The notes beneath the pieces were generated by a model that worked only from the letters and a program-made list of their open reading frames with translations, was not told the origin of the DNA and searched no databases. DNA of 64,000 nt from contig NZ_VOHK01000003.1 of the NCBI RefSeq assembly GCF_007859325.1, positions 372,001-436,000 on the forward strand. The letters run 5' to 3'. This document shows positions 1 through 64,000 of this stretch, one piece after another. Both the position numbers and the translations under genes were made by a program. The stretch is from Luteimonas marina. Lineage in GTDB: Bacteria > Pseudomonadota > Gammaproteobacteria > Xanthomonadales > Xanthomonadaceae. The first letter of the stretch is position 1. Each line of letters opens with the position of its first letter.

Positions 1-835
1 CCGTTTCGCCCTGGATCTCGCCGAAGCGGCCGTCCTGCCAGTCCTGCTTGGCCTGCTCGATGCGCTCCTTCGAGGACGACACGAAGTTCCACCACAGGTG
101 GCGCGGTGCGTCGAGCGGTTCGCCGCCGAACAGGATCGCCTTGACCGGCGTCTTCGCGCGCAGGATCGCCGGCGAGCCCGGGCCCGGCAGCACGAGGTGG
201 CGCTTGGGGATGTCGGCGCCGTCGAGCTGCGCCTCGCCGTCGAGGACGTAGAGTGCGCGCTCGGGGTGGCTGGCGTCGATCGCGATCTCGGCGTCGGCGT
301 CGAGGTCGATGGCGACGTTCAGCGTGTCGGTGAACACGCGCACCGGCGACTCCTCGCCATAGGCGCGGCCGGCGATGACGCGCAGGATCGCGCCCCGGCG
401 CTCGAACCGGGGCAGGGACGCGGCGGCGTGATGGTGGAAGGCGGGATCGGTTTCCTCGTGCGGCTTCGGCAGCGCCACCCAGGTCTGCATGCCGTGCAGC
501 GGCTGCCCGCCTTCGCGCAGTTCCGACGGCGTGCGCTCGGAGTGGGCGATGCCGCGGCCGGCGGTCATCCAGTTCACGTCGCCGGGATTGATGTCCTGCA
601 GCGAGCCGAGCGTGTCGCGGTGGCGGATCGTGCCCGACCACAGGAAGGTCACGGTGGCCAGGCCGATATGCGGATGCGGGCGCACGTCGACGCCGACGCC
701 GGGTTCGAACACCGCCGGGCCCATGTGGTCGACGAACACGAACGGGCCGACGCTGCGCGCCTGGATCGTCGGCACGGCGCGGCGCACCACGAGGTTGCCG
801 ATGTCGTGCTCGCGCGGGGGAATGATCGTGGTCAT
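1..835 (-). CDS. Pirin family protein, 3' end cut by the window edge
   Basis: Bicupin pirin-family protein, of the group that includes quercetin 2,3-dioxygenases and redox-sensing pirins. The start is the ATG at 833-835, and 278 codons are visible before the left edge, so only the last few residues are missing compared with the usual 280-300. The N-terminal cupin carries the metal-site stretch DVRPHPHIGLATVTFL and then NWMTAGRGIAHSE, both typical of pirins. The second half, with LVLPGPGSPAILRAKTP and ILFGGEPLDAPRHLWWNFV, is the C-terminal pirin domain. Its substrate cannot be told from sequence. It is transcribed leftward like the nfi-phosphatase pair but is separated from it by about 150 bp that holds a fragment of a GC-rich repeat (family C). 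Confidence 0.9.
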   Translation of the reverse strand, partial: MTTIIPPREHDIGNLVVRRAVPTIQARSVGPFVFVDHMGPAVFEPGVGVDVRPHPHIGLATVTFLWSGTIRHRDTLGSLQDINPGDVNWMTAGRGIAHSERTPSELREGGQPLHGMQTWVALPKPHEETDPAFHHHAAASLPRFERRGAILRVIAGRAYGEESPVRVFTDTLNVAIDLDADAEIAIDASHPERALYVLDGEAQLDGADIPKRHLVLPGPGSPAILRAKTPVKAILFGGEPLDAPRHLWWNFVSSSKERIEQAKQDWQDGRFGEIQGET

Positions 836-936
836 GGCGGGCTCCCGATGGCTGGCTGCGTGCAGGATTGCACGTCTGCCGCGTCCGGAGTGTCGATGGC
901 GGGAAACGGACCGTTCCGCGCCGTGCTTCGTCTTGC

Positions 937-980
937 TTTGCTCCCTCCTGCGCGCGCAGCGCGGGGGAGGGGCGGGGAGG
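937..980. repeat. Degenerate family C GC-rich inverted repeat
   Basis: A C-rich arm (GCTCCCTCCTGCGC) is followed by its complementary G-rich arm (GCGCGGGGGAGGGG). It resembles one half of the paired repeat at 11215-11312. It lies just past the nfi stop codon and could act as a transcript end, but there is no T run. Confidence 0.5.
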
Positions 981-985
981 CGCCG

Positions 986-1678
986 TCAGTCGCCTGCCGC
1001 AACGTCCACGTCGCCGCGCCGGGAGGCGATGCGGTCGGCGAGGCGGGTCGGTTCGGGCAGGCGGTAGGTCGTGGTGTAGCGCATCACCAGCTCCGGCGCG
1101 CCGGCCATCGACACGCGATGGCCGGGCGAGACCACCAGCGGATTGCAGCGGACCTTGCTGCGCAGCAGCCAGCCGATCTGCTGGCCCCGGTGCCGCAGCG
1201 GCGTGAATGCGCCGCGCATGTCGTGCAGCGCGGTGGAGGCGGTGCCGACGAGGATCTTCTTCGCCACGCCGATGCAGGGCAGGTCGGCGGCCACGCCGAA
1301 ATGCGCGGCGATGCCCAGCCTTCGCGGATGGGCGATGCCGTGGCCGTCGACGAAGGCGAGGTTGGGCGCGCGCGGCAGTCGCTGCAGCGCCTGGAGCAGG
1401 GCGGGAAGCTCGCGGAAGCTGAGCAGGCCGGGAACATAGGGCATGGTCGTGGCCATGCGCACCACTTCGCAGGCGACCGGCTGCAGCGTGCGCGCGTCCA
1501 GCAGCACCGCCGCCGCCCGGGTCACCGTGCCCTCGTCCTCGAAGCCGACGTCGAAGCCGCCGATCCAGCACGGTGGCTTCGGGAAGCCGTCGCGCAGCGA
1601 CACCTTCTCCGCCAGCTCGGTCTGCACCCGGCGCGCGTCGGCGGTGCTGCCGTCCCAGTCGCCGAAGGGCGCGTTCAT
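986..1678 (-). CDS. nfi: Endonuclease V (deoxyinosine 3' endonuclease)
   Basis: Repair nuclease that cuts the second phosphodiester bond 3' to deoxyinosine and other deaminated bases. The 230-residue product has the family's core motifs in order: the catalytic aspartate stretch [11 protein letters not shown], the wedge motif [10 protein letters not shown], the metal-site motif [20 protein letters not shown], and GVAKKILVG. An upstream in-frame extension exists, but the ATG at 1678 is preferred because it overlaps the stop codon of the upstream phosphatase gene (ATGA), which suggests translational coupling. Length and motif order match the complete family. Confidence 0.95.
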
Positions 1679-2211
1679 GGCGCGCGTATGGTTGCGCCGA
1701 AGCGCGTCACCTGCAGCCGCGCGCTGCCGTCGGCGGCGACGTGGACGGTGCTGAGGCGGTCGTATTCGGTTTCGGGCATCGGCGCGGTTTCGCATTGGCA
1801 CAGGGCGGCGACGATGTCCGGCACGGTATTGCTGTGGCCGGCGACGAGCACGGTGCCGTGCGGGTGGGCCGCCTTGAGCCGTGCCGCGAACGCGCCGGCG
1901 GGCAGCTTCGCGTCGTAGGTCTCGGCGTCGATGTGGTGCGCGCCGGCGGTCGGTTCCACGGTTTGCCGGGTGCGCCGGTAGTCGGTGGTGTAGATGGCGG
2001 TGATGTCGTCGCCGGCGAGGCGCTGCGCGAGCTGCCGCGCGCGTTCGATGCCGGCCGCGCTGAGGTTGGGGTCGCGCTCGGTGTCGCTGGTCTTTTCGCC
2101 GTGGCGCACGAGGATGAAGGTGGCGCCGTCCGCGTCGTCGGGCGATGGCGTCCCCGCGCAGGCGGGAAGCAGGAGGGCGGCGAGCAGCGGGAGCATCAGG
2201 CGCCTGGTCAT
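1675..2211 (-). CDS. Histidine phosphatase family lipoprotein (SixA/phosphoglycerate-mutase fold)
   Basis: A 178-residue protein with a lipoprotein signal: a hydrophobic segment ending in the lipobox LLPAC, with the lipidated Cys near residue 18. The mature part has the histidine phosphatase motif LVRHGEK, where His is the phospho-acceptor, then DYRRTRQT and a distal AGHSNT carrying the second catalytic His. It is short, like SixA-type phosphohistidine phosphatases, but its export signal puts it in the envelope, so its substrate is unknown. Its last codons overlap nfi by 4 bp. An active enzyme is likely because RHG and the distal His are intact. Confidence 0.88.
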
Positions 2212-2263
2212 GCCGGCATTGTGCGCGATCGGCGGGCCGCGGGGGGCAGACGGTCGCCTGCGG

Positions 2264-2494
2264 CTACTTCTTCGCGTGCCATCGGTCGTCGTCGCCCTTC
2301 TCGTATTTCTCCTTCACCGCGGCCCAGGCGACGCGGTGCGCGGTTTCCTCGCGGCTGGCGTCGCCGCGGCGATCGTCGGGGTCCTTGTACTGGTCCCAGG
2401 CGCTGTTGAAGGCTTCCTTGTAGATCTCCTGCGCGTGTTTCGGCACGTTGTCGCGGACGGAATCGGGCAGGTCGCCGAGGTTGGCATAGGGCAT
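2264..2494 (-). CDS. chaB: ChaB family protein
   Basis: Small 76-residue acidic and basic helical protein that matches ChaB, named as a regulator of the E. coli cation transporter ChaA although its mechanism is unclear. The hallmark N-terminal stretch LPDSVRDNVPKHAQEIYKEA, with NSAW after it, and the C-terminal AWAAVKEKYEK are intact. No chaA-like transporter is adjacent. It stands alone, read leftward, with a family A palindrome starting about 100 bp upstream. A GGAG-like ribosome site precedes the ATG. Confidence 0.88.
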   Translation of the reverse strand: MPYANLGDLPDSVRDNVPKHAQEIYKEAFNSAWDQYKDPDDRRGDASREETAHRVAWAAVKEKYEKGDDDRWHAKK

Positions 2495-2595
2495 CGTCGT
2501 GCTCCGTGCGGGCCTTCGACGCTACGCCTGCGCGGGTGACCGTGCGGTGAGGTGGACGTAAACGTCGCGGCAAGAGTCCTCGGGAAAGCAACGGC

Positions 2596-2680
2596 CGTCA
2601 TTCCCGCGAAAGCGGGAATCCATGGACTTTGGCTTCAACAGGCTTGACGTCCGTGGATTCCCGCTTTCGCGGGAATGACG
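2596..2680. repeat. Family A paired palindromic repeat (copy 1)
   Basis: Two inverted copies of a GTCATTCCCGCGAAAGCGGG palindrome, each able to fold on its own, face each other across a spacer of about 30 bp. It sits between mfd (its stop codon is at 2691) and chaB, where it could stop or stabilise transcripts. Confidence 0.85.
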
Positions 2681-2690
2681 AGACACACGT

Positions 2691-5600
2691 TCAAGGCTTC
2701 CGTTCCGCGCCCGGCGCCAGCGCGATCAGCAATCCGCGCGCGGCCTTGAGCCGCGTGTCGACATCGGGCAGGTCCAGCGTGATGCGCAGCTTGTCGGGGC
2801 CGTCCATGCGGTAGTGCTTCGGCTGGCCCTGGATCAGGCGGATCACGGCCATCGGGTCGACGTCGGGCTTCTCCACGAACTGCAGGCGTCCGCCGGCCTC
2901 GCCGAGGTCGAGCTTGCGGATGCCGAGCACGGTCGCCTGCAGTTTCAGTTCGGCGATGGCGAACAGGTGCTTCGCCGGGTCGGGCAGCAGGCCGAAGCGG
3001 TCGATCATCTCCACCTGCAACTCGCGCAGTTCTTCCGCGTCGCGCGCGGAGCTGATGCGCTTGTACAGCGTCAGGCGCGTGTGCACGTCGGGCAGGTAGT
3101 CGTCGGGGATCAGCGCCGGGACGTGCAGCTCCACCTCGGCGCCGCGGTGCATCGGCTCGTCGATGTCCGGCAGCTTGCCCTGCTTGATCGAGCGCACCGC
3201 GCGCTCCAGCAGCTCGGTGTACAGGCTGAAGCCGACCTCGGCCATCTGCCCGCTCTGGTCCTCGCCGAGCAACTCGCCGGCGCCGCGGATCTCCAGGTCG
3301 TGCGTGGCCAGGGTGAAGCCGGCGCCGAGTTCGTCCATCGAGGTGATCGCCTCCAGCCGCTTCTGCGCGTCGCCGGTGATCGAGCGCTTGTCGGGGATCA
3401 CGAGATAGGCGTAGGCGCGGTGGTGCGAGCGGCCGACGCGGCCGCGCAACTGGTGCAGCTGGGCCAGGCCGAACCTGTCGGCGCGGTGGATGATGATGGT
3501 GTTGGCGTTGGGGATGTCGATGCCCGACTCGATGATGGTCGTGCACAGCAGCACGTTGAAGCGCTGCTTGTGGAAGTCGAGCATCACCTTCTCCAGCTCG
3601 CGCTCGGGCATCTGGCCGTGGGCGATGCCGATGCGCGCGTCCGGCACCAGTTCCTCGAGCTGGCGCTGCATGCGGCCGATGCTCTCGACGTCGTTGTGCA
3701 GGAAGTACACCTGGCCGCCGCGCGAGAGCTCGCGCTGGAAGGCCTCGCGCAGCTGCGCGTCGTCCCAGGCGGCGATGAAGGTCTGCACCGCCAGCCGGTG
3801 CGCGGGCGGGGTGGCGATGATCGACAGGTCGCGCAGGCCGGCCATGGCCATGTTGAGCGTGCGCGGGATCGGCGTGGCGGTGAGCGTGAGCAGGTGCACG
3901 TTGGCGCGCAGGGCCTTGAGCGCCTCCTTCTGACGCACACCGAAGCGCTGCTCCTCGTCGACGATCACCAGGCCGAGGTCCTTGAACTTCACGTCCGGCT
4001 GCAGCAGGCGGTGGGTGCCGACGATGACGTCGAGCGTGCCGTCGGCGATCTTCCCGATCTCGGCCTTGATCTCCTTGGCGCTCTTGAAGCGCGACAGCAC
4101 CTCCACGCGCAGCGGCCAGTCGGCGAAGCGGTCGGCCATCGTGCGGTAGTGCTGCTCGGCCAGCAGCGTGGTCGGCACCAGCACCGCGACCTGCCGGCCG
4201 GCAGCGGCGGCGACGAAGGCGGCGCGCACGGCGACCTCGGTCTTGCCGAAACCGACGTCGCCGCAGACCACGCGGTCCATCGGCTGGCTGCTGCCCAGGT
4301 CGCGGATCACCGCCTCGATCGCGGCGTGCTGGTCGGGGGTTTCCTCGAACGGGAACGCCGCCGCGAACGGTTCGTACATCGCGCGGTCCACCGGCAGCGC
4401 CAGGCCGGCGCGGGCCATGCGCCTGGCCTGGATCTCCAGCAGTTCGGCGGCGACGTCGCGGACCTTCTCCGCCGCCTTGCGCCTGGCCTTGGTCCACTGC
4501 TCGCCGCCGAGCGAGTGCAGCGGCGCGGTTTCGGGCGAGGCACCGGAGTAGCGGTTGACCAGGTGCAGCTGCGCGACCGGCACGTACAGGCGGTCGCCCT
4601 TGGCGTATTCGATGTCGAGGTATTCGCCGGGCTGGCCGCCGGCGTCGAGCGTGACCAGTCCGCGATAGCGGCCGACGCCGTGGTCCTCGTGCACGATCGG
4701 CGCGCCTTCTGTCAGTTCGCCGAGGTCGCGGATGATGGCCTCGGGTTCGCGCCCTGCGCGCTTGCGCCGGCGCGGCTGCGAGGCGCGCTCGGGGAACAGC
4801 TGGCGTTCGGTGAGGATCGCGATGCGCGGCTCGTCGAGCGCGAAGCCGTCGTCGAGCGGGGCGACGGCGACATAGAAGTCGTCATTCCCGCGAAGGCGGG
4901 AATCCAGTGTCGTTGCGCCTGTGAAGGAAGACACTGGGTCCCCGCCTTCGCGGGGATGACGATCGGAAAGAAATGCGGTGAAGTCTGGAAGGACTACCGG
5001 CGTCAGCCCCGCCGCACCCAGCATCTCCAGCAGCGCCTCGCGCCGTCCCGCCGAGTCCGCGGCGATCAGCGTGCGGCCGCCGTAGCTGGACAGGAACGAC
5101 TTCAGCGCCGCGCCGGGCTCGCTGTCGCGCGCCGACAGCGGCAGCGCCGGCGCCGGCTGGTCGCCGAGTGCCTGCGCGTCCTTGCGGCGCGGATGCGACT
5201 CGCTACAGAGCTCGATGCGGCTGCCCGCGTTCAGGCGCTCGCGCAGGGCCTCCGGCGACAGCCACAGCTCGGCCGGCGGCAGGATCGGGCGCTCGATGTC
5301 GTGGCGCAGCTGCTCGTAGCGGTCGGCGGCCTGCTTCCAGAAGTGGTCGGCGGCCTCCAGCGCGCCTTCGTCCACCAGCGGCAGCGTGTCCGGGGCAAGG
5401 TAGTCGAACAGCGTCGCGGTCGTTTCGAAGAACAGCGGCAGGTAGTATTCGATGCCCGCGGGCGCGATGCCGGCCTTGAGGTCCTGCATCAGCGCGCTGC
5501 GGCGCGTGTCGATGTCGAAACGCTCGCGCAGCTTGTCCAGTGTCTCGCCGAGCGCGTCCTCGTCGGTCGGCACTTCGCGGCCGGGCAGCATGCGCACGGC

Positions 5601-6245
5601 GTCGACCTTGTCGAGCGAGCGCTGTGTCTCCGGGTCGAAGGCGCGGATCGTCTCGATGCCGTCGTCGAACAGCTCGACGCGGAACGGCTGCGACGCGCCC
5701 ATCGGGTAGACGTCGAGCAGCCCGCCGCGCACCGCGAAATCGCCAGGGTCGAAGACCTGCGGCACGTTGCGGTAGCCGGCGCCTTCGAGGCGGCGCTTCT
5801 CGGCGTCGAGGTCGAGCGTCTGCCCGACGCGCACGTCGAAGGCGCTGCCGACCGCGTAGCGCAGCGGCGGTAGTCGCTGCAGCAGGGTCTGCACCGGCAC
5901 GATGACGATTGCGGCCCGCTTGAGCGAGGGCAGGTGCAGCAGGGTGGCCAGGCGCTGCGAGACGATGTCCGGATGCGGGCTGAAGCGGTCCCAGGGCAGG
6001 GTTTCCCAGTCCGGGAACACGACCACCGGCAGCGCGTCGTCGGCGCCGAGCAGGGTGTGCAGGTCGGCTTCGAGCTGGTGCGCGGCGTGGTTGTCGCGCG
6101 CGATCAGCAGCAGCGGGGCGCCGTGTGCGCTGGCGGCGCGCGCGGCATGCCACGCCAATGCGCTGCGGCTGGCGGGCGCGCGCCACCAGGCGCGTGGCAG
6201 GCCGGGCCGCGGCAGCGGCGGGGTGGAAAGGAGTTCTGCGGGCAT
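2691..6245 (-). CDS. mfd: Transcription-repair coupling factor Mfd with an in-frame repeat insertion
   Basis: DNA translocase that removes RNA polymerase stalled at lesions and recruits UvrA. At 1184 residues it is slightly longer than usual. Order of parts: UvrB-like N-terminal domains, a D3 region, the polymerase-binding RID domain (HEDHGVGRYRGL to PVAQLHLVNRYSG), the translocase with Walker A GDVGFGKT (about residues 661-669) and DEEQRF, and the C-terminal TRCF domain. The start is taken as the ATG at 6245 because the 70 codons upstream in this frame run through a family A repeat. Odd: residues about 429-456 are encoded by another family A repeat (4881-4961), in frame, in the linker before the RID domain. 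No stop or frameshift results. Confidence 0.95.
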   Translation of the reverse strand: MPAELLSTPPLPRPGLPRAWWRAPASRSALAWHAARAASAHGAPLLLIARDNHAAHQLEADLHTLLGADDALPVVVFPDWETLPWDRFSPHPDIVSQRLATLLHLPSLKRAAIVIVPVQTLLQRLPPLRYAVGSAFDVRVGQTLDLDAEKRRLEGAGYRNVPQVFDPGDFAVRGGLLDVYPMGASQPFRVELFDDGIETIRAFDPETQRSLDKVDAVRMLPGREVPTDEDALGETLDKLRERFDIDTRRSALMQDLKAGIAPAGIEYYLPLFFETTATLFDYLAPDTLPLVDEGALEAADHFWKQAADRYEQLRHDIERPILPPAELWLSPEALRERLNAGSRIELCSESHPRRKDAQALGDQPAPALPLSARDSEPGAALKSFLSSYGGRTLIAADSAGRREALLEMLGAAGLTPVVLPDFTAFLSDRHPREGGDPVSSFTGATTLDSRLRGNDDFYVAVAPLDDGFALDEPRIAILTERQLFPERASQPRRRKRAGREPEAIIRDLGELTEGAPIVHEDHGVGRYRGLVTLDAGGQPGEYLDIEYAKGDRLYVPVAQLHLVNRYSGASPETAPLHSLGGEQWTKARRKAAEKVRDVAAELLEIQARRMARAGLALPVDRAMYEPFAAAFPFEETPDQHAAIEAVIRDLGSSQPMDRVVCGDVGFGKTEVAVRAAFVAAAAGRQVAVLVPTTLLAEQHYRTMADRFADWPLRVEVLSRFKSAKEIKAEIGKIADGTLDVIVGTHRLLQPDVKFKDLGLVIVDEEQRFGVRQKEALKALRANVHLLTLTATPIPRTLNMAMAGLRDLSIIATPPAHRLAVQTFIAAWDDAQLREAFQRELSRGGQVYFLHNDVESIGRMQRQLEELVPDARIGIAHGQMPERELEKVMLDFHKQRFNVLLCTTIIESGIDIPNANTIIIHRADRFGLAQLHQLRGRVGRSHHRAYAYLVIPDKRSITGDAQKRLEAITSMDELGAGFTLATHDLEIRGAGELLGEDQSGQMAEVGFSLYTELLERAVRSIKQGKLPDIDEPMHRGAEVELHVPALIPDDYLPDVHTRLTLYKRISSARDAEELRELQVEMIDRFGLLPDPAKHLFAIAELKLQATVLGIRKLDLGEAGGRLQFVEKPDVDPMAVIRLIQGQPKHYRMDGPDKLRITLDLPDVDTRLKAARGLLIALAPGAERKP
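4881..4961. repeat. Family A paired palindromic repeat inside mfd (copy 2)
   Basis: The same two-armed element as the intergenic copies, beginning GTCATTCCCGCGAAGGCGGG and ending in the inverse arm CCCCGCCTTCGCGGGGATGA. Its length of about 81 bp is a multiple of three, so it adds about 27 codons to mfd without breaking the frame. The encoded arms read HPREGGDP and DSRLRGNDD. Confidence 0.9.
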
Positions 6246-6331
6246 CGATCCAGGATCCGGAAAAGCACGACGGCGCCGGCAACGGGGTTGCCAGCGTGCG
6301 AAGGCGGTGATTTTACCTTGGAGAAACAGGT

Positions 6332-6445
6332 CGTCATCCCCGCGCAGGCGGGAAGTGCTTTGCAACAGCGCGAAGCGCTGGTCATCCAGTGTCTTCAGGT
6401 GATTGGAGGCAACGACGCCGGGTCCCCGCCTTCGCGGGGATGACG
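6332..6445. repeat. Family A paired palindromic repeat (copy 3)
   Basis: A slightly decayed pair: the left arm is CGTCATCCCCGCGCAGGCGG and the right arm is the usual CCCCGCCTTCGCGGGGATGA, with a longer spacer of about 60 bp that contains its own GTCATCCAG fragment. It fills the gap between rlmJ (upstream) and mfd (downstream). Confidence 0.85.
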
Positions 6446-6485
6446 GCTGTGTCAAGGATGGTGCATACGCCGGTGCGCTGCGGCA

Positions 6486-7346
6486 TCAGGCCTCGTCGTT
6501 GCGCAGCCACTGCAGGCGATGTGATCCGCCCGCCGGGGCCAGCCCTGCCTGCAGCACCGGCAGCAGCGTGGCGAGTGTCTGCTCGAAGCGCCACGGCGGG
6601 TTGCACAGCAGCAGGCCGCTGCCGTTCATGCGCAGGGCAGATTCCTCGCGGCGCACCATCAGTTCCGCGCACAGCACGCCCTTCGCCGGCAGGTGCGCGG
6701 CGCGACGCAGGAAGGGCAGCAGGGTCGCGCGCTGCTTGATCGGGTACCACAGCGCGAACATGCCCTGCGGCCAGCGTTCCAGGCCAGCGCGCAGGGCGGC
6801 CAGGATCGGGTCGAATTCCGCGCGCTGCGCCTCGTAGGGCGGGTCGATCAGGACCAGGCCGCGATTGATCCGGGTGGCGCCGGACTTCGGCGGCAGCAGG
6901 GCATTGATCGCGGCATAACCGTCGCGCTGGTGCACGGCGACGCGCGGATCGCCGGCAAGGCTGCGCTTGAGCGTCGCGGCCTCGTCCGGCTGCAGTTCGC
7001 AGCAGGCGATGCGGTCCTGCTCGCGCAGGGCGTGCGCCAGCAGCCACGGTGAACCGGGATAGGCCGTATCGCCATGCCGCGTGCGGCAGGTGGCGATGGC
7101 GTCGCGATAGCGGGCCAACACCGGGGTGTCGCCGGCGCGCCGCAGGAGCGCCAGCACGCCTTCCCCGGCTTCGCCGGTCCGGCTGGCGGCATCGTCGTCC
7201 AGCCGGTAGAGGCCGCGACCGGCATGGGTGTCGAGCGCGAAGCAGGCCGCCGGCTTCGCCGCCAGCGCATCGCACAGCGCCAGCAGCACGGTGTGCTTGA
7301 GGACGTCGGCATGGTTGCCGGCGTGGAAGGCGTGGCGGTAGTTCAT
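6486..7346 (-). CDS. rlmJ: 23S rRNA (adenine(2030)-N6)-methyltransferase RlmJ
   Basis: A Rossmann-fold methylase that modifies A2030 of 23S rRNA. The 286-residue product begins with the characteristic MNYRHAFHAGNHADVLKH, has a SAM-binding region around CFALDTHAGRGLY, and has the catalytic N6-adenine motif DPPYE (LVLIDPPYEAQRAEF). The C-terminal LLLCNPPWRFE also fits the family. Length is normal. Odd: the bases just before its start codon (7347-7379) are a run of 7-bp GGGAATN-type units bordering a family B palindrome, and no convincing Shine-Dalgarno is present. Confidence 0.95.
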   Translation of the reverse strand: MNYRHAFHAGNHADVLKHTVLLALCDALAAKPAACFALDTHAGRGLYRLDDDAASRTGEAGEGVLALLRRAGDTPVLARYRDAIATCRTRHGDTAYPGSPWLLAHALREQDRIACCELQPDEAATLKRSLAGDPRVAVHQRDGYAAINALLPPKSGATRINRGLVLIDPPYEAQRAEFDPILAALRAGLERWPQGMFALWYPIKQRATLLPFLRRAAHLPAKGVLCAELMVRREESALRMNGSGLLLCNPPWRFEQTLATLLPVLQAGLAPAGGSHRLQWLRNDEA

Positions 7347-7350
7347 GGGG

Positions 7351-7379
7351 GCCGGGAGTGGGGAATCGGGAATGGGAAC
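7351..7379. repeat. Heptameric repeat run before rlmJ
   Basis: About four imperfect 7-bp units (GGGAGTG, GGGAATC, GGGAATG) run from next to the rlmJ start codon to the edge of the family B palindrome. The matching CCCGATT run lies on the other side of that palindrome, next to creB, so the whole forms one large inverted structure. Confidence 0.75.
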
Positions 7380-7390
7380 AGCCTAAATGT

Positions 7391-7467
7391 TTGTCATCCC
7401 GAGCGCAGCGAGGAATCTGCTTCTCGTCCGGGCAACGGCAGATCCCTCGCTGCGCTCGGGATGACAA
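7391..7467. repeat. Family B paired palindromic repeat (copy 1)
   Basis: Inverted pair built on GTCATCCCGAGCGCAGCGAG, with the mirrored arm CTCGCTGCGCTCGGGATGAC. It lies in the divergent gap between rlmJ and creB and is flanked on both sides by heptameric units. Confidence 0.85.
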
Positions 7468-7481
7468 ACCGTTACGCTTCT

Positions 7482-7514
7482 CCCGATTCCCGATTCCCGA
7501 TTCCCGATTCCCGA
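7482..7514. repeat. CCCGATT heptamer array abutting the creB start codon
   Basis: Four perfect tandem CCCGATT units (7482-7509) followed by CCCGA and then the creB ATG at 7515. The array occupies the place where a ribosome-binding site should be. Slippage would change the spacing in 7-bp steps. Confidence 0.9.
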
Positions 7515-8201
7515 ATGTCCCGCATCCTCCTGGTCGAAGACGAAAGCGCGATCGCCGAGACCGTGCTGTACGCGCTGCGCGAGGAAGGGCACGCGGCGAC
7601 GCACTGCCTGACCGCGGGCGATGCGCTGGCCGCGGCTGCGCGTGAGGTCTTCGATCTCGCGATCCTCGACGTCGGCCTGCCGGACCTGGGCGGCTTCGCG
7701 CTGTGCCGGCAGCTGCGCGCCGGTCGCGACCTGCCGGTGATCTTCCTCACCGCGCGCCAGGAGGAGGCTGACCGCATCCTCGGCTTCGAGCTGGGCGCCG
7801 ACGACTACGTGCCCAAGCCGTTCTCGCCGCGAGAACTCGCCGCCCGCGTGCGCGCGGTGCTGCGACGCGCGCAGCCGGCGGCCGGCGACGAAGTACTCCG
7901 CGGCCCGGCCGCATCGGGTTTCGAGCACGACCCCGAGGGCATGCGCGTGCGCTACCATGGCCGCCTGCTGGAGCTGACCCGCTACGAGTACGGCCTGCTC
8001 GCGGCGCTGCTGGCGCGGCCGGGCGCGGTGATGAGCCGCGCGCAGCTGATGGACCGCGTCTGGGGCGACGCGCTCGAGACCGGCGACCGCACCATCGACA
8101 CCCACGTCAAGACGCTGCGCGCCAAGCTGCACGCGGTCGCGCCCGAGGCCGATCCGATCCGCACCCACCGCGGCCTCGGCTATTCGCTCGACGCCGGCTG
8201 A
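7515..8201 (+). CDS. creB: Response regulator CreB
   Basis: OmpR/PhoB-type DNA-binding response regulator of 228 residues. The receiver domain has the acidic pair VEDE, the phospho-accepting Asp in LAILDVGLPD, a conserved Thr in FLTAR and Lys in YVPKPFSPRE. The C-terminal winged helix ends in RTHRGLGYSL. It is assigned to CreB rather than a generic regulator because creC follows after 7 bp and creD comes next with a CreB-type tag. The start at 7515 lacks a Shine-Dalgarno; the preceding bases are a heptamer array. Established: CreBC in related bacteria influences beta-lactamase expression and envelope physiology. The inducing signal here is unknown. Confidence 0.93.
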   Translation: MSRILLVEDESAIAETVLYALREEGHAATHCLTAGDALAAAAREVFDLAILDVGLPDLGGFALCRQLRAGRDLPVIFLTARQEEADRILGFELGADDYVPKPFSPRELAARVRAVLRRAQPAAGDEVLRGPAASGFEHDPEGMRVRYHGRLLELTRYEYGLLAALLARPGAVMSRAQLMDRVWGDALETGDRTIDTHVKTLRAKLHAVAPEADPIRTHRGLGYSLDAG

Positions 8202-8208
8202 TGCGCGC

Positions 8209-9639
8209 ATGAAGATCGGCCTGCGCATCCTGCTCGGCTACTTCGTGATCGTCGCGATCGCCGGCATCCTGCTGATGCGCGTCTTCGTGCAGGAAGTGAA
8301 GCCGGGCGTGCGCCAGGCGATGGAGGACACGCTGGCCGACACCGCCAACGTGCTGGCCGAACTGGCGACGGACGACATGCTGGCCGGGCGCATCGGTGAC
8401 GGCCGCTTTGCCGCGCGCATCGCCGACCTGCGCCGGCGCGAGCTCGGCGCGCGGATCTGGAATTTCGACAAGGATGCGGTGAGCTACCGGATCACGGTCA
8501 CCGACACGAAGGGCATCGTGACCTACGACTCGGCCGGGCTCGACCTGGGCCGCGACAACTCGCGCTGGAACGACGTCTACCGCACGCTGCGCGGCGAGTA
8601 CGGCGCACGCTCCACGCGCAGCGATCCGGACGACGACTCCTCCTCAGTGATGTACGTGGCCGCGCCGGTCCTCGACGACGCCGGCGACATCATCGGCGTG
8701 CTCACCGTCTCCAAGCCCAATCGCACGATCGAGCCCTTCATCCTGCGCAGCGAGCGCATCGTGCGGCGCTGGGGCCTGGTGCTGCTCGGTGCGGCGCTGG
8801 GCATCGGCCTGCTCGCGGCGTGGTGGCTGTCGCGGCAGCTGGGCGGGCTGCAGCGCTACGCGCGCGCGGTGACCGAGGGCGAGCGCGCGAGCCTGCCGCG
8901 CTCGGCCGGCGAATTCCGCGACCTCGGCCTGGCGCTGGAGACGATGCGCGACCGGCTCGAGGGCAAGCAGTACGTCGAGCGCTACGTCCACGACCTGACG
9001 CACGAGCTGAAGTCGCCGCTGACCGCGATCCGCGGTGCGGCGGAGCTACTGGAAGGCCCGCTGCCCGAGGCCGATCGGCGGCGCTTCGCCGGCACCATCC
9101 GCGCGCAGGGCGAGCGGCTGACGCAGACCATCGACAAGTTGCTGGCGCTGGCGGCGGTCGAACACCGGCAGCGGATCGAGCAGCCGGAAGCCATCGACGC
9201 GGCGGACGTGGCGGCGGAGGCGGTCGCCGACGCCGCGGTCCGGGCCAGCGATGCGGGCGTGCGCATCGAGACGCGCATCGACGCGTCGCTGCCGCCGCTG
9301 CGCGGCGACCGCTTCCTGCTGCGGCAGATGCTCGGCAACCTGCTCGACAATGCCATTGATTTCTCGTCGGAAGGCGGCGTGGTCTCGCTCGTGGCCGGCG
9401 CCGAGGGGGATGGCCTGCGCTTCGAGGTGTCCGACGAGGGTCCCGGCGTGCCGGACTACGCGATCGAGCGCGTCTTCGAGCGCTTCTACTCGCTGCCGCG
9501 CCCGCGCACGCAGGCGCGCAGCAGCGGGCTCGGGCTTGGCTTCGTGCGCGAGGTCGCCGCGCTGCACGGCGGCGAGGCGATGCTGCGCAACCGGCCGGAG
9601 GGCGGCGCCGTCGCCGGCGTGCGATTGCCCGCGGGCTGA
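8209..9639 (+). CDS. creC: Sensor histidine kinase CreC
   Basis: Membrane sensor kinase of 476 residues. An N-terminal membrane helix (about residues 3-25) is followed by a periplasmic sensing domain with YRITVTDTKGIVTYDSAG, then a second helix near residues 185-205, a HAMP segment, the dimerisation helix with the phospho-His in HDLTHELKSPLTAIRG, and an ATPase domain with N (LLDNAIDF), G1 (DEGPGVP) and G2 (SGLGLGF) boxes. The THELKSPL form of the H-box is the one seen in CreC. It lies 7 bp after creB, in an operon with it. A perfect hairpin follows the stop codon. Confidence 0.93.
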   Translation: MKIGLRILLGYFVIVAIAGILLMRVFVQEVKPGVRQAMEDTLADTANVLAELATDDMLAGRIGDGRFAARIADLRRRELGARIWNFDKDAVSYRITVTDTKGIVTYDSAGLDLGRDNSRWNDVYRTLRGEYGARSTRSDPDDDSSSVMYVAAPVLDDAGDIIGVLTVSKPNRTIEPFILRSERIVRRWGLVLLGAALGIGLLAAWWLSRQLGGLQRYARAVTEGERASLPRSAGEFRDLGLALETMRDRLEGKQYVERYVHDLTHELKSPLTAIRGAAELLEGPLPEADRRRFAGTIRAQGERLTQTIDKLLALAAVEHRQRIEQPEAIDAADVAAEAVADAAVRASDAGVRIETRIDASLPPLRGDRFLLRQMLGNLLDNAIDFSSEGGVVSLVAGAEGDGLRFEVSDEGPGVPDYAIERVFERFYSLPRPRTQARSSGLGLGFVREVAALHGGEAMLRNRPEGGAVAGVRLPAG

Positions 9640-9656
9640 CCGCCGCCCGCAATCGT

Positions 9657-9696
9657 CCTTGACGTCATCCCGGCGAAAGCCGGGATGACGTCAAGG
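9657..9696. terminator. Perfect 18-bp hairpin after creC
   Basis: CCTTGACGTCATCCCGGC pairs perfectly with its complement across a GAAA tetraloop. It looks like a single, fused family A/B arm. With no T run it may be a processing or pause site more than a classical terminator. It separates creBC from creD. Confidence 0.6.
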
Positions 9697-9746
9697 GGGA
9701 TGAGAATCTGGAGGGGGCAGTTCGTCGTCGGAACAGTACCTTTCGC

Positions 9747-9762
9747 TTCACCCACGCTTCAC
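9747..9762 (+). promoter_or_regulatory. Cre-tag, the CreB-binding site before creD
   Basis: An exact TTCAC-N6-TTCAC direct repeat (9747-9751 and 9758-9762), identical to the E. coli cre-tag consensus. It is 72 bp upstream of the creD start and just after the hairpin that ends creBC, so creD probably has its own CreB-driven promoter. Confidence 0.85.
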
Positions 9763-9833
9763 CGTTCCCCCATCGTCCCCACGCATGCGCCACCCATCCT
9801 GCCGGCCGACGTTCCGGACGAGGAGGCGGTGCA

Positions 9834-11201
9834 ATGCGACTGTGGCTGAAGATCCTGATGGTGCTGGGCATGACCCTGGCGATCCTGGTGCCCTTGATGC
9901 TGATCCGCGGGGTGATCCACGACCGCGAGGCCTACCGGCGCGACGCGGTGCGCGAGATCGCGCGCAGCGAAGCCGCCGCGCAGGGCCTCGTCGGCCCGGT
10001 GCTGGTGGTGCCGTGGACCGAGACGGTCGAGGTCGAGGAAAAGAACAGTGCCGGCGAGGTGGTGCGCAAGGTCAAGCGCGACGGCGAAAGCGGCGAGTGG
10101 CTGTTCTTCCCCGAAACGATGGCGCTCGAGGGCACGATGAAACCCTACACGCGCCGGCGCGGCCTGCACGAAGTGCGGATGTACACGTTGTCGGGACAGC
10201 TGGCGGCGGACTTCGCGGCGCAGATCCCGCGCGACGCCGATCCGGAGCTGCCGCGCAAGATCGGTCGTCCCTGGCTCAGCTACGGCATCGCCGACGTGCG
10301 CGGCCTGCGCGGTTCGCCGCGGCTGCAGCTCGACGGCGTGGACGCCGCGCTGCTGCAAGGCCATGGCCACCGCGACCAGCCCGGCGTGCACGTGCGGCTG
10401 GCGCCGCTGGTGGCTGGCGGCACCGTGTCGCTGCAGACGCGGCTGGAGTTCGAGCTTGCCGGCGCCGAGGCGCTCGCGGTCGCACCGCTGGCGACGCACA
10501 ACCGGATCGCGATCGCCTCGCCGTGGCCGCATCCGCTGTTCAACGGTGCCTTCCTGCCGGGCCAGCGCAGCATCGACGCCGGCGGCTTCAAGGCGATCTG
10601 GGAAGTATCCTCGCTCGCGACCAATGCCCAGCACCAGTACCGGAGCGGCGGCGGCCTGTCGTCGGCGTCGGTGGCGGCGATCCGCGACGGCATGGGTGGC
10701 GAGGGCGTCGACGCAATCGGGGTGTCGCTGGTCGAACCGGTCGACGCCTATTCGCAGGCCGACCGCGCCAGCAAGTACGGCATCCTGTTCGTGCTGCTGA
10801 CCTTCGTCGGCTTCTTCATGTTCGAACTGATCAAGCAGTTGCGCATCCACCCGATCCAGTACGGGCTGGTGGGCCTGGCGCTGGCGATCTTCTTCCTGCT
10901 GCTGGTGAGCCTGTCGGAGCACGTCGCGTTCGGCTGGGCCTATCTCGTCGCCAGCGTCGCCTGCATCGGATTGCTCGGCTTCTATCTCTCGCACGTGCTG
11001 CGCAGCCGTGCCCGCGGCATCGGCTTCGCGACGATGCTGGCGACGCTGTACGCGGCGCTGTACGGCCTGCTGGTGTCGGAGGACAACGCACTGGTGCTCG
11101 GCGCCGGCCTGCTGTTCCTGATCCTGGCGACGATCATGGTGGTCACGCGCAAGGTCGACTGGTACCAGCTGTCGGCGCGCACGGGTGAGGTGCGCGGTTG
11201 A
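9834..11201 (+). CDS. creD: Inner membrane protein CreD
   Basis: Integral membrane protein of 455 residues with the CreD layout: one N-terminal membrane helix (LKILMVLGMTLAILVPLMLI), a large periplasmic domain (about residues 25-310), then a C-terminal bundle of about five helices starting near GILFVLLTFVGFFMFELIK. Hallmarks such as VPLMLIRGVIHDRE and LVGPVLVVPW near the N-terminus and LIKQLRIHPIQYGLVGLAL are present. Its biochemical role is unknown in any species, but it is the strongest CreB target and affects envelope integrity. The cre-tag upstream supports the same control here. Confidence 0.95.
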   Translation: MRLWLKILMVLGMTLAILVPLMLIRGVIHDREAYRRDAVREIARSEAAAQGLVGPVLVVPWTETVEVEEKNSAGEVVRKVKRDGESGEWLFFPETMALEGTMKPYTRRRGLHEVRMYTLSGQLAADFAAQIPRDADPELPRKIGRPWLSYGIADVRGLRGSPRLQLDGVDAALLQGHGHRDQPGVHVRLAPLVAGGTVSLQTRLEFELAGAEALAVAPLATHNRIAIASPWPHPLFNGAFLPGQRSIDAGGFKAIWEVSSLATNAQHQYRSGGGLSSASVAAIRDGMGGEGVDAIGVSLVEPVDAYSQADRASKYGILFVLLTFVGFFMFELIKQLRIHPIQYGLVGLALAIFFLLLVSLSEHVAFGWAYLVASVACIGLLGFYLSHVLRSRARGIGFATMLATLYAALYGLLVSEDNALVLGAGLLFLILATIMVVTRKVDWYQLSARTGEVRG

Positions 11202-11214
11202 GCTTCGGCGGGTG

Positions 11215-11312
11215 GCCCCCACCCCAACCCTCCCCCGCAGGCGGGGGAGGGGGCAGGACGCCGCGGCTTTCAGCTCCCTCCCCCGCTTGCGGGGGAGGGC
11301 CGGGGTGGGGGC
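11215..11312. repeat. Family C paired GC-rich repeat
   Basis: Two inverted blocks, each containing a CCTCCCCCGC/GCGGGGGAGG palindrome and bordered by CCCCACCCC and GGGGTGGGG. It separates creD from the acetyltransferase gene. A related unit is tandemly repeated inside the acylase gene at 45049-45300. Confidence 0.8.
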
Positions 11313-11344
11313 AAGCGCAGGAAAACCGGACCATCGAGACGCTC

Positions 11345-11350
11345 TAGAAT
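11345..11350 (+). promoter_or_regulatory. -10 element TAGAAT placed for a leaderless transcript
   Basis: TAGAAT ends 6 bp before the ATG at 11357. A normal 6-8 base discriminator would start the RNA at the A of the ATG. No clear -35 and no Shine-Dalgarno are seen. Confidence 0.5.
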
Positions 11351-11356
11351 CGCGCG

Positions 11357-11968
11357 ATGGGAAACGACGCCGCCATCGCCATCCGCAGCCTAACCGGCGA
11401 CGGCGCGCGGCGGCATCTCGACGATGTCGCCGCGCTGCGCATCGCCGTCTTCCGCGACTGGCCCTACCTGTATGCCGGCGACATGGACTACGAGCGCGAG
11501 TACCTGTCCGCGTACGCCGCCTCGCCGCGCAGCCTGTTCGTGCTGGCCTTCGACGGCGACCGCGTGGTCGGCGCATCCACCGGCATCCCGCTGGCGGACG
11601 ATGCGCCCACCTTCCAGGCGCCGTTCCGCGCGCGGGGGATCGAGATCGGCAAGGTGTTCTACTTCGGCGAGTCGGTACTGCTGCCGGCCTGGCGCGGTCG
11701 CGGCATCGGCCACGCCTTCTTCGACGCCCGCGAGGCGCATGCGCGCGCACTGGGCGGGTTCGCATGGACCGCGTTCGCGGCGGTCGACCGCGACGAGGCC
11801 GATCCGCGCCGGCCCGGCGGCCATCGCGGCAACGAGGCGTTCTGGTCGAAGCGCGGCTACGCGCGCCAGCCCGGGCTGGCGATGGCGCTGGACTGGAACG
11901 AGGCAGGCATCGGCGAGACCCGGCACGCGCTGACGTTCTGGACCCGTCCGCTGGGCGATGCCGCATGA
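11357..11968 (+). CDS. GNAT family N-acetyltransferase
   Basis: A 203-residue acetyltransferase of the GNAT fold. The acetyl-CoA binding motif is SVLLPAWRGRGIGHAFFD (V-x-x-x-x-RGxG), preceded by the beta-strand with VVGASTGIPL. A late GHRGNEAFWSKRGYARQPG matches the motif B end where the helix contacts the acceptor pocket. The substrate cannot be inferred. It overlaps the following amidohydrolase by 4 bp (ATGA), so the two are co-translated. A TAGAAT box six bases before the start suggests a leaderless mRNA. Confidence 0.88.
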   Translation: MGNDAAIAIRSLTGDGARRHLDDVAALRIAVFRDWPYLYAGDMDYEREYLSAYAASPRSLFVLAFDGDRVVGASTGIPLADDAPTFQAPFRARGIEIGKVFYFGESVLLPAWRGRGIGHAFFDAREAHARALGGFAWTAFAAVDRDEADPRRPGGHRGNEAFWSKRGYARQPGLAMALDWNEAGIGETRHALTFWTRPLGDAA

Positions 11969-12867
11969 AGATCGCGGCGGCGAAGTATGCTATCGCGCGG
12001 CCGGCCTCCTTCGCCGCGTTCGCCGACCGCCAGCGGCGCCTGCTCGAAGGCGTCGCCGCGCAGGGCGCGAGCATCGCCGTGCTGCCCGAGTACCTGTCGC
12101 TGGAGCTGGGCGCGGGCTTCGACGACGCCATTGCCGGCGACCTGCACGCGTCCCTGGCCGCGATCCAGCGCCATCGCGACGACTGGGTCGCTCTGTTTTC
12201 CGGCCTCGCGCGCGACACCGGCATGACGATCGCCGCCGGCACCTTCCTGCTCGACGCCGGCGACGGCCGCTACCGCAACCGCGCCGACCTGCTGCTGCCC
12301 GACGGCGGCCACGCCTGGCAGGACAAGCTGCAGCTGACCGGCTTCGAGAAGCAGGCCGGCGTCATCGACGGCGGCGACGCGCTGAAGGTATTCGACGCCG
12401 ACGGCATGCGCTTCGGCATCGCGGTCTGCTACGACATCGAGTTCCCGCTGCCGGTGCGCGCGCAGCATGAGGCCGGCGCGCGGCTGCTGCTGGTGCCCAG
12501 TTGCACCGACACCGCCGCGGGCGCGACGCGGGTGCGCACGGGTTGCCTCGCGCGTGCGCTGGAGAACCGCTGTTTCGTGGTGCAGTCGGTGACCGCCGGT
12601 GAGGCGGCGTGGAGTCCGGCGCTCGATGTCAACACCGGCGAGGCGGCGGTGTTCGCGCCAATGGACGCGGGGTTTCCCGCCGATGGCGTCGTGGCGCGTA
12701 CGCAGGGCGAGGAGGCCTGGGCGATCGCGGAGATCGACCTGGCCGCACTGGAGGACTCGCGCGCGTCGGCGCAGGTGGCGAACGACCGCGACTGGCGCGG
12801 ACAGCTGCGGCCTTCGCTCACCACCGCAAAGGTCGAACGTGCGGGAAGGCCTTCAGGGAACTTCTGA
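11965..12867 (+). CDS. Carbon-nitrogen hydrolase (nitrilase superfamily amidase)
   Basis: A 300-residue member of the nitrilase superfamily, which hydrolyses or condenses C-N bonds with a Glu-Lys-Cys triad. The triad is visible at about E42 (AVLPEY), K121 (WQDKLQLTGFE) and C155 (GIAVCYDIEFP). The rest of the fold is complete, with LLLVPSCTD and ARALENRCFVVQS. It is not clearly NIT2, omega-amidase or a carbamoylputrescine amidase, so the substrate is open. It is coupled to the acetyltransferase gene, which suggests work on the same small molecule. It ends 62 bp before the convergent PAP2 gene. Confidence 0.9.
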   Translation: MKIAAAKYAIARPASFAAFADRQRRLLEGVAAQGASIAVLPEYLSLELGAGFDDAIAGDLHASLAAIQRHRDDWVALFSGLARDTGMTIAAGTFLLDAGDGRYRNRADLLLPDGGHAWQDKLQLTGFEKQAGVIDGGDALKVFDADGMRFGIAVCYDIEFPLPVRAQHEAGARLLLVPSCTDTAAGATRVRTGCLARALENRCFVVQSVTAGEAAWSPALDVNTGEAAVFAPMDAGFPADGVVARTQGEEAWAIAEIDLAALEDSRASAQVANDRDWRGQLRPSLTTAKVERAGRPSGNF

Positions 12868-12882
12868 GAGCAAGATTTCTCC

Positions 12883-12901
12883 CCCCGGATCAAGTCCGGG
12901 G
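12883..12901. terminator. Hairpin between convergent genes
   Basis: CCCCGGA and TCCGGGG pair across a TCAAG loop in the 62-bp gap between the amidase gene and the PAP2 gene. It resembles one arm of another dispersed repeat followed by GTCGAAATGACA. It could end transcription from both sides, but has no T run. Confidence 0.45.
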
Positions 12902-12929
12902 TCGAAATGACAGAGCGGCTGAAGGCCTC

Positions 12930-13487
12930 CTACAGGGTGACTGCGCTTGCGACCGTGATCGACAGTGCCGCCAGCGCGCCGCCGATCGCGGTCGCGGCCA
13001 GCACGTCGCTGGGATAGTGCAGGCCCAGCACCACCCGCGACGCCGCCACGCTCGCCGTGAACGGCAGCAGCAGCCAGGCCAGTCCCGGATAGTGCGCGAG
13101 CGCGACCACGGTGAACGCCACCGCGTGCAGGGTGTGACCGGAGGGGAAGCTGAACTCGTCCAGCGGCGCCACCCAGGCGCGGATGCGGCCGTCGGCCGCG
13201 AACGGGCGCGGGCGCTTCGTCCAGCGCTTGAGCGCCTTGTACAGCGTCAGCGCGGCGACGCCGGTGATCGCCAGGTGCGCGCTCGCGGCGAGGCCGTTCC
13301 AGCCGTCGAACACGATCAGCAGCGACATCAGCGCGTACCAGAACACGCCGTCGCCGAGCCTGCTCACCGACGCGAAGTAGCGGCGGATGCCGAGCCGCGC
13401 GCCCGCGCGGTTGGCGCGCAGGCACCAGCCGGAATCGTTCTGGGACCACCAGCTGGCGCTGGCCCTAGGCTGCGGCGCGGTCGACAT
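12930..13487 (-). CDS. PAP2 family membrane phosphatase
   Basis: A 185-residue membrane phosphatase of the PAP2/phosphatidic-acid phosphatase fold with several hydrophobic helices. All three catalytic motifs are present: KRWTKRPRP (K-x6-RP type), PSGHT with the phospho-accepting region, and SRVVLGLHYPSD with the second His. It probably dephosphorylates a lipid or an undecaprenyl-type carrier at the membrane. Its start at 13487 lies inside the 3' end of the glycosyltransferase gene (23-bp overlap), so both are expressed together. That points to a lipid-linked sugar pathway, although the exact product is not known. Confidence 0.88.
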   Translation of the reverse strand: MSTAPQPRASASWWSQNDSGWCLRANRAGARLGIRRYFASVSRLGDGVFWYALMSLLIVFDGWNGLAASAHLAITGVAALTLYKALKRWTKRPRPFAADGRIRAWVAPLDEFSFPSGHTLHAVAFTVVALAHYPGLAWLLLPFTASVAASRVVLGLHYPSDVLAATAIGGALAALSITVASAVTL

Positions 13488-14619
13488 GGCGCATGCCCTC
13501 CGTGCCCAGTCCGGCCAGCAGCCGGTCGAAATCCTCGGCGACGCGCTGTGGCGACAGCCCCAGCACCGATTCGCGCGCGGCCCGGCCCATCGCGCGCATC
13601 GCCTCGTCGTCGCCGCCGATGCGGACCACGGCGGCGAGGAAGGCGGCCTCGTCGTCGGGCGTGACGGCGGCGCCATGGAGGCCGTCGCGCAGGTGTTCGC
13701 GCGCCGCGCCGTAGTCGTAGGCGACGACCGGGACGCCGCTGGCCATCGCCTCGAGGGTGACGTTGCCGAAGGTCTCGGTGCGGCTCGGGAACACGAACAG
13801 GTCGGCGCAGGCGAACAGCCGCGCCAGCGCCTCGCCGCGCTGCACGCCGGTGAAGACGAAGTCCGGGTTCTGGCGCTGCAGGGTCTCGCGCATCGGGCCG
13901 TCGCCGACCCACACGTAGCGTGCATCCGGCCGCCGCGCCTGCAGCATGCGGAACGCGCGCACCGCGAGCGCGAGGTTCTTCTCCGCGGCGATCCGGCCGA
14001 CGTAGACGAGCATCGGCGATCCTTCGCTGACGCCGAGCTCCGCGCGCAGTGCGGCATCGCGCCGCGCCGGGTCGAACAGCTGCGTGTCCACCGCGCGCGG
14101 CAGTCGCCGCACGCGCCTGAAGCCGGCGCCGTCGAGGAAGGCTTCGAGCTCCCGCGTCGGCACCAGGGTCGCGCCCGCGCGATTGTGGAAGTGGCGCATC
14201 CAGCGCAGCGCGACCAGTTCCAGCCAGGGCATGCGGTAGTCGCGCATGTATTCGTCGAAGCGGGTATGGAAGCCGGTGGCGACCGGGATCCCGAGGCGCC
14301 GGGCGACGCGCAGCGCCGACCAGCCGAGCGGGCCCTCGGTCGCGATGTAGACCGCGTCCGGCCGCGATGCCGTCCACGCCTTCGCCAAGGTGCCCGTGGC
14401 GGGCAGTCCCGCGCGCAGGCCGGGATAGCGGGGCAGGGCGATGCCGCGGACCAGGGTTTCGCCGGGGTCGGGCGCGCTCGCCGCGTCCTGCCGCGGACGG
14501 ACCACGGACACCTCGTGCCCGCGTGTGCGCAGGCCCTGCTCGAGCGATTGCACGGTCAAGGCAACGCCGTTGACCTCGGGCGGATAGGTTTCGGTGACGA
14601 TGGCGTAGTGCATGTGCAT
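13465..14619 (-). CDS. Glycosyltransferase family 4 (GT-B fold)
   Basis: A sugar transferase of about 384 residues. The N-terminal domain opens with MHYAIVTETYPPEVNGVA, the GT4 nucleotide-sugar enzyme opening with its glycine-containing loop, and the C-terminal domain has LVYVGRIAAEKNL and the EX7E motif (SRTETFGNVTLEAMASGVPVV). It resembles membrane-associated mannosyl- or glycolipid glycosyltransferases, but donor and acceptor cannot be named. The best starts are the two close ATGs at 14619 and 14613; the longer reading from 14646 has no homology. It is followed by an overlapping PAP2 phosphatase gene. Confidence 0.88.
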   Translation of the reverse strand: MHMHYAIVTETYPPEVNGVALTVQSLEQGLRTRGHEVSVVRPRQDAASAPDPGETLVRGIALPRYPGLRAGLPATGTLAKAWTASRPDAVYIATEGPLGWSALRVARRLGIPVATGFHTRFDEYMRDYRMPWLELVALRWMRHFHNRAGATLVPTRELEAFLDGAGFRRVRRLPRAVDTQLFDPARRDAALRAELGVSEGSPMLVYVGRIAAEKNLALAVRAFRMLQARRPDARYVWVGDGPMRETLQRQNPDFVFTGVQRGEALARLFACADLFVFPSRTETFGNVTLEAMASGVPVVAYDYGAAREHLRDGLHGAAVTPDDEAAFLAAVVRIGGDDEAMRAMGRAARESVLGLSPQRVAEDFDRLLAGLGTEGMRHVDRAAA

Positions 14620-14708
14620 CTCCGCGTTTGACCCATGCTGCGGCACGGGGATGAAACGCGGATTGCAGGCGGATGACTGCGTGATGACGGGGCGTCAGGC
14701 TCCGTAGT

Positions 14709-14784
14709 CGTCATCCCCGCGAAAGCGGGGATCCATTTTGACTTTGCGCAAAGACACTGGGTCCCCGCCTTCGCGGGGATGACG
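14709..14784. repeat. Family A paired palindromic repeat (copy 4)
   Basis: Left arm CGTCATCCCCGCGAAAGCGG and right arm CCCCGCCTTCGCGGGGATGA around the typical TTTGCGCAAAGACACTGG spacer. It lies between the ppx stop codon and the glycosyltransferase gene, both read leftward, and is well placed to end the pho-ppk-ppx transcript. Confidence 0.88.
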
Positions 14785-14799
14785 GCGCAGAGGGGGCGC

Positions 14800-16338
14800 C
14801 TACTCGACGGCGATGCCGAGCTGCACGCCCAGCGGCGCGATGTCCGCCGGTTCGCCCTCCAGATCCGCGCGCAGCAGCGGCCGGTTCTCGAGCCAGCGCC
14901 GCGACAGCCGCAGGGTCATCCGGCTGTCCTGGACGGCGAGGTCGAGCCGCGGGATCTCGTCGGTCTCGCGCGAGCGGTGCAGCAGCGCGGAGATCCGCAG
15001 CAGGACGGCGGTGTGGCGCGCGGCGGCGAGCAGGCGGTCGGGCAGGGCGTCGAACGCGGACCTGGGGATCTTGCGCCGGTGGGTGCGCACCAGCGCGGCG
15101 AGGAACTGCTGCTCCTGGCGCGAGAAGCCGGCGATGTCGGACTGCTCGATCACGTAGGCGCCGTGCACGTGGTACTGGCTGTGCGCGATTGCCAGGCCCA
15201 GCTCGTGCAGGCGCGCGGCCCAGGCCAGCATCAGCAGGTCGTCGGGATCGAGCTTCCACGCCGCTGCGGCCTGCTCGAACAGGCGCATCGCGGTGGCTTC
15301 CACGCGCGCGGCCTGGGCCACGTCGATGCCGTAGCGCTGGGTCAGCGCGGCGATCGAGGTTTCGCGCGGATCGTGCTCGCTGCCGCGGCCGAGCATGTCG
15401 TGCAGCACGCCCTCGCGCATCGCCGCCTTGCTGACCGCCATGCGCGACAGCCCGAGCACGCCGAACGCGGCCTCCAGCACCAGCACGCCGCCGGCGATGA
15501 TCGGCCGGCGCTCGTCGGACAGGCCGGGCAGGTCGATCTCGGCGATGCTGCCGGCCTGCAGCAGCCGGTCGCGCACCTGCGGCAGGGCTTCGGCGGTCAC
15601 CGCGCCCTTGGTCAGCTTCATCGCCGCGCAGACCTCGCCGATCGCCTTGTTGGTGCCGGACGCGCCGATCGCCTCGTTCCAGCCCAACGCGCGGTAGGCG
15701 TTGGCGAACTGCTGGAACTCGGCCCCGACTTCGAGCACCGCCTCGCGCCATTTCTTCTTCGACAGCTTGCCGTTGCCGAAGAAGCGGCGCGTGGTGGCGA
15801 TGCAGCCGACCTGCAGGCTCTCGCGTTCGAGCGGCTGGAAGCCGCGGCCGATGATGCATTCGGTCGAGCCGCCGCCGATGTCGATGACCAGGCGCAGGTT
15901 GCCGGGCTTGGGCGGCTGCGCATGGGCGACGCCGAGATAGATCAGGCGCGCCTCCTCGCGGCCGGCGATCACCTCGATGCCGTGGCCGAGCGCGGTTTCG
16001 GCCGGCACCAGGAACGACTGCGGCGCGGCCAGCAGGCGCACGGTGTTGGTCGCGAGCGCGCGCACGCGCTGCGGCGGGATGTCGCGGATGCGCTGGCCGA
16101 AGCGCGCCAGGCAGTGCAGCGCGCGCTGGCGCACCTCCAGCGACAGGCCGCCCTTGCCGTCGAGGCCCTCGGCCAGGCGCACCGTCTCGCGCAGGCGGTC
16201 GACGATGCGCAACTGCCCCAGCGTGTAGCTGGCGACCACCATGTGGAAGCTGTTGGAGCCCAGGTCGATCGCGGCGAGCATGTCGCCGTCGCGCAGCGGC
16301 GAAGTCAACGATCCGGCCCGGGCAAGCGCATCCATCAT
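14800..16338 (-). CDS. ppx: Exopolyphosphatase Ppx
   Basis: Removes terminal phosphates from long-chain polyphosphate. The 512-residue product has the actin-like ATPase fold: phosphate loop 1 in AAIDLGSNSFHMVVA, the ATNTVRLL segment, catalytic EEARLIYLGVAH, and the glycine loop LVIDIGGGSTECIIG. The C-terminal half holds the HD-type helical domain (ARLHELGLAIAH). Length matches the family. It begins with ATGATG overlapping the ppk stop codon, so it is the last gene of phoB-phoR-ppk-ppx. Having kinase and phosphatase in one operon suggests balanced turnover of the polymer under phosphate control. Confidence 0.96.
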   Translation of the reverse strand: MMDALARAGSLTSPLRDGDMLAAIDLGSNSFHMVVASYTLGQLRIVDRLRETVRLAEGLDGKGGLSLEVRQRALHCLARFGQRIRDIPPQRVRALATNTVRLLAAPQSFLVPAETALGHGIEVIAGREEARLIYLGVAHAQPPKPGNLRLVIDIGGGSTECIIGRGFQPLERESLQVGCIATTRRFFGNGKLSKKKWREAVLEVGAEFQQFANAYRALGWNEAIGASGTNKAIGEVCAAMKLTKGAVTAEALPQVRDRLLQAGSIAEIDLPGLSDERRPIIAGGVLVLEAAFGVLGLSRMAVSKAAMREGVLHDMLGRGSEHDPRETSIAALTQRYGIDVAQAARVEATAMRLFEQAAAAWKLDPDDLLMLAWAARLHELGLAIAHSQYHVHGAYVIEQSDIAGFSRQEQQFLAALVRTHRRKIPRSAFDALPDRLLAAARHTAVLLRISALLHRSRETDEIPRLDLAVQDSRMTLRLSRRWLENRPLLRADLEGEPADIAPLGVQLGIAVE

Positions 16339-18491
16339 CCGCAGAGTTTGGCCATGAGGGAGGTTTGCGCCGAGTGCGGCATGGCGTCGTCGTCGGGCGC
16401 AAGCTTGCGGTAAACGCCGTCCTCGCGCAATTCCCAGGCGTTGAGGTTGTCGGCGAGGTAGTTGTCGAGCGCCTCTTCCTTCACGCGTGCGGCAAGCTCG
16501 GGATCGAGCACCGGGAAGCAGGTTTCCACGCGCCGCAGCAGGTTGCGCTCGAGCCAGTCGGCGCTGGCGCAGAACAGTTCCGGCGCGCCGTCGTTGCCGA
16601 ACCAGTAGACGCGGTGGTGTTCGAGGAAGCGGCCGACGATCGAGCGCACGCGGATGTTGTCCGACACGCCGGGCACGCCCGGGCGCAGCGAGCAGGCGCC
16701 GCGCACGATCAGGTCAATCTGCACGCCCGCCTGCGAGGCCGCATACAGCGCGCGCATCACCTGCGGCTCGTTGAGCGCGTTCATCTTGGCGATGATCCGC
16801 GCCGGCCGGCCCGCCAGCGCATGGCGGGTTTCGCGTTCGATGCGCTCGAGGATGCCGGCGTGCAGGGTGAACGGCGACTGCAGCAGGCGCTTGAGCGAGA
16901 TCGCCGGCGCCAGCCCCGACAGCTGCTGGAAGATCAGGTGCACGTCGTTGCCGATTTCCGGGTCGGCGCTGAGCAGGCCGAGGTCGGTGTACGCGCGCGC
17001 GGTGCCGGAATGGTAGTTGCCGGTGCCAAGGTGCACGTAGCGGCGCAGCTTGCGGCCCTCGCGGCGCACCACCAGCAGCATCTTGGCGTGGGTCTTGTAG
17101 CCGACCACGCCGTAGACGACCTGCACGCCGGCCTCCTGCAGCCGGTCGGCGAAGCCGAGGTTGGCCTCCTCGTCGAAGCGCGCGCGCAGTTCCACCACCA
17201 CGGTCACGTCCTTGCCGTTGCGCGCGGCCTGCACCAGGTGCTCGACGATCGGCGAATCCTTGCCGGTGCGGTACAGGGTCTGCTTGATCGCGAGCACGTT
17301 CGGGTCCTCGGCCGCCTGCTTGATCAGCTCCAGCACCGGCGAGAACGCGTCGAAGGGATGGTGCAGCAGCACGTCGCCCTCGGCGACCAGGTCGAAGATG
17401 GCGTCGCTGTTCTTCAAGGCCCGCGGCTGGAACGGCGTGAACTTCAGGTCCGGACGCTGCACCAGGTCGTAGACCTGGATCACACGATTGAGGTTGACCG
17501 GGCCGTCGATGCGGTAGACAGCGTTCTCGGGCAGCTCGAAGTTCTGCAGCAGGCTGCGCACGATCGGCTTGGGGCAGTTGGCGGCGATCTCCAGCCGCAT
17601 CGCGCGCAGGTAGCCGCGGCCCTGCAGTTCGTCGCGCAGCGCCAGCGCGAGGTTCTCGACCTCGTCCTCGTCGACGATCAGTTCGGAATTGCGCGTCACC
17701 CGGAACTGGTAGGCGCCCTTGACCTCCATCCCCGGGAACAGTTCGTGGACAAACTCCGACAGCACCGACGACAGGAACACGAAGTCGTATTCGCCGCCGG
17801 AGATGCTCTCGGGCAGCTGGATGATGCGCGGCAGCGAGCGCGGCGCGCGCACGATCGCGAGGTTGCCGACGCGGCCGAACGCGTCCTTGCCCTTGAGCAC
17901 GACGACGATGTTCAGCGACTTGTTGAGGATCTTGGGGAACGGATGCGCCGGGTCCAGGCCCAGCGGCGACAGCACCGGCATGATCTCGTCGCGGAAATAG
18001 GCGCGCAGCCAGCGCGTCTGCCGCGCGGTCCACTGTGCGCGGCCGAGCACGCGCACGCCGCTTTCGGCCAGCGTCGGGCGCAGCACGTCGTTCCAGCACC
18101 GGTACTGGGCGTCCACCAGCTCCGCGGCGCGGTCGTGGATGCGCTTGAGCACCGTTGCCGGCGCCAGCCCGTCGGGTGAGGGCACCGCGCCGAAGTCCTG
18201 CGCGTGGCGCACGGTGGCGGCGCGGATCTCGAAGAACTCGTCGAGGTTGGTGCAGGAGATGCACAGGTAGCGCAGCCGCTCCAGCAGCGGCACCGATTCG
18301 TCCAGCGCCTGCGCCAGCACGCGGAAGTTGAAGTCGAGCTGCGACAGTTCGCGGTTGAAGTACAGCGAGGGATCGCGCAGCGGGTCGGCGTCGCCGGCAT
18401 CGATCGGCGGCGGGGCCGGTTCGGGTGCGCGCGCGGGCTTGCGGCTGCGCGGCCTGGCCGGACGCGGCGGGCGGTCGCTGGACTTCTTCAC
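16335..18491 (-). CDS. ppk: Polyphosphate kinase 1
   Basis: Reversibly polymerises the gamma-phosphate of ATP into polyphosphate. The 718-residue product contains the N-terminal domain (YFNRELSQLDFNFRVL, LDEFFEIRAATVR), the head domain and two phospholipase-D-like catalytic domains. The phospho-accepting His is in KTHAKMLLVVRREG, followed by HLGTGNYHSGTARAYTD and the Arg-rich ATP contacts. It is about 30 residues longer than the E. coli enzyme through a Pro/Arg-rich N-terminal tail. The start is a GTG at 18491 that overlaps the phoR stop codon (GTGA), and no ATG fits. Synthesis tied to PhoR links polyphosphate to phosphate limitation. Confidence 0.95.
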   Translation of the reverse strand: MKKSSDRPPRPARPRSRKPARAPEPAPPPIDAGDADPLRDPSLYFNRELSQLDFNFRVLAQALDESVPLLERLRYLCISCTNLDEFFEIRAATVRHAQDFGAVPSPDGLAPATVLKRIHDRAAELVDAQYRCWNDVLRPTLAESGVRVLGRAQWTARQTRWLRAYFRDEIMPVLSPLGLDPAHPFPKILNKSLNIVVVLKGKDAFGRVGNLAIVRAPRSLPRIIQLPESISGGEYDFVFLSSVLSEFVHELFPGMEVKGAYQFRVTRNSELIVDEDEVENLALALRDELQGRGYLRAMRLEIAANCPKPIVRSLLQNFELPENAVYRIDGPVNLNRVIQVYDLVQRPDLKFTPFQPRALKNSDAIFDLVAEGDVLLHHPFDAFSPVLELIKQAAEDPNVLAIKQTLYRTGKDSPIVEHLVQAARNGKDVTVVVELRARFDEEANLGFADRLQEAGVQVVYGVVGYKTHAKMLLVVRREGRKLRRYVHLGTGNYHSGTARAYTDLGLLSADPEIGNDVHLIFQQLSGLAPAISLKRLLQSPFTLHAGILERIERETRHALAGRPARIIAKMNALNEPQVMRALYAASQAGVQIDLIVRGACSLRPGVPGVSDNIRVRSIVGRFLEHHRVYWFGNDGAPELFCASADWLERNLLRRVETCFPVLDPELAARVKEEALDNYLADNLNAWELREDGVYRKLAPDDDAMPHSAQTSLMAKLCG

Positions 18492-19813
18492 GAGGCGGCT
18501 CCGTGGCTGGCGGCGTCGGGCGCCTGCACCCGCTCGGCGCCGAAATGGCAGGAAAAGAGGCTGCCGCGCCCGACTTCGCTGGCGATCTCCAGCCGCGCAT
18601 GGTGCAGGTTCAGCACGTGCTTGACGATCGCGAGGCCGAGGCCGGTGCCGCCGGATTCGCGCGAGCGGCTGGTGGAGACGCGGTAGAAGCGCTCGGTGAG
18701 CCTGGGCAGGTGCGCGGCCGGGATGCCGTAGCCGGAATCCTGCACCGACAGCACCGCGCCGCCGCCCTCGCGCGCGAAGCGGATCGCGATGGTGCCGTCG
18801 GCCGGCGTGTAGCGCACGGCGTTGCTGACGAGGTTGGAGAAGGCGCTGTGCAGCTCCTTGGTCGAACCGCGCAGGTCGACGCCGGCGCTGTCCTCCAGCG
18901 TGATGACGTGGCGCCCCTGGCTGAGCGCCTCGGCCTCGCGGCGCAGCGTCGAGAGCATCGATCCCATCGCCACCGTCTCGCTGTCGATGCCGTCCTGCGC
19001 CTCCAGCCGCGACAGCGTCAGCAGGTCCTCGACCAGCTGCGTCATGCGCTGCGACTGCAGCTGCATTTCCGACAGCATCGGCGCCCATTCGGGATGCTCG
19101 TCTGGATCGAGCATGTCGAGGTAGCCGTGGACCACGGTCAGCGGCGTGCGCAGTTCGTGCGAGACGTTGGCGACGAAGTCGCGGCGCACCTGTTCGAGCC
19201 GCATCATCTTGGTGACGTTGCGCGCCACCACCAGCCACAGGTCCTCGGAGTAGGGGATCAGGCGCAGGTCCAGGCGGATGTCGGACGAGACCGGGGAGGG
19301 TGCGTCCAGCAGTGGCTCGGCGTTGCGGCCGGCCGTGAGCCAGTGGGAGATCTGCAGGGTCTGCAGGCGTTCGCCCAGCGGCTGGCCGATGTCCTGCGGA
19401 TAGCGCAGGCCGAGCAGGCTGGTCGCGGCCTCGTTGAACCACTGCACGCGCTGGCTGTTGCGTTCGACCACCGCCACCGCGTCGGGCAGCGCCGCCGCGG
19501 CCGCGCGGTAGGCGCGCAGCATCGCGACCAGCCGGCGCTTGCGCGCGCGCATGTTCTCCTGGTTCTCGCGCAGCTGGCGTTCGAGCTCGTTCCAGACGCC
19601 GTTGCCTTCCGCGACCGGCTGCCGCTGTCGCGAGCTCAGCCGCGCCAGCACGCGGCGCAGGCGCCAGTAGTGCCACGCGACCACGCCCAGCGCCGCCAGC
19701 GCCAGCGCCAGCCCGACCTGGCCCGACACCAGGCCCAGCAGCAGCGCGGCCGCGAGCACCAGCACGAGCTGGCCGAGGGTGCGGGTCCAGGCGGAGCGGG
19801 CGCGGGGGGGCAT
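18488..19813 (-). CDS. phoR: Phosphate regulon sensor kinase PhoR
   Basis: A 441-residue membrane histidine kinase. Two N-terminal membrane helices (about residues 12-50) are followed by a PAS domain (ALPDAVAVVERNSQRVQWFN), the H-box ANVSHELRTPLTVVHGYLD, and an ATPase domain with NLVSNAVRYT, DSGYGIP and GGTGLGL. This is the standard PhoR layout with no periplasmic sensor domain. It lies downstream of phoB, across a 217-bp gap holding a family B repeat, and overlaps ppk by 4 bp. The start at 19813 is preceded by pyrimidine-rich 7-bp units in place of a normal ribosome site. Confidence 0.95.
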   Translation of the reverse strand: MPPRARSAWTRTLGQLVLVLAAALLLGLVSGQVGLALALAALGVVAWHYWRLRRVLARLSSRQRQPVAEGNGVWNELERQLRENQENMRARKRRLVAMLRAYRAAAAALPDAVAVVERNSQRVQWFNEAATSLLGLRYPQDIGQPLGERLQTLQISHWLTAGRNAEPLLDAPSPVSSDIRLDLRLIPYSEDLWLVVARNVTKMMRLEQVRRDFVANVSHELRTPLTVVHGYLDMLDPDEHPEWAPMLSEMQLQSQRMTQLVEDLLTLSRLEAQDGIDSETVAMGSMLSTLRREAEALSQGRHVITLEDSAGVDLRGSTKELHSAFSNLVSNAVRYTPADGTIAIRFAREGGGAVLSVQDSGYGIPAAHLPRLTERFYRVSTSRSRESGGTGLGLAIVKHVLNLHHARLEIASEVGRGSLFSCHFGAERVQAPDAASHGAAS

Positions 19814-19819
19814 GGTCAG

Positions 19820-19853
19820 AAGCCGGGAATAGGGAGTGGAGAATAGGGAATGG
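19820..19853. repeat. Heptameric repeat run before phoR
   Basis: Imperfect 7-bp units (GGGAATA, GGGAGTG, GAGAATA, GGGAATG on the plus strand) run from 11 bp upstream of the phoR start towards the family B palindrome. Confidence 0.75.
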
Positions 19854-19872
19854 GCAACAGCCCGGACATTTT

Positions 19873-19948
19873 TGTCATCCCGAGCGTAGCGAGGGATCTT
19901 GCATCCGGTCGCTGGAAAGAAGATCCCTCGCTACGCTCGGGATGACAG
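19873..19948. repeat. Family B paired palindromic repeat (copy 2)
   Basis: Inverted arms built on GTCATCCCGAGCGTAGCGAG lie between phoB and phoR. Both members of the pair keep the compensating T/A change (GCGTAGCG with CGCTACGC), which shows that the fold is maintained. Confidence 0.85.
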
Positions 19949-19982
19949 GATCCGCGCATCCAGCACTCCGTTAGCGATGCTT

Positions 19983-20025
19983 CCTGCCGTTTCCCATTCC
20001 CTATTCTCCACCCCCCATTCCCGGC
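19983..20025. repeat. Heptameric repeat run between copy 2 of repeat B and phoB
   Basis: Units such as TTCCCAT, TCCCTAT, TCTCCAC and CCCCCAT run up to the phoB stop codon. They mirror the units on the phoR side, so the full element is heptamers, palindrome pair, heptamers. Confidence 0.7.
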
Positions 20026-20030
20026 CCTAT

Positions 20031-20720
20031 TCACACCGCCGCCGAGAACCGGTAACCCGAGCCGCGCACGGTCTGCACCATGGCGTCGAGGCCGGCCGGT
20101 TCCAGGGTCTTGCGCAGGCGGCGGATGTGCACGTCGACGGTGCGCTCCTCGACGTAGACGCTGCCGCCCCAGACGTGGTCGAGCAGTTGGGTGCGGCTGT
20201 AGACGCGCTCGGGGTGGGTCATGAAGAAGTGCAGCAGGCGGTATTCGGTCGGGCCGATGCTGACCGGCTCGTCGCCGGCAAACACGCGGTGCGCGGCGCC
20301 GTCGATGCGCAGCCTGCCGACGCTGACGCTGCCGTCCTCGTCGTCCTCGCGCGAGCGGCGCATCACCGCGCGGATGCGCGCCAGCAGCTCGCGCGCCGAG
20401 AACGGCTTGACCACGTAGTCGTCGACGCCGGCCTCCAGCCCGCCGACGCGATCGTTCTCCTCGCCGCGCGCGGTGAGCATGATGATCGGCACCTCGCGGG
20501 TCAGCGTCTCCTTGCGCCAGCGCCGCGCCAGCTCCAGCCCGCTGGTGCCGGGGAGCATCCAGTCGAGCAGGATCAGGTCGGGCACGCGGTCGGCGATCGC
20601 CGACTGCGCCTCGCGGGCGTCGCCGGCGTGGGCCGGCTCGAAATCGCCCTTGCGCAGGGCGAAGGCCACCATCTCGCGGATCGCGGGTTCGTCGTCGACG
20701 ATCAGGATGCGTTTCTGCAC
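20031..20720 (-). CDS. phoB: Phosphate regulon response regulator PhoB
   Basis: A 229-residue OmpR-class transcription factor. The receiver has [11 protein letters not shown], the phospho-accepting Asp in [22 protein letters not shown] and [14 protein letters not shown]. The winged-helix DNA-binding domain ends [10 protein letters not shown]. The [11 protein letters not shown] pattern and the neighbouring phoR-ppk-ppx identify PhoB rather than another OmpR member. A Pho-box-like element lies about 50-65 bp upstream of the start, as expected for self-activation. It is the first gene of the minus-strand operon. Confidence 0.96.
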
Positions 20721-20766
20721 GGTCGGTCCTGCCTGTGCCGGCCGGGGCGGCCGGTGAGGGCATTAG

Positions 20767-20784
20767 ACGACAGTTTTATGACGA
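20767..20784 (-). promoter_or_regulatory. Pho box upstream of phoB
   Basis: On the minus strand this reads TCGTCATAAAACTGTCGT, two 7-bp half sites spaced as in the consensus CTGTCAT-N4-CTGTCAT. A further GTCACAA-type half site precedes it. It lies about 50-65 bp upstream of phoB, and a TCTAAT that could serve as -10 follows it directly. Confidence 0.75.
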
Positions 20785-20865
20785 AATTGTGACCCGCCCC
20801 GGGGCTGGTCTCGGTCCCGTTGCGGTACGACGATCGCGCAAGCGCGCTCCCGCGCGAGGCACCCC

Positions 20866-22524
20866 TCAGCGGCGGCGCAGGTCCGGGTCGCGCACGCCCT
20901 GCCGGCGCAGTTCCAGCACCACGGGGGTGATCTGCGCGATCCGGGCGTCGATCCGGGCGCGGGCGTAGTAGTCGAGGTCGTCACGCTTCTTCAGCGTGTT
21001 GAGCTGGACCAGCGCCTGCTCCTCGCGGCCGCCGAAGAAGGCGGCCTCGGCCCAGGCCTCGCCGGCGCGCACCGGGTCGCCGGCGATCTCGCTGGCGCGG
21101 GCGAAGGTGCGCTGGAACGCCGGGTCGCCGCTGTTGGCGCCCAGCAGCGGGCGCAGGACGGCCTGGGCGCGGCGTCCCGCCTCGGCCGTGTTGCGGGTGA
21201 CCAGCACGTCGGCATAGCCCATCGCGACGGCGGGGTTGCGCGGCATCCGCTCCAGCAGCGCCTCGAAGCGGCGGTCGGCGGCCGCGGCGCGGCCGGCGTG
21301 GGCGTCGGCTTCGGCCAGGCCGAGGTCCAGCCAGAGATCGCCCGGGTAGCGGTCGAGCAGGCCGGTGAAGATCGTCGCCGCCTCGGCGCCGCGCCCGGAG
21401 CGCAGATGCGCGACCGCCAGCCCGTAGCGCTGCGCGTCGTCGAGCGCGCCGGCCCGGGCCATGCGGTCGTATTCGCGGATCGCGGCATCGGGCGTGTTGG
21501 CGCTGAGCACGCGCAGGCGCTCCCGGGCCCAGCCGAACTCGCGGCTGGGCGCGGCGTCGAGGCCGCCGGACAGGGTCAGGGACGAGGGCAGCAGCGGGTT
21601 GTCGATGACGCGCAGGCCTTCGGGGACGGTCACGCCGTCGATGCGCACGCGCTCCACGCGCACCGCGTCCGGGGTGGCGGTGGTCGTGGTCACCATGTCG
21701 CGCGACAGCCGCTCGGCGCGGTCCTTGGCCTCGCTGATGCGGGTGGTGGTGACCGGGTGGGTCTTGAGGTAGTCCGGCAGGCGCTCGCGCTCGCCGCCCT
21801 GGTTGGTGCGCGAGACCGACTGCATGCGTTCGAACATGCTGGCCATCGCCTCGGGCTCGTAGCCGCCGCGCGAGAGCGTGCGGATGCCGATGCGGTCGGC
21901 CTCGGATTCGTTGGAGCGGGTGTAGTTGATCTGGCGCTGCGCCATCAGCCCCTGGGCGCTGGCCAGCGCCGCCATCGAGGCGTCGTCGGCGGAGTTGCCG
22001 CCGGCCGACTGCGCGATCGCGATCGCGCCGAGCATCGCCAGCAGGATCGGGATGCTATCGCGCTGGGCGCGCTCGACGCCGCGCAGCACGTGCGCCTGGG
22101 TGACGTGGGCGATCTCGTGGCCGAGCACCGCGGCGACCTCGTCCTCCGTCTCCGCCGCCAGCACCAGGCCCGCGTTCATGCCGATGTAGCCGCCCAGGGT
22201 GGCGAAGGCGTTGATGCTGCGGTCCTTCATCATGAAGAAGGTGAAGCGCTGCTCGGGATCGTCGCTGACCGCGGCCAGGCGGGTGCCGGTGGCCTGCAGC
22301 CAGCTCTCGACCAGCGGGTCCTCGAGCACGTAGCCGTAGTGGCGCAGCTGGGCCAGCAGCATGCGGCCGTACTCGGCCTGCTGCGACGGCCCCAGCACGG
22401 TGCCGGCGGACGAACCGATGTCCGGCAGCCGGTTCTCCTGCGCCGGCGCGCAGACGCTGGCGACCAGCAGCACCAGCAGGGTCGTGAGCAGCAGCGAAGC
22501 GTGGCGGAACGGGCGCAGGCGCAT
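20866..22524 (-). CDS. bepA: M48 family metalloprotease with C-terminal TPRs (BepA/YfgC type)
   Basis: A periplasmic zinc protease and chaperone of outer-membrane protein assembly. From the ATG at 22524 it is about 552 residues; an in-frame ATG 27 bp earlier is possible. A signal peptide (LLLTTLLVLLVASVCAPAQ) is followed by the M48 domain with AAVLGHEIAHVTQAH as the zinc site and NESEADRIG carrying the third ligand. Helical TPR-like repeats fill the C-terminal 200 residues. This layout matches E. coli BepA (487 residues) with a longer tail. The symbol is by architecture; a paralogous role is possible. Confidence 0.85.
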   Translation of the reverse strand: MRLRPFRHASLLLTTLLVLLVASVCAPAQENRLPDIGSSAGTVLGPSQQAEYGRMLLAQLRHYGYVLEDPLVESWLQATGTRLAAVSDDPEQRFTFFMMKDRSINAFATLGGYIGMNAGLVLAAETEDEVAAVLGHEIAHVTQAHVLRGVERAQRDSIPILLAMLGAIAIAQSAGGNSADDASMAALASAQGLMAQRQINYTRSNESEADRIGIRTLSRGGYEPEAMASMFERMQSVSRTNQGGERERLPDYLKTHPVTTTRISEAKDRAERLSRDMVTTTTATPDAVRVERVRIDGVTVPEGLRVIDNPLLPSSLTLSGGLDAAPSREFGWARERLRVLSANTPDAAIREYDRMARAGALDDAQRYGLAVAHLRSGRGAEAATIFTGLLDRYPGDLWLDLGLAEADAHAGRAAAADRRFEALLERMPRNPAVAMGYADVLVTRNTAEAGRRAQAVLRPLLGANSGDPAFQRTFARASEIAGDPVRAGEAWAEAAFFGGREEQALVQLNTLKKRDDLDYYARARIDARIAQITPVVLELRRQGVRDPDLRRR

Positions 22525-22681
22525 GGGCGGATGGTTGGAAGCGTCGGGCAAGGATGGGGGCAGGGCCCGCCGGGCGAGTGAATCCGATGTTAATCGGCCG
22601 CTGCGTTCCGCACGTGGAGGTGGAAAAGCCCGGTGCGGGCGCCCACCATTCGACCCTGCATCGCATCACGGGTTCCCTGGA

Positions 22682-22975
22682 ATGGGCGACAACAGCACGC
22701 AAGGCGCGGCGCAGCCGCCGATCACCCTCTACACCAGCGCGATCTGCGGCTACTGCGTGGCCGCGAAGAACTTCCTGCAAAGCCGCGGGCTGGCCTGGGA
22801 CGAGGTGCGCATCGACCTCGATCCGGACGCGCGCGAGCGCATGGTCGCGCGCACCCGCCGCACCAGCGTGCCGCAGATCTTCATCGGCGAGGTCCACGTC
22901 GGCGGCTACGACGACCTGGTGGCGCTGCACCGCGCCGGCAAGCTGGAGCCGTTGCTGTCAGGGGGCGCGGCGTGA
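22682..22975 (+). CDS. grxC: Glutaredoxin 3 (GrxC-type, dithiol)
   Basis: A 97-residue thioredoxin-fold reductase of glutathione disulfides. The active site CGYC (C22, C25) lies in ITLYTSAICGYCVAAK; the cis-Pro motif TSVPQIFIG and the GGYDDL glutathione-binding loop are intact. The active site differs from CPYC of E. coli Grx3 by Gly for Pro. The last four bases overlap the start of the AhpD-like gene (GTGA), so the pair is co-translated and probably acts in the same thiol chemistry. Confidence 0.93.
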   Translation: MGDNSTQGAAQPPITLYTSAICGYCVAAKNFLQSRGLAWDEVRIDLDPDARERMVARTRRTSVPQIFIGEVHVGGYDDLVALHRAGKLEPLLSGGAA

Positions 22976-23364
22976 GCACTGGCGACGACGACAGCGACCG
23001 CATCCGCCAGTTCACCGAATTCCGCCAGCGCATGAACGAGCGCATCCTGGCCGAACCCAACCAGGTGGTGCGCCGTTTCTTCGCGCTCGACACCCAGACC
23101 TACCAGGCCGGCGCGCTCGACGTGAAGACCAAGGAACTGCTCGGCCTGGTCGCCTCGCTGGTCCTGCGCTGCGACGACTGCATCAGCTACCACGTCGCCC
23201 AGTGCCGCGAGGCCGGCGTCACCCGCGAGGAGTTCTTCGAGACCTTCTCGGTGGGTCTGGTGGTCGGCGGCAGCATCGTCATCCCGCACCTGCGGCGCGC
23301 GGTGGATTTCCTCGATCGGCTGGAGCAGGGCGGGGCGCAACCGCCCGCCGCGCACGGGCACTGA
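22972..23364 (+). CDS. Carboxymuconolactone decarboxylase / AhpD-like protein
   Basis: A 130-residue all-helical protein of the CMD/AhpD family. It has the redox motif CDDCISYH (C67, C70, H74), as in alkylhydroperoxidase-type members, which favours a thiol redox role over lactone decarboxylation. The conserved ETFSVGLVVGGSIVIPHLRRA helix follows. It starts with GTG at 22972, because the only other in-frame start options cut into the conserved region, and it overlaps grxC by 4 bp. The partnership with glutaredoxin supports a peroxide or disulfide function, which is an inference. Confidence 0.87.
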   Translation: MSTGDDDSDRIRQFTEFRQRMNERILAEPNQVVRRFFALDTQTYQAGALDVKTKELLGLVASLVLRCDDCISYHVAQCREAGVTREEFFETFSVGLVVGGSIVIPHLRRAVDFLDRLEQGGAQPPAAHGH

Positions 23365-23409
23365 CGGGGACGAACGGCCCTTCGCCAGCCCCGCCCGACT
23401 TTGGTCGAG

Positions 23410-23439
23410 TTGGGGCGAACCCGCCGTTTCGGGCATAAT
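23410..23439 (+). promoter_or_regulatory. Possible sigma-70 promoter upstream of the isocitrate dehydrogenase gene
   Basis: TTGGGG (23410-23415) and CATAAT (23434-23439) with an 18-bp spacer. The match to consensus is modest. A terminator-like hairpin lies between this promoter and the gene. Confidence 0.4.
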
Positions 23440-23458
23440 TTCATATTGAACCAATTGC

Positions 23459-23486
23459 GACGCCGCGCCTTCGCGCGGCGTCTTTT
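23459..23486 (+). terminator. Hairpin with T run in the isocitrate dehydrogenase leader
   Basis: GACGCCGCGC pairs perfectly with GCGCGGCGTC across a CTTC loop and is followed by TTTT. It ends 19 bp before the dehydrogenase start codon. It could terminate the grxC transcript or act as a leader element for the gene downstream. Confidence 0.65.
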
Positions 23487-23505
23487 CGCACGGAACTCCC
23501 CCCAC

Positions 23506-24513
23506 ATGACACAGACAATCACGGTCATCCGCGGCGACGGCATCGGCCCGGAGATCATGGACGCCACCCTGCACGTGCTCGACGCGATGGACGTCGGCCT
23601 GCGCTACGAGGAGGCCGACGCCGGCCTCGTCGCCCTGGAAAAGCACGGCGAGCTGCTGCCGCAGGCGACGATGGACTCGATCCGCCGCAACCGCATCGCG
23701 CTCAAGAGCCCGCTCACCACGCCGGTCGGCGAGGGCTTCAGCTCGATCAACGTCGAGCTGCGCAAGCGCTTCGACCTGTACGCCAACGTGCGTCCGGCCA
23801 AGTCGTTCCCGAACACGAAATCGCGCTTCCCGACCGGCGTCGACCTGATCACCGTGCGCGAGAACACCGAGGGCGCCTACATCGGCGAGGGCCAGTCCAT
23901 CACCGAGGACGGCGAGACCGCCACCCTGATGCAGAAGATCACCCGCAAGGGCTCCGAGCGCATCGTCCGCTACGCCTTCGACCTGGCGCGCAACACCGGT
24001 CGCAAGAAGATCACGGTGGTGCACAAGGCCAACATCCTCAAGACCACCTCGGGCCTGTTCCTGAAGGTCGCGCGCGAGGTGGCCGCGCAGTACCCCGAGA
24101 TCGAGTGCAACGAGATGATCGTCGACAACACCTGCATGCAGCTGGTGATGCGGCCGGAGCAGTTCGACGTGATCGTCACCACCAACCTGTTCGGCGACAT
24201 CATCTCCGACCTGTGCGCGGGCCTGGTCGGCGGCCTCGGCCTCGCCCCGGGCGCGAACATCGGCAAGGACGCGGCGATCTTCGAGGCCGTGCACGGCACC
24301 GCGCCGGACATCGCCGGGCAGGGCAAGGCCAACCCCTGCGCGTTGCTGCTGGGTGCGGCGCAGATGCTCGACCACATCGGCCAGCCGGACAAGGCCGGGC
24401 GCCTGCGCGCGGCCATCGTCGCCACGCTGGAAGCGAAGGATTCGCTGACGCCGGATCTCGGCGGCAGCGGCAACACCATGTCGTTCGCGAAGGCGATCGC
24501 CAGCCGGGTCTGA
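23506..24513 (+). CDS. NAD-dependent isocitrate dehydrogenase
   Basis: A 335-residue beta-decarboxylating dehydrogenase of the isocitrate/isopropylmalate family, acting in the TCA cycle. It opens ITVIRGDGIGPEIMD. The substrate loop SSINVELRKRFDLYANVRP has the Ser, Asn and three Arg expected for isocitrate, not the Leu pocket of isopropylmalate dehydrogenases. The cofactor motif HGTAPDIAGQ has Asp where NADP enzymes have Lys-Tyr, which points to NAD. The start is the ATG at 23506; the reading frame is open further upstream but that part has no homology. NAD-type dehydrogenases of this short form are usual in xanthomonads. Confidence 0.9.
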   Translation: MTQTITVIRGDGIGPEIMDATLHVLDAMDVGLRYEEADAGLVALEKHGELLPQATMDSIRRNRIALKSPLTTPVGEGFSSINVELRKRFDLYANVRPAKSFPNTKSRFPTGVDLITVRENTEGAYIGEGQSITEDGETATLMQKITRKGSERIVRYAFDLARNTGRKKITVVHKANILKTTSGLFLKVAREVAAQYPEIECNEMIVDNTCMQLVMRPEQFDVIVTTNLFGDIISDLCAGLVGGLGLAPGANIGKDAAIFEAVHGTAPDIAGQGKANPCALLLGAAQMLDHIGQPDKAGRLRAAIVATLEAKDSLTPDLGGSGNTMSFAKAIASRV

Positions 24514-24560
24514 TCGCGGGCAGGCGCCGCGCCAGGCGCCGCGCAACAGCGGCACCACAC

Positions 24561-24659
24561 CGTCGTCCCCGCGAAGGCGGGGACCCAGCGTCTTGCTCCG
24601 GGGCTCGACGGCAGCGGAAAGCATGAAGACACTGGATCCCCGCCTTCGCGGGGATGACG
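24561..24659. repeat. Family A paired palindromic repeat (copy 5)
   Basis: Arms CGTCGTCCCCGCGAAGGCGG and CCCCGCCTTCGCGGGGATGA with an ACCCAGCGTCTT/AAGACACTGGAT inner border. It fills the gap between the isocitrate dehydrogenase and antiporter genes. Apart from a degenerate stretch to 24789, nothing else is seen there. Confidence 0.88.
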
Positions 24660-24789
24660 TGGTTCATTCCGCGATCCCCGCCTCACAGCGGGCGTCCCGT
24701 TTCTGGGAAGCCGCCATCCCGGCCGCGAACGTGACGGGAAGGCCGGGCGCGGCCCACAATCGCCGATCCCCACGCCCCGGCAATCCAAG

Positions 24790-26124
24790 ATGACCGTCCG
24801 CCCCAGCGCGCTCGCCCTGACCCCGCTGCTGCTGTTCCTCGCCTTCTTCTTCGGCGCGGGGCTGTACTTCACCGCGCAGGGCGACGCGATGGGCTTCTAC
24901 CAGCTGCGCGCGCCGGTGGCGATCCTGCCCGCCCTGGCGCTGGCGGCGTGGCTGGCCTGGCGGCGCGCGCTCAAGCCCGGCGAGGTGCTGCTGCAGGGCA
25001 TGGGCGATCCCAACATCGTGCTGATGTGCCTGATCTTCCTGCTCGCGGGCGCGTTCGCCTACGTGTCCAAGGCCGTGGGCGCGGTCGACGCAGTGGTCTC
25101 GCTCGGCATCGGCGCGCTGCATCCGGCGCTGCTGCTGCCGGGGCTGTTCGCGATCGCCTGCCTGGTATCGCTGGCGATCGGCACCTCGATGGGCACCATC
25201 GCCGCGGTCGTGCCGATTGCGGTCGGCGTCGCCGACGCCGCGGGGCTGGACCGTGCGCTGGTGGTCGGCGGCGTGGTCGGCGGCGCGATGTTCGGCGACA
25301 ACCTCTCGGTGATCTCCGACACCACCATCGCCGCCACCCGCACCCAGGGCGCGCAGATGCGCGACAAGTTCCGCGAGAACTTCAAGATCGCCCTGCCGGC
25401 CGCGCTGGCGACGATGATGCTGCTCGGTTTCGCCGGCGACTCGGCGCCGGTGGAGGCCGAGACCACGGCCTCGGCCTGGCTGGCGCTGCCCTACCTGCTG
25501 GTGCTGGTACTGGCGCTCGCCGGGCTCGACGTGCTGCTGGTGCTCGGGATCGGGCTGGTGCTTGCCGGCGGGTTCGGCCTGGCGTTCGGCGACGACTACG
25601 ACCTGGTGCAGTACGCCGGCGACATCTGGATCGGCTTCGAGAGCATGATCGAGATCCTGCTGCTGTCGCTGCTGATCGGCGGCCTCGGTGCGCTGATGAA
25701 GGCCGGTGGCGGCCTCGACTGGCTGGCGCAGGTGATTGCGCGCTTCGCGCGCGGGCACCGCGGCCGGCGGACCGGCGAATTCAGCATCGCCGCGCTGTCG
25801 GCGACGGCGGACGTGTTCACCGCCAACAACACCGTCGCGATCCTGGTCGGCGGCAGCGTCGCCAGGGACATCGCCGAGCGCCACGACATCAGCCCGCGGC
25901 GCGCCGCCAGCCTGCTCGACATCTTCGCCTGCGTGCCACAGGGGCTGCTGCCCTACGGCGCGCAGATCCTGCTCGCCGCGTCGCTGGCGGCGGTCTCGCC
26001 GTTCGCGCTGGCCGGCAAGGTCTGGTACTGCTGGCTGCTGGCCCTGGTGGCGATCGGCTTCATGGTCTGGCCGTCGCGTACGCGGGCGGCCGACCGCCGC
26101 GCGATCGACGAGGCCCGCGCATAG
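24790..26124 (+). CDS. NhaC family Na+/H+ antiporter
   Basis: A 444-residue polytopic inner membrane protein with about 11 hydrophobic segments, in the NhaC/ArsB-like ion transporter superfamily. Recognisable parts are SLAIGTSMGTIAAVVPIAVG, the conserved GGAMFGDNLSVISDTTIAAT and ADVFTANNTVAILVGG, both central ion-path motifs of NhaC proteins. It likely exchanges sodium for protons; a role in amino acid or other sodium-coupled exchange is not excluded. The ATG has no strong ribosome site. A bidirectional hairpin follows 38 bp after its stop codon. Confidence 0.87.
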   Translation: MTVRPSALALTPLLLFLAFFFGAGLYFTAQGDAMGFYQLRAPVAILPALALAAWLAWRRALKPGEVLLQGMGDPNIVLMCLIFLLAGAFAYVSKAVGAVDAVVSLGIGALHPALLLPGLFAIACLVSLAIGTSMGTIAAVVPIAVGVADAAGLDRALVVGGVVGGAMFGDNLSVISDTTIAATRTQGAQMRDKFRENFKIALPAALATMMLLGFAGDSAPVEAETTASAWLALPYLLVLVLALAGLDVLLVLGIGLVLAGGFGLAFGDDYDLVQYAGDIWIGFESMIEILLLSLLIGGLGALMKAGGGLDWLAQVIARFARGHRGRRTGEFSIAALSATADVFTANNTVAILVGGSVARDIAERHDISPRRAASLLDIFACVPQGLLPYGAQILLAASLAAVSPFALAGKVWYCWLLALVAIGFMVWPSRTRAADRRAIDEARA

Positions 26125-26162
26125 GTCGGGGCTACGCCCCGACGCTCGCCTTCAGGCATGAA

Positions 26163-26184
26163 AAAGGGCGCCGAAGCGCCCTTT
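26163..26184. terminator. Bidirectional intrinsic terminator
   Basis: AAAGGGCGC and GCGCCCTTT pair perfectly across CGAA, with A and T runs at both edges. It lies between the convergent antiporter (+) and YccA (-) genes and can serve both. Confidence 0.85.
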
Positions 26185-26206
26185 CCCACGATCCCCGCGC
26201 GCCGCC

Positions 26207-26968
26207 TCAGTCGCGCGACTGCAGCTTCGCCAGCAGGCGCAGGAACTCGATGTACAGCCACACCAGCGTGACCATCAGGCCGAACGCGCCGTACCACTCC
26301 ATGTACTTCGGCGCGCCGTGCTCGACGCCGCTCTCGATGAAGTCGAAGTCGAGCACCAGGTTCAGCGCCGCGATCACGATCACGAACAGGCTGAAGCCGA
26401 TGCCGATCAGGCCGCTTTCGTGGATCAGCGGGATCCGGATGCCGAAGAAGCCCAGGGCGATCGTCGCCAGATACACCAGCGCGATGCCGCCGGTCGCCGC
26501 GACCACGCCGAGCTTGAAGTTCTCGGTGGCCTTGATCAGGCCGCTGCGGTAGGCGAACAGCAGCGCGAACAGGGTGCCGAAGGTCAGCATCACCGCCTGC
26601 ATCACGATGCCTTCGTACAGGTGGTTGTACAGCGCCGAGATCGCGCCGAGGAAGAAGCCCTCGACCAGCGCGTACAGCGGCGCCGTGACCGGCGACCACT
26701 CCTTCTTGAACGCGGTGACGATCGCCAGCACCAGGCCGCCGATCGCGCCGCCCCAGACATAGGCCGCGAAGCCCGGCGCCGGCGTGCCGTCCGGGCCCAG
26801 CGCCTGGCTCCAGGCGAAGGCAGCGGTGAGCACCGTCAGCAGCAGCAGGAAGCCGGTCTTGTTGACCGTGCCGTTGAGGGTCATCGCGTCGCCGTCGCGG
26901 GAGACGACCGCGCCGCTGCCGAGGTCGAGGAAGGTCGATTCTTTCAGTACCGGGTTGCCGCTGCGCAT
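26207..26968 (-). CDS. yccA: Bax inhibitor-1/YccA family membrane protein
   Basis: A 253-residue protein with seven hydrophobic helices. The N-terminal cytoplasmic tail (MRSGNPVLKESTFLDL) is typical of the longer YccA/YetJ-like subgroup of the BI-1 family. Motifs include YVWGGAIGGLVLAIVTAFKK and YGAFGLMVTLVWLYIEFLRL close to the C-terminus. E. coli YccA modulates FtsH proteolysis and other members leak calcium; which applies here is unknown. The start is the ATG at 26968; an upstream extension reads into the tRNA-Pro promoter. Confidence 0.9.
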   Translation of the reverse strand: MRSGNPVLKESTFLDLGSGAVVSRDGDAMTLNGTVNKTGFLLLLTVLTAAFAWSQALGPDGTPAPGFAAYVWGGAIGGLVLAIVTAFKKEWSPVTAPLYALVEGFFLGAISALYNHLYEGIVMQAVMLTFGTLFALLFAYRSGLIKATENFKLGVVAATGGIALVYLATIALGFFGIRIPLIHESGLIGIGFSLFVIVIAALNLVLDFDFIESGVEHGAPKYMEWYGAFGLMVTLVWLYIEFLRLLAKLQSRD

Positions 26969-27057
26969 GTCTGCCCTGTTCCGTTGGAGTTGGAGCCGTT
27001 CATGAGGATACACGGCCCGGATGGCGAATCGACGCAGGCCGTCCGCGGGTCCGCGCG

Positions 27058-27086
27058 TTGACACTGGTGGATGCGCTCGGGACAAT
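27058..27086 (+). promoter_or_regulatory. Promoter of the tRNA-Pro gene
   Basis: A perfect -35 TTGACA (27058-27063), a 17-bp spacer, and -10 GACAAT (27081-27086). The start point would fall about 50 bp before tRNA-Pro. It may also drive the following tRNA-Arg. Confidence 0.75.
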
Positions 27087-27143
27087 GTCCGACTGCGCCC
27101 GGCCCAGCCGGACGCGGGTCTGGATCGACCGCCCGTCGCCGGC

Positions 27144-27220
27144 CGGGGTATAGCGCAGTCTGGTAGCGCGCCTGCTTTGGGAGCAGGATGTCGGGGGTTC
27201 GAATCCCTCTACCCCGACCA
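27144..27220 (+). tRNA. tRNA-Pro(TGG)
   Basis: A 77-nt cloverleaf with acceptor pair CGGGGTA/TACCCCG, anticodon arm CCTGC-TTTGGGA-GCAGG giving TGG, the T arm GGGGGTTCGAATCCCTC, and an encoded CCA. Confidence 0.95.
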
Positions 27221-27254
27221 TCCGGCGTTGTCCGGGACGCTATCATGCGCGCAG

Positions 27255-27331
27255 GCGCCCGTAGCTCAACCGGATAGAGCACCGGCCTTCTAAGCCGGTG
27301 GTTGCAGGTTCGAGTCCTGCCGGGCGCGCCA
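27255..27331 (+). tRNA. tRNA-Arg(TCT)
   Basis: A 77-nt cloverleaf with acceptor GCGCCCG/CGGGCGC, anticodon loop CTTCTAA giving TCT, T loop TTCGAGT and encoded CCA. It is 34 bp after tRNA-Pro and probably shares its transcript. Confidence 0.95.
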
Positions 27332-27463
27332 TGTCGGAGCATGGCTGCCGTGCCGGAGTCCAGGCGCGGTCGCGTGTGTCGGAAATCAATCGCCGGTGCT
27401 GCCTGTTCGGGGCACGGGCGGGGAGATCGGGGCGGTGCTCCGGTATCCTGTGCAGGTTCCAGT

Positions 27464-27541
27464 GGTGGCTGTAGCTCAGTTGGTTAGAGTCCTGGATTGT
27501 GATTCCAGATGTCGGGGGTTCGAGTCCCCTCAGCCACCCCA
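27464..27541 (+). tRNA. tRNA-His(GTG)
   Basis: A 78-nt cloverleaf with the extra G(-1) at 27464 opposite the discriminator C, as required for histidine tRNA. Acceptor GTGGCTG/CAGCCAC, anticodon loop TTGTGAT giving GTG, encoded CCA. Confidence 0.95.
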
Positions 27542-27572
27542 TCTTCGTCCGGCCGCGTTCCCTGCGGGGTGG

Positions 27573-27600
27573 TTGCCGGATGGCGTGCATTTGTTACAAT
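27573..27600 (+). promoter_or_regulatory. Promoter of the tRNA-Lys gene
   Basis: -35 TTGCCG (27573-27578) and -10 TACAAT (27595-27600) with a 16-bp spacer, ending 15 bp before the mature tRNA. Confidence 0.65.
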
Positions 27601-27615
27601 GCGCGCCCGTTTTGC

Positions 27616-27691
27616 GGGCCGTTAGCTCAGTTGGTAGAGCAGTTGACTCTTAATCAATAGGTCCAAGGTTCGAATCCTTGACGGCCCACCA
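27616..27691 (+). tRNA. tRNA-Lys(CTT)
   Basis: A 76-nt cloverleaf with acceptor GGGCCGT/ACGGCCC and anticodon loop CTCTTAA giving CTT. It is close to the E. coli lysine tRNA except for the C34. CCA is encoded. Its 3' 25 bases are duplicated 138 bp downstream. Confidence 0.95.
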
Positions 27692-27700
27692 GTTCGACGA
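27667..27700 (+). repeat. Direct repeat, copy 1: 3' end of tRNA-Lys plus flank
   Basis: A 34-bp block from the T arm of tRNA-Lys through CCA and the next nine bases is repeated exactly at 27805-27838. The distance is 138 bp, and the similarity runs on through the terminator that follows each copy. Confidence 0.9.
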
Positions 27701-27702
27701 AT

Positions 27703-27726
27703 CGCCCGGCTTTGGCCGGGCGTTTT
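27703..27726 (+). terminator. Terminator of tRNA-Lys
   Basis: CGCCCGGC pairs with GCCGGGCG across TTTG and is followed by TTTT. Confidence 0.8.
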
Positions 27727-27804
27727 CGTTTCCGGGCCTTTCACCGCAAGGGCGCGCGGCGGCGCGTTCCACATCCGGGTGGACGGAGGGGGTCGCTGCG
27801 GCGC

Positions 27805-27838
27805 GGTTCGAATCCTTGACGGCCCACCAGTTCGACGA
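27805..27838 (+). repeat. Direct repeat, copy 2: tRNA-Lys 3' fragment
   Basis: An exact 34-bp copy of 27667-27700. No acceptor, D or anticodon arm precedes it, so it is a remnant and not a second tRNA gene. Confidence 0.9.
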
Positions 27839-27840
27839 AA

Positions 27841-27864
27841 CACCCGGCTTCGGCCGGGTGTTTT
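27841..27864 (+). terminator. Second terminator, duplicated with compensating changes
   Basis: CACCCGGC pairs with GCCGGGTG across a TTCG tetraloop, then TTTT. Compared with the first copy, a G-C pair has become an A-T pair on both sides of the stem, so the fold has been kept. Confidence 0.8.
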
Positions 27865-27947
27865 CGTTTCCGGGGCGGGGGCTCATGTCCGGTCGCGGCT
27901 GAGCCGTTCCCGCAAGACATGGGCCGGACCGATAAGATTCACCGCGA

Positions 27948-28032
<85 letters not shown>

Positions 28033-28245
28033 GCAATAGCTCGGGCAGGCCCTCCCGCCGCAGGCAGGGAAGGCGGGGTACCGGTGAAAATGCCCGCACA
28101 CTCTGGCGGCCAACCCCGGATTCCGCCAAAATATCCCGTTCCGCCGGCCGTTCCCGCCGACCTGTCCATTCAGGTCTCCGGGCGCCCGGCACGTCATCCG
28201 GATCAAGAAAGCAGCGGCGATGGCCGCGCGGCAGGAGTTGAGTCA

Positions 28246-29553
28246 ATGCAAGTGTCGGTCGAATCCCTGGGCAGCCTCGAGCGCCGCCTGACGTTCCGCC
28301 TGCCGTCGGAACGGCTCGAATCCCAAGTGGGCGGGCGCCTGCGCGAGATCGCGCGCACGGCCCGGATCAAGGGCTTCCGCCCCGGCAAGGTGCCGGCCAA
28401 GGTCATCGAGCAGCGCTACGGCCAGCAGGTCCGGGCCGAGGTGCTCGACGGCCTGCTGCAGGAAGGTTTCAACGAGGCCGTGCGCGACAACGAGCTGCGC
28501 CTCGCCGGCCAGCCGAAGATCGAGCCGAGCGAGGACAAGGGCGAGGGCGAACTGGCCTACACCGCCACCTTCGAGGTCGTGCCGGACTTCGGCGACATCG
28601 ACATGTCCAAGCTCAGCGTCGTGCGCCACACCTCCGAGGTGACCGAGGAGGACATCGACCGCATGATCGAGAACCTGCGCCTGCAGCGCCGCAGCTGGAG
28701 CGCGGTGACGCGCCCGGCGCAGGCCGGCGACGCAGTGGACGTCGAGACCTGGTCGCAGGTCGGCGACGCGCGCCTGCCGGCCGAAGGCGCCGAGCGCGGC
28801 GTGACCGTGCTCGGCTCGGGCGCGATGTTCAAGGACATCGAGGATGCGCTGGTCGGCATCGAGAAGGACGGCGAGAAGACCGTCGAGGTCACCTTCCCGG
28901 CGGACTGGCGCCAGCCCGCGCTGGCCGGCAAGACCGCGCAGGTGCACCTGAAGGCCGAGCAGGTCTCGGAGCAGCAGCTGCCCGAGGTCGATGCCGCCTT
29001 CATCCGCAGCTTCGGCGTCAAGAGCGGCGACATGGACCAGTTCCGCGCCGACATCCGCACCAACCTCGAGCGCGAGCTCAAGGGCGCGCTGATGAACCGC
29101 CTGCGTCGCGAGGTCGGCGAGCAACTGGTGTCGGTGTACGCCGGCGTCGAGCTGCCGCCGAAGCTGGTGGAGAGCGAGGCCCGCTCGCTGCTGGCGCAGC
29201 AGGTCGAGCAGGCCCGCCGCAACGGCCGCGACCCGGGTCCGGTGCCGGCCGACGCGCACCAGGGCTTCATGGAGCCGGCGCGCAAGCGCGTGCTGGTCGG
29301 GCTGCTGGTGGGCGAGGTGGCGCGCCGCAATTCGCTGATCCTCGACCCCAAGCGCCTGAACGAACACCTGCGCCTGATCGCCTCGACCTACGAAGAGCCG
29401 CAGCAGGTCATTGATTTGTACCAGAACGACCGCCAGTTGATGTCGGGACTGCAGAACCGGGTGATGGAGGAGCAGGTGATCGACTGGATTGCCGAGCGCG
29501 CCCAGCATACCGAGCAGCCGCTGACGTTCCAGGAAGCGATCCTGCCGCAATAA
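28246..29553 (+). CDS. tig: Trigger factor
   Basis: Ribosome-bound chaperone and prolyl isomerase that meets nascent chains at the exit tunnel. The 435-residue product has the ribosome-docking loop with the signature [14 protein letters not shown] (about residues 42-55), a divergent FKBP-like domain (about 150-245) and the helical C-terminal arms that hold substrates. The ATG at 28246 follows CAGGAG at a good distance; the frame is open further upstream only through the tRNA-Leu region. It heads the classic tig-clpP-clpX-lon order. Confidence 0.96.
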
Positions 29554-29627
29554 GGTGGCGGAGCGCCCCGGGCGCGCCGCTCCCGGCTCCGGCCGGCCGT
29601 CGATCCCCGCAACCGAGAAGACAATCC

Positions 29628-30257
29628 ATGAGCAGCTACGAGACCAAGGCCCTCAACCTCGTCCCGATGGTGGTCGAACAGACCAGCCGCGGCGAGCGCG
29701 CCTACGACATCTACTCGCGCCTGCTGAAGGAGCGGGTGATCTTCCTGGTCGGCGGCATCGACGACTACATGGCCAACGTGATCGTCGCCCAGCTGCTGTT
29801 CCTCGAGGCCGAGAACCCCGAGAAGGACATCAACCTGTACATCAACTCCCCGGGCGGGATAGTGACTGCGGGCATGGCGATCTACGACACCATGCAGTTC
29901 ATCAAGCCCGACGTGAGCACGATCTGCGTCGGCCAGGCGGCCAGCATGGGCGCGCTGCTGCTGGCGGCGGGCGCGGCCGGCAAGCGCTACGCACTGCCCA
30001 ATTCGCGGGTGATGATCCACCAGCCGCTGGGCGGCTTCCAGGGCCAGGCGACCGACATCGACATCCACGCCCGCGAGATCCTGTCGATGAAGCAGCGCCT
30101 GAACGAGATCCTGGCCCGCCACACCGGCCAGTCGATCGAGACCATCGCCAGCGACACCGAGCGCGACAACTTCAAGAGCGCCGAGGCCGCCCGCGAATAC
30201 GGGCTGGTCGACCAGGTCCTCGAGCGGCGTCCGGAAGAGTCGATTCAGCCTGCTTAA
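29628..30257 (+). CDS. clpP: ClpP protease proteolytic subunit
   Basis: Serine protease subunit that forms the two-ring chamber used by ClpX or ClpA. The 209-residue product has the full triad: Ser106 in [13 protein letters not shown], His131 in [11 protein letters not shown] and Asp180 in SDTERDNF. It carries a short propeptide region ([18 protein letters not shown]) before the mature N-terminus. It lies 74 bp after tig and 105 bp before clpX. Confidence 0.97.
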
Positions 30258-30362
30258 GTAGTTGATAAAAAAAGGAAATAGTGTCCCGGTTGTGCGGCCC
30301 TTGCACCGCCGGGCGCTGTGCTATTCTCGAACCGTGACCGCAGCAGCAAGACAGATCCATTC

Positions 30363-31649
<1,287 letters not shown>

Positions 31650-31712
31650 CCTGTTCCGGCGTCCTGAATGGAACAGCGACGCCGGCATTCCTGCCGTCGA
31701 CAGCACAGAAGC

Positions 31713-31797
31713 CGTCATCCCCGCGAAGGCGGGGACCCAGCGTCTTTGCGCGCGCGAGAATGAAAGACACTGGATCCCCGCCTTCGCGGGGACGACG
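31713..31797. repeat. Family A paired palindromic repeat (copy 6)
   Basis: Arms CGTCATCCCCGCGAAGGCGG and CCCCGCCTTCGCGGGGACGA with the ACCCAGCGTCTTTG/AAAGACACTGGAT inner borders. It separates clpX from the lon promoter. Confidence 0.9.
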
Positions 31798-31884
31798 GCT
31801 TCCTCGCGGCGGAACATCCGCTGTCCGGATTGAGCGCCTCCTGACGACCGTCCGCGACCCGGGACGCTGCGTTCGTCCGGACCG

Positions 31885-31913
31885 CTTGCATCGCCGCGCG
31901 CCGGGCCCCATAA
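31885..31913 (+). promoter_or_regulatory. Sigma-32 type heat-shock promoter of lon
   Basis: -35 CTTGCAT (consensus CTTGAAA) and -10 CCCCATAA (consensus CCCCATNT) with a 14-bp spacer, about 60 bp before the lon start. Confidence 0.65.
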
Positions 31914-31973
31914 CGGAATCCTGCGGGCGGCCGCCGCGCCGGCGCCGTCCAACCGTTTTCCATGGAACCTGCA

Positions 31974-34421
<2,448 letters not shown>

Positions 34422-34644
34422 GCAGGCATCGGCGTCGCGATTCACGCAATGCTCACGAAATCCAATCGCGGGCGCGCGGATCGCCGCGGAAGCCGGCGCC
34501 AAGGTCGTATTCGGCGCCGGCAGCGCGTAAAATGCGCCGGATTCGCGCATTGATCCTCATGGCCGGGCGGCGCCGCGGGATTTCCCGTGGACGGGTCCGG
34601 TCCCCAGCAAGGCGGGCCACGCGCCCGCACACGGAGTGTCCAAC

Positions 34645-34923
34645 ATGCCAGTGAACAAGAGTGAATTGATCGACCAGGTCGCCGAGAAGGCGGGTCTGTC
34701 CAAGGCCGACGCGGGTCGTGCCCTCGACGCCGTGATCGATGCGGTGACCGCGGCGCTCAAGCGCGGCGACGCCGTCAACCTGGTCGGCTTCGGCTCCTTC
34801 TCGGTCAAGGCGCGCGCCGCCCGCACCGGCCTGAACCCGCGCACCAAGGAAGCCATCCAGATCCCGGCCTCCAACAATCCGGTGTTCAAGGCTGGCAAAG
34901 CGCTCAAGGATGCCGTAAACTGA
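34645..34923 (+). CDS. hupB: DNA-binding protein HU-beta
   Basis: A 92-residue nucleoid protein that bends DNA as a dimer. It starts [20 protein letters not shown] and has the arm region with the DNA-contacting [22 protein letters not shown], including the Pro at the tip. The ATG at 34645 has CGGAG seven bases upstream; a GTG nine bases earlier is in frame but less likely. A TAAAAT at 34528-34533 may be the -10 of its own promoter, with a poor -35. It follows lon, as in most proteobacteria. Confidence 0.95.
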
Positions 34924-34944
34924 TCGGCTCCTGAGTTCCCTTAC

Positions 34945-35019
34945 GGGTGCTTAGCTCAGCGGTAGAGCGTCTCCTTTACACGGAGAGGGTCGGGGGTTCG
35001 AAACCCTCAGCACCCACCA
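34945..35019 (+). tRNA. tRNA-Val(TAC)
   Basis: A 75-nt cloverleaf with acceptor GGGTGCT/AGCACCC, anticodon stem TCTCC/GGAGA with loop TTTACAC giving TAC, and encoded CCA. It starts 22 bp after hupB. Confidence 0.95.
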
Positions 35020-35055
35020 GGGGAGGCTGGAACCGCAGCAAGGTTTTCAAGGCGC

Positions 35056-35132
35056 GGAGCGGTAGTTCAGCTGGTTAGAATGCTGGCCTGTCACGCCGGA
35101 GGTCGCGGGTTCGAGTCCCGTCCGCTCCGCCA
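35056..35132 (+). tRNA. tRNA-Asp(GTC)
   Basis: A 77-nt cloverleaf with acceptor GGAGCGG/CCGCTCC, anticodon loop CTGTCAC giving GTC, and encoded CCA. It is 37 bp after tRNA-Val. Confidence 0.95.
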
Positions 35133-35140
35133 TCGATTCG

Positions 35141-35174
35141 ACGAACCCCGCAGCGATGCGGGGTTCGTTTTTTT
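35141..35174 (+). terminator. Intrinsic terminator of the tRNA-Val/tRNA-Asp transcript
   Basis: ACGAACCCCGCA pairs perfectly with TGCGGGGTTCGT across GCGA and ends in a run of seven T. Confidence 0.9.
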
Positions 35175-35272
35175 CGGCCCCGGAGTTCCGGCAGGCCGCC
35201 CGGCGCGCCCGGGCCCGCGGCATGCGGTTAAACTGTGCGGCTACGTCCCGAGCCGCTCCGAGCCGCCCGCCC

Positions 35273-37249
35273 ATGCTGCAAGTCCTCCGAGAAAAGATGT
35301 CCGGCTGGATCGCGATCGTCATCGTCGCGCTCCTCGCCATTCCGTTCGCGTTCTTCGGCATGGAGCAGTACCTGTTCCAGAGCGGCGCCAACTACGCCGC
35401 CAAGGTCGAGGTGCAGCCGTCCTGGTGGCGCTCGGCGCCGGACTGGTGGCTGGTGCGCAAGTTCGCGTGGCAGTCGGAGGAAGTCAGCCCCGAGGAGTTC
35501 CGCAATGCCTTCGAGAACGAGCGCCAGCGGCGGCGCCAGGTCGAGGGCGAGCAGTTCGACGCGCGCGCGTTCGAATCGCCCGAGACCAAGCGCGAGATCC
35601 TCGAGGCGCTGATCGACCAGAGGGCGCTGAAGCTGGCCGCGGTGCGCGACGGCATGGTCGTCGGCGACACCCAGGTGCGCGAGGAGATCAACGCGATCCC
35701 CGCGTTCCAGGTCGACGGACAGTTCGACCAGCAGCGCTACATGCTGACGCTGCAGGCGCAGGGCTATACGCCGCAGGGCTTCCAGGAACTGGTGCGCAAC
35801 GACCTGCAGGCGGCGCTGCTGCGCGGGCAGGTCGCGCAGTCGGCGTTCACCACGCCGGGCGAGACCGAGCGGATGATGCAACTGCTGGGCGAGCGCCGCG
35901 ACGTGTCGTTCGTCGTGCTGCCGGCGCCGGCAGCGGATACCGCGGCGGTCAGCGCCAAGGAGATCCAGGACTGGTACGACGCGCACCGCAACGAATACCG
36001 CGCGCCGGAGCGGGTGACCCTCGAATACGTGGAGATCGACGACAGCGCGCTGCCGCCCGTGGCCGAGCCCGACGAAGCCGCGCTGCGCCAGCGCTACGAG
36101 CAGGAAAAGACGCGCTTCGTCGAACCCGAGCAGCGCCTGGTCTCGCACATCCTGGTTCCGGTGGAAGAGGGCGCGGACGCCGCGGTGCAGAAGGCGGCGC
36201 AGGACAAGGCGCAGCAGCTCGCGCAGCAGGCGCGGCAGCCGGACGCCGACTTCGCGGAACTGGCCAAGGCCAATCCGGGCGATCCGGGATCGGCGGCCAA
36301 CGGCGGCGACCTGGGCTGGATCCGCCAGGATGGCGCCATGGTCAAGCCGTTCGAGGACGCGGTGTTCGCGGCGCAGGCGGGCAGCATCAGCGATCCGGTC
36401 AAGAGCCCCTTCGGCTGGCACGTGATCCAGCTGCGCGAGATCCAGGCCGGCCACCAGGTGCCGTTCGAGCAGGTGCGCGAGACGCTGGCGCAGGAACAGG
36501 CGCAGGCCGACCGCGAGCGCGCGTTCAACGATCTGGTCGGCGGCTTCGTCGACGAGGTCTACCGCAATCCGACCGAACTGACCGCGGCGGCTAAGCAGGC
36601 CGGTCTCGAGGTGAAGACGGCGGGTCCGATCGCGCGCGGCGAGGGCGAGGGCGTGGTCGCGATGCCGGCGGTGCAGCGTGCGGCGTTCTCCGACAGCCTC
36701 GTGCAGGATGGCACCGTCAGCGATCCGATCGAGGTCGGGCCGGACCGCAACGTGCTGATCCGCGTGGCCAGCCACGAGCCCGAGCGCGCGCTGACGGTCA
36801 ACGAGGCGCGCGAGGCGATCGTCGCGGCGATCCGCGGCGATCGTGCCCGCAAGCGCGTGGAGGCCGATGCGCAGGCACTGGTCGAAAAGCTCGAGGCCGG
36901 CGAGAGCCTGCAGGCGCTGGCGGACGCGCGCTCGCTGCAGCGGCAGAACATGCTCGGCGTGCCGCGCGGCGCGCCGGTGCCCGACGCGGCGGCCGCAGAA
37001 GCCTATTTCCGCGCGCCGGTGCCGGCCGAGGGCAAGGTCTCGCCGGGCAAGGTGGCGCTGCCCGACGGCGGCTTCGTGGTGTTCACCGTGGACAAGGTCA
37101 CGCCGGGCGACACCAAGGAAGCGACGGACGCCGAGCGCGACATGTTCCGGCAGCAGATGGCGGCGCTGCTCGGCCGCGAGGACGCGGACACCATGCTGCG
37201 CGCGCTGCGCCGGCAGATGAAGGTGACGGTGGTCGAGTCGCGGCTGTAG
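35273..37249 (+). CDS. ppiD: Periplasmic folding factor PpiD (SurA-N/PpiC peptidylprolyl isomerase)
   Basis: A membrane-anchored chaperone of 658 residues that helps newly exported proteins near the Sec translocon. One N-terminal membrane anchor (about residues 10-29, WIAIVIVALLAIPFAFFGM) is followed by SurA-like helices, a parvulin domain (RLVSHILVPVEE to FGWHVIQLREIQ, about 295-400) and a second degenerate parvulin-like segment. The first domain keeps GGDLGWIRQ and FGWHVI. The start is the ATG at 35273 because the open frame upstream has no homology. A strong hairpin terminator follows 20 bp after the stop. Confidence 0.94.
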   Translation: MLQVLREKMSGWIAIVIVALLAIPFAFFGMEQYLFQSGANYAAKVEVQPSWWRSAPDWWLVRKFAWQSEEVSPEEFRNAFENERQRRRQVEGEQFDARAFESPETKREILEALIDQRALKLAAVRDGMVVGDTQVREEINAIPAFQVDGQFDQQRYMLTLQAQGYTPQGFQELVRNDLQAALLRGQVAQSAFTTPGETERMMQLLGERRDVSFVVLPAPAADTAAVSAKEIQDWYDAHRNEYRAPERVTLEYVEIDDSALPPVAEPDEAALRQRYEQEKTRFVEPEQRLVSHILVPVEEGADAAVQKAAQDKAQQLAQQARQPDADFAELAKANPGDPGSAANGGDLGWIRQDGAMVKPFEDAVFAAQAGSISDPVKSPFGWHVIQLREIQAGHQVPFEQVRETLAQEQAQADRERAFNDLVGGFVDEVYRNPTELTAAAKQAGLEVKTAGPIARGEGEGVVAMPAVQRAAFSDSLVQDGTVSDPIEVGPDRNVLIRVASHEPERALTVNEAREAIVAAIRGDRARKRVEADAQALVEKLEAGESLQALADARSLQRQNMLGVPRGAPVPDAAAAEAYFRAPVPAEGKVSPGKVALPDGGFVVFTVDKVTPGDTKEATDAERDMFRQQMAALLGREDADTMLRALRRQMKVTVVESRL

Positions 37250-37269
37250 CGGCTGGCGTCATGCGCATG

Positions 37270-37297
37270 AAAAAGCCCGGCGATTGCCGGGCTTTTT
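37270..37297 (+). terminator. Intrinsic terminator of ppiD
   Basis: AAAAAGCCCGGC pairs with GCCGGGCTTTTT across GATT, giving U-rich ends on both strands. Confidence 0.9.
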
Positions 37298-37340
37298 CAT
37301 GATCGTCATCCTGCAATGCCTGCCATCCCGAACGCCGTGC

Positions 37341-37418
37341 TTGTCATCCCGAACGTAGTGAGGGATCTGCTCCAGGGCGGGAAGCAAGAGCAGATCCCTC
37401 ACTGCGTTCGGGATGACA
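37341..37418. repeat. Family B paired palindromic repeat (copy 3)
   Basis: Arms TTGTCATCCCGAACGTAGTG and CACTGCGTTCGGGATGACAG. A partial third arm (GCCATCCCGAACGCCGTG) lies just before it at 37321. It separates ppiD from the convergent fabI gene. Confidence 0.85.
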
Positions 37419-37461
37419 GCTTTTCGCGCGTCGCGCCACCCGCAGAGTCAGGGCATCGGAC

Positions 37462-38259
37462 CTACTCGCCCTCGTCCAGCCCCGTCATGCCGAGGATGTT
37501 GTAGCCGCCGTCGACATAGGTGACCTCGCCGGTGATGCCGGACGCGAGGTCCGAGCACAGGAAGGCGGCGGCGTTGCCGACGTCCTCGATCGTGACCGTG
37601 CGGCGGATCGGCGAGTTCGACTCGACGTGGCCGAGGATCTTGCGGAAGCCGCCGATGCCCGACGCCGCCAGGGTCTTGATCGGCCCGGCCGAGATCGCGT
37701 TGACGCGGATGCCTTCCGGCCCGAGGTTGAGCGCGAGGTAGCGCACCGAGGCCTCGAGCGCGGCCTTGGCCACGCCCATCACGTTGTAGCTCTGCAGCGC
37801 GCGTTCGGCGCCGAGGTAGCTCAGGGTCAGGATCGCGCCCTGGCGGCCCTGCATCAGCGGCCGCGCGCCCTTGGCCAGCGCGGCCAGCGAATAGGCCGAG
37901 ATATCGTGCGCCATCGCGAAGTTCTCGCGGGTCAGGCCATCGAGGAAGCCGCCGGCGATCGCCTCGCGCGGGGCGTAGGCGATGGCGTGGACCAGGATGT
38001 CGAAGCCGTCCGGCCAGTGCTTGCCGAGACCGTCGAACAGCGCCACGATCTGGGCGTCGTCAGTCACGTCCAGCGGATACGCGGGGCCGCCCCCGAGCTT
38101 CGAGGCGGCATCCTCGACGCGCGATTTCAGCTTGTCGTTCTGGTAGGTGAAGGCGAGTTCGGCGCCTTCGCGGTGCATCGCCTCGGCGATGCCGTTGGCG
38201 ATCGAACGCTGGCTGGCGATGCCGGTGATCAGTGCGCGCTTGCCTTGCAGGAAACCCAT
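37462..38259 (-). CDS. fabI: Enoyl-[acyl-carrier-protein] reductase FabI (NADH)
   Basis: Last reductive step of fatty acid elongation. The 265-residue short-chain dehydrogenase has the FabI-type nucleotide opening [19 protein letters not shown] and the catalytic Tyr and Lys in [13 protein letters not shown] (Tyr-x6-Lys spacing), with LSYLGAERA just before. The substrate-loop [14 protein letters not shown] and the C-terminal [11 protein letters not shown] complete it. It is a normal FabI, not FabV, whose spacing is Tyr-x8-Lys. The start is the ATG at 38259, 26 bp after the stop codon of... no gene on this strand, since mltD begins upstream at 39617 and ends at 38286, so the two are probably co-transcribed. 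Confidence 0.94.
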
Positions 38260-38285
38260 GGGTGACTCGCGTGATGGACCGGGCG

Positions 38286-39617
38286 CTATTCTGCCACGGC
38301 CGTCGCGGCGGTCCCCGCCCGGGGCGGGTCGATGGCCAGCACCATGCCCGGCTGCAGCACGCTGCGTGCGTCCAGGCCGTTGCGCGAGAGCAGCTCGCTG
38401 CCGGGAATGCCGTAGCGCCGGGCGATCTTCCAGGCCGAGTCGCCGCGCGCGACGGTGTGCGTGCGCGGTGGCGCATCGACGCGGGCCGGGGCCTCGGGCA
38501 CGACGTGGGCGGAGGCATCGGCCATGGCGTCGGACATGTCGTCCGGGTCGCCGGAGGCCGGCGTCGGAGACGGCTTGCGGACAGGCGCGGGCGGGGGCCG
38601 GACGGCGGCTACCGCAACCGGCGCGTGCGCCGAAGGCAGGAGCACGCGCGCCGTGCCCTGGACGCGCGCGATGCGGCCGTCGCCGAAGGCCGGGTTCAGG
38701 CGGCGCAGCTGGGTGGCGTCGGCGCCGTGGCGGGTCGCCAGCGCATCCAGCGTGGCGATGCCGGCCGGCACTTCGGCGGCGGCGAGCACCGGCACCGGGC
38801 GATCCAGCGCCTGCAGCCAGGCGTCGCGGTCGTCGGCTTCCTCGAAGATGCACGACAGCGCATGCAGCTTGCGCACGTAGGCCATGGTGATCGGCGGCAT
38901 CGGCAGGGTCGCCGGGTCGGCGCTGGCCGGGCGCTGGCCGGCGCGCTTGAGCGCGCCCAGCAGGCGGTATTCGCCGGCGTTGTAGGCCATCACCGCCAGC
39001 CGCCAGTCGCCGGCGAACATCCCGTGCAGGGTCCGCAGGTAGCGCACCGCGGCCTCGGTCGAGTCCACCGGCGACAGCCGGCCGTCGTAGCCCGGGCCCA
39101 CCGCCACTTTCTGGTTGCGAGCGGTGAGGGCGATGAACTGCCACAGGCCGGCCGGCCCCTGCGGCGAGCGCGCGCCGGGCTTGTAGCCGCTCTCGACGAA
39201 GGGGATCAGCGCGTACTCGGTCGGCAGGTGCGCCTCGCGCAGGCGGTCGACGACGTAGCCGAACAGGGGCAGCACGTCGCTGCGCGGCGAGGCGAACAGG
39301 CCCGGCGCATGCGCGAAGTGCTGGCGCCAGCGGGCGCTGGCGCCGGGTTCGCAGACCGGATCGGCCAGTCCTTCGCGGAAGTTGCGGTAGATCTCGACAC
39401 CGCTGCGGGTGCCAGCGGGCAGGACCACGGACGGCGCCACGGGCGATGCTTCGACGACGCGCGGCTTCGGCAGCGGCACCGCCTCGCCGTCGATGAGGAT
39501 GCTGTCGGGCTGCGGCGGGGCGGGCGCCGGCGGGTCGGGGCTGTCGCCCGCCCATGCCGGCGCGGCCAGCGCGAGGGCGAGCGCGAGCCCGGTGGCGAAA
39601 CCGCTGCGCGCGCTCAT
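38286..39617 (-). CDS. mltD: Lytic transglycosylase with LysM (MltD-like)
   Basis: A 443-residue murein hydrolase that cuts glycan strands to 1,6-anhydro ends in the periplasm. A signal peptide (residues about 1-23, ending APAWA) is followed by a Pro-rich linker and the Slt-type catalytic domain with the acid Glu in [18 protein letters not shown] and [10 protein letters not shown]. One clear LysM domain ([20 protein letters not shown]) lies at the C-terminus and a weaker LysM-like segment precedes it. Unlike E. coli MltD no lipobox is evident, so it may be soluble. Its start overlaps the gloB stop codon by 4 bp (ATGA), so gloB-mltD is one operon. Confidence 0.88.
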
Positions 39618-40378
39618 GCGCGGAAGCCGTCCTTCCAGCGCCGCAGTTCGGCGAAGGCCTCGACGCGATCGCCTTCGGCCAGCGGCCGGCGCGCCGCGAC
39701 CGCGGCGCGTACGGCCGGGGCGTCGATGCGCAGGAACGGGTTGCAGGCGCGTTCGTCGGCGAGGGTGGTGGGCAGGGTGGGGCGTCCCTGGTCGCGCATG
39801 GCGATGGCCTCTTCGTGCCGGCGCCGCAGCGCCGGGTTGTCGGGATCGACCACGCGCGCGAAGGCGGCGTTGGCCAGCGTGTACTCGTGCCCGCAGCAGA
39901 CCCGGGTCTGCGCGGGCAGGGCGGCCAGCCGGTCGAGGGCGCCGAGCATGTCGCGGGGCGTACCTTCGAACAGGCGACCACAGCCGAGGCTGAACAAGGT
40001 GTCGCCGCAGAACAAGAGGCCATGGCCCAGGAATGCGATGTGGCTCACGGTATGGCCGGGGACGGCGAGGACGTCGAAGGTCCAGGGCCCGATTCCGATC
40101 CGCTGGCCGTCGCCGACGGGATGGTCGATGGTCCCGATCCGGTCGTCGGCCGGGCCGAACACCGGCACTCCGGGCCAGCGCCGGAGCAGGTCCGGCACGC
40201 CGCCGACGTGGTCGGCATGGTGGTGGGTCAGCAGGATCGCCAGCGGCGCGGCGGCGCCTTCCGCGGCGGCCAGGACCGGCCCCGGCTCGCCGGGATCGAC
40301 CACCAGCCAGCGGCCGTCGTCGTCGGCCAGGCGCCAGATGTAGTTGTCCGACAGCGCCGGGAGTGGGCTCAGCTGCAT
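39614..40378 (-). CDS. gloB: Hydroxyacylglutathione hydrolase (glyoxalase II)
   Basis: Hydrolyses S-lactoylglutathione in methylglyoxal detoxification. The 254-residue metallo-beta-lactamase-fold enzyme has the metal motif [10 protein letters not shown], then [26 protein letters not shown] and [13 protein letters not shown], all expected for two bound metals. The C-terminal helical domain with [12 protein letters not shown] is the glutathione-binding part of true glyoxalase II. It starts 36 bp from the divergent methyltransferase gene and overlaps mltD. Confidence 0.96.
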
Positions 40379-40401
40379 CGGTGGGAAGGTCCGGCTGCCC
40401 G

Positions 40402-40407
40402 TAGAAT
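40402..40407 (+). promoter_or_regulatory. -10 element TAGAAT before the methyltransferase gene
   Basis: TAGAAT ends 7 bp before the ATG at 40415, so the RNA would begin at or next to that codon. It overlaps the earlier candidate ATG at 40406, which argues against using that one. Confidence 0.5.
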
Positions 40408-40414
40408 GACGACC

Positions 40415-41077
40415 ATGCCCTCGATGTCGCCGACCCGTCAATCCGGGCAAACGATCCATGACTGGTTCCTGTCCGATGCCGGACAGGCCGTGCTGGCGAG
40501 CGAGGAGGACGCGGTCGCGCAGGCCCTGTCCGACCGTCCCGGCCTGCCCTGGCTGTGGTGCGGGCCGGGGCCGCGCGACACCGCGGACGTCGCCGGGCGC
40601 GGTCTGTACCTGTCCCCGGACGGGGAACAGTGGCGCGGGCGGATCGCCTGCGGCCTGCCGCTGCCCCTGCCCAGCGAGGCCTTCGGCGCGGTGGTGCTGC
40701 AACACGTCGCGCGCCCGTCCGGTCCCTGCGGCCAGGGCCTGCTGGAGGAGGCGGCGCGGCTGCTGGTCCCCGGCGGCCGGCTGTGGCTGTTCCTGCTCAA
40801 CCCGCTGGCGCCGTACCGCTGGCGCTGGCGCGGGACCGGCATCACCGCCTCCGAGCCGCTGGCCTGGCGCCGCCGCCTGCGCGCGGCCGGGCTGGTGCCG
40901 GACGCGGTCTCGCAAGGCCTCGGTCCGGGCTGGTCGCAGCGGGTCTCGCTGCGGCCGCAGCAGGGCGCGGGCCTGCGCGCGGGCTACCTGCTGCGTGCGG
41001 AGAAGCGCGTGCTGCCGTTGACGCCGATGCGGAAGCGGCGCGCGCTGCATCTCGGCCCGGGCGTGTCCGCGGCATGA
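40415..41077 (+). CDS. Class I SAM-dependent methyltransferase-like protein
   Basis: A protein of about 220 residues conserved next to rnhA in xanthomonads and relatives. The middle ([17 protein letters not shown], then [22 protein letters not shown]) is the motif II-III region of class I methyltransferases. The glycine-rich motif I is weak ([11 protein letters not shown]), so SAM binding is probable but not certain. The substrate is unknown. The start is set at 40415 on the basis of the TAGAAT box; ATGs at 40406 and 40424 are alternatives. It overlaps rnhA by 4 bp. Confidence 0.75.
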
Positions 41078-41517
41078 GTGCGGTCGGCATCCACACCGAC
41101 GGCGCCTGCCTCGGCAATCCCGGCCCCGGCGGCTGGGCGGCGCTGCTGCGCTATGGCGGGCAGGAGCGCGAGCTGGTTGGCGGCGAGCCGCTGACGACCA
41201 ACAACCGCATGGAGCTGATGGCTGCGATCGTCGCGCTGGAAACCCTGACCCGGCGCTGCGAGGTGGTGCTGCACACCGACTCGCAGTACGTGCGCAAGGG
41301 CATCACCGAATGGATGCCGAACTGGGTGCGCCGCGGCTGGAAGACCGCCGGCGGCGACCCGGTCAAGAACCGCGACCTGTGGGAGCGCCTGCACGCGGTC
41401 AGCCAGCGCCACGCCATCGACTGGCGCTGGGTGAAGGGCCACGCCGGCGACCCCGACAACGAGCGCGTCGACGTGCTGGCGCGCGACGAGGCGATCCGGC
41501 AGCGGTCGGCGGCATAG
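41074..41517 (+). CDS. rnhA: Ribonuclease HI
   Basis: Cleaves RNA in RNA-DNA hybrids, removing primers and R-loops. The 147-residue product has the catalytic carboxylates in [16 protein letters not shown] (Asp), [12 protein letters not shown] (Glu), LHTDSQYV (Asp) and the late [13 protein letters not shown] (Asp), with the His-containing VKGHAG loop and the basic protrusion ([14 protein letters not shown]). Complete and normal in length. It overlaps the methyltransferase gene (ATGA) and precedes dnaQ. Confidence 0.96.
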
Positions 41518-41520
41518 TGG

Positions 41521-41553
41521 TCGCGCGGGATCCCTCCCTGCGGTCGGGATGAC
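41521..41553. repeat. Single arm of family B repeat
   Basis: Half of a family B pair (GGATCCCTCCCTGCGGTCGG then GATGACAG) lies after rnhA. It is followed by the heptamer run that reaches dnaQ. Confidence 0.7.
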
Positions 41554-41569
41554 AGCTTCCGCTTCTTCG

Positions 41570-41597
41570 AATCACCAATCACCAATCACGAATCACC
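41570..41597. repeat. AATCACC heptamer array before the dnaQ start codon
   Basis: Four tandem 7-bp units (AATCACC, AATCACC, AATCACG, AATCACC) end 4 bp before the dnaQ ATG at 41602. As with creB, the array stands where a ribosome site is expected. Confidence 0.9.
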
Positions 41598-41601
41598 ACC
41601 C

Positions 41602-42333
41602 ATGCGCCACATCATCCTCGACACCGAAACCACCGGCCTGGAATGGAAGAAGGGCAACCGCGTCGTCGAGATCGGCTGCGTGGAGCTGATCGAGCGGCGG
41701 CCGAGCGGGCGCACCTACCACCAGTACATCAACCCCGAGCGCGAGTTCGAGCCCGGGGCGCAGGAAGTGACCGGGCTGACCCTGGAGTTCCTCGCCGACA
41801 AGCCGAAGTTCGCGCAGATCGCCGACGAATTCCTCGCCTTCGTCGACGGCGCCGAGCTGGTGATCCACAACGCCGCGTTCGACATGGGCTTCCTCGAACA
41901 CGAGCTGTCGCGGCTGGGCGACGGCTACGGAAAACTGCGCGACCGGGTGACGGTGCAGGACTCGCTGGAACTGGCGCGCCAGCGCTACCCCGGCCAGCGC
42001 AACTCGCTGGACGCGCTGTGCAAGCGGCTCGGGGTCGACAACTCGCACCGGCAGCTGCACGGCGCGCTGCTCGACGCGCAACTGCTGGCCGAAGCCTGGC
42101 TGGCGCTGACCGCGGGGCAGGGCGAGATCGGTTTTGCCAGCGCGGAATCGTCCGCGGGCACGCGGTCGAGCCGGGCGGCGGTCATTCCGATCGCCACCGG
42201 GCCGCGGCCGTCGATCGCGGTGCCGGTGGAGGACCTGGAGCTGCACCAGGCGCGCGTCGAGGCGATCCGCAGGAAGGCGGGGCGCTGCGTGTGGGACGTC
42301 GAGGCGCCTGCGGCGGAGAGCGCTGCCGGCTGA
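41602..42333 (+). CDS. dnaQ: DNA polymerase III epsilon subunit (3'-5' proofreading exonuclease)
   Basis: A 243-residue proofreading exonuclease. The DEDDh motifs are present: Exo I ILDTETTGLE, Exo II VIHNAAFDMGFLE and Exo III HGALLDAQLLAEAW with the catalytic His. The C-terminal 60 residues are the variable tail that in E. coli reaches the polymerase subunit. Its ATG has no Shine-Dalgarno and follows an AATCACC heptamer array after half a family B repeat. The order rnhA-dnaQ on one strand, where many enterobacteria have them divergent, is usual for xanthomonads. Confidence 0.96.
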   Translation: MRHIILDTETTGLEWKKGNRVVEIGCVELIERRPSGRTYHQYINPEREFEPGAQEVTGLTLEFLADKPKFAQIADEFLAFVDGAELVIHNAAFDMGFLEHELSRLGDGYGKLRDRVTVQDSLELARQRYPGQRNSLDALCKRLGVDNSHRQLHGALLDAQLLAEAWLALTAGQGEIGFASAESSAGTRSSRAAVIPIATGPRPSIAVPVEDLELHQARVEAIRRKAGRCVWDVEAPAAESAAG

Positions 42334-42360
42334 CGCTTGCGCGGCGACGCCCCTGTCGAC

Positions 42361-42436
42361 TGTCATTCCGGGCGCAGCGAGGAATCTGCTTCCCGATAGC
42401 AGTAGAAGCAGATTCCTCGCTGCGCTCGGAATGACA
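42361..42436. repeat. Family B paired palindromic repeat (copy 4)
   Basis: Arms TGTCATTCCGGGCGCAGCGA and CGCTGCGCTCGGAATGACAG between the convergent dnaQ and PP2C phosphatase genes. Confidence 0.85.
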
Positions 42437-42484
42437 GTCGTGATAGGGGAACGACGATCGTCTCTTGTCGAACGCTCTCGCGTC

Positions 42485-43189
42485 TCAGTGGCTGCGCACC
42501 AGCACCACGGTGACGTTGTCCGACCCGCCGCCGTCGAGCGCGGCCGCGACCAGCCCGTCCACACACTCCTGCGCGCTGCACTCGGTGTGCGCGAGCACGC
42601 GCGAGATGCCGCCGTCGTCGACTTCCTCGGTCAGGCCGTCGCTGCACAACAGCAGTTGCGTCCCCGGCCCGAGTTCGCCCGACAGCGTCTCCACGTTCAA
42701 CGCCTGCGGCTCGGTCACGCCCAGCGCCTGGGTCACCACGTTGCGGTGCGGGTGGCTGCGGGCCTGGTCGATGCTGATCGCGCCCTGGGCGATCAGCTCC
42801 TGCACGTAGCTGTGGTCCTGCGACAGCTGCGCGAGCTTGCCGTCGCGCCACAGGTAGGCGCGGCTGTCGCCGACCCAGGCCACCTCGAAGCGGTTGCCGA
42901 CCACGCGCGCGGCCACGACCGTCGTGCCCATCGGCAGCGCGTCGTTGCGCTGGCGCGAGGCGCGGATGATCTCTTCGTCAGCGATCCGGATCGCCTGCGG
43001 CAGGGGCGTGCCCTGGCGGGTCTCGCGCACGATCGTCTCGCGCGCGAGCGCGCTGGCGACCTCGCCGTATTCGTGTCCGCCCATGCCGTCCGCCACCAGC
43101 CACAGCCCAAGTTCGCTGTCGCCGTAATAGGTGTCCTCGTTCAGCTCGCGGCGCAGCCCGACGTGGGTGAGATGTCCGAATTCGATCAT
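42485..43189 (-). CDS. PP2C-family serine/threonine phosphatase
   Basis: A 234-residue metal-dependent protein phosphatase. The metal-binding Asp residues are visible in LNEDTYYGD, WLVADGMGGHEYGEVAS, LCSDGLTEEVDD and GSDNVTVVLV, and GTTVVAARV and VAWVGDSRAYLWRDG complete the core. It is a single catalytic domain, like PrpC/Stp1 of the bacterial Hanks kinase systems, but no Ser/Thr kinase gene is in view. The 187 bp upstream (43190-43376) hold nothing recognisable. Confidence 0.93.
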   Translation of the reverse strand: MIEFGHLTHVGLRRELNEDTYYGDSELGLWLVADGMGGHEYGEVASALARETIVRETRQGTPLPQAIRIADEEIIRASRQRNDALPMGTTVVAARVVGNRFEVAWVGDSRAYLWRDGKLAQLSQDHSYVQELIAQGAISIDQARSHPHRNVVTQALGVTEPQALNVETLSGELGPGTQLLLCSDGLTEEVDDGGISRVLAHTECSAQECVDGLVAAALDGGGSDNVTVVLVRSH

Positions 43190-43376
43190 GCGTGACCCGT
43201 CGGGTTCGGGCGGACTCGTGGCTCTTGGGCTGGATAACGCGGAAACACCGGTTTGCAGGTCAAGAGGATCGGCATGGTCGCGCGCCGGCCCGGCGGGGGG
43301 ACCGGGACGTGCGGGCAAACTAACAGAACGGCGGTGAACGGCGTGACGAGCGCCCTGGCGCGCCCGTACCGCCGGT

Positions 43377-46055
43377 TCAGGGGCGCAGGGTCAGCGAATG
43401 GATCGCGGGGCCGGGCAGGAACGGGGTCGGACGGCCGTGGACCCAGTCGTCGTGGCCCGCGCCCCAGAACGGCGACAGCGGGTGTCCGCTCTGGCCACCG
43501 GGCATGTGCATGAAGCCGTCGGCCTCGCGGCCCGGCGAGACCACCATGCGCTCGGACGCGCCGAAGGCCGGCCCCTGCACGCGGGGCATCATCGAATCGC
43601 CCGGCAGCGGGTCGGCGGGCATGCACAGCAGGCGCTTGCCGAGCGGGACCGCGCCCGCCAGCGGGTGGCAGATCGCGGCGGTGTTGAGCTCGCCCCAGGT
43701 GCGCTCGCGCAGCGGGCCCTGGGCCGCGAGTTCGTCGCGGACCTGCTTCGCCGCATCCTCCAGCAGCGCATCCCACGAGGCGAACCGGCGCGGCAGCAGG
43801 TGCGCTGGCCGCTGCTGCAGCAGCGGCCAGGCGACGCCCTCGAACTGCTGCAGCCAGGGCATCGCGAATTCCTCGCCCATGCTGGCGCGGGCCGGCGCCA
43901 ACAGCCCGTCGAGCAGGCGCGCATGCACCGCCTCGCGCCAGGCGCGGACGATGCGGTAGCCGGCCGAATCGACGCTGGCGCGCCCCTGCCAGTCGCTGGC
44001 GGCCGCGGCGAGTGCGTGCAGGGCCGGGGATGCGTCGTCGGCGCCCTGCGCGCGCAGCAGCTCCCACCAGCGCGTCATCAGGATCGCGCGGTCGTCGAGC
44101 TGGATCGCCAGCAGGTCGCGTTCGGTGAAGCGGTCCTTCGCCTGCAGGCCGTCGCGGATCTGGCGCTGGCGCGCGCCGAGGTCGTAGCCGCCGTCGCCGA
44201 TGCGGGCGAGGTCTTCGATGGAGACGACGCGGCTGTTGGCGGTCCACAGGCGCGCGGCGTCCGGCGAGCGGAGGACGGGCGATGCCGCCGTATCGATGCG
44301 CCAGGGCGGGCAGGGTTCGACGGGCTGGCCTTGCGACGGGGGTTCCGGGCCTTGATCGGGGGCCGGAGCGGGAGTGGTGGCATTGGCCACGAGATCGCGG
44401 GTCGGGCACCCCTCGCTGCGACCGGGCAAGGGGCCGAGCAGTCGCCAGGCGACGTTTCCGCCGGAATCGCCGATCACCAGGTTCTGCGTCGGGACCGCGG
44501 TGCGGTCGGCGAGCGCCAGCGCGGCGTCGAGGTCGGCGACGCGCGCGAAGTCCATCAGGCCGAGGTTGACCGAGCCCGGCATCTGCGCGGTCCAGCGCAG
44601 CGACAGCACCTTGCCGTCGGCAAGCTCGTGCAGGATCGGCCCCCAGCGGGTCTCGCGGACTTCGAACTCCACGGGTTCGGCGCCCGCGACCTGAATGAGT
44701 TCGACACGGGTTTCGACCGGTGTGCAGGGATGGCCCGCGCCTTCGGCGTCGGCACGTGCTTCGGCGCACGGCGTTTCCAGCGCCCAGTCGAGGTAGTCGC
44801 CGTAGCTGTTGGTGTAGCCCCAGGCGACATGCCCGTTGCTGCCGACGATCACCGCCGGCAGGCCCGGCAGGGTGACGCCCTGCACGTCGACGCTGCCGCC
44901 CGGCGCCGCCGCGTCCGGCCAGCGCAGCCGCGCGCGGAACCACAGGTTGGGCGCGCGCAGGCCCAGATGCATGTCGTCGGCGACGATCGCGCGGCCGTCC
45001 GCGGTCAGCGCACCGGACACCGCAAAGTTGTTGCTGCCCGGAAAGTACCCGGTCGCCGCAGGCGACCAGCCGATGCCTCTCTCCCGCACTGCGGGAGAGA
45101 GGGGGACCGCCAGCGGAGCGGGGGGTGGAGTGAGGGCAACGCTCTGTACGCCCGCCGCAGGCGACCAGCCGATACCTCTCTCCCGCACTGCGGGAGAGAG
45201 GGGGACCGCCCGCGGAGCGGGCGGTGGAGTGAGGGCGACGCCGTGCACGCTCGCCGCGGGCGACCCGCCGATGCCTCTCTCCCGCGAGGAAGAGAATGCA
45301 ACCGCCTCCGCATCCTCCCTATCCGACTGTTCCGGGGCCGGCAGCTTGCGCAGGTCGACCTCGTCGGCGGACGGCAGCCGCGCATCGCCCATCGCCTCAC
45401 CGGACAGCGGCGCGTCCCAGTTGCTGCCCGGATGGGTCAGCAGCGCGTACAGCGCTTCGGGCAGGTGCGGCTGCAGTTTCCACAGCGCCAGCTCGCGGGT
45501 ATTGCCCGCGTCCTGCAGGTCGAAGTACATCGCGTAGCCGGCGAGCGCGGTGTCGGCCGGCTGCCACGGCTGCGGCTGCTGGCGCAGCAGCAGGTACGGC
45601 CACGGCCGCGCGCGCAGCGCGGACAGGCCGGCGTTGACGCCGTCGGCGTAGGCCTGCAGTTGCGGCAGCTTGTCGCCGGCGATCGCGTCGAGGTGGGCAT
45701 CCACACGCGCGCGCATGCGGTGGACGCGGTGGCGCTTGTCGAGGTCGAGCGCGATCGCGCCGAACAGCCCGGACAGTTCGCCCGCCGAGGTGCGCCGCAG
45801 CAGGTCCATCTCGAAGTAGCGCTCCTGCGCGTGCACGTAGCCCAGCGCGCGCAGGGCGTCGGCCTCGTTCGCGGCGTCGATGGTGACCACGCCCAGCGCG
45901 TCGCGCTGGATCGTGACCGGCGCGGCCAGCCCCGCCAGCGCGATGTCGCCGTCCAGCGCCGGCAGGCTGCCGCGCAGCAGCCACCAGACCGCGAGCGCGA
46001 GCAGCGCCACCATGGCCAGCACGGCGATCAGGACGCGCTTGAGCCACTTGCGCAT
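43377..46055 (-). CDS. Penicillin acylase family protein with a 33-codon tandem repeat in the linker
   Basis: N-terminal nucleophile (Ntn) hydrolase of the penicillin/AHL acylase family, made as one chain and cut into alpha and beta subunits. The 892-residue precursor has an N-terminal hydrophobic segment (about 8-27), the alpha part (APVTIQRDALGVVTIDAANE, ALGYVHAQERYFEMDLL) and the nucleophile Ser341 in YFPGSNNFAVSG at the head of the beta part. The beta part includes SNGHVAWGYTNSYGDYLDW and LWTANSRVV. Residues about 253-333, just before the Ser, are encoded by 2.3 tandem copies of a 99-bp repeat and lie in the linker that is normally cut away. Substrate unknown: beta-lactam side chain, acyl-homoserine lactone or another amide. 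Confidence 0.9.
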   Translation of the reverse strand: MRKWLKRVLIAVLAMVALLALAVWWLLRGSLPALDGDIALAGLAAPVTIQRDALGVVTIDAANEADALRALGYVHAQERYFEMDLLRRTSAGELSGLFGAIALDLDKRHRVHRMRARVDAHLDAIAGDKLPQLQAYADGVNAGLSALRARPWPYLLLRQQPQPWQPADTALAGYAMYFDLQDAGNTRELALWKLQPHLPEALYALLTHPGSNWDAPLSGEAMGDARLPSADEVDLRKLPAPEQSDREDAEAVAFSSSRERGIGGSPAASVHGVALTPPPAPRAVPLSPAVRERGIGWSPAAGVQSVALTPPPAPLAVPLSPAVRERGIGWSPAATGYFPGSNNFAVSGALTADGRAIVADDMHLGLRAPNLWFRARLRWPDAAAPGGSVDVQGVTLPGLPAVIVGSNGHVAWGYTNSYGDYLDWALETPCAEARADAEGAGHPCTPVETRVELIQVAGAEPVEFEVRETRWGPILHELADGKVLSLRWTAQMPGSVNLGLMDFARVADLDAALALADRTAVPTQNLVIGDSGGNVAWRLLGPLPGRSEGCPTRDLVANATTPAPAPDQGPEPPSQGQPVEPCPPWRIDTAASPVLRSPDAARLWTANSRVVSIEDLARIGDGGYDLGARQRQIRDGLQAKDRFTERDLLAIQLDDRAILMTRWWELLRAQGADDASPALHALAAAASDWQGRASVDSAGYRIVRAWREAVHARLLDGLLAPARASMGEEFAMPWLQQFEGVAWPLLQQRPAHLLPRRFASWDALLEDAAKQVRDELAAQGPLRERTWGELNTAAICHPLAGAVPLGKRLLCMPADPLPGDSMMPRVQGPAFGASERMVVSPGREADGFMHMPGGQSGHPLSPFWGAGHDDWVHGRPTPFLPGPAIHSLTLRP
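45049..45300. repeat. In-frame 99-bp tandem repeat (family C units) in the acylase gene
   Basis: Copies begin at 45061, 45160 and 45259 (period 99 bp, 33 codons); the third is partial. Each holds the palindrome CTCTCCCGCA/TGCGGGAGAG followed by GGGGGACCGCC and GGTGGAGTGAGGG, as in intergenic family C repeats. Confidence 0.92.
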
Positions 46056-46230
46056 GGAGGATTCCCCTGTGGAGTCGGTCGATTCTAGTGGCGAGGGCGC
46101 CTGCCGCGCGCCGTGCGATGGGTAAGCGGCCGGGTAAATCGGGCTGCGATTGCAACTGATTCCGATTAGAACATCGCCGGCGGGCTTCGGGCAGGATAGG
46201 CGGCATCATTCCCGTCCGGAGCCGACCGCC

Positions 46231-46716
46231 ATGAAGGGCCATCCCGAAGTCGTCGACTACCTCAAGTTCCTGCTGCGCGGCGAGCTGGCCGCGCGCGACC
46301 AGTATTTCCTCCATTCGCGGCGCTACGAGGACCTCGGCCTCAATGCGCTGCACGCGCGCATCAACCACGAGATGGAGGAGGAGACCCAGCACGCCGACGC
46401 GCTGCTGCGGAGGATCCTGTTCCTCGAGGGCGATCCGGACATGCGTCCCGATGACTTCGAGCCGGGCAAGACCGTCGAGGAGATGCTGCGCAAGGACCTC
46501 GACCTCGAGTACAAGGTCCGCGAGAACCTCGCCCGCGGCGTCGAGCTGTGCGAGAAGCACGGCGACTACGTCAGCCGCCAGGTCCTGGTGGCGCAGCTGG
46601 CCGACACCGAGGAAGACCACACCTGGTGGCTGGAGAAGCAGCTGCGGCTGATCAAGATGGTCGGGCTGGAGAACTACCAGCAGGCGCGGATGGGCGAGGA
46701 CCCGTCGCCGGGCTGA
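46231..46716 (+). CDS. bfr: Bacterioferritin-like ferritin lacking the heme-binding Met52
   Basis: Iron-storage protein of 161 residues. Ferroxidase ligands match E. coli bacterioferritin: E18 ([11 protein letters not shown]), E51 and H54 (EETQHAD), E93 (DLDLEYK, for E94), and E127 and H130 (DTEEDH). The heme-ligand position is Thr52 instead of Met, so heme would not be bound by this subunit alone. The start ATG at 46231 (MKGHPEV) matches the family and is preferred over the upstream open frame. It stands alone on the plus strand with no visible bfd gene. Confidence 0.92.
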
Positions 46717-46757
46717 GGGCCGAACGCCTTCGGGGAACCCCCAAAGAGCCCGGGATT

Positions 46758-46793
46758 TGTCATTTCGAACGTAGTGGGAAATCCTGCTGTTGA
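46758..46793. repeat. Single arm of family B repeat overlapping the tpm 3' end
   Basis: A decayed half copy beginning TTGTCATTTCGAACGTAGTG. On the minus strand it encodes the last few residues (DFPLRSK) and the stop codon of the thiopurine methyltransferase. Confidence 0.7.
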
Positions 46794-47461
46794 AGCCGCT
46801 CCCGCGGCTTGCGGTCCAGCCGGTAGACGACGGTATGCAAGGCAGTCACGCCTTCGGCCTGGAACGAGGGCTCGCCGTAGAGGATGTCGCGGCGCTCCAG
46901 TCGCTCGACCAACCAGTCGCGATCGAGGCGCGCATGCACTTCCGGCTCGCCGACCGGGAACGGCGGTCCGTCCTTCTCCGCTTCGGAAAACTCCAGCGTG
47001 ACCAGCAGGCCGCGGCAGCCGGCCGGCAGGCGTCGCCAGGTGGTGGCGGCATAGGTGTCGCGCATGGCCGGCGGCAGTGCGATCAGCGCGGCGCGGTCGT
47101 AGACGCCGGCGCAGTCGGCGAGCAGCGACGCGGGAATCGCGAAGGCGTCGCCTTGGATCAGTTCCCACGGCCCGGCGACATGGTGCGTGCCGGCCGGGCT
47201 GGCGTGCGTGGATGGCGTGAGCCCGCGTTCGTCGAAGAACTGCGCGATCGCCAGCGCCGACAGCTCGATGCCGAGCACCCGATGCCCCTGTTCGGCGAGC
47301 CAGACCATGTCCAGCGACTTGCCGCACAGCGGGACGAACACGCGGCTGCCGCGGGCGAGGCGGAGGGGGTCCCAATACTGCGTCAACAGCGGCAGCGGTG
47401 TGTCGCGGTGGAAGCCGATGCGGTTGCTGTGCCAGCGGTCGTGCCAGAAATCCGGCTGCAT
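46760..47461 (-). CDS. tpm: Thiopurine S-methyltransferase
   Basis: A 233-residue SAM-dependent methylase of the TPMT family, known for methylating thiopurines and, in bacteria, selenium and tellurium oxyanions. The start is the ATG at 47461 (MQPDFWHDRWHSNRIGFH, the strongly conserved opening). Motif I is RVFVPLCGKSLDMVWLAEQGH and IELSALAIAQFF follows; CAGVYDRAALIALPPAMR is the DRAALIALP motif of the family. The last residues and stop codon come from a half copy of the family B repeat, so the normal end has probably been replaced. Confidence 0.93.
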   Translation of the reverse strand: MQPDFWHDRWHSNRIGFHRDTPLPLLTQYWDPLRLARGSRVFVPLCGKSLDMVWLAEQGHRVLGIELSALAIAQFFDERGLTPSTHASPAGTHHVAGPWELIQGDAFAIPASLLADCAGVYDRAALIALPPAMRDTYAATTWRRLPAGCRGLLVTLEFSEAEKDGPPFPVGEPEVHARLDRDWLVERLERRDILYGEPSFQAEGVTALHTVVYRLDRKPRERLQQQDFPLRSK

Positions 47462-47491
47462 GGTGGTTTCCGTCTTCTGTGAAACTTCTGC

Positions 47492-47568
47492 TGTCATCCC
47501 GAGCGCAGCGAGGGATCCTGTTCAACTGCCGATGGAAAAGAAGATCCCTCGCTTCGCTCGGGATGACA
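47492..47568. repeat. Family B paired palindromic repeat (copy 5)
   Basis: Arms GTCATCCCGAGCGCAGCGAG and CTCGCTTCGCTCGGGATGAC between parC and tpm (same strand). The right arm has one unpaired change (CTTCG for CTGCG). Confidence 0.85.
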
Positions 47569-47598
47569 TCGGAAACATCCACGCGCGAACGGTGGTCG

Positions 47599-49842
47599 TC
47601 ACTCGACGCCCAGTGCTTCCACCTTCTGCCACCCCCTCGGCAACAGCCCCCCGCGGCTCGCCCGCGCGCCCATGTACTCGCCCAGGTCCTTGAACGACAG
47701 GCTCATCGTGCGCGTGCCCGACTTCACCACCAGCGTTCCGCCCGGCGGCACCACGGCGACGGCGACCACGCGCTCGGTGCCGCGCCTGGCCTTGGGGATC
47801 TCGATGATCTTGTTGCCCTTGCCCTTGTCGAGTTCCGGCAGCTCCGAGACCGGGAACGCGAGCAGGTGACCGGCGCTGGTGACCGCGACGATCCGGTCGG
47901 CCTCGACGCTGTCCACCGCCGCCGGCTGCAGCACCTTCGCGCCTTCCGACAGCGACAGCATCGCCTTGCCGGCCTTCTGCCGTCCGGTCAGGTTCTCGAA
48001 GCGGGTCACGAATCCGTAGCCGTGCGACGAGGCCAGCACGAAGCGGTCGTCGTTGCCGCCGCTGGCCATCGCCGCGAACGAGGCGCCCGCGGCCGGCGAG
48101 AAGCGGCCGGTCAGCGGCTCGCCGTTGCCGCGCGCCGACGGCAGCGCGTGCGCCAGCGTCGAATAGCTGCGCCCGGCCGAATCGAGGAAGGCCACCTGCT
48201 GCGTGCTGCGGCCCCGGACCGCCGCCAGCAGGCCGTCGCCGTCGCGGTACGACAGCGCGGCCGCGTCGACGTCGTGGCCCTTGGCCGCACGCACCCAGCC
48301 TTTCTCGCTCAGCACCACGGTCACCGGTTCGCTGGGCACCAGTTCGGTCTCGTCCAGCGCCTGCGCCGCGTCGCGCGCGACCAGCGGCGAGCGGCGCGCA
48401 TCGCCGTATTTCCTGGCGTCGGCCAGCAGTTCGTCCCGGATCAGCTTCTTCAGCCTGGCCTTGCTGCCCAGCGTGGCGATGAGGCGGTCGCGCTCGCCGT
48501 CGAGTTCGTCCTGCTCGCCGCGGATCTTCATTTCCTCCAGGCGTGCGAGCTGCTTGAGCTTGGTTTCGAGGATGTAGTCGGCCTGGTCCTCCGACAGTCC
48601 GAAGCGCGCGATCAGCGCCGTCTTCGGTTCGTCCTCGGTGCGGATGATGCGGATCACCTCGTCGAGGTTGAGGAAGGCGACCAGCAGGCCTTCGAGCAGG
48701 TGCAGGCGGCGCTCGACCTTGTCCAGCCGGTGCTGCAGCCGGCGCGTCACCGTTTCGCCGCGGAACACCAGCCATTCGGCGAGGATCGCCTTGAGGTTCT
48801 TCACCTGCGGGCGGCCGTCGAGGCCGATGACGTTGAGGTTGACGCGGTAGCTCTTCTCCAGGTCCGTGGTGGCGAAGAGGTGGCCCATCAGCTGTTCGGC
48901 GTCGACCCGGTTCGAGCGCGGGATCAGGGCGATGCGCACCGGGTTGGCGTGGTCGGACTCGTCGCGGATGTCCTCCAGCCACGGCAGCTTCTTCGCGCGC
49001 ATCTGGGTGGCGATCTGCTCGATCACCTTCGACGGCGAGACCTGGTGGGGCAGGGCGGTGACGATGATGTTCTGGCCTTCCCTGGCGAACGTGGCGCGGG
49101 CGCGCACGCTGCCGTTGCCGGTCTGGTAGATCGCGCGCAGGTCGGCGGCCGGGGTGATGATCTCGGCGCTGGTCGGGTAGTCCGGGCCGCGCACGTGTTC
49201 GCACAGGTCGGCGACGCTGGCGTCGAGGTCGTCGAGCAGGCGCACGCAGGCGCTGACGATCTCGCCCAGGTTGTGCGGCGGCACGTCGGTGGCCATGCCG
49301 ACCGCGATGCCGGTGGTGCCGTTGAGCAACAGGTGCGGCAGGCGCGCCGGCAGCCAGCTCGGTTCCTCCAGGGTGCCGTCGAAGTTCGGCGTCCAGTCGA
49401 CCGTGCCATGGCCGAGTTCGCCCAGCAGCACGTCCGCGATCGGGGTGAGCTTGGACTCGGTGTAGCGCATCGCCGCGAACGACTTGGGGTCGTCGGTCGA
49501 GCCGAAGTTGCCTTGGCCGTCGATCAGCGGATAGCGGTACGAGAACGGCTGCGCCATCAGCACCATCGCCTCGTAGCAGGCGCTGTCGCCGTGCGGGTGG
49601 AACTTGCCGATCACGTCGCCGACGGTGCGCGCGGACTTCTTCGGCTTCGCCGCCGCGCCCAGGCCGAGCTCGCTCATGGCGTAGATGATGCGGCGCTGCA
49701 CCGGCTTGAGGCCGTCGCCGAGGAAGGGCAGGGCGCGGTCGAGGACCACGTACATCGAGTAGTCGAGGTAGGCGCGCTCGGCGTATTCGCGCAGCGGGAT
49801 CTGCTCGAAGCCGTGGAAGACGGGACGGACGGACTCGGTCAT
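47599..49842 (-). CDS. parC: DNA topoisomerase IV subunit A
   Basis: The breakage-reunion subunit that, with ParE, unlinks daughter chromosomes. The 747-residue product opens [20 protein letters not shown]; the catalytic Tyr is Y127 in FAAMRYTES. The quinolone region reads [15 protein letters not shown], with wild-type Ser87 and Glu91 at the E. coli S80 and E84 positions. The C-terminal beta-pinwheel domain (about residues 490-747) is complete. parE is not in the window. It lies 82 bp downstream of the FG-GAP gene on the same strand. Confidence 0.97.
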
Positions 49843-49924
49843 CGGTGGCGGGGAAAGACGGTGAAAACGGAGGAGAATTCTATCCTCCCCGGCCGGAACG
49901 AGCCCCGTGGTCGGGCCGGGCTGC

Positions 49925-52060
49925 TCAGCGCGCAAGCATCCAGTTCAGATTGGTCACCGTGGTCAGCTCATAGCGCGAGTTGGGCTGACCTGCGCGCCAG
50001 ACCACGTTGCGGCCGCTGCGGCCGTGGCGCCAGAGCAGGTCAGCTCTGCCATCGTGGTCGTAGTCGGCGATGCCCGCGATCTTCCAGCCCAGGTCGGCGA
50101 CGCCCGTGATGTCCCGGCTGACGTTCAAGTTGGCGGAAGGCCATATCGAAGCGCGGCCGGTCAACGCATGCCGCCAGACGATGTCCGAGCGTCCATCGCG
50201 ATCGACGTCGCCGATGCCGGCCACCTGCCAACCGGCGTGCGGCGCATGGGCGACCGCAAGGCGGGTGCCTGCCTCGCCCCCGCTCCAGATGGTGTTCGCG
50301 CCACTGAAGCGATGCCGCCAGAGGATATCGGCGCGACCGTCGCCGTTGAAGTCGCCGATCCCCGCCACCAGCCAGTCGCGGTCGGGAACGGTTGCCAGCA
50401 CGCGGGAGTTCCGATAGGACCCTGCTCCCCAGATGGCGTTCGCTCCGTTCACCGAATGGCGCCACAGCACGTCGTCCTTGCGGTCGCTGTCGAAATCCCC
50501 GATGCCGACGACCTCCCAGCGGGTATCGGTCACCGCAGTGAGCGATACCGATTGCCGGTAGTCGCCGCCCGGCCAGATGGCGTTGGCTCCGGTGGCGACG
50601 TGCCTCCAGAACAGGTCCGTACGTCCGTCGCCATCGAAATCCCCGCGGCCGACGAGCCTCCAGCGGCGATCCGTCACCCGGGTGACGGCGATCTGGGTGG
50701 CGATGCTACCGCCTTTCCAGATGGCACTGGCGCCGGTGGACGCGTCGTGCCAGAGGATATCGGTACGACCGTCGCCATCGAAGTCGGAGGCGACATCATT
50801 TGCCGGCGCCCAAGGCTCGAGGCAGCCTTGGCCCCTCAGGAGGAGGAGCCCGTTGTTGTAGTCGGCCACCGCTGCATCGCTGCAGCCATCTCCATCGATA
50901 TCGCCTCCATCGAGGCCATGGTGTTGGTATGTCGTGGCGTAGGGCAGGGGCGTGCCGCGCTCCGCCTCCAGCCCTTCGCGGATCTGGAGGTAGTAGCCGA
51001 GGGCCTCCCAGCCGCCATGGGCCACGAGCAGGTCCTGGTAACCGTTGTTGTCGAGATCCACCGCCGTCGCGGCGACGGCCATGTCGTAGGTCCACATGGT
51101 TTGGGGGGTCGACAGCCTTCCATCCTGGCCTTGATGGAAAATCCAGAGCGCCGAGCGCGGCTGATTGCTCGCGACCGTCGTCAGGACGTCGAGGCGGCCG
51201 TCGCGATTGATGTCCACAAGCGTCAATGTCCGGAATCCGCGCGAGTCGCCGGTTGCGTAGGATTCGTAGTCGTAGTGGACAGCGGCTGCGAAGCCGCCGT
51301 CGCCCCTGCCCGGGAAGATCACGATGCCCAGTTGGTCGGCAACGACGATATCCGCGTGGCCGTCGCCGGTGACGTCGCCTATCCTGGCCCCTCCGGGGCG
51401 ACCGCCCGACCGGATCGCGAGTTCGGTGCTCCGCGAAAACGTTCCGTCGCCGTTGCCGAACAGGACGACCAGCCGGCCATCGGCCTGCCTGACGACGTCC
51501 GGCCTGCCGTCCCGGTCGAGGTCACCGGCCACCAGGGAGACGATTGTGCCCGGCATCTCGACCAGTCGCGTGGCCATTCCCGCTCCGCGCCGAGGCAGCA
51601 GGATGGTGAAGCCCTGGTCATGGCCGATGACGATGTCGGCGATTCCATCGTTGTCGAGGTCCGCGATCTGCAACTCGGTGCCGTATCCTTCGGTGGTCCC
51701 CAGGTAGTCATGGCTGGCAGGGGCGGCCAGGCCGCCGCTTGGCGTCTGCGCATAGACCAGGGCCTGGCTGCCTTCGATCGAACCGAACCAGTCCCGGACC
51801 ACAAGCACCACGTCCTTGCGACCGTCGCCAGTCACATCGGCAATGGCGACAGTGTCGGCCGTGGCCGGGAGGTTTTCATCGTGCAAGGCCACCGGCTGGA
51901 AGCGGAAGTCGGACCCTGCTGCGGTCCCGGAGATGGTCACCACGCATCCCGCGAGCAGGAACCCCGCAAACCGGCGGATCCGTGCCGCCGGCCGCACGGG
52001 CTGCGAAGGGAGTACGCACCGCCGCCGTTCTGCAATCCGTTCCGTCACATCCCGTTCCAT
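49925..52060 (-). CDS. Secreted FG-GAP/VCBS repeat protein
   Basis: A 711-residue exported protein. The signal peptide lies near residues 27-47 ([19 protein letters not shown]). The rest is an integrin-like beta-propeller array: at least 13 calcium-type DxDxDGxxD loops, such as [18 protein letters not shown] and DFNGDGRAD. The last six units are regular, about 47 residues each, with ILWRH, TGANAIW and a terminal GIG step. No enzyme domain is seen, so binding or surface display is the only inference. The ATG at 52060 has GGGAG six bases upstream, which decides it against earlier in-frame ATGs. It is divergent from cho. Confidence 0.85.
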
Positions 52061-52196
52061 CACATCTCCCGCTCCTGATGCCAGTGCCATTCCGGTGCGT
52101 GGACTGCCAGGCCGTCGGCGTGGCGGCGCCGGCAATCTCAACTGGCTGGACGACGCTGGTGTTGGATCGTATCTCATCGCCGAGGATTGTTTCCGC

Positions 52197-53048
52197 ATGT
52201 ACGTACCGTTGCCCGCGCGTCGCACCGAGGCCGCGCACTACGCCTATCCCGAGCACCTGCGGCCGTGGATCGTGCCGTTGCCGCGCGCGCCGGGCGTCTA
52301 CGTGTTCCACGGCGAGGATGAGCGGGTGCCGCTGTACATCGGCAAGAGCGTGAACATCCGCCAGCGCGTGCTCGACCACATGCGCACGCCGGAGGAGGCG
52401 CGCCTGCTGCGGGCGGCGTGGCGGATCGAGTTCACCCGCACCGCCGGTGACCTCGGCGCGCAGCTGCTGGAGGCGCAGCAGATCAAGCTGCGCCAGCCGC
52501 TGCACAACAAGCGGTTGCGGCGCCGGCGCCAGCTGTGTTCGATCCGCCTGCTACGCGGACGGCCGGAGGTGGTGTATTCGCACGAGACGCCGTTCGCCTC
52601 GACGCTGCGCCTTTACGGGCTGTTCTCCAGCCGCACCGCCGCGTTGCAGGCGCTGCGCGTGATCGCCGACGACAACCGGCTGTGCTACGGGCTGCTCGGG
52701 ATCGAGCGGCCGGTGGCCGGACGCGCCTGCTTCCGCGCGAGCATCGACCGTTGCGCGGGCGCCTGCTGCGGGCGCGAGTCGCCGGCCGGGCACGAGGCGC
52801 GGCTGGACGCGGCGCTGGAGGCGCTGCGGGTGGCGACCTGGCCCTATGCCGGGGCGGTGGGGATCGTCGAGGACGGGCCGGACCTGAGCCAGATCCACGT
52901 GGTCCGCGACTGGCACTACCTCGGCAGCGCCCCGACCCGCGCTCGCGCGCGCCGGCTGGACCGGGTGGTGGAGGGCTTCGACAACGACGGCTACCGGATC
53001 CTGGCCGAGCCGCTGCTGTCGGGACGATGCCGGGTCGTGCTGCTTTGA
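52197..53048 (+). CDS. cho: Excinuclease Cho (UvrC-like GIY-YIG nuclease)
   Basis: Makes the 3' incision in nucleotide excision repair at bulky lesions that UvrC handles poorly. The 283-residue protein matches the N-terminal half of UvrC: the GIY-YIG motif in GVYVFHGEDERVPLYIGKS, the following Arg in VNIRQRVLDHM, the catalytic Glu in LLEAQQIKLRQPLHNK, and the Cys-rich CAGACCGRES region. It lacks the RNase H-like and HhH domains of UvrC, as expected for Cho. The ATG at 52197 starts the conserved part; the longer open frame overlaps the divergent FG-GAP gene. Confidence 0.9.
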   Translation: MYVPLPARRTEAAHYAYPEHLRPWIVPLPRAPGVYVFHGEDERVPLYIGKSVNIRQRVLDHMRTPEEARLLRAAWRIEFTRTAGDLGAQLLEAQQIKLRQPLHNKRLRRRRQLCSIRLLRGRPEVVYSHETPFASTLRLYGLFSSRTAALQALRVIADDNRLCYGLLGIERPVAGRACFRASIDRCAGACCGRESPAGHEARLDAALEALRVATWPYAGAVGIVEDGPDLSQIHVVRDWHYLGSAPTRARARRLDRVVEGFDNDGYRILAEPLLSGRCRVVLL

Positions 53049-53110
53049 AGTCGTTGCGCCGGCCGGGGCGGGGCGCGGCAAGCCGGCATGCATCCCTGGG
53101 CGAAGACCGG

Positions 53111-53192
53111 TTTTTCGCAGGAGCGGCTTCAGCTGCGCCCCGGCGCTCGATGGAGCGAAAAACAGTCGCGCCCGGAGGCGCTCCTGCCGCGA
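53111..53192. repeat. Family D inverted repeat after cho
   Basis: TTTTTCGC pairs with GCGAAAAA, and GCAGGAGCG with CGCTCCTGC in an overlapping pattern. The GCAGGAGCGGCTTCAG core is like a repeat found widely in xanthomonads and pseudomonads. Confidence 0.65.
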
Positions 53193-53229
53193 CGAGGGGG
53201 CGGTGCAGGGCCCGGAATCGATAAGGAAT

Positions 53230-53243
53230 TGTTAACGCTAACT
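53230..53243 (+). promoter_or_regulatory. Distal xyl-box operator
   Basis: TGTTAACGCTAACT, a near-palindrome around a central CG typical of LacI-family sites, matching the Xanthomonas xyl-box TGGTAGCGCTAACA at 11 of 14 positions. Confidence 0.75.
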
Positions 53244-53393
53244 CGCGGTTGCCTCGCTCCCGCGGAGCATTCCGCACTGCAGCAAGGCTTTTTTTTGCCA
53301 GCTGTGTAGAGTCTGACCCTCGCCACCACGCCGGATCGGGCGCGTCGGGGTTCGCCCGGTCCATCGGACTTGCGAGATCGGCGGCCGATTTTG

Positions 53394-53407
53394 TGGTAGC
53401 GCTAACT
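53394..53407 (+). promoter_or_regulatory. Proximal xyl-box operator of xylB
   Basis: TGGTAGCGCTAACT differs from the Xanthomonas xyl-box only at the last base. It lies 17 bp before the xylB start codon, so a bound repressor would block initiation or the first steps of transcription. Confidence 0.85.
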
Positions 53408-53424
53408 TTTTTGGGGAATGATGG

Positions 53425-54915
53425 ATGGGCCTGTTCGTTGGACTGGATGTCGGCACCCAGAGCGTCAAGCTGGTGGCCTACGATCCCGACTCTCGCCAGA
53501 TCGTGGCCTCGGCCGGGCAGCCGCTCGACCTCGCCGCGGGCGACGACGGCAGTCGCGAGCAGAGCGCGGACTGGTGGGTCGACGCGGTGCGCGCCTGCTT
53601 CGGCAGGATCGATCCCGCGCTGCGCGCGCGGGTGGTCGCGATCGGCGTGTCGGGCCAGCAGCACGGCTTCGTGCCGCTCGACCGCAGCGGCAGCGTGCTG
53701 GCGCCGGCCAAGCTGTGGTGCGACACCAGCACCAGCGCCGAGTGCGACGAGATCATGGCCGCCGCCGGCGGCGCGCGGCGCTGCATCGAGCTGGCCGGCA
53801 ATCCGATCCTGGCCGGCTACACCGCCTCCAAGCTGCCCTGGACCCGCAAGCACCGCTCGCAGGCCTACGCCAAGCTCGCGACCATCGCGCTGCCGCACGA
53901 CTACATCAACTACTGGCTGACCGGCGAGCTTTGGATGGAGCACGGCGACGCCTCCGGCACCGGCTGGCTCGACGTGCGCACGCGCGCCTGGTCGCCGGCG
54001 ATGCTGGCCGCGACCGATCCCGACCGCGACCTCGGCGCCTGCCTGCCGCCGCTGGTCGACGCCGCCACGCTGGTGAAGATCAAGCCGGCGCTCGCCGACG
54101 AACTCGGCCTGCCGCATGCGGTGCAGGTGTCGGCCGGCGGCGGCGACAACATGATGGCCGCGATCGGCACCGGCAACGTCGTCCCGGGCGTGCTGAGCAT
54201 GAGCCTGGGTACCTCCGGCACGCTGTTCACCTACGCCGACCATCCGGTGGTCGACGACGACGGGCGCTGGGCCGCGTTCTGCGATTCGACCGGCGGCTGG
54301 CTGCCGCTGATCTGCACCATGAACTGCACCGTCGCCACCGAGGCGGTGGGCAAGCTGTGCGGCTTCTCGACGAAGGAGGGCGACGCCCTGCTGGCCGGCA
54401 CCCGGCCCGGCGCCGACGGCCTGCTGATGCTGCCCTTCCTCAACGGCGAGCGCACGCCCGACCTGCCCAACGGCCGTGGCAACCTGTTCGGCATGACCGC
54501 GAGCAACCTCACGCCTGCCAACCTCTACCGCGCGGCGATGGAGGGCGCGCTGTACAGCCTGAAGAACGGCTACGACGCGCTGGTCGATGCTGGCCTGCGC
54601 TTCGAGGCCATCCGCCTGACCGGCGGCGGCAGCCAGAGCCTGGTGTGGCGGCAGATGGCCGCCGACATGTTCGGCCTGCCGGTCGACGTGCCCGAGCAGG
54701 CCGAAGGCGCCGCGTTCGGCGCCGCGCTGCAGGCGCTGTGGGCGGTGCAGCGCAGTGGCGGCGATGCCGACCTGAGCGCGCTCGCCGCGGCGCACGTGCG
54801 CCTGGACCCGCGCCTGGCCACGCATCCGCACGCCGAAGCCACCGCGGCGTACGCCCCGGTCTACCAGCGTTTCCTGTCCCACCTCGACGCGATCCGGCCG
54901 CTCTACGCGGGTTGA
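53425..54915 (+). CDS. xylB: Xylulokinase
   Basis: Phosphorylates D-xylulose to xylulose 5-phosphate for the pentose phosphate pathway. The 496-residue FGGY-family kinase has the phosphate loop GLDVGTQSVKLV, catalytic Asp in the LPHDYINYWLTG region and the second glycine loop LTGGGSQSLVWRQMAAD. VSGQQHGFVPLD is the xylulose-binding stretch typical of xylulokinases. GGGG lies eight bases before the ATG, which fixes this start. A xyl-box lies just upstream. It is followed after 39 bp by xylA. Confidence 0.95.
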   Translation: MGLFVGLDVGTQSVKLVAYDPDSRQIVASAGQPLDLAAGDDGSREQSADWWVDAVRACFGRIDPALRARVVAIGVSGQQHGFVPLDRSGSVLAPAKLWCDTSTSAECDEIMAAAGGARRCIELAGNPILAGYTASKLPWTRKHRSQAYAKLATIALPHDYINYWLTGELWMEHGDASGTGWLDVRTRAWSPAMLAATDPDRDLGACLPPLVDAATLVKIKPALADELGLPHAVQVSAGGGDNMMAAIGTGNVVPGVLSMSLGTSGTLFTYADHPVVDDDGRWAAFCDSTGGWLPLICTMNCTVATEAVGKLCGFSTKEGDALLAGTRPGADGLLMLPFLNGERTPDLPNGRGNLFGMTASNLTPANLYRAAMEGALYSLKNGYDALVDAGLRFEAIRLTGGGSQSLVWRQMAADMFGLPVDVPEQAEGAAFGAALQALWAVQRSGGDADLSALAAAHVRLDPRLATHPHAEATAAYAPVYQRFLSHLDAIRPLYAG

Positions 54916-54954
54916 CCGCTCGTTCCCCACCTACGACCTCACGGAAGCACAGCA

Positions 54955-56286
54955 ATGAGCAAGGCATTCATCGGCGCGAAGGAATACTTCCCCGGCATCG
55001 GCACCATCCCCTTCGAGGGCCCGGGTTCGGACAACCCGCTGGCGTTCAAGGTCTACGACGCGGAGAAGAAGATCGGCGGCAAGACCATGCGCGAGCACCT
55101 GCGCTTCGCGGTTTGCTACTGGCATACCTTCTGCAACGCCGGCGCCGATCCGTTCGGCCCGGGCACGCGCCGGTTCCCGTGGGAGGCCGGTGACGCACTG
55201 GCGACCGCCGAGGCCAAGGTTGACGCCGCGTTCGAATTCTTCACCAAGCTAGGCGTGCCGTACTGGTGCTTCCACGACGTCGACCTGGCGCCCGACGCCG
55301 ACGACATCGGCACCTACGAGAAGAACCTCAAGCGCCTGGTGGCGCTGGCGAAGGAGCGGCAGCAGGCCACCGGCGTCAAGCTGCTGTGGGGCACGGCGAA
55401 CCTGTTCTCGCACCCGCGCTACATGAACGGCGCTTCGACCAACCCGGATTTTCAAGTGGTGGCGCGCGCCGCGGTGCAGGTGAAGAACGCGCTCGACGCC
55501 ACCGTCGAACTGGGCGGCGAGCACTACGTGTTCTGGGGCGGCCGCGAAGGCTATGCCAGCCTGCACAACACCGACATGAAGCGCGAGCTGGCGCATTTCG
55601 CCCGCTTCCTGACCGCCGCCCGCGACTACGGCCGCAGCATCGGCTTCGAGGGTTCGTTCTTCATCGAACCCAAGCCGATGGAGCCGATGAAGCACCAGTA
55701 CGACTTCGACAGCGCCACCGTCGCCGGCTTCCTCAAGGAGCACGGGCTGGAGAAGGACTTCAAGCTCAACATCGAGGCCAACCACGCCACGCTGTCGGGC
55801 CACACCTTCGAGCACGACCTGCAGGTGGCCTCCGACCACGGCCTGCTCGGCAGCATCGACGCCAACCGCGGCAACGCGCAGAACGGCTGGGACACCGACC
55901 AGTTCCCGACCGACCTCTACGACACCGTCGGCGCGATGCTGGTGGTGCTGCGCCAGGGCGGCCTGGTCGGCGGCCTGAACTTCGACGCCAAGCCGCGCCG
56001 CGAGTCCACCGACATGGAGGACCTGTTCATCGCCCACGTCGGCGGCATGGACGCGTTCGCGCGCGGTCTGGAAGTGGCGCATGGCCTGCTCAACGATTCG
56101 CCGTGGGAGCAGTGGCGCAAGCAGCGCTACGCCAGCTTCGACGGCGGCGACGGCAAGGCGTTCGAGGACGGCAAGCTGGGGCTGGCCGATCTCGCATCGC
56201 TGGCCGCCAAGGGCGGCGAGCCGCAGCAGACCAGTGGCAAGCAGGAGCGCTACGAGAACCTGCTCAACCAGTACCTGCTGCGCTGA
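54955..56286 (+). CDS. xylA: Xylose isomerase
   Basis: Converts D-xylose to D-xylulose. The 443-residue length and FVCYWHTFC-type opening ([20 protein letters not shown]) place it in the longer class II xylose isomerases. The catalytic His and Asp are in [10 protein letters not shown]; metal ligands follow in [27 protein letters not shown] and [19 protein letters not shown]. An ACGGAAG ribosome site precedes the ATG. It is downstream of and co-transcribed with xylB. The opposite-strand regulator gene ends 87 bp away. Confidence 0.96.
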
Positions 56287-56373
56287 GTGGCGTTGCGCGC
56301 GCCGGTCGCCATGGGAACGATGCCGTCCCTCCGCGCCGACCGGCCGCGTGATCGCCGCGGGTGGCCGGCGCGG

Positions 56374-57450
56374 TCAGCGCGCCGGCGGCGCGACCGAGTC
56401 GCGCTGGATCAGCTGATGGGCGATCACGTGGTCCACCAGCGTGCGCGGGCCCTCCCTGCGACGGATGCCGCGCACCAGGATGTCGATCGCCGAATCGCCC
56501 ATCAGCGCCACCGGCTGGCGGATGGTGGTGAGTTCCGGCCAGACCGTGGTGGCCGCGTAGGTGTCGTCGAAGCCGACCACCGACAGGTCGCGCGGCACGT
56601 CGAGGTGGCGCCGGTGCGCCACCGAGACCACGGCCGCGGCCATGTCGTCGTTGCCGGCGAAGATCGCCGTCGGCGGGTTGGGGTGCGCGAGCAGTTTCTC
56701 GGCCGCCTCCAGCCCCGAGCGGTAGGTGAAGAAGCCGGCCTCGACCAAGGTCTCGTCGAACGGGATCCCGGCCTCGGACAGCGCCGCATGGAAACCCTCG
56801 AGCCGGCGCACGCTGGCCGTCTGGTTCGGATGGCCCTTGATGTGGCCGATGCGGCGGTGGCCGGCGGCGATCAGGTGCTGGGTGACATCCTTGCTGGCCT
56901 GGAAATCGTCGATGCGCACCCGCGAGATGTGATGATTGGGGTGCGCGGAGGCGATCGCCACCACTGGCACGCCGGCATCGACGAACTCGGTGATCACGCC
57001 CTTCGACTCGCACAGCGGTGGCGGCAGGATCACGCCGGTGATGCGGTTGGCCAGGGTGCGCGCGGCCTGGCGCTGGGCGTTGCTGCCGAGGTTGTCCCAG
57101 GAATCGATCACCAGTTGCGCGGCGATCCGGCTGGCGCCGCGCAGCGCGCCGACCAGCAGTTCGCGCAGGTAGGCGCTGCTGGGGTTGGTGTAGATCAGCG
57201 CGACGCGCGGCTCGTGCGCGGTGGCCAGCGCACTGGCGGCGAGGTTGGGCGTGTAGCCGAGCTCGCGCACCGCGCGCATCACCCGTTCGCGCGTGGTGTC
57301 GCGCACCTTGCCGTGGCCGTTGACCACGCGCGAGACCGTCATCGGCGAGACCTTGGCGAGGGCGGCGACCTCGTCGAGCGTGACGGCCTGTCCCTTGCGT
57401 CGCGCGGCTTTCCTCGGTTTCTGCAACGTTCGTTCCCCTGTCCGCGCCAT
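56374..57450 (-). CDS. xylR: LacI-family transcriptional regulator of the xylan locus (XylR type)
   Basis: A 358-residue repressor. A basic N-terminal tail (RTLQKPRKAARRKG) precedes the LacI helix-turn-helix VTLDEVAALAKVSPMTVSRV and hinge (RELGYTPN). The rest is the periplasmic-binding-protein-like effector domain with GVILPPP, GHRRIGHIKGHPNQ and SVVGFDDTYAAT. The SPMTVSRVVNG recognition helix suits TGGTAGCGCTA-type palindromes. It sits between xylA and the GH67 gene, divergent from the latter, so it probably controls both sides; the two xyl-boxes are its likely sites. The effector is probably xylose or a xylo-oligosaccharide (inference). Confidence 0.9.
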   Translation of the reverse strand: MARTGERTLQKPRKAARRKGQAVTLDEVAALAKVSPMTVSRVVNGHGKVRDTTRERVMRAVRELGYTPNLAASALATAHEPRVALIYTNPSSAYLRELLVGALRGASRIAAQLVIDSWDNLGSNAQRQAARTLANRITGVILPPPLCESKGVITEFVDAGVPVVAIASAHPNHHISRVRIDDFQASKDVTQHLIAAGHRRIGHIKGHPNQTASVRRLEGFHAALSEAGIPFDETLVEAGFFTYRSGLEAAEKLLAHPNPPTAIFAGNDDMAAAVVSVAHRRHLDVPRDLSVVGFDDTYAATTVWPELTTIRQPVALMGDSAIDILVRGIRRREGPRTLVDHVIAHQLIQRDSVAPPAR

Positions 57451-57546
57451 GGTCGCCTGTCGTTCGGGCCGGCATGCGCGGATCCGTGCGCTTGGATGGA
57501 CGCAAGCGCCCGTCGCGGTGGACGACCCGACATGAGGGCAATCTGA

Positions 57547-59796
57547 ATGGTACACACAACCGCCAACCGCGGGCATCACCCCCTCTCCGTCGCGCCGTGG
57601 CCGTATGGGCGCCGGCCGGGCGGGCGGCTGCCGCTGTTCGCGTTCGCCTGCTGGCTTGCGGCGCTGCTGTGCCTGCCGGCGGCGCAGGCCGAAGACGGTC
57701 ATGACCTGTGGCTGCGCCATGCGCCGGTCGAATCCGGCGCGGCCGGCGACTACCGCGCGCGGCTGGTGCAACTGGTGGCGCCGGAGGCGACCGCGACGCA
57801 GCGGGTCGCGCGCGACGAACTCCTGCGCGGTCTCGGTGGCCTGCTGGGCGCATCGCCGGCCGTGTCGAACGCCCCCGACCGGGACGGCGCACTGATCCTC
57901 GGCACGCCGGCCTCCTCGCCGCGCATTGCGAAGCTGGGGCTCGACCTCGACGGGCTGGGAGCGGAGGGCTACCTGATCCGCAGCCTGTCGGTCGACGGCC
58001 ATACCGCCACCGTGGTCGCGGCCAACAGCGACGTCGGCGCACTGTACGGCGCCTTCCACCTGCTGCGCCTGCTGCAGACGCGGCAGCCGATCGACGCCCT
58101 CGACCTGCGCACATCGCCCAAGGTCGCGCTGCGCGTGCTCAACCACTGGGACAACCTCGACCGCCACGTCGAGCGCGGCTACGCCGGCCAGTCGATCTGG
58201 GACTGGCACAGGCTGCCCGACTGGCTGGACCCGCGCTATACCGACTACGCCCGCGCCAACGCCTCGATCGGCATCAACGGCACGGTGCTCAACAACGTCA
58301 ACGCCAACGCGCAGATCCTCACGCCCGCCTACCTGGAGAAGGTGGAGGCGCTGGCCGGGGTGATGCGGCCGTACGGCATCCGCGTCTACCTCAGCGCCCG
58401 CTTCAGCGCGCCGATGGAGATCGGCGGCCTGAAGACCGCCGATCCGAAGGATGCGGCCGTGCAGCGCTGGTGGCGCGCCAAGGCCGACGAGATCTACGCG
58501 AAAATCCCCGACTTCGGCGGCTTCCTGGTCAAGGCCAATTCGGAAGGGCAGCCCGGCCCGCAGGATTTCGGCCGCTCGCACGCCGACGGCGCCAACATGC
58601 TCGCCGACGCCGTCGCGCCGCACGGCGGCATCGTGATGTGGCGCGCGTTCGTGTACTCGGACGAGGAGCCGGACGACCGCGCCAAGCAGGCGTACACCGA
58701 GTTCGTGCCGCACGACGGCGAGTTCCGCGACAACGTGCTGGTGCAGGTGAAGAACGGCGCGATCGACTTCCAGCCGCGCGAGCCGTTCCATCCGCTGTTC
58801 GGCGCGATGCCGAAGACGCCGCTGATGATGGAGTTCCAGATCACCAAGGAGTACCTCGGCTTCGCCACCCACCTGGTCTATCTCGGGCCGATGTGGGAGG
58901 AAGTGCTGCGTGCGGACACCTACGCGAAGGGCGAGGGCTCGACCGTCGCGAAGGTGGTCGACGGTTCGCTGGAGGCGGACGAACCAGGCAGGAGCCGGCT
59001 CAGCGGCATGGCGGGCGTGGCCAATATCGGCAGCGATCGCGACTGGAGCGGCTCGCATTTCGACCAGGCCAACTGGTACGCCTACGGGCGGCTGGCGTGG
59101 GATCCGTACCTCGACGCGCGCGACATCGCGGCGGAGTGGGTGCGGATGACGTTCTCGAACGATCCGGCCTTCGTCGATCCGGTGGTCGGGATGATGATGG
59201 CCTCTCACCAGGCCGCGGTGGACTACATGACCCCGCTCGGGCTGCACCACCTGATGGGACGCGGCCACCACTACGGACCGGCGCCGTGGGTCGAGGGCGG
59301 GCCGCGCGCGGACTGGACGTCGGTGTATTTCCATCGCGCGACGAAGGAGGGCATCGGCTTCGACCGCACGAAGACGGGCAGTGACGCGGTGTCGCAGTAC
59401 GCGCCGCCGGTGGCCGAGGTGTTCAATGATCCCGCGCGCGTGCCGGAGGACTTCCTGCTGTGGTTCCACCACCGGGGCTGGACGGATCGCGTGTCGTCCG
59501 GGCGCACGCTGTGGGACGAACTCGTGCATCGCTATTCGCGCGGCGTCGCCGAAGTGCAGGAGATGCGTGCGACGTGGGACGGGCTGGCGGACCATGTCGA
59601 TCCGGAGCGCCACCACCAGGTCGCGCGGTTCCTGGCAATCCAGCAGAAGGAGGCGCAGTGGTGGCGCGACGCCAGCATCGCCTATTTCCAGACCTTCTCC
59701 GGCCTGCCGCTGCCGGAGGGCGAGGCCGCGCCGCTGCATTCGCTGGACTACTACAAGTCGCTCGAGTTTCCGAACGCGCCGGGAGACGGACGTTGA
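57547..59796 (+). CDS. agu67A: GH67 alpha-glucuronidase
   Basis: Removes 4-O-methyl-glucuronic acid from the end of xylo-oligosaccharides. The 749-residue enzyme has a signal peptide (LFAFACWLAALLCLPAAQA, about residues 30-48), the N-terminal alpha/beta domain, and the TIM barrel with HWDNLDRHVERGYAGQSIWDW and YGIRVYLSARFSAP. Candidate catalytic acids are in GGFLVKANSEGQPGPQ (Glu), IDFQPREPFHPLF (Asp, Glu) and MMEFQI. The C-terminal helical domain with MTPLGLHHLM is complete. Its stop codon overlaps the TTG start of the esterase gene, so both are translated together. Confidence 0.95.
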   Translation: MVHTTANRGHHPLSVAPWPYGRRPGGRLPLFAFACWLAALLCLPAAQAEDGHDLWLRHAPVESGAAGDYRARLVQLVAPEATATQRVARDELLRGLGGLLGASPAVSNAPDRDGALILGTPASSPRIAKLGLDLDGLGAEGYLIRSLSVDGHTATVVAANSDVGALYGAFHLLRLLQTRQPIDALDLRTSPKVALRVLNHWDNLDRHVERGYAGQSIWDWHRLPDWLDPRYTDYARANASIGINGTVLNNVNANAQILTPAYLEKVEALAGVMRPYGIRVYLSARFSAPMEIGGLKTADPKDAAVQRWWRAKADEIYAKIPDFGGFLVKANSEGQPGPQDFGRSHADGANMLADAVAPHGGIVMWRAFVYSDEEPDDRAKQAYTEFVPHDGEFRDNVLVQVKNGAIDFQPREPFHPLFGAMPKTPLMMEFQITKEYLGFATHLVYLGPMWEEVLRADTYAKGEGSTVAKVVDGSLEADEPGRSRLSGMAGVANIGSDRDWSGSHFDQANWYAYGRLAWDPYLDARDIAAEWVRMTFSNDPAFVDPVVGMMMASHQAAVDYMTPLGLHHLMGRGHHYGPAPWVEGGPRADWTSVYFHRATKEGIGFDRTKTGSDAVSQYAPPVAEVFNDPARVPEDFLLWFHHRGWTDRVSSGRTLWDELVHRYSRGVAEVQEMRATWDGLADHVDPERHHQVARFLAIQQKEAQWWRDASIAYFQTFSGLPLPEGEAAPLHSLDYYKSLEFPNAPGDGR

Positions 59797-61796
59797 AGGG
59801 ATTGCCTGCATTGGAATGCCCGTCTTCATGCCGTGCCGCGGTCGCGTGGCTGGCGATCGCGCTGTCGGGTACGGTCGCACCGGCGATCGCGGCCGATGAC
59901 GCGGGCGCGCCGCCGCTGCTGCACGCGATGTTCCAGGACCATGCGGTGCTGCAGCGCGACCGCCCGATCCGCGTCTGGGGCCAGGCGCACCCGGACGAGG
60001 AGGTGCGCGTGGCGCTGGCCGGCAAGCGCGTTCGCGCGCGCGCCGACGGCGACGGGCGCTGGACGGCGGAGCTTCCCGCGCTGCGCGCGGGCGGGCCGCA
60101 TGTATTGAACGTGGAGGCGGGCGGGCGCAGGCAGGTGGTCGGGGACGTGCTGGTCGGCGACGTGTGGCTGTGCTCCGGGCAGTCGAACATGGAGCTGCAG
60201 GTGTGGCGCGCGCTGGATGCGCGCGCGGAGATGGCGGGCGCCGGCAACGATCGCATCCGCCTGCTCACCGTGCCGCAGGTCGCGGACGTGGTGCCGAAGG
60301 AGACGTTCTCCGAAGCGGTGCGGTGGGATCCGGTGAATCCTGACACGGTGCGCGAGTTCTCCGCCGCCTGCTACTTCTTCGCGCGCGAGCTGCAGAAGAC
60401 GGTCGATGTGCCGATGGGACTGATCGACGCCGCCTGGGGCGGATCGCGCATCCAGGCCTGGACCAGCGGCGAGGCGCTGCGCACGCTCGGCATCTACGAC
60501 GGCGAACTCGACGTGCTGGCGCGCTACGCCGACGACGCGGTGGCCGCGGTCGGCGACTGGGGCGCGCTGTGGCAGGACTGGTGGTCGGCCCGTCCGGGCG
60601 TCGCGGCGGACGATCGGCCCTGGGACGCGGGCAAGCCGGCAGGGCAGTGGCGCCAGGCGCCGGCGCAACTCGGCGCCTGGGAGCGCTGGGGCGTGCCGGA
60701 ACTGGCCGACTTCAACGGCATGGTCTGGTACCGCACCCGCGTGCGCCTGACCGCCGCGCAGGCGGCGCAGGGCGCGGTGCTGGCGCTGGGGCCCGCGGAC
60801 GAGATCGACATGACCTGGGTGAACGGCCGCGGCGTCGGCAGCACCTACGGCGCGGGCGCCGGCCGCGAGTACGCGCTGCCGGCGGGCCTGCTGCATGAAG
60901 GCGACAACACCGTCGTGGTCAACGTGCTCGACACCTATCGCGACGGCGGGCTCGCGGGACCGGCCTCGGCGCACGCGTTGCGCTTCGCCGACGGCTCCAG
61001 CGCGCCGCTCGACGGCGGCTGGCAGTACCGCGTCGTGCCGCCGGAGCTGGGGACGCCGCCGCGCGCGCCGTGGCAGAGCGCGGCCGGCCTGTCGACGCTG
61101 TACAACGGCATGATCGCGCCGCTGGGACGCTACGGCCTGCGCGGCGCGCTGTGGTACCAGGGCGAGTCCAATACCTTCGAGCACGATCGCTACGCGCAGC
61201 TGCTGCGCGTGCTGCGCAGCGACTGGCGCGCGCGCTTCGGCGACGGCCTGCCGCTGCTGGTGGTGCAGCTGGCCAACTACGGCGCGGCGCCGGTGGCGCC
61301 TTCGGAGAGCGACTGGGCCGCGCTGCGCGAGGCCCAGCGCCAGGTCGCGGCGGAGGATCCGGAGACAGGCCTGGCGGTGGCCATCGACATCGGCGACCGC
61401 TACGACATCCACCCGAGCAACAAGCAGGAGCTCGGCCGTCGCCTCGCGCGCCTCGCGCGCCATGTGGTCTACCGCGAAACGCTGCCCGCCTCGGGGCCGG
61501 TGGCGAAGGCGGCGGGCCGCGACGGCGATGCGGTGGTGGTCGAGTTCGGCGACGTCAGCGACGGCCTGGTCGCCTACGGCGGCGCAGGCCCGATCGGCTT
61601 CGAGTTGTGCGGCGACGAAACGGGTTCGTGCCGCTATGCGCACGCCGACGTCCGCGGCGACCGCGTCTCCCTGAATGCGCCCGTGGCAGGGGCCGCGACC
61701 CGCGTCCGCTACTGCTGGGCCGACAGCCCCGTCTGCACGTTGTTCGACGGCGCCGGCCTGCCGGCCGGTCCGTTCGAACTACCGGTGTCCCCATGA
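59793..61796 (+). CDS. SGNH-type sialate O-acetylesterase family protein, probable acetylxylan esterase
   Basis: A 667-residue secreted hydrolase of the SASA/SGNH family. The catalytic Ser is in [13 protein letters not shown], the block with YQGESN follows, and the Asp-His pair is in [16 protein letters not shown] jelly-roll insert (about residues 310-390) separates the SGNH halves, as in related esterases. In xylan loci these enzymes remove acetyl groups. The start is a TTG at 59793: it overlaps the GH67 stop codon (TTGA), has GGGAG upstream, and yields a signal peptide ([18 protein letters not shown]); no in-frame ATG precedes the conserved region. Confidence 0.88.
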
Positions 61797-61815
61797 TCGA
61801 CGACGACCACGCAAG

Positions 61816-63069
61816 ATGAACACCCACGCCACCGAAACCACTACGCACGGTTCCTCCCGCGACCGCGAGATCGTCGACGCGAAGGTCATCGTCACCTGCC
61901 CGGGACGCAACTTCGTCACCCTGAAGATCACCACGCGCTCGGGCGTCTACGGGCTCGGCGACGCGACGCTCAACGGCCGCGAACTCTCGGTCGCGGCCTA
62001 CCTGTCCGACCACGTCGTGCCCAACCTGATCGGCCGCGACGCCGGTCGCATCGAGGACCTCTGGCAGTTCCTCTACCGCGGCGCCTACTGGCGGCGCGGC
62101 CCGGTGACGATGAGCGCGATCGCCGCGGTCGACGTGGCGCTGTGGGACATCCTCGGCAAGATGGCCGGGCTGCCGGTCTACCAGCTGCTCGGCGGGCGTT
62201 CGCGCGAAGGCGCGCTGGTGTACGGCCACGCCAACGGCCGCGACATCGCCGAGGCCAGCGACGCGGTTGGGGGGTTCATCGAACAGGGCTTCCTGGCCGT
62301 GCGCGCGCAGTGTGGCGTGCCCGGCATCAAGAAGGCCTACGGCGTGTCCAACGCCAAGGGCTACGAGCCGGCCGAGAGCGAACTGCCGCTGGAGACGGTG
62401 TGGAACACGCCGCGCTACCTCGAGGTGGTGCCGGCACTGTTCGAGCAACTGCGCGCCGACCACGGCAGCGACGTCGAACTGCTGCACGACGTGCACCACC
62501 GGCTCACGCCGATCGAGGCGGCGCGGCTTGCGAAAAGCCTCGAGCCCTACCGCCTGTTCTGGCTGGAGGACGCCACCCCGGCCGAGAACCAGAAGTCGTT
62601 CGAGCTGATCCGCCGGCACTCGGTCACCGCGCTGGCGGTGGGCGAGGTGTTCAACTCGATCTTGGATTGCAAGCACCTGATCGAGAATCAGCTGATCGAC
62701 TACATCCGCACGACGATCGTGCACGGCGGCGGCATCACCCACGTGCGCCGGCTGGCCGATTTCGCCGCCCTGCACCAGGTGCGCACCGGCTTCCACGGCG
62801 CCACCGACCTGTCGCCGGTGACGATGGGCGCGGCGCTGCATTTCGATACCTGGGTGCCGAACTTCGGCATCCAGGAGTACATGTTCCACACCGACGAAAC
62901 CGACGCGGTGTTCCCGCATGACTACGTGCTGCGCGACGGGCGGCTGCATGTCGGTGATACGCCGGGCCACGGCGTCGACATCGACGAGGCCCTGGCGGCG
63001 AAGTATCCGTATTCGCCGAAGCAGCTGCCGATCGCGCGGCTGGAAGACGGCGCGATGTGGGACTGGTGA
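61816..63069 (+). CDS. manD: D-mannonate dehydratase of the enolase superfamily (ManD/RspA type)
   Basis: Dehydrates D-mannonate to 2-keto-3-deoxygluconate in glucuronate breakdown. The 417-residue product is a complete ManD-type enolase-fold enzyme. The metal-binding acids are in [11 protein letters not shown] (Asp), [12 protein letters not shown] (Glu) and AVGEVFNSI (Glu); the His in [15 protein letters not shown] and the Glu in GIQEYMFH complete the site. The [15 protein letters not shown] loop is the ManD signature that separates high-activity dehydratases from galactonate-type paralogs. It is not related to UxuA. It lies 19 bp after the esterase gene, in the same operon. Confidence 0.92.
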
Positions 63070-63080
63070 TGGTGGTGGAA

Positions 63081-64000
63081 ATGAAGTCTCCGCGGACATT
63101 TCGACTGTCATTCCCGCGAAGGCGGGAACCCAGTGTCTTTGCTGTTGGCAGCGAGGGCACAGACGCTGGGTCCCCGCCTACGCGGGGACGACGGTGTTTC
63201 GTGCTGGCGCTGCTGCTGTCGGTACTGGCGCTGCCGGCCTCGGGTAACGAGAGCGCGTCACCACCGCCCGCCTACTTCGACTGGTTCGAATACACCGGCC
63301 GCGACGCCGCGTTCGAGGCACCGCTGCCCGAAGGCCACTTCCGCAACCCGATCCTCGCCGGATTCCACTCCGACCCGAGCATCGTCGCCGCGCGCGGCAA
63401 GTTCTACATGGTGCACTCGACGTTCACCTACTTCCCCGGCATCCCGGTGTTCGAGAGCGAGGACCTGGTGCATTGGACCCAGGTCGGCAACGCCATCCAC
63501 CGCCGCGGGCAGCTCGATTTCGACGGCCTGGGCGTTTCGCGCGGCGTGTTCGCGCCGGCGATCGAATACCGCGACGGCATCTTCTACGTGGTCAACACCG
63601 CGGTCGACAGCGGCGGAAATTTCATCGTCACCGCGACCGATCCGGCCGGCCCCTGGTCCGATCCGGTCTGGCTGCCGGGCATCGGCGGCATCGATCCATC
63701 GCTGTTCTTCGACGACGACGGCAGGGTCTACCTCCTCAACAACGACGAACCCGAAGTTCCGGTGCGCTACGACGGCCATCGTGCGATCTGGCTGCAGGAA
63801 ATCGACATCGCGAAGAGGCAGCCGTTCGGTCCGCGCAAGGTGCTGATCGACGGTGGCGTGAAGCCGGAAGAGAACCCGATCTGGATCGAAGGCCCGCACA
63901 TCTACAAGGTTGGCGACTGGTACGTGCTGTCCAATGCCGAGGGCGGCACCGGTCCGCAGCACTCGCAGGTGGTGCTGCGCAGCCGCGATGTCTGGGGCCC
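63081..64000 (+). CDS. GH43 beta-xylosidase/arabinofuranosidase, 3' end cut by the window edge
   Basis: A five-bladed propeller glycosidase. Visible catalytic parts: the base Asp98 in NPILAGFHSDPSIVAA, the pKa-setting Asp in GGIDPSLFFDDDG, and the acid Glu in WIEGPHIYK. HSTFTYFPGIPVFESEDLVHW is the classic blade 1. The ATG at 63081 gives an odd N-terminus: eight residues, then about 29 residues encoded by a family A repeat, then the hydrophobic signal core CFVLALLLSVLALPASG. The only other in-frame start is a GTG at 63201, which would leave the signal with no basic n-region. 306 codons are visible. Confidence 0.85.
   Translation, partial: MKSPRTFRLSFPRRREPSVFAVGSEGTDAGSPPTRGRRCFVLALLLSVLALPASGNESASPPPAYFDWFEYTGRDAAFEAPLPEGHFRNPILAGFHSDPSIVAARGKFYMVHSTFTYFPGIPVFESEDLVHWTQVGNAIHRRGQLDFDGLGVSRGVFAPAIEYRDGIFYVVNTAVDSGGNFIVTATDPAGPWSDPVWLPGIGGIDPSLFFDDDGRVYLLNNDEPEVPVRYDGHRAIWLQEIDIAKRQPFGPRKVLIDGGVKPEENPIWIEGPHIYKVGDWYVLSNAEGGTGPQHSQVVLRSRDVWG
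63107..63193. repeat. Family A paired palindromic repeat in the GH43 signal region (copy 7)
   Basis: Arms GTCATTCCCGCGAAGGCGGG and CCCCGCCTACGCGGGGACGA with the ACCCAGTGTCTTTG spacer border. About 87 bp, a multiple of three, and open in the frame of the GH43 gene. Confidence 0.88.

Follow-up and report, generated by a model that had tools for sequence, protein, structure and literature searches.

The gene at positions 43377-46055 (minus strand) of the 64-kb stretch of the Luteimonas marina genome analysed here, which we call the window and to which all plain coordinates refer, encodes an 892 aa precursor of the penicillin acylase family of Ntn hydrolases with an N-terminal membrane anchor. 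Its match to PF01804 spans residues 46-879 and thus the whole length of the family (E-value 8e-130, 435 bits), and the nearest solved structures are the D-succinylase 7ea4/7eby and cephalosporin acylases. The conserved end of the alpha part is the motif DLRKLPAP (residues 235-242; 45330-45353, minus strand), which is kept in the relatives. The linker begins after this motif, which is also where the confidence of the AlphaFold model drops. The alignment to the solved mature beta chains 35sz_C, 2wyb_B and 3jtq_B begins exactly at residue 341, and therefore Ser341 (codon at 45033-45035, minus strand) was assigned as the nucleophile and as residue 1 of the beta chain. In line with a Gly-Ser-Asn nucleophile at the beta N-terminus, G340, S341 and N342 are invariant in 45 relatives. 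Residues 245-337 have pLDDT values below 50 and are flanked by parts above 90, so that this portion of the linker is predicted to be disordered in the precursor.

The linker harbours a tandem array, for which Tandem Repeats Finder gave the borders 45054-45285, a period of 99 bp, 2.3 copies and 91% matches (score 394). The unit closest to the nucleophile (45054-45152) and the second unit (45153-45251) differ at 8 of 99 positions, while the third, partial unit (45252-45309) shows 81% identity across 58 nt and is decayed beyond; all three are on the minus strand. At the protein level the array corresponds to residues 257-334, or to residues 249-334 if the third copy is counted together with its decayed part. 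An initial annotation had described an in-frame 99-bp tandem repeat with 2.3 copies a few residues upstream of Ser341, and this was confirmed by the repeat search and by the reading frame of the acylase; the residue range proposed at that time was about 253-333. The core palindrome of the array had zero chance matches in shuffled sequences. An assembly artefact is an unlikely source of the array, since the full copies are not identical and other genomes have independent arrays. Two other tandem repeats were noticed in the window. The heptamer TCCCGAT (4.9 copies, 100%; 7481-7514) directly precedes the ATG start of a response regulator gene, where a change by its unit of 7 could shift the spacing or the expression of this gene, and the heptamer AATCACC (4.1 copies; 41570-41598) is located immediately before the ATG of a gene for a DnaQ-like exonuclease.

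Alignment of the linker copies of the relatives revealed an ungapped element of 90 nt with three adjacent hairpins. In the L. marina acylase it is present on the minus strand as copy A (45051-45140; 102 bits with the model R1; hairpins at 45106-45126, 45076-45102 and 45051-45067) and copy B (45150-45239; 100 bits; hairpins at 45205-45225, 45175-45201 and 45150-45166). When a covariance model of the element was used for genome scans, matches were found in 32 of 52 Luteimonas genomes, with 1 to 27 matches each, and the number of dispersed copies may be underestimated because the model was built mostly from acylase copies. The L. marina genome contains, besides the acylase copies, one other full-length copy (C18:15826-15916, 77 bits). 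A BLAST search of its own genome with the 99-bp unit alone returned the acylase array as the sole match, but the impression that the repeat is private to the acylase was wrong, as the dispersed copies were revealed by the covariance model. Within the window no second member of the family was found beyond the array, and an Rfam search of the window yielded tRNAs only. Thus, the earlier suggestion that the unit is built from an intergenic repeat (family C) holds at the genome level, with one further full-length copy in L. marina and many in the genus, but it could not have been read from the window, which lacks a second family member.

Most of the examined copies of the element are intergenic, often 8-13 nt beyond a stop codon, and others are in frame within genes. 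The copies L104, L105, L201, L202, L216, L224, L227, L228, L229 and L232 are examples of the REP-like location 8-13 nt past a stop codon, and such copies may act at 3' ends or in termination. In-frame insertion should be easy, because five of the six frames of the element consensus are open. We found no paper describing this 90-nt element in Luteimonas.

In most Xanthomonadaceae examined, the distance between the DLR motif and the glycine preceding the nucleophilic serine is about 18-27 residues and the element is absent, while linkers with a clear element mostly comprise 48-124 aa. The element was found in the acylase linker of 16 Luteimonas genomes and of 5 genomes outside the genus, which include Stenotrophomonas sp. 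SY1, S. daejeonensis and Stenotrophomonas sp. ATCM1_4. All these copies have identical orientation and frame, and their 3' junction is at a constant distance before the serine. Arrays are present in L. marina (G000, 2.3 x 99 bp), in G024 (3 x 93 bp) and, with a different spacer, in G188 (3 x 99 bp); the other linkers have single copies. Five linkers without a match to the model retain a stub corresponding to the 3' end of the element. Hence other acylases of the family do have repeats at the same spot, in 1 to 3 copies, and a conserved non-repetitive linker of one length in all relatives was not observed, since linker lengths vary. The copy number varies as well, the variation seen being between species only.

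How did the element come to be in the linkers of so many acylases? The nearest relatives of acylase copies are almost always the acylase copies of other species and hardly ever copies elsewhere in the same genome. Acylase copies have T12, T41 and A63 in common, while the dispersed Luteimonas copies have C, C and G at these positions. The three diagnostic bases are also present in copies in the ZapE gene of two other genera, so that the acylase copies may represent an older subfamily. Further, within Luteimonas the distances between elements correlate with the distances between beta chains (r 0.55, p 0.0009, 13 species). We therefore favour one old insertion followed by erosion, with the remnant stubs pointing to loss, over repeated insertion. 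A single origin would require many losses, since 11-12 changes in presence are needed on the beta-chain tree (FastTree; gains and losses not separable). This patchy distribution, the weak correlation across all genera (r 0.17, p 0.12) and the recurrent use of a second gene, zapE, would fit to a linker that is a hot spot, with one preferred site that the element reached by independent jumps in several genera. Against the evidence of shared ancestry listed above, we regard such a hot spot as unlikely, and our assessment is about the same if repeated insertion and transfer of linkers between genera are taken together.

Protein-level selection would lead to an excess of divergence at the third codon position. 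Such an excess is seen in the flanking parts of the gene, where the divergence at positions 1, 2 and 3 is 0.20, 0.17 and 0.38 for the beta chain and 0.22, 0.18 and 0.36 for the alpha chain, while for the element it is flat (0.24, 0.22 and 0.23). Thus, the linker DNA evolves without visible constraint at the protein level. This speaks against the alternative that the insert peptide has a function of its own and stays in the mature enzyme, for instance as a proline-rich tail of alpha or as a lid, and so do the linkers of the relatives, which span about 20 to 124 aa, and the predicted disorder of residues 245-337. The frame is nevertheless kept in every case, and in MacQ, a member of the family, the spacer is kept in the crystal and located at the active site (PMC5566955), so that a lid resembling the MacQ spacer is conceivable; all in all, we consider a functional peptide highly improbable.

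At the DNA level, the element is clearly structured. The arms of stem 1 show 20 mismatches, whereas shuffling of the arms among the copies gave an expectation of 63.5 (minimum of 44 in 5000 shuffles), and pairing of the arms is maintained by compensatory changes, mostly from C-G to T-A, although these covariation counts are indicative, as shared ancestry inflates them and the alignment was fitted to the covariance model. Were an RNA hairpin under selection, G-U should be favoured over A-C. However, in the acylase copies A-C cells (35) outnumber G-T cells (14), which disfavours selection on the RNA and argues for a DNA-level process that keeps the hairpin arms. The most straightforward candidate is template-switch (quasi-palindrome) correction, by which, we infer, the arms are kept matched. 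The compensatory changes themselves, the strong fold of the element as a single strand (z -5.7) and its location at the alpha/beta boundary would also be expected if the hairpins served the mRNA, for example by pausing the ribosome between alpha and beta to aid folding, or by stabilizing the mRNA. Since the transcribed strand lacks the G-U excess, most relatives do without the element in the linker and copies are eroded in several species, we regard such a function in the mRNA as improbable.

The acylase is not the only gene that harbours the element in frame. In the gene for the ATPase ZapE/AFG1 it was found in seven genomes, in the orientation opposite to that in the acylase and with three tandem copies in G014; the insertion is located shortly past the P-loop (L226:1518-1785; also L060, L065, L210, L211, L217 and L220). 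An indolepyruvate oxidoreductase-like protein (POR/DUF6537) contains it in G014, G017 and G018 (L200, L205 and L207). Finally, the pre-pseudopilin GspG of G014 (L055:1827-2726) has a prepilin leader of 165 residues, which consists largely of element copies, and the GspG proteins of G018 and G027 have a single copy each at the same junction (L234 and L235). In the G014 gene, the stretch that begins 153 residues upstream of the cleavage site and ends at it contains no in-frame ATG, GTG or TTG, and thus translation has to include the repeats unless it starts at a rarer codon. The prepilin leader of GspG is removed, while removal is not known for the insert regions of ZapE and the POR/DUF6537 protein.

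Several known systems resemble the element in part. The Rickettsia palindromic elements (RPE; Ogata 2000, 2002) are protein-coding palindromes inserted in frame in many genes (PMC10969869). The Luteimonas element is similar in behaviour: the genus scan and the context of the copies revealed a family of short palindromes that is dispersed in intergenic regions and is also in frame in unrelated genes. Unlike RPE, it belongs to Xanthomonadaceae, is a GC-rich unit of three hairpins, is coding in different orientations and frames, and sits in a spacer and a leader which are expected to be removed. REP elements of the GTAG and CGTC super-families have a terminal GTAG/CGTC tag and a stem-loop unit of 20-40 bp (PMC3733652). 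The Luteimonas element shares with them the palindromes just past stop codons, some intragenic and some clustered, but it has no constant GTAG tag, its GC-rich stems are longer and its unit comprises 90 nt with three hairpins. Of 88 copies, 25 have CGTC beside stem 2 and 6 contain GTAG or CTAC at any position. Because of tag and unit size, an identity with REPs as defined in the literature (PMC3733652) was rejected. For the Y1 transposase (RAYT, PF01797) there is one match in the L. marina genome and none was detected in the genomes G014 (12 element matches) and G179 (10 element matches). The palindromic amphipathic repeats named PARCEL (PMC2996958) are also palindromic coding repeats in tandem arrays, but they encode amphipathic repeat proteins, while the Luteimonas peptide shows no protein-level constraint. 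Like the spacer peptides of cephalosporin, penicillin and AHL acylases, the linker described here is located between alpha and beta, before the catalytic serine, and tolerates changes in length; unlike the known spacers, it owes its enlargement to tandem copies of a dispersed DNA element.

Based on these observations, we propose that a dispersed, non-autonomous palindromic element of about 90 nt with three adjacent hairpins became inserted in frame in the acylase gene, where it occupies the spacer that separates alpha from beta. This insertion would be old, passed down within Luteimonas and many times eroded or lost, and in several lineages it would have been amplified through 93-bp or 99-bp tandem duplications. 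In the precursor, the peptide encoded by it would form a flexible loop, and it would probably be released by self-cleavage before Ser341 together with trimming of the alpha end. If so, selection would only keep the frame open and the stretch would evolve as DNA, with template-switch correction as the simplest candidate for the DNA-level process that keeps its hairpin arms matched. Taken as a whole, we consider this account likely.

The initial annotation had suggested that the linker could be a safe harbour, in which an insert is tolerated because it is discarded. Cephalosporin and penicillin acylases release the spacer that lies between their two cleavage sites, and processing can still take place when this spacer is shortened (PMC5566955), so that a flexible insert should cost little; an exception described in the same paper is MacQ, the crystal of which still contains the spacer. 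By analogy, the linker containing the insert is probably cut out at maturation of the Luteimonas acylase, and we infer that the insert is without cost to the enzyme. The view of a safe harbour is further in agreement with the location before the nucleophile, the predicted disorder, the variable length and the unconstrained DNA. Discarding is not the whole story, however: removal may help but is not required, because ZapE and the POR/DUF6537 protein tolerate the element too, and a disordered loop alone may be enough. It is nevertheless tempting to speculate that segments which are cut away at maturation, such as the Ntn-hydrolase spacer and the prepilin leader, are long-term refuges for a dispersed palindromic element, where protein-level selection is absent, palindromes are corrected at the DNA level and the insert grows and shrinks by tandem duplication. 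We put this forward tentatively, as an idea that is somewhat more likely to fail than to hold.

The element in the acylase gene is of interest for several reasons. It provides a clear example, from free-living bacteria, of coding DNA that has structure at the DNA level while its protein product is seemingly neutral, and the removal of the peptide is a plausible reason for this neutrality. Thereby an old question becomes testable, namely how a selfish palindrome can live within a gene and how the match of its arms is maintained. Last but not least, natural length variants of acylase spacers are supplied for work on self-processing.
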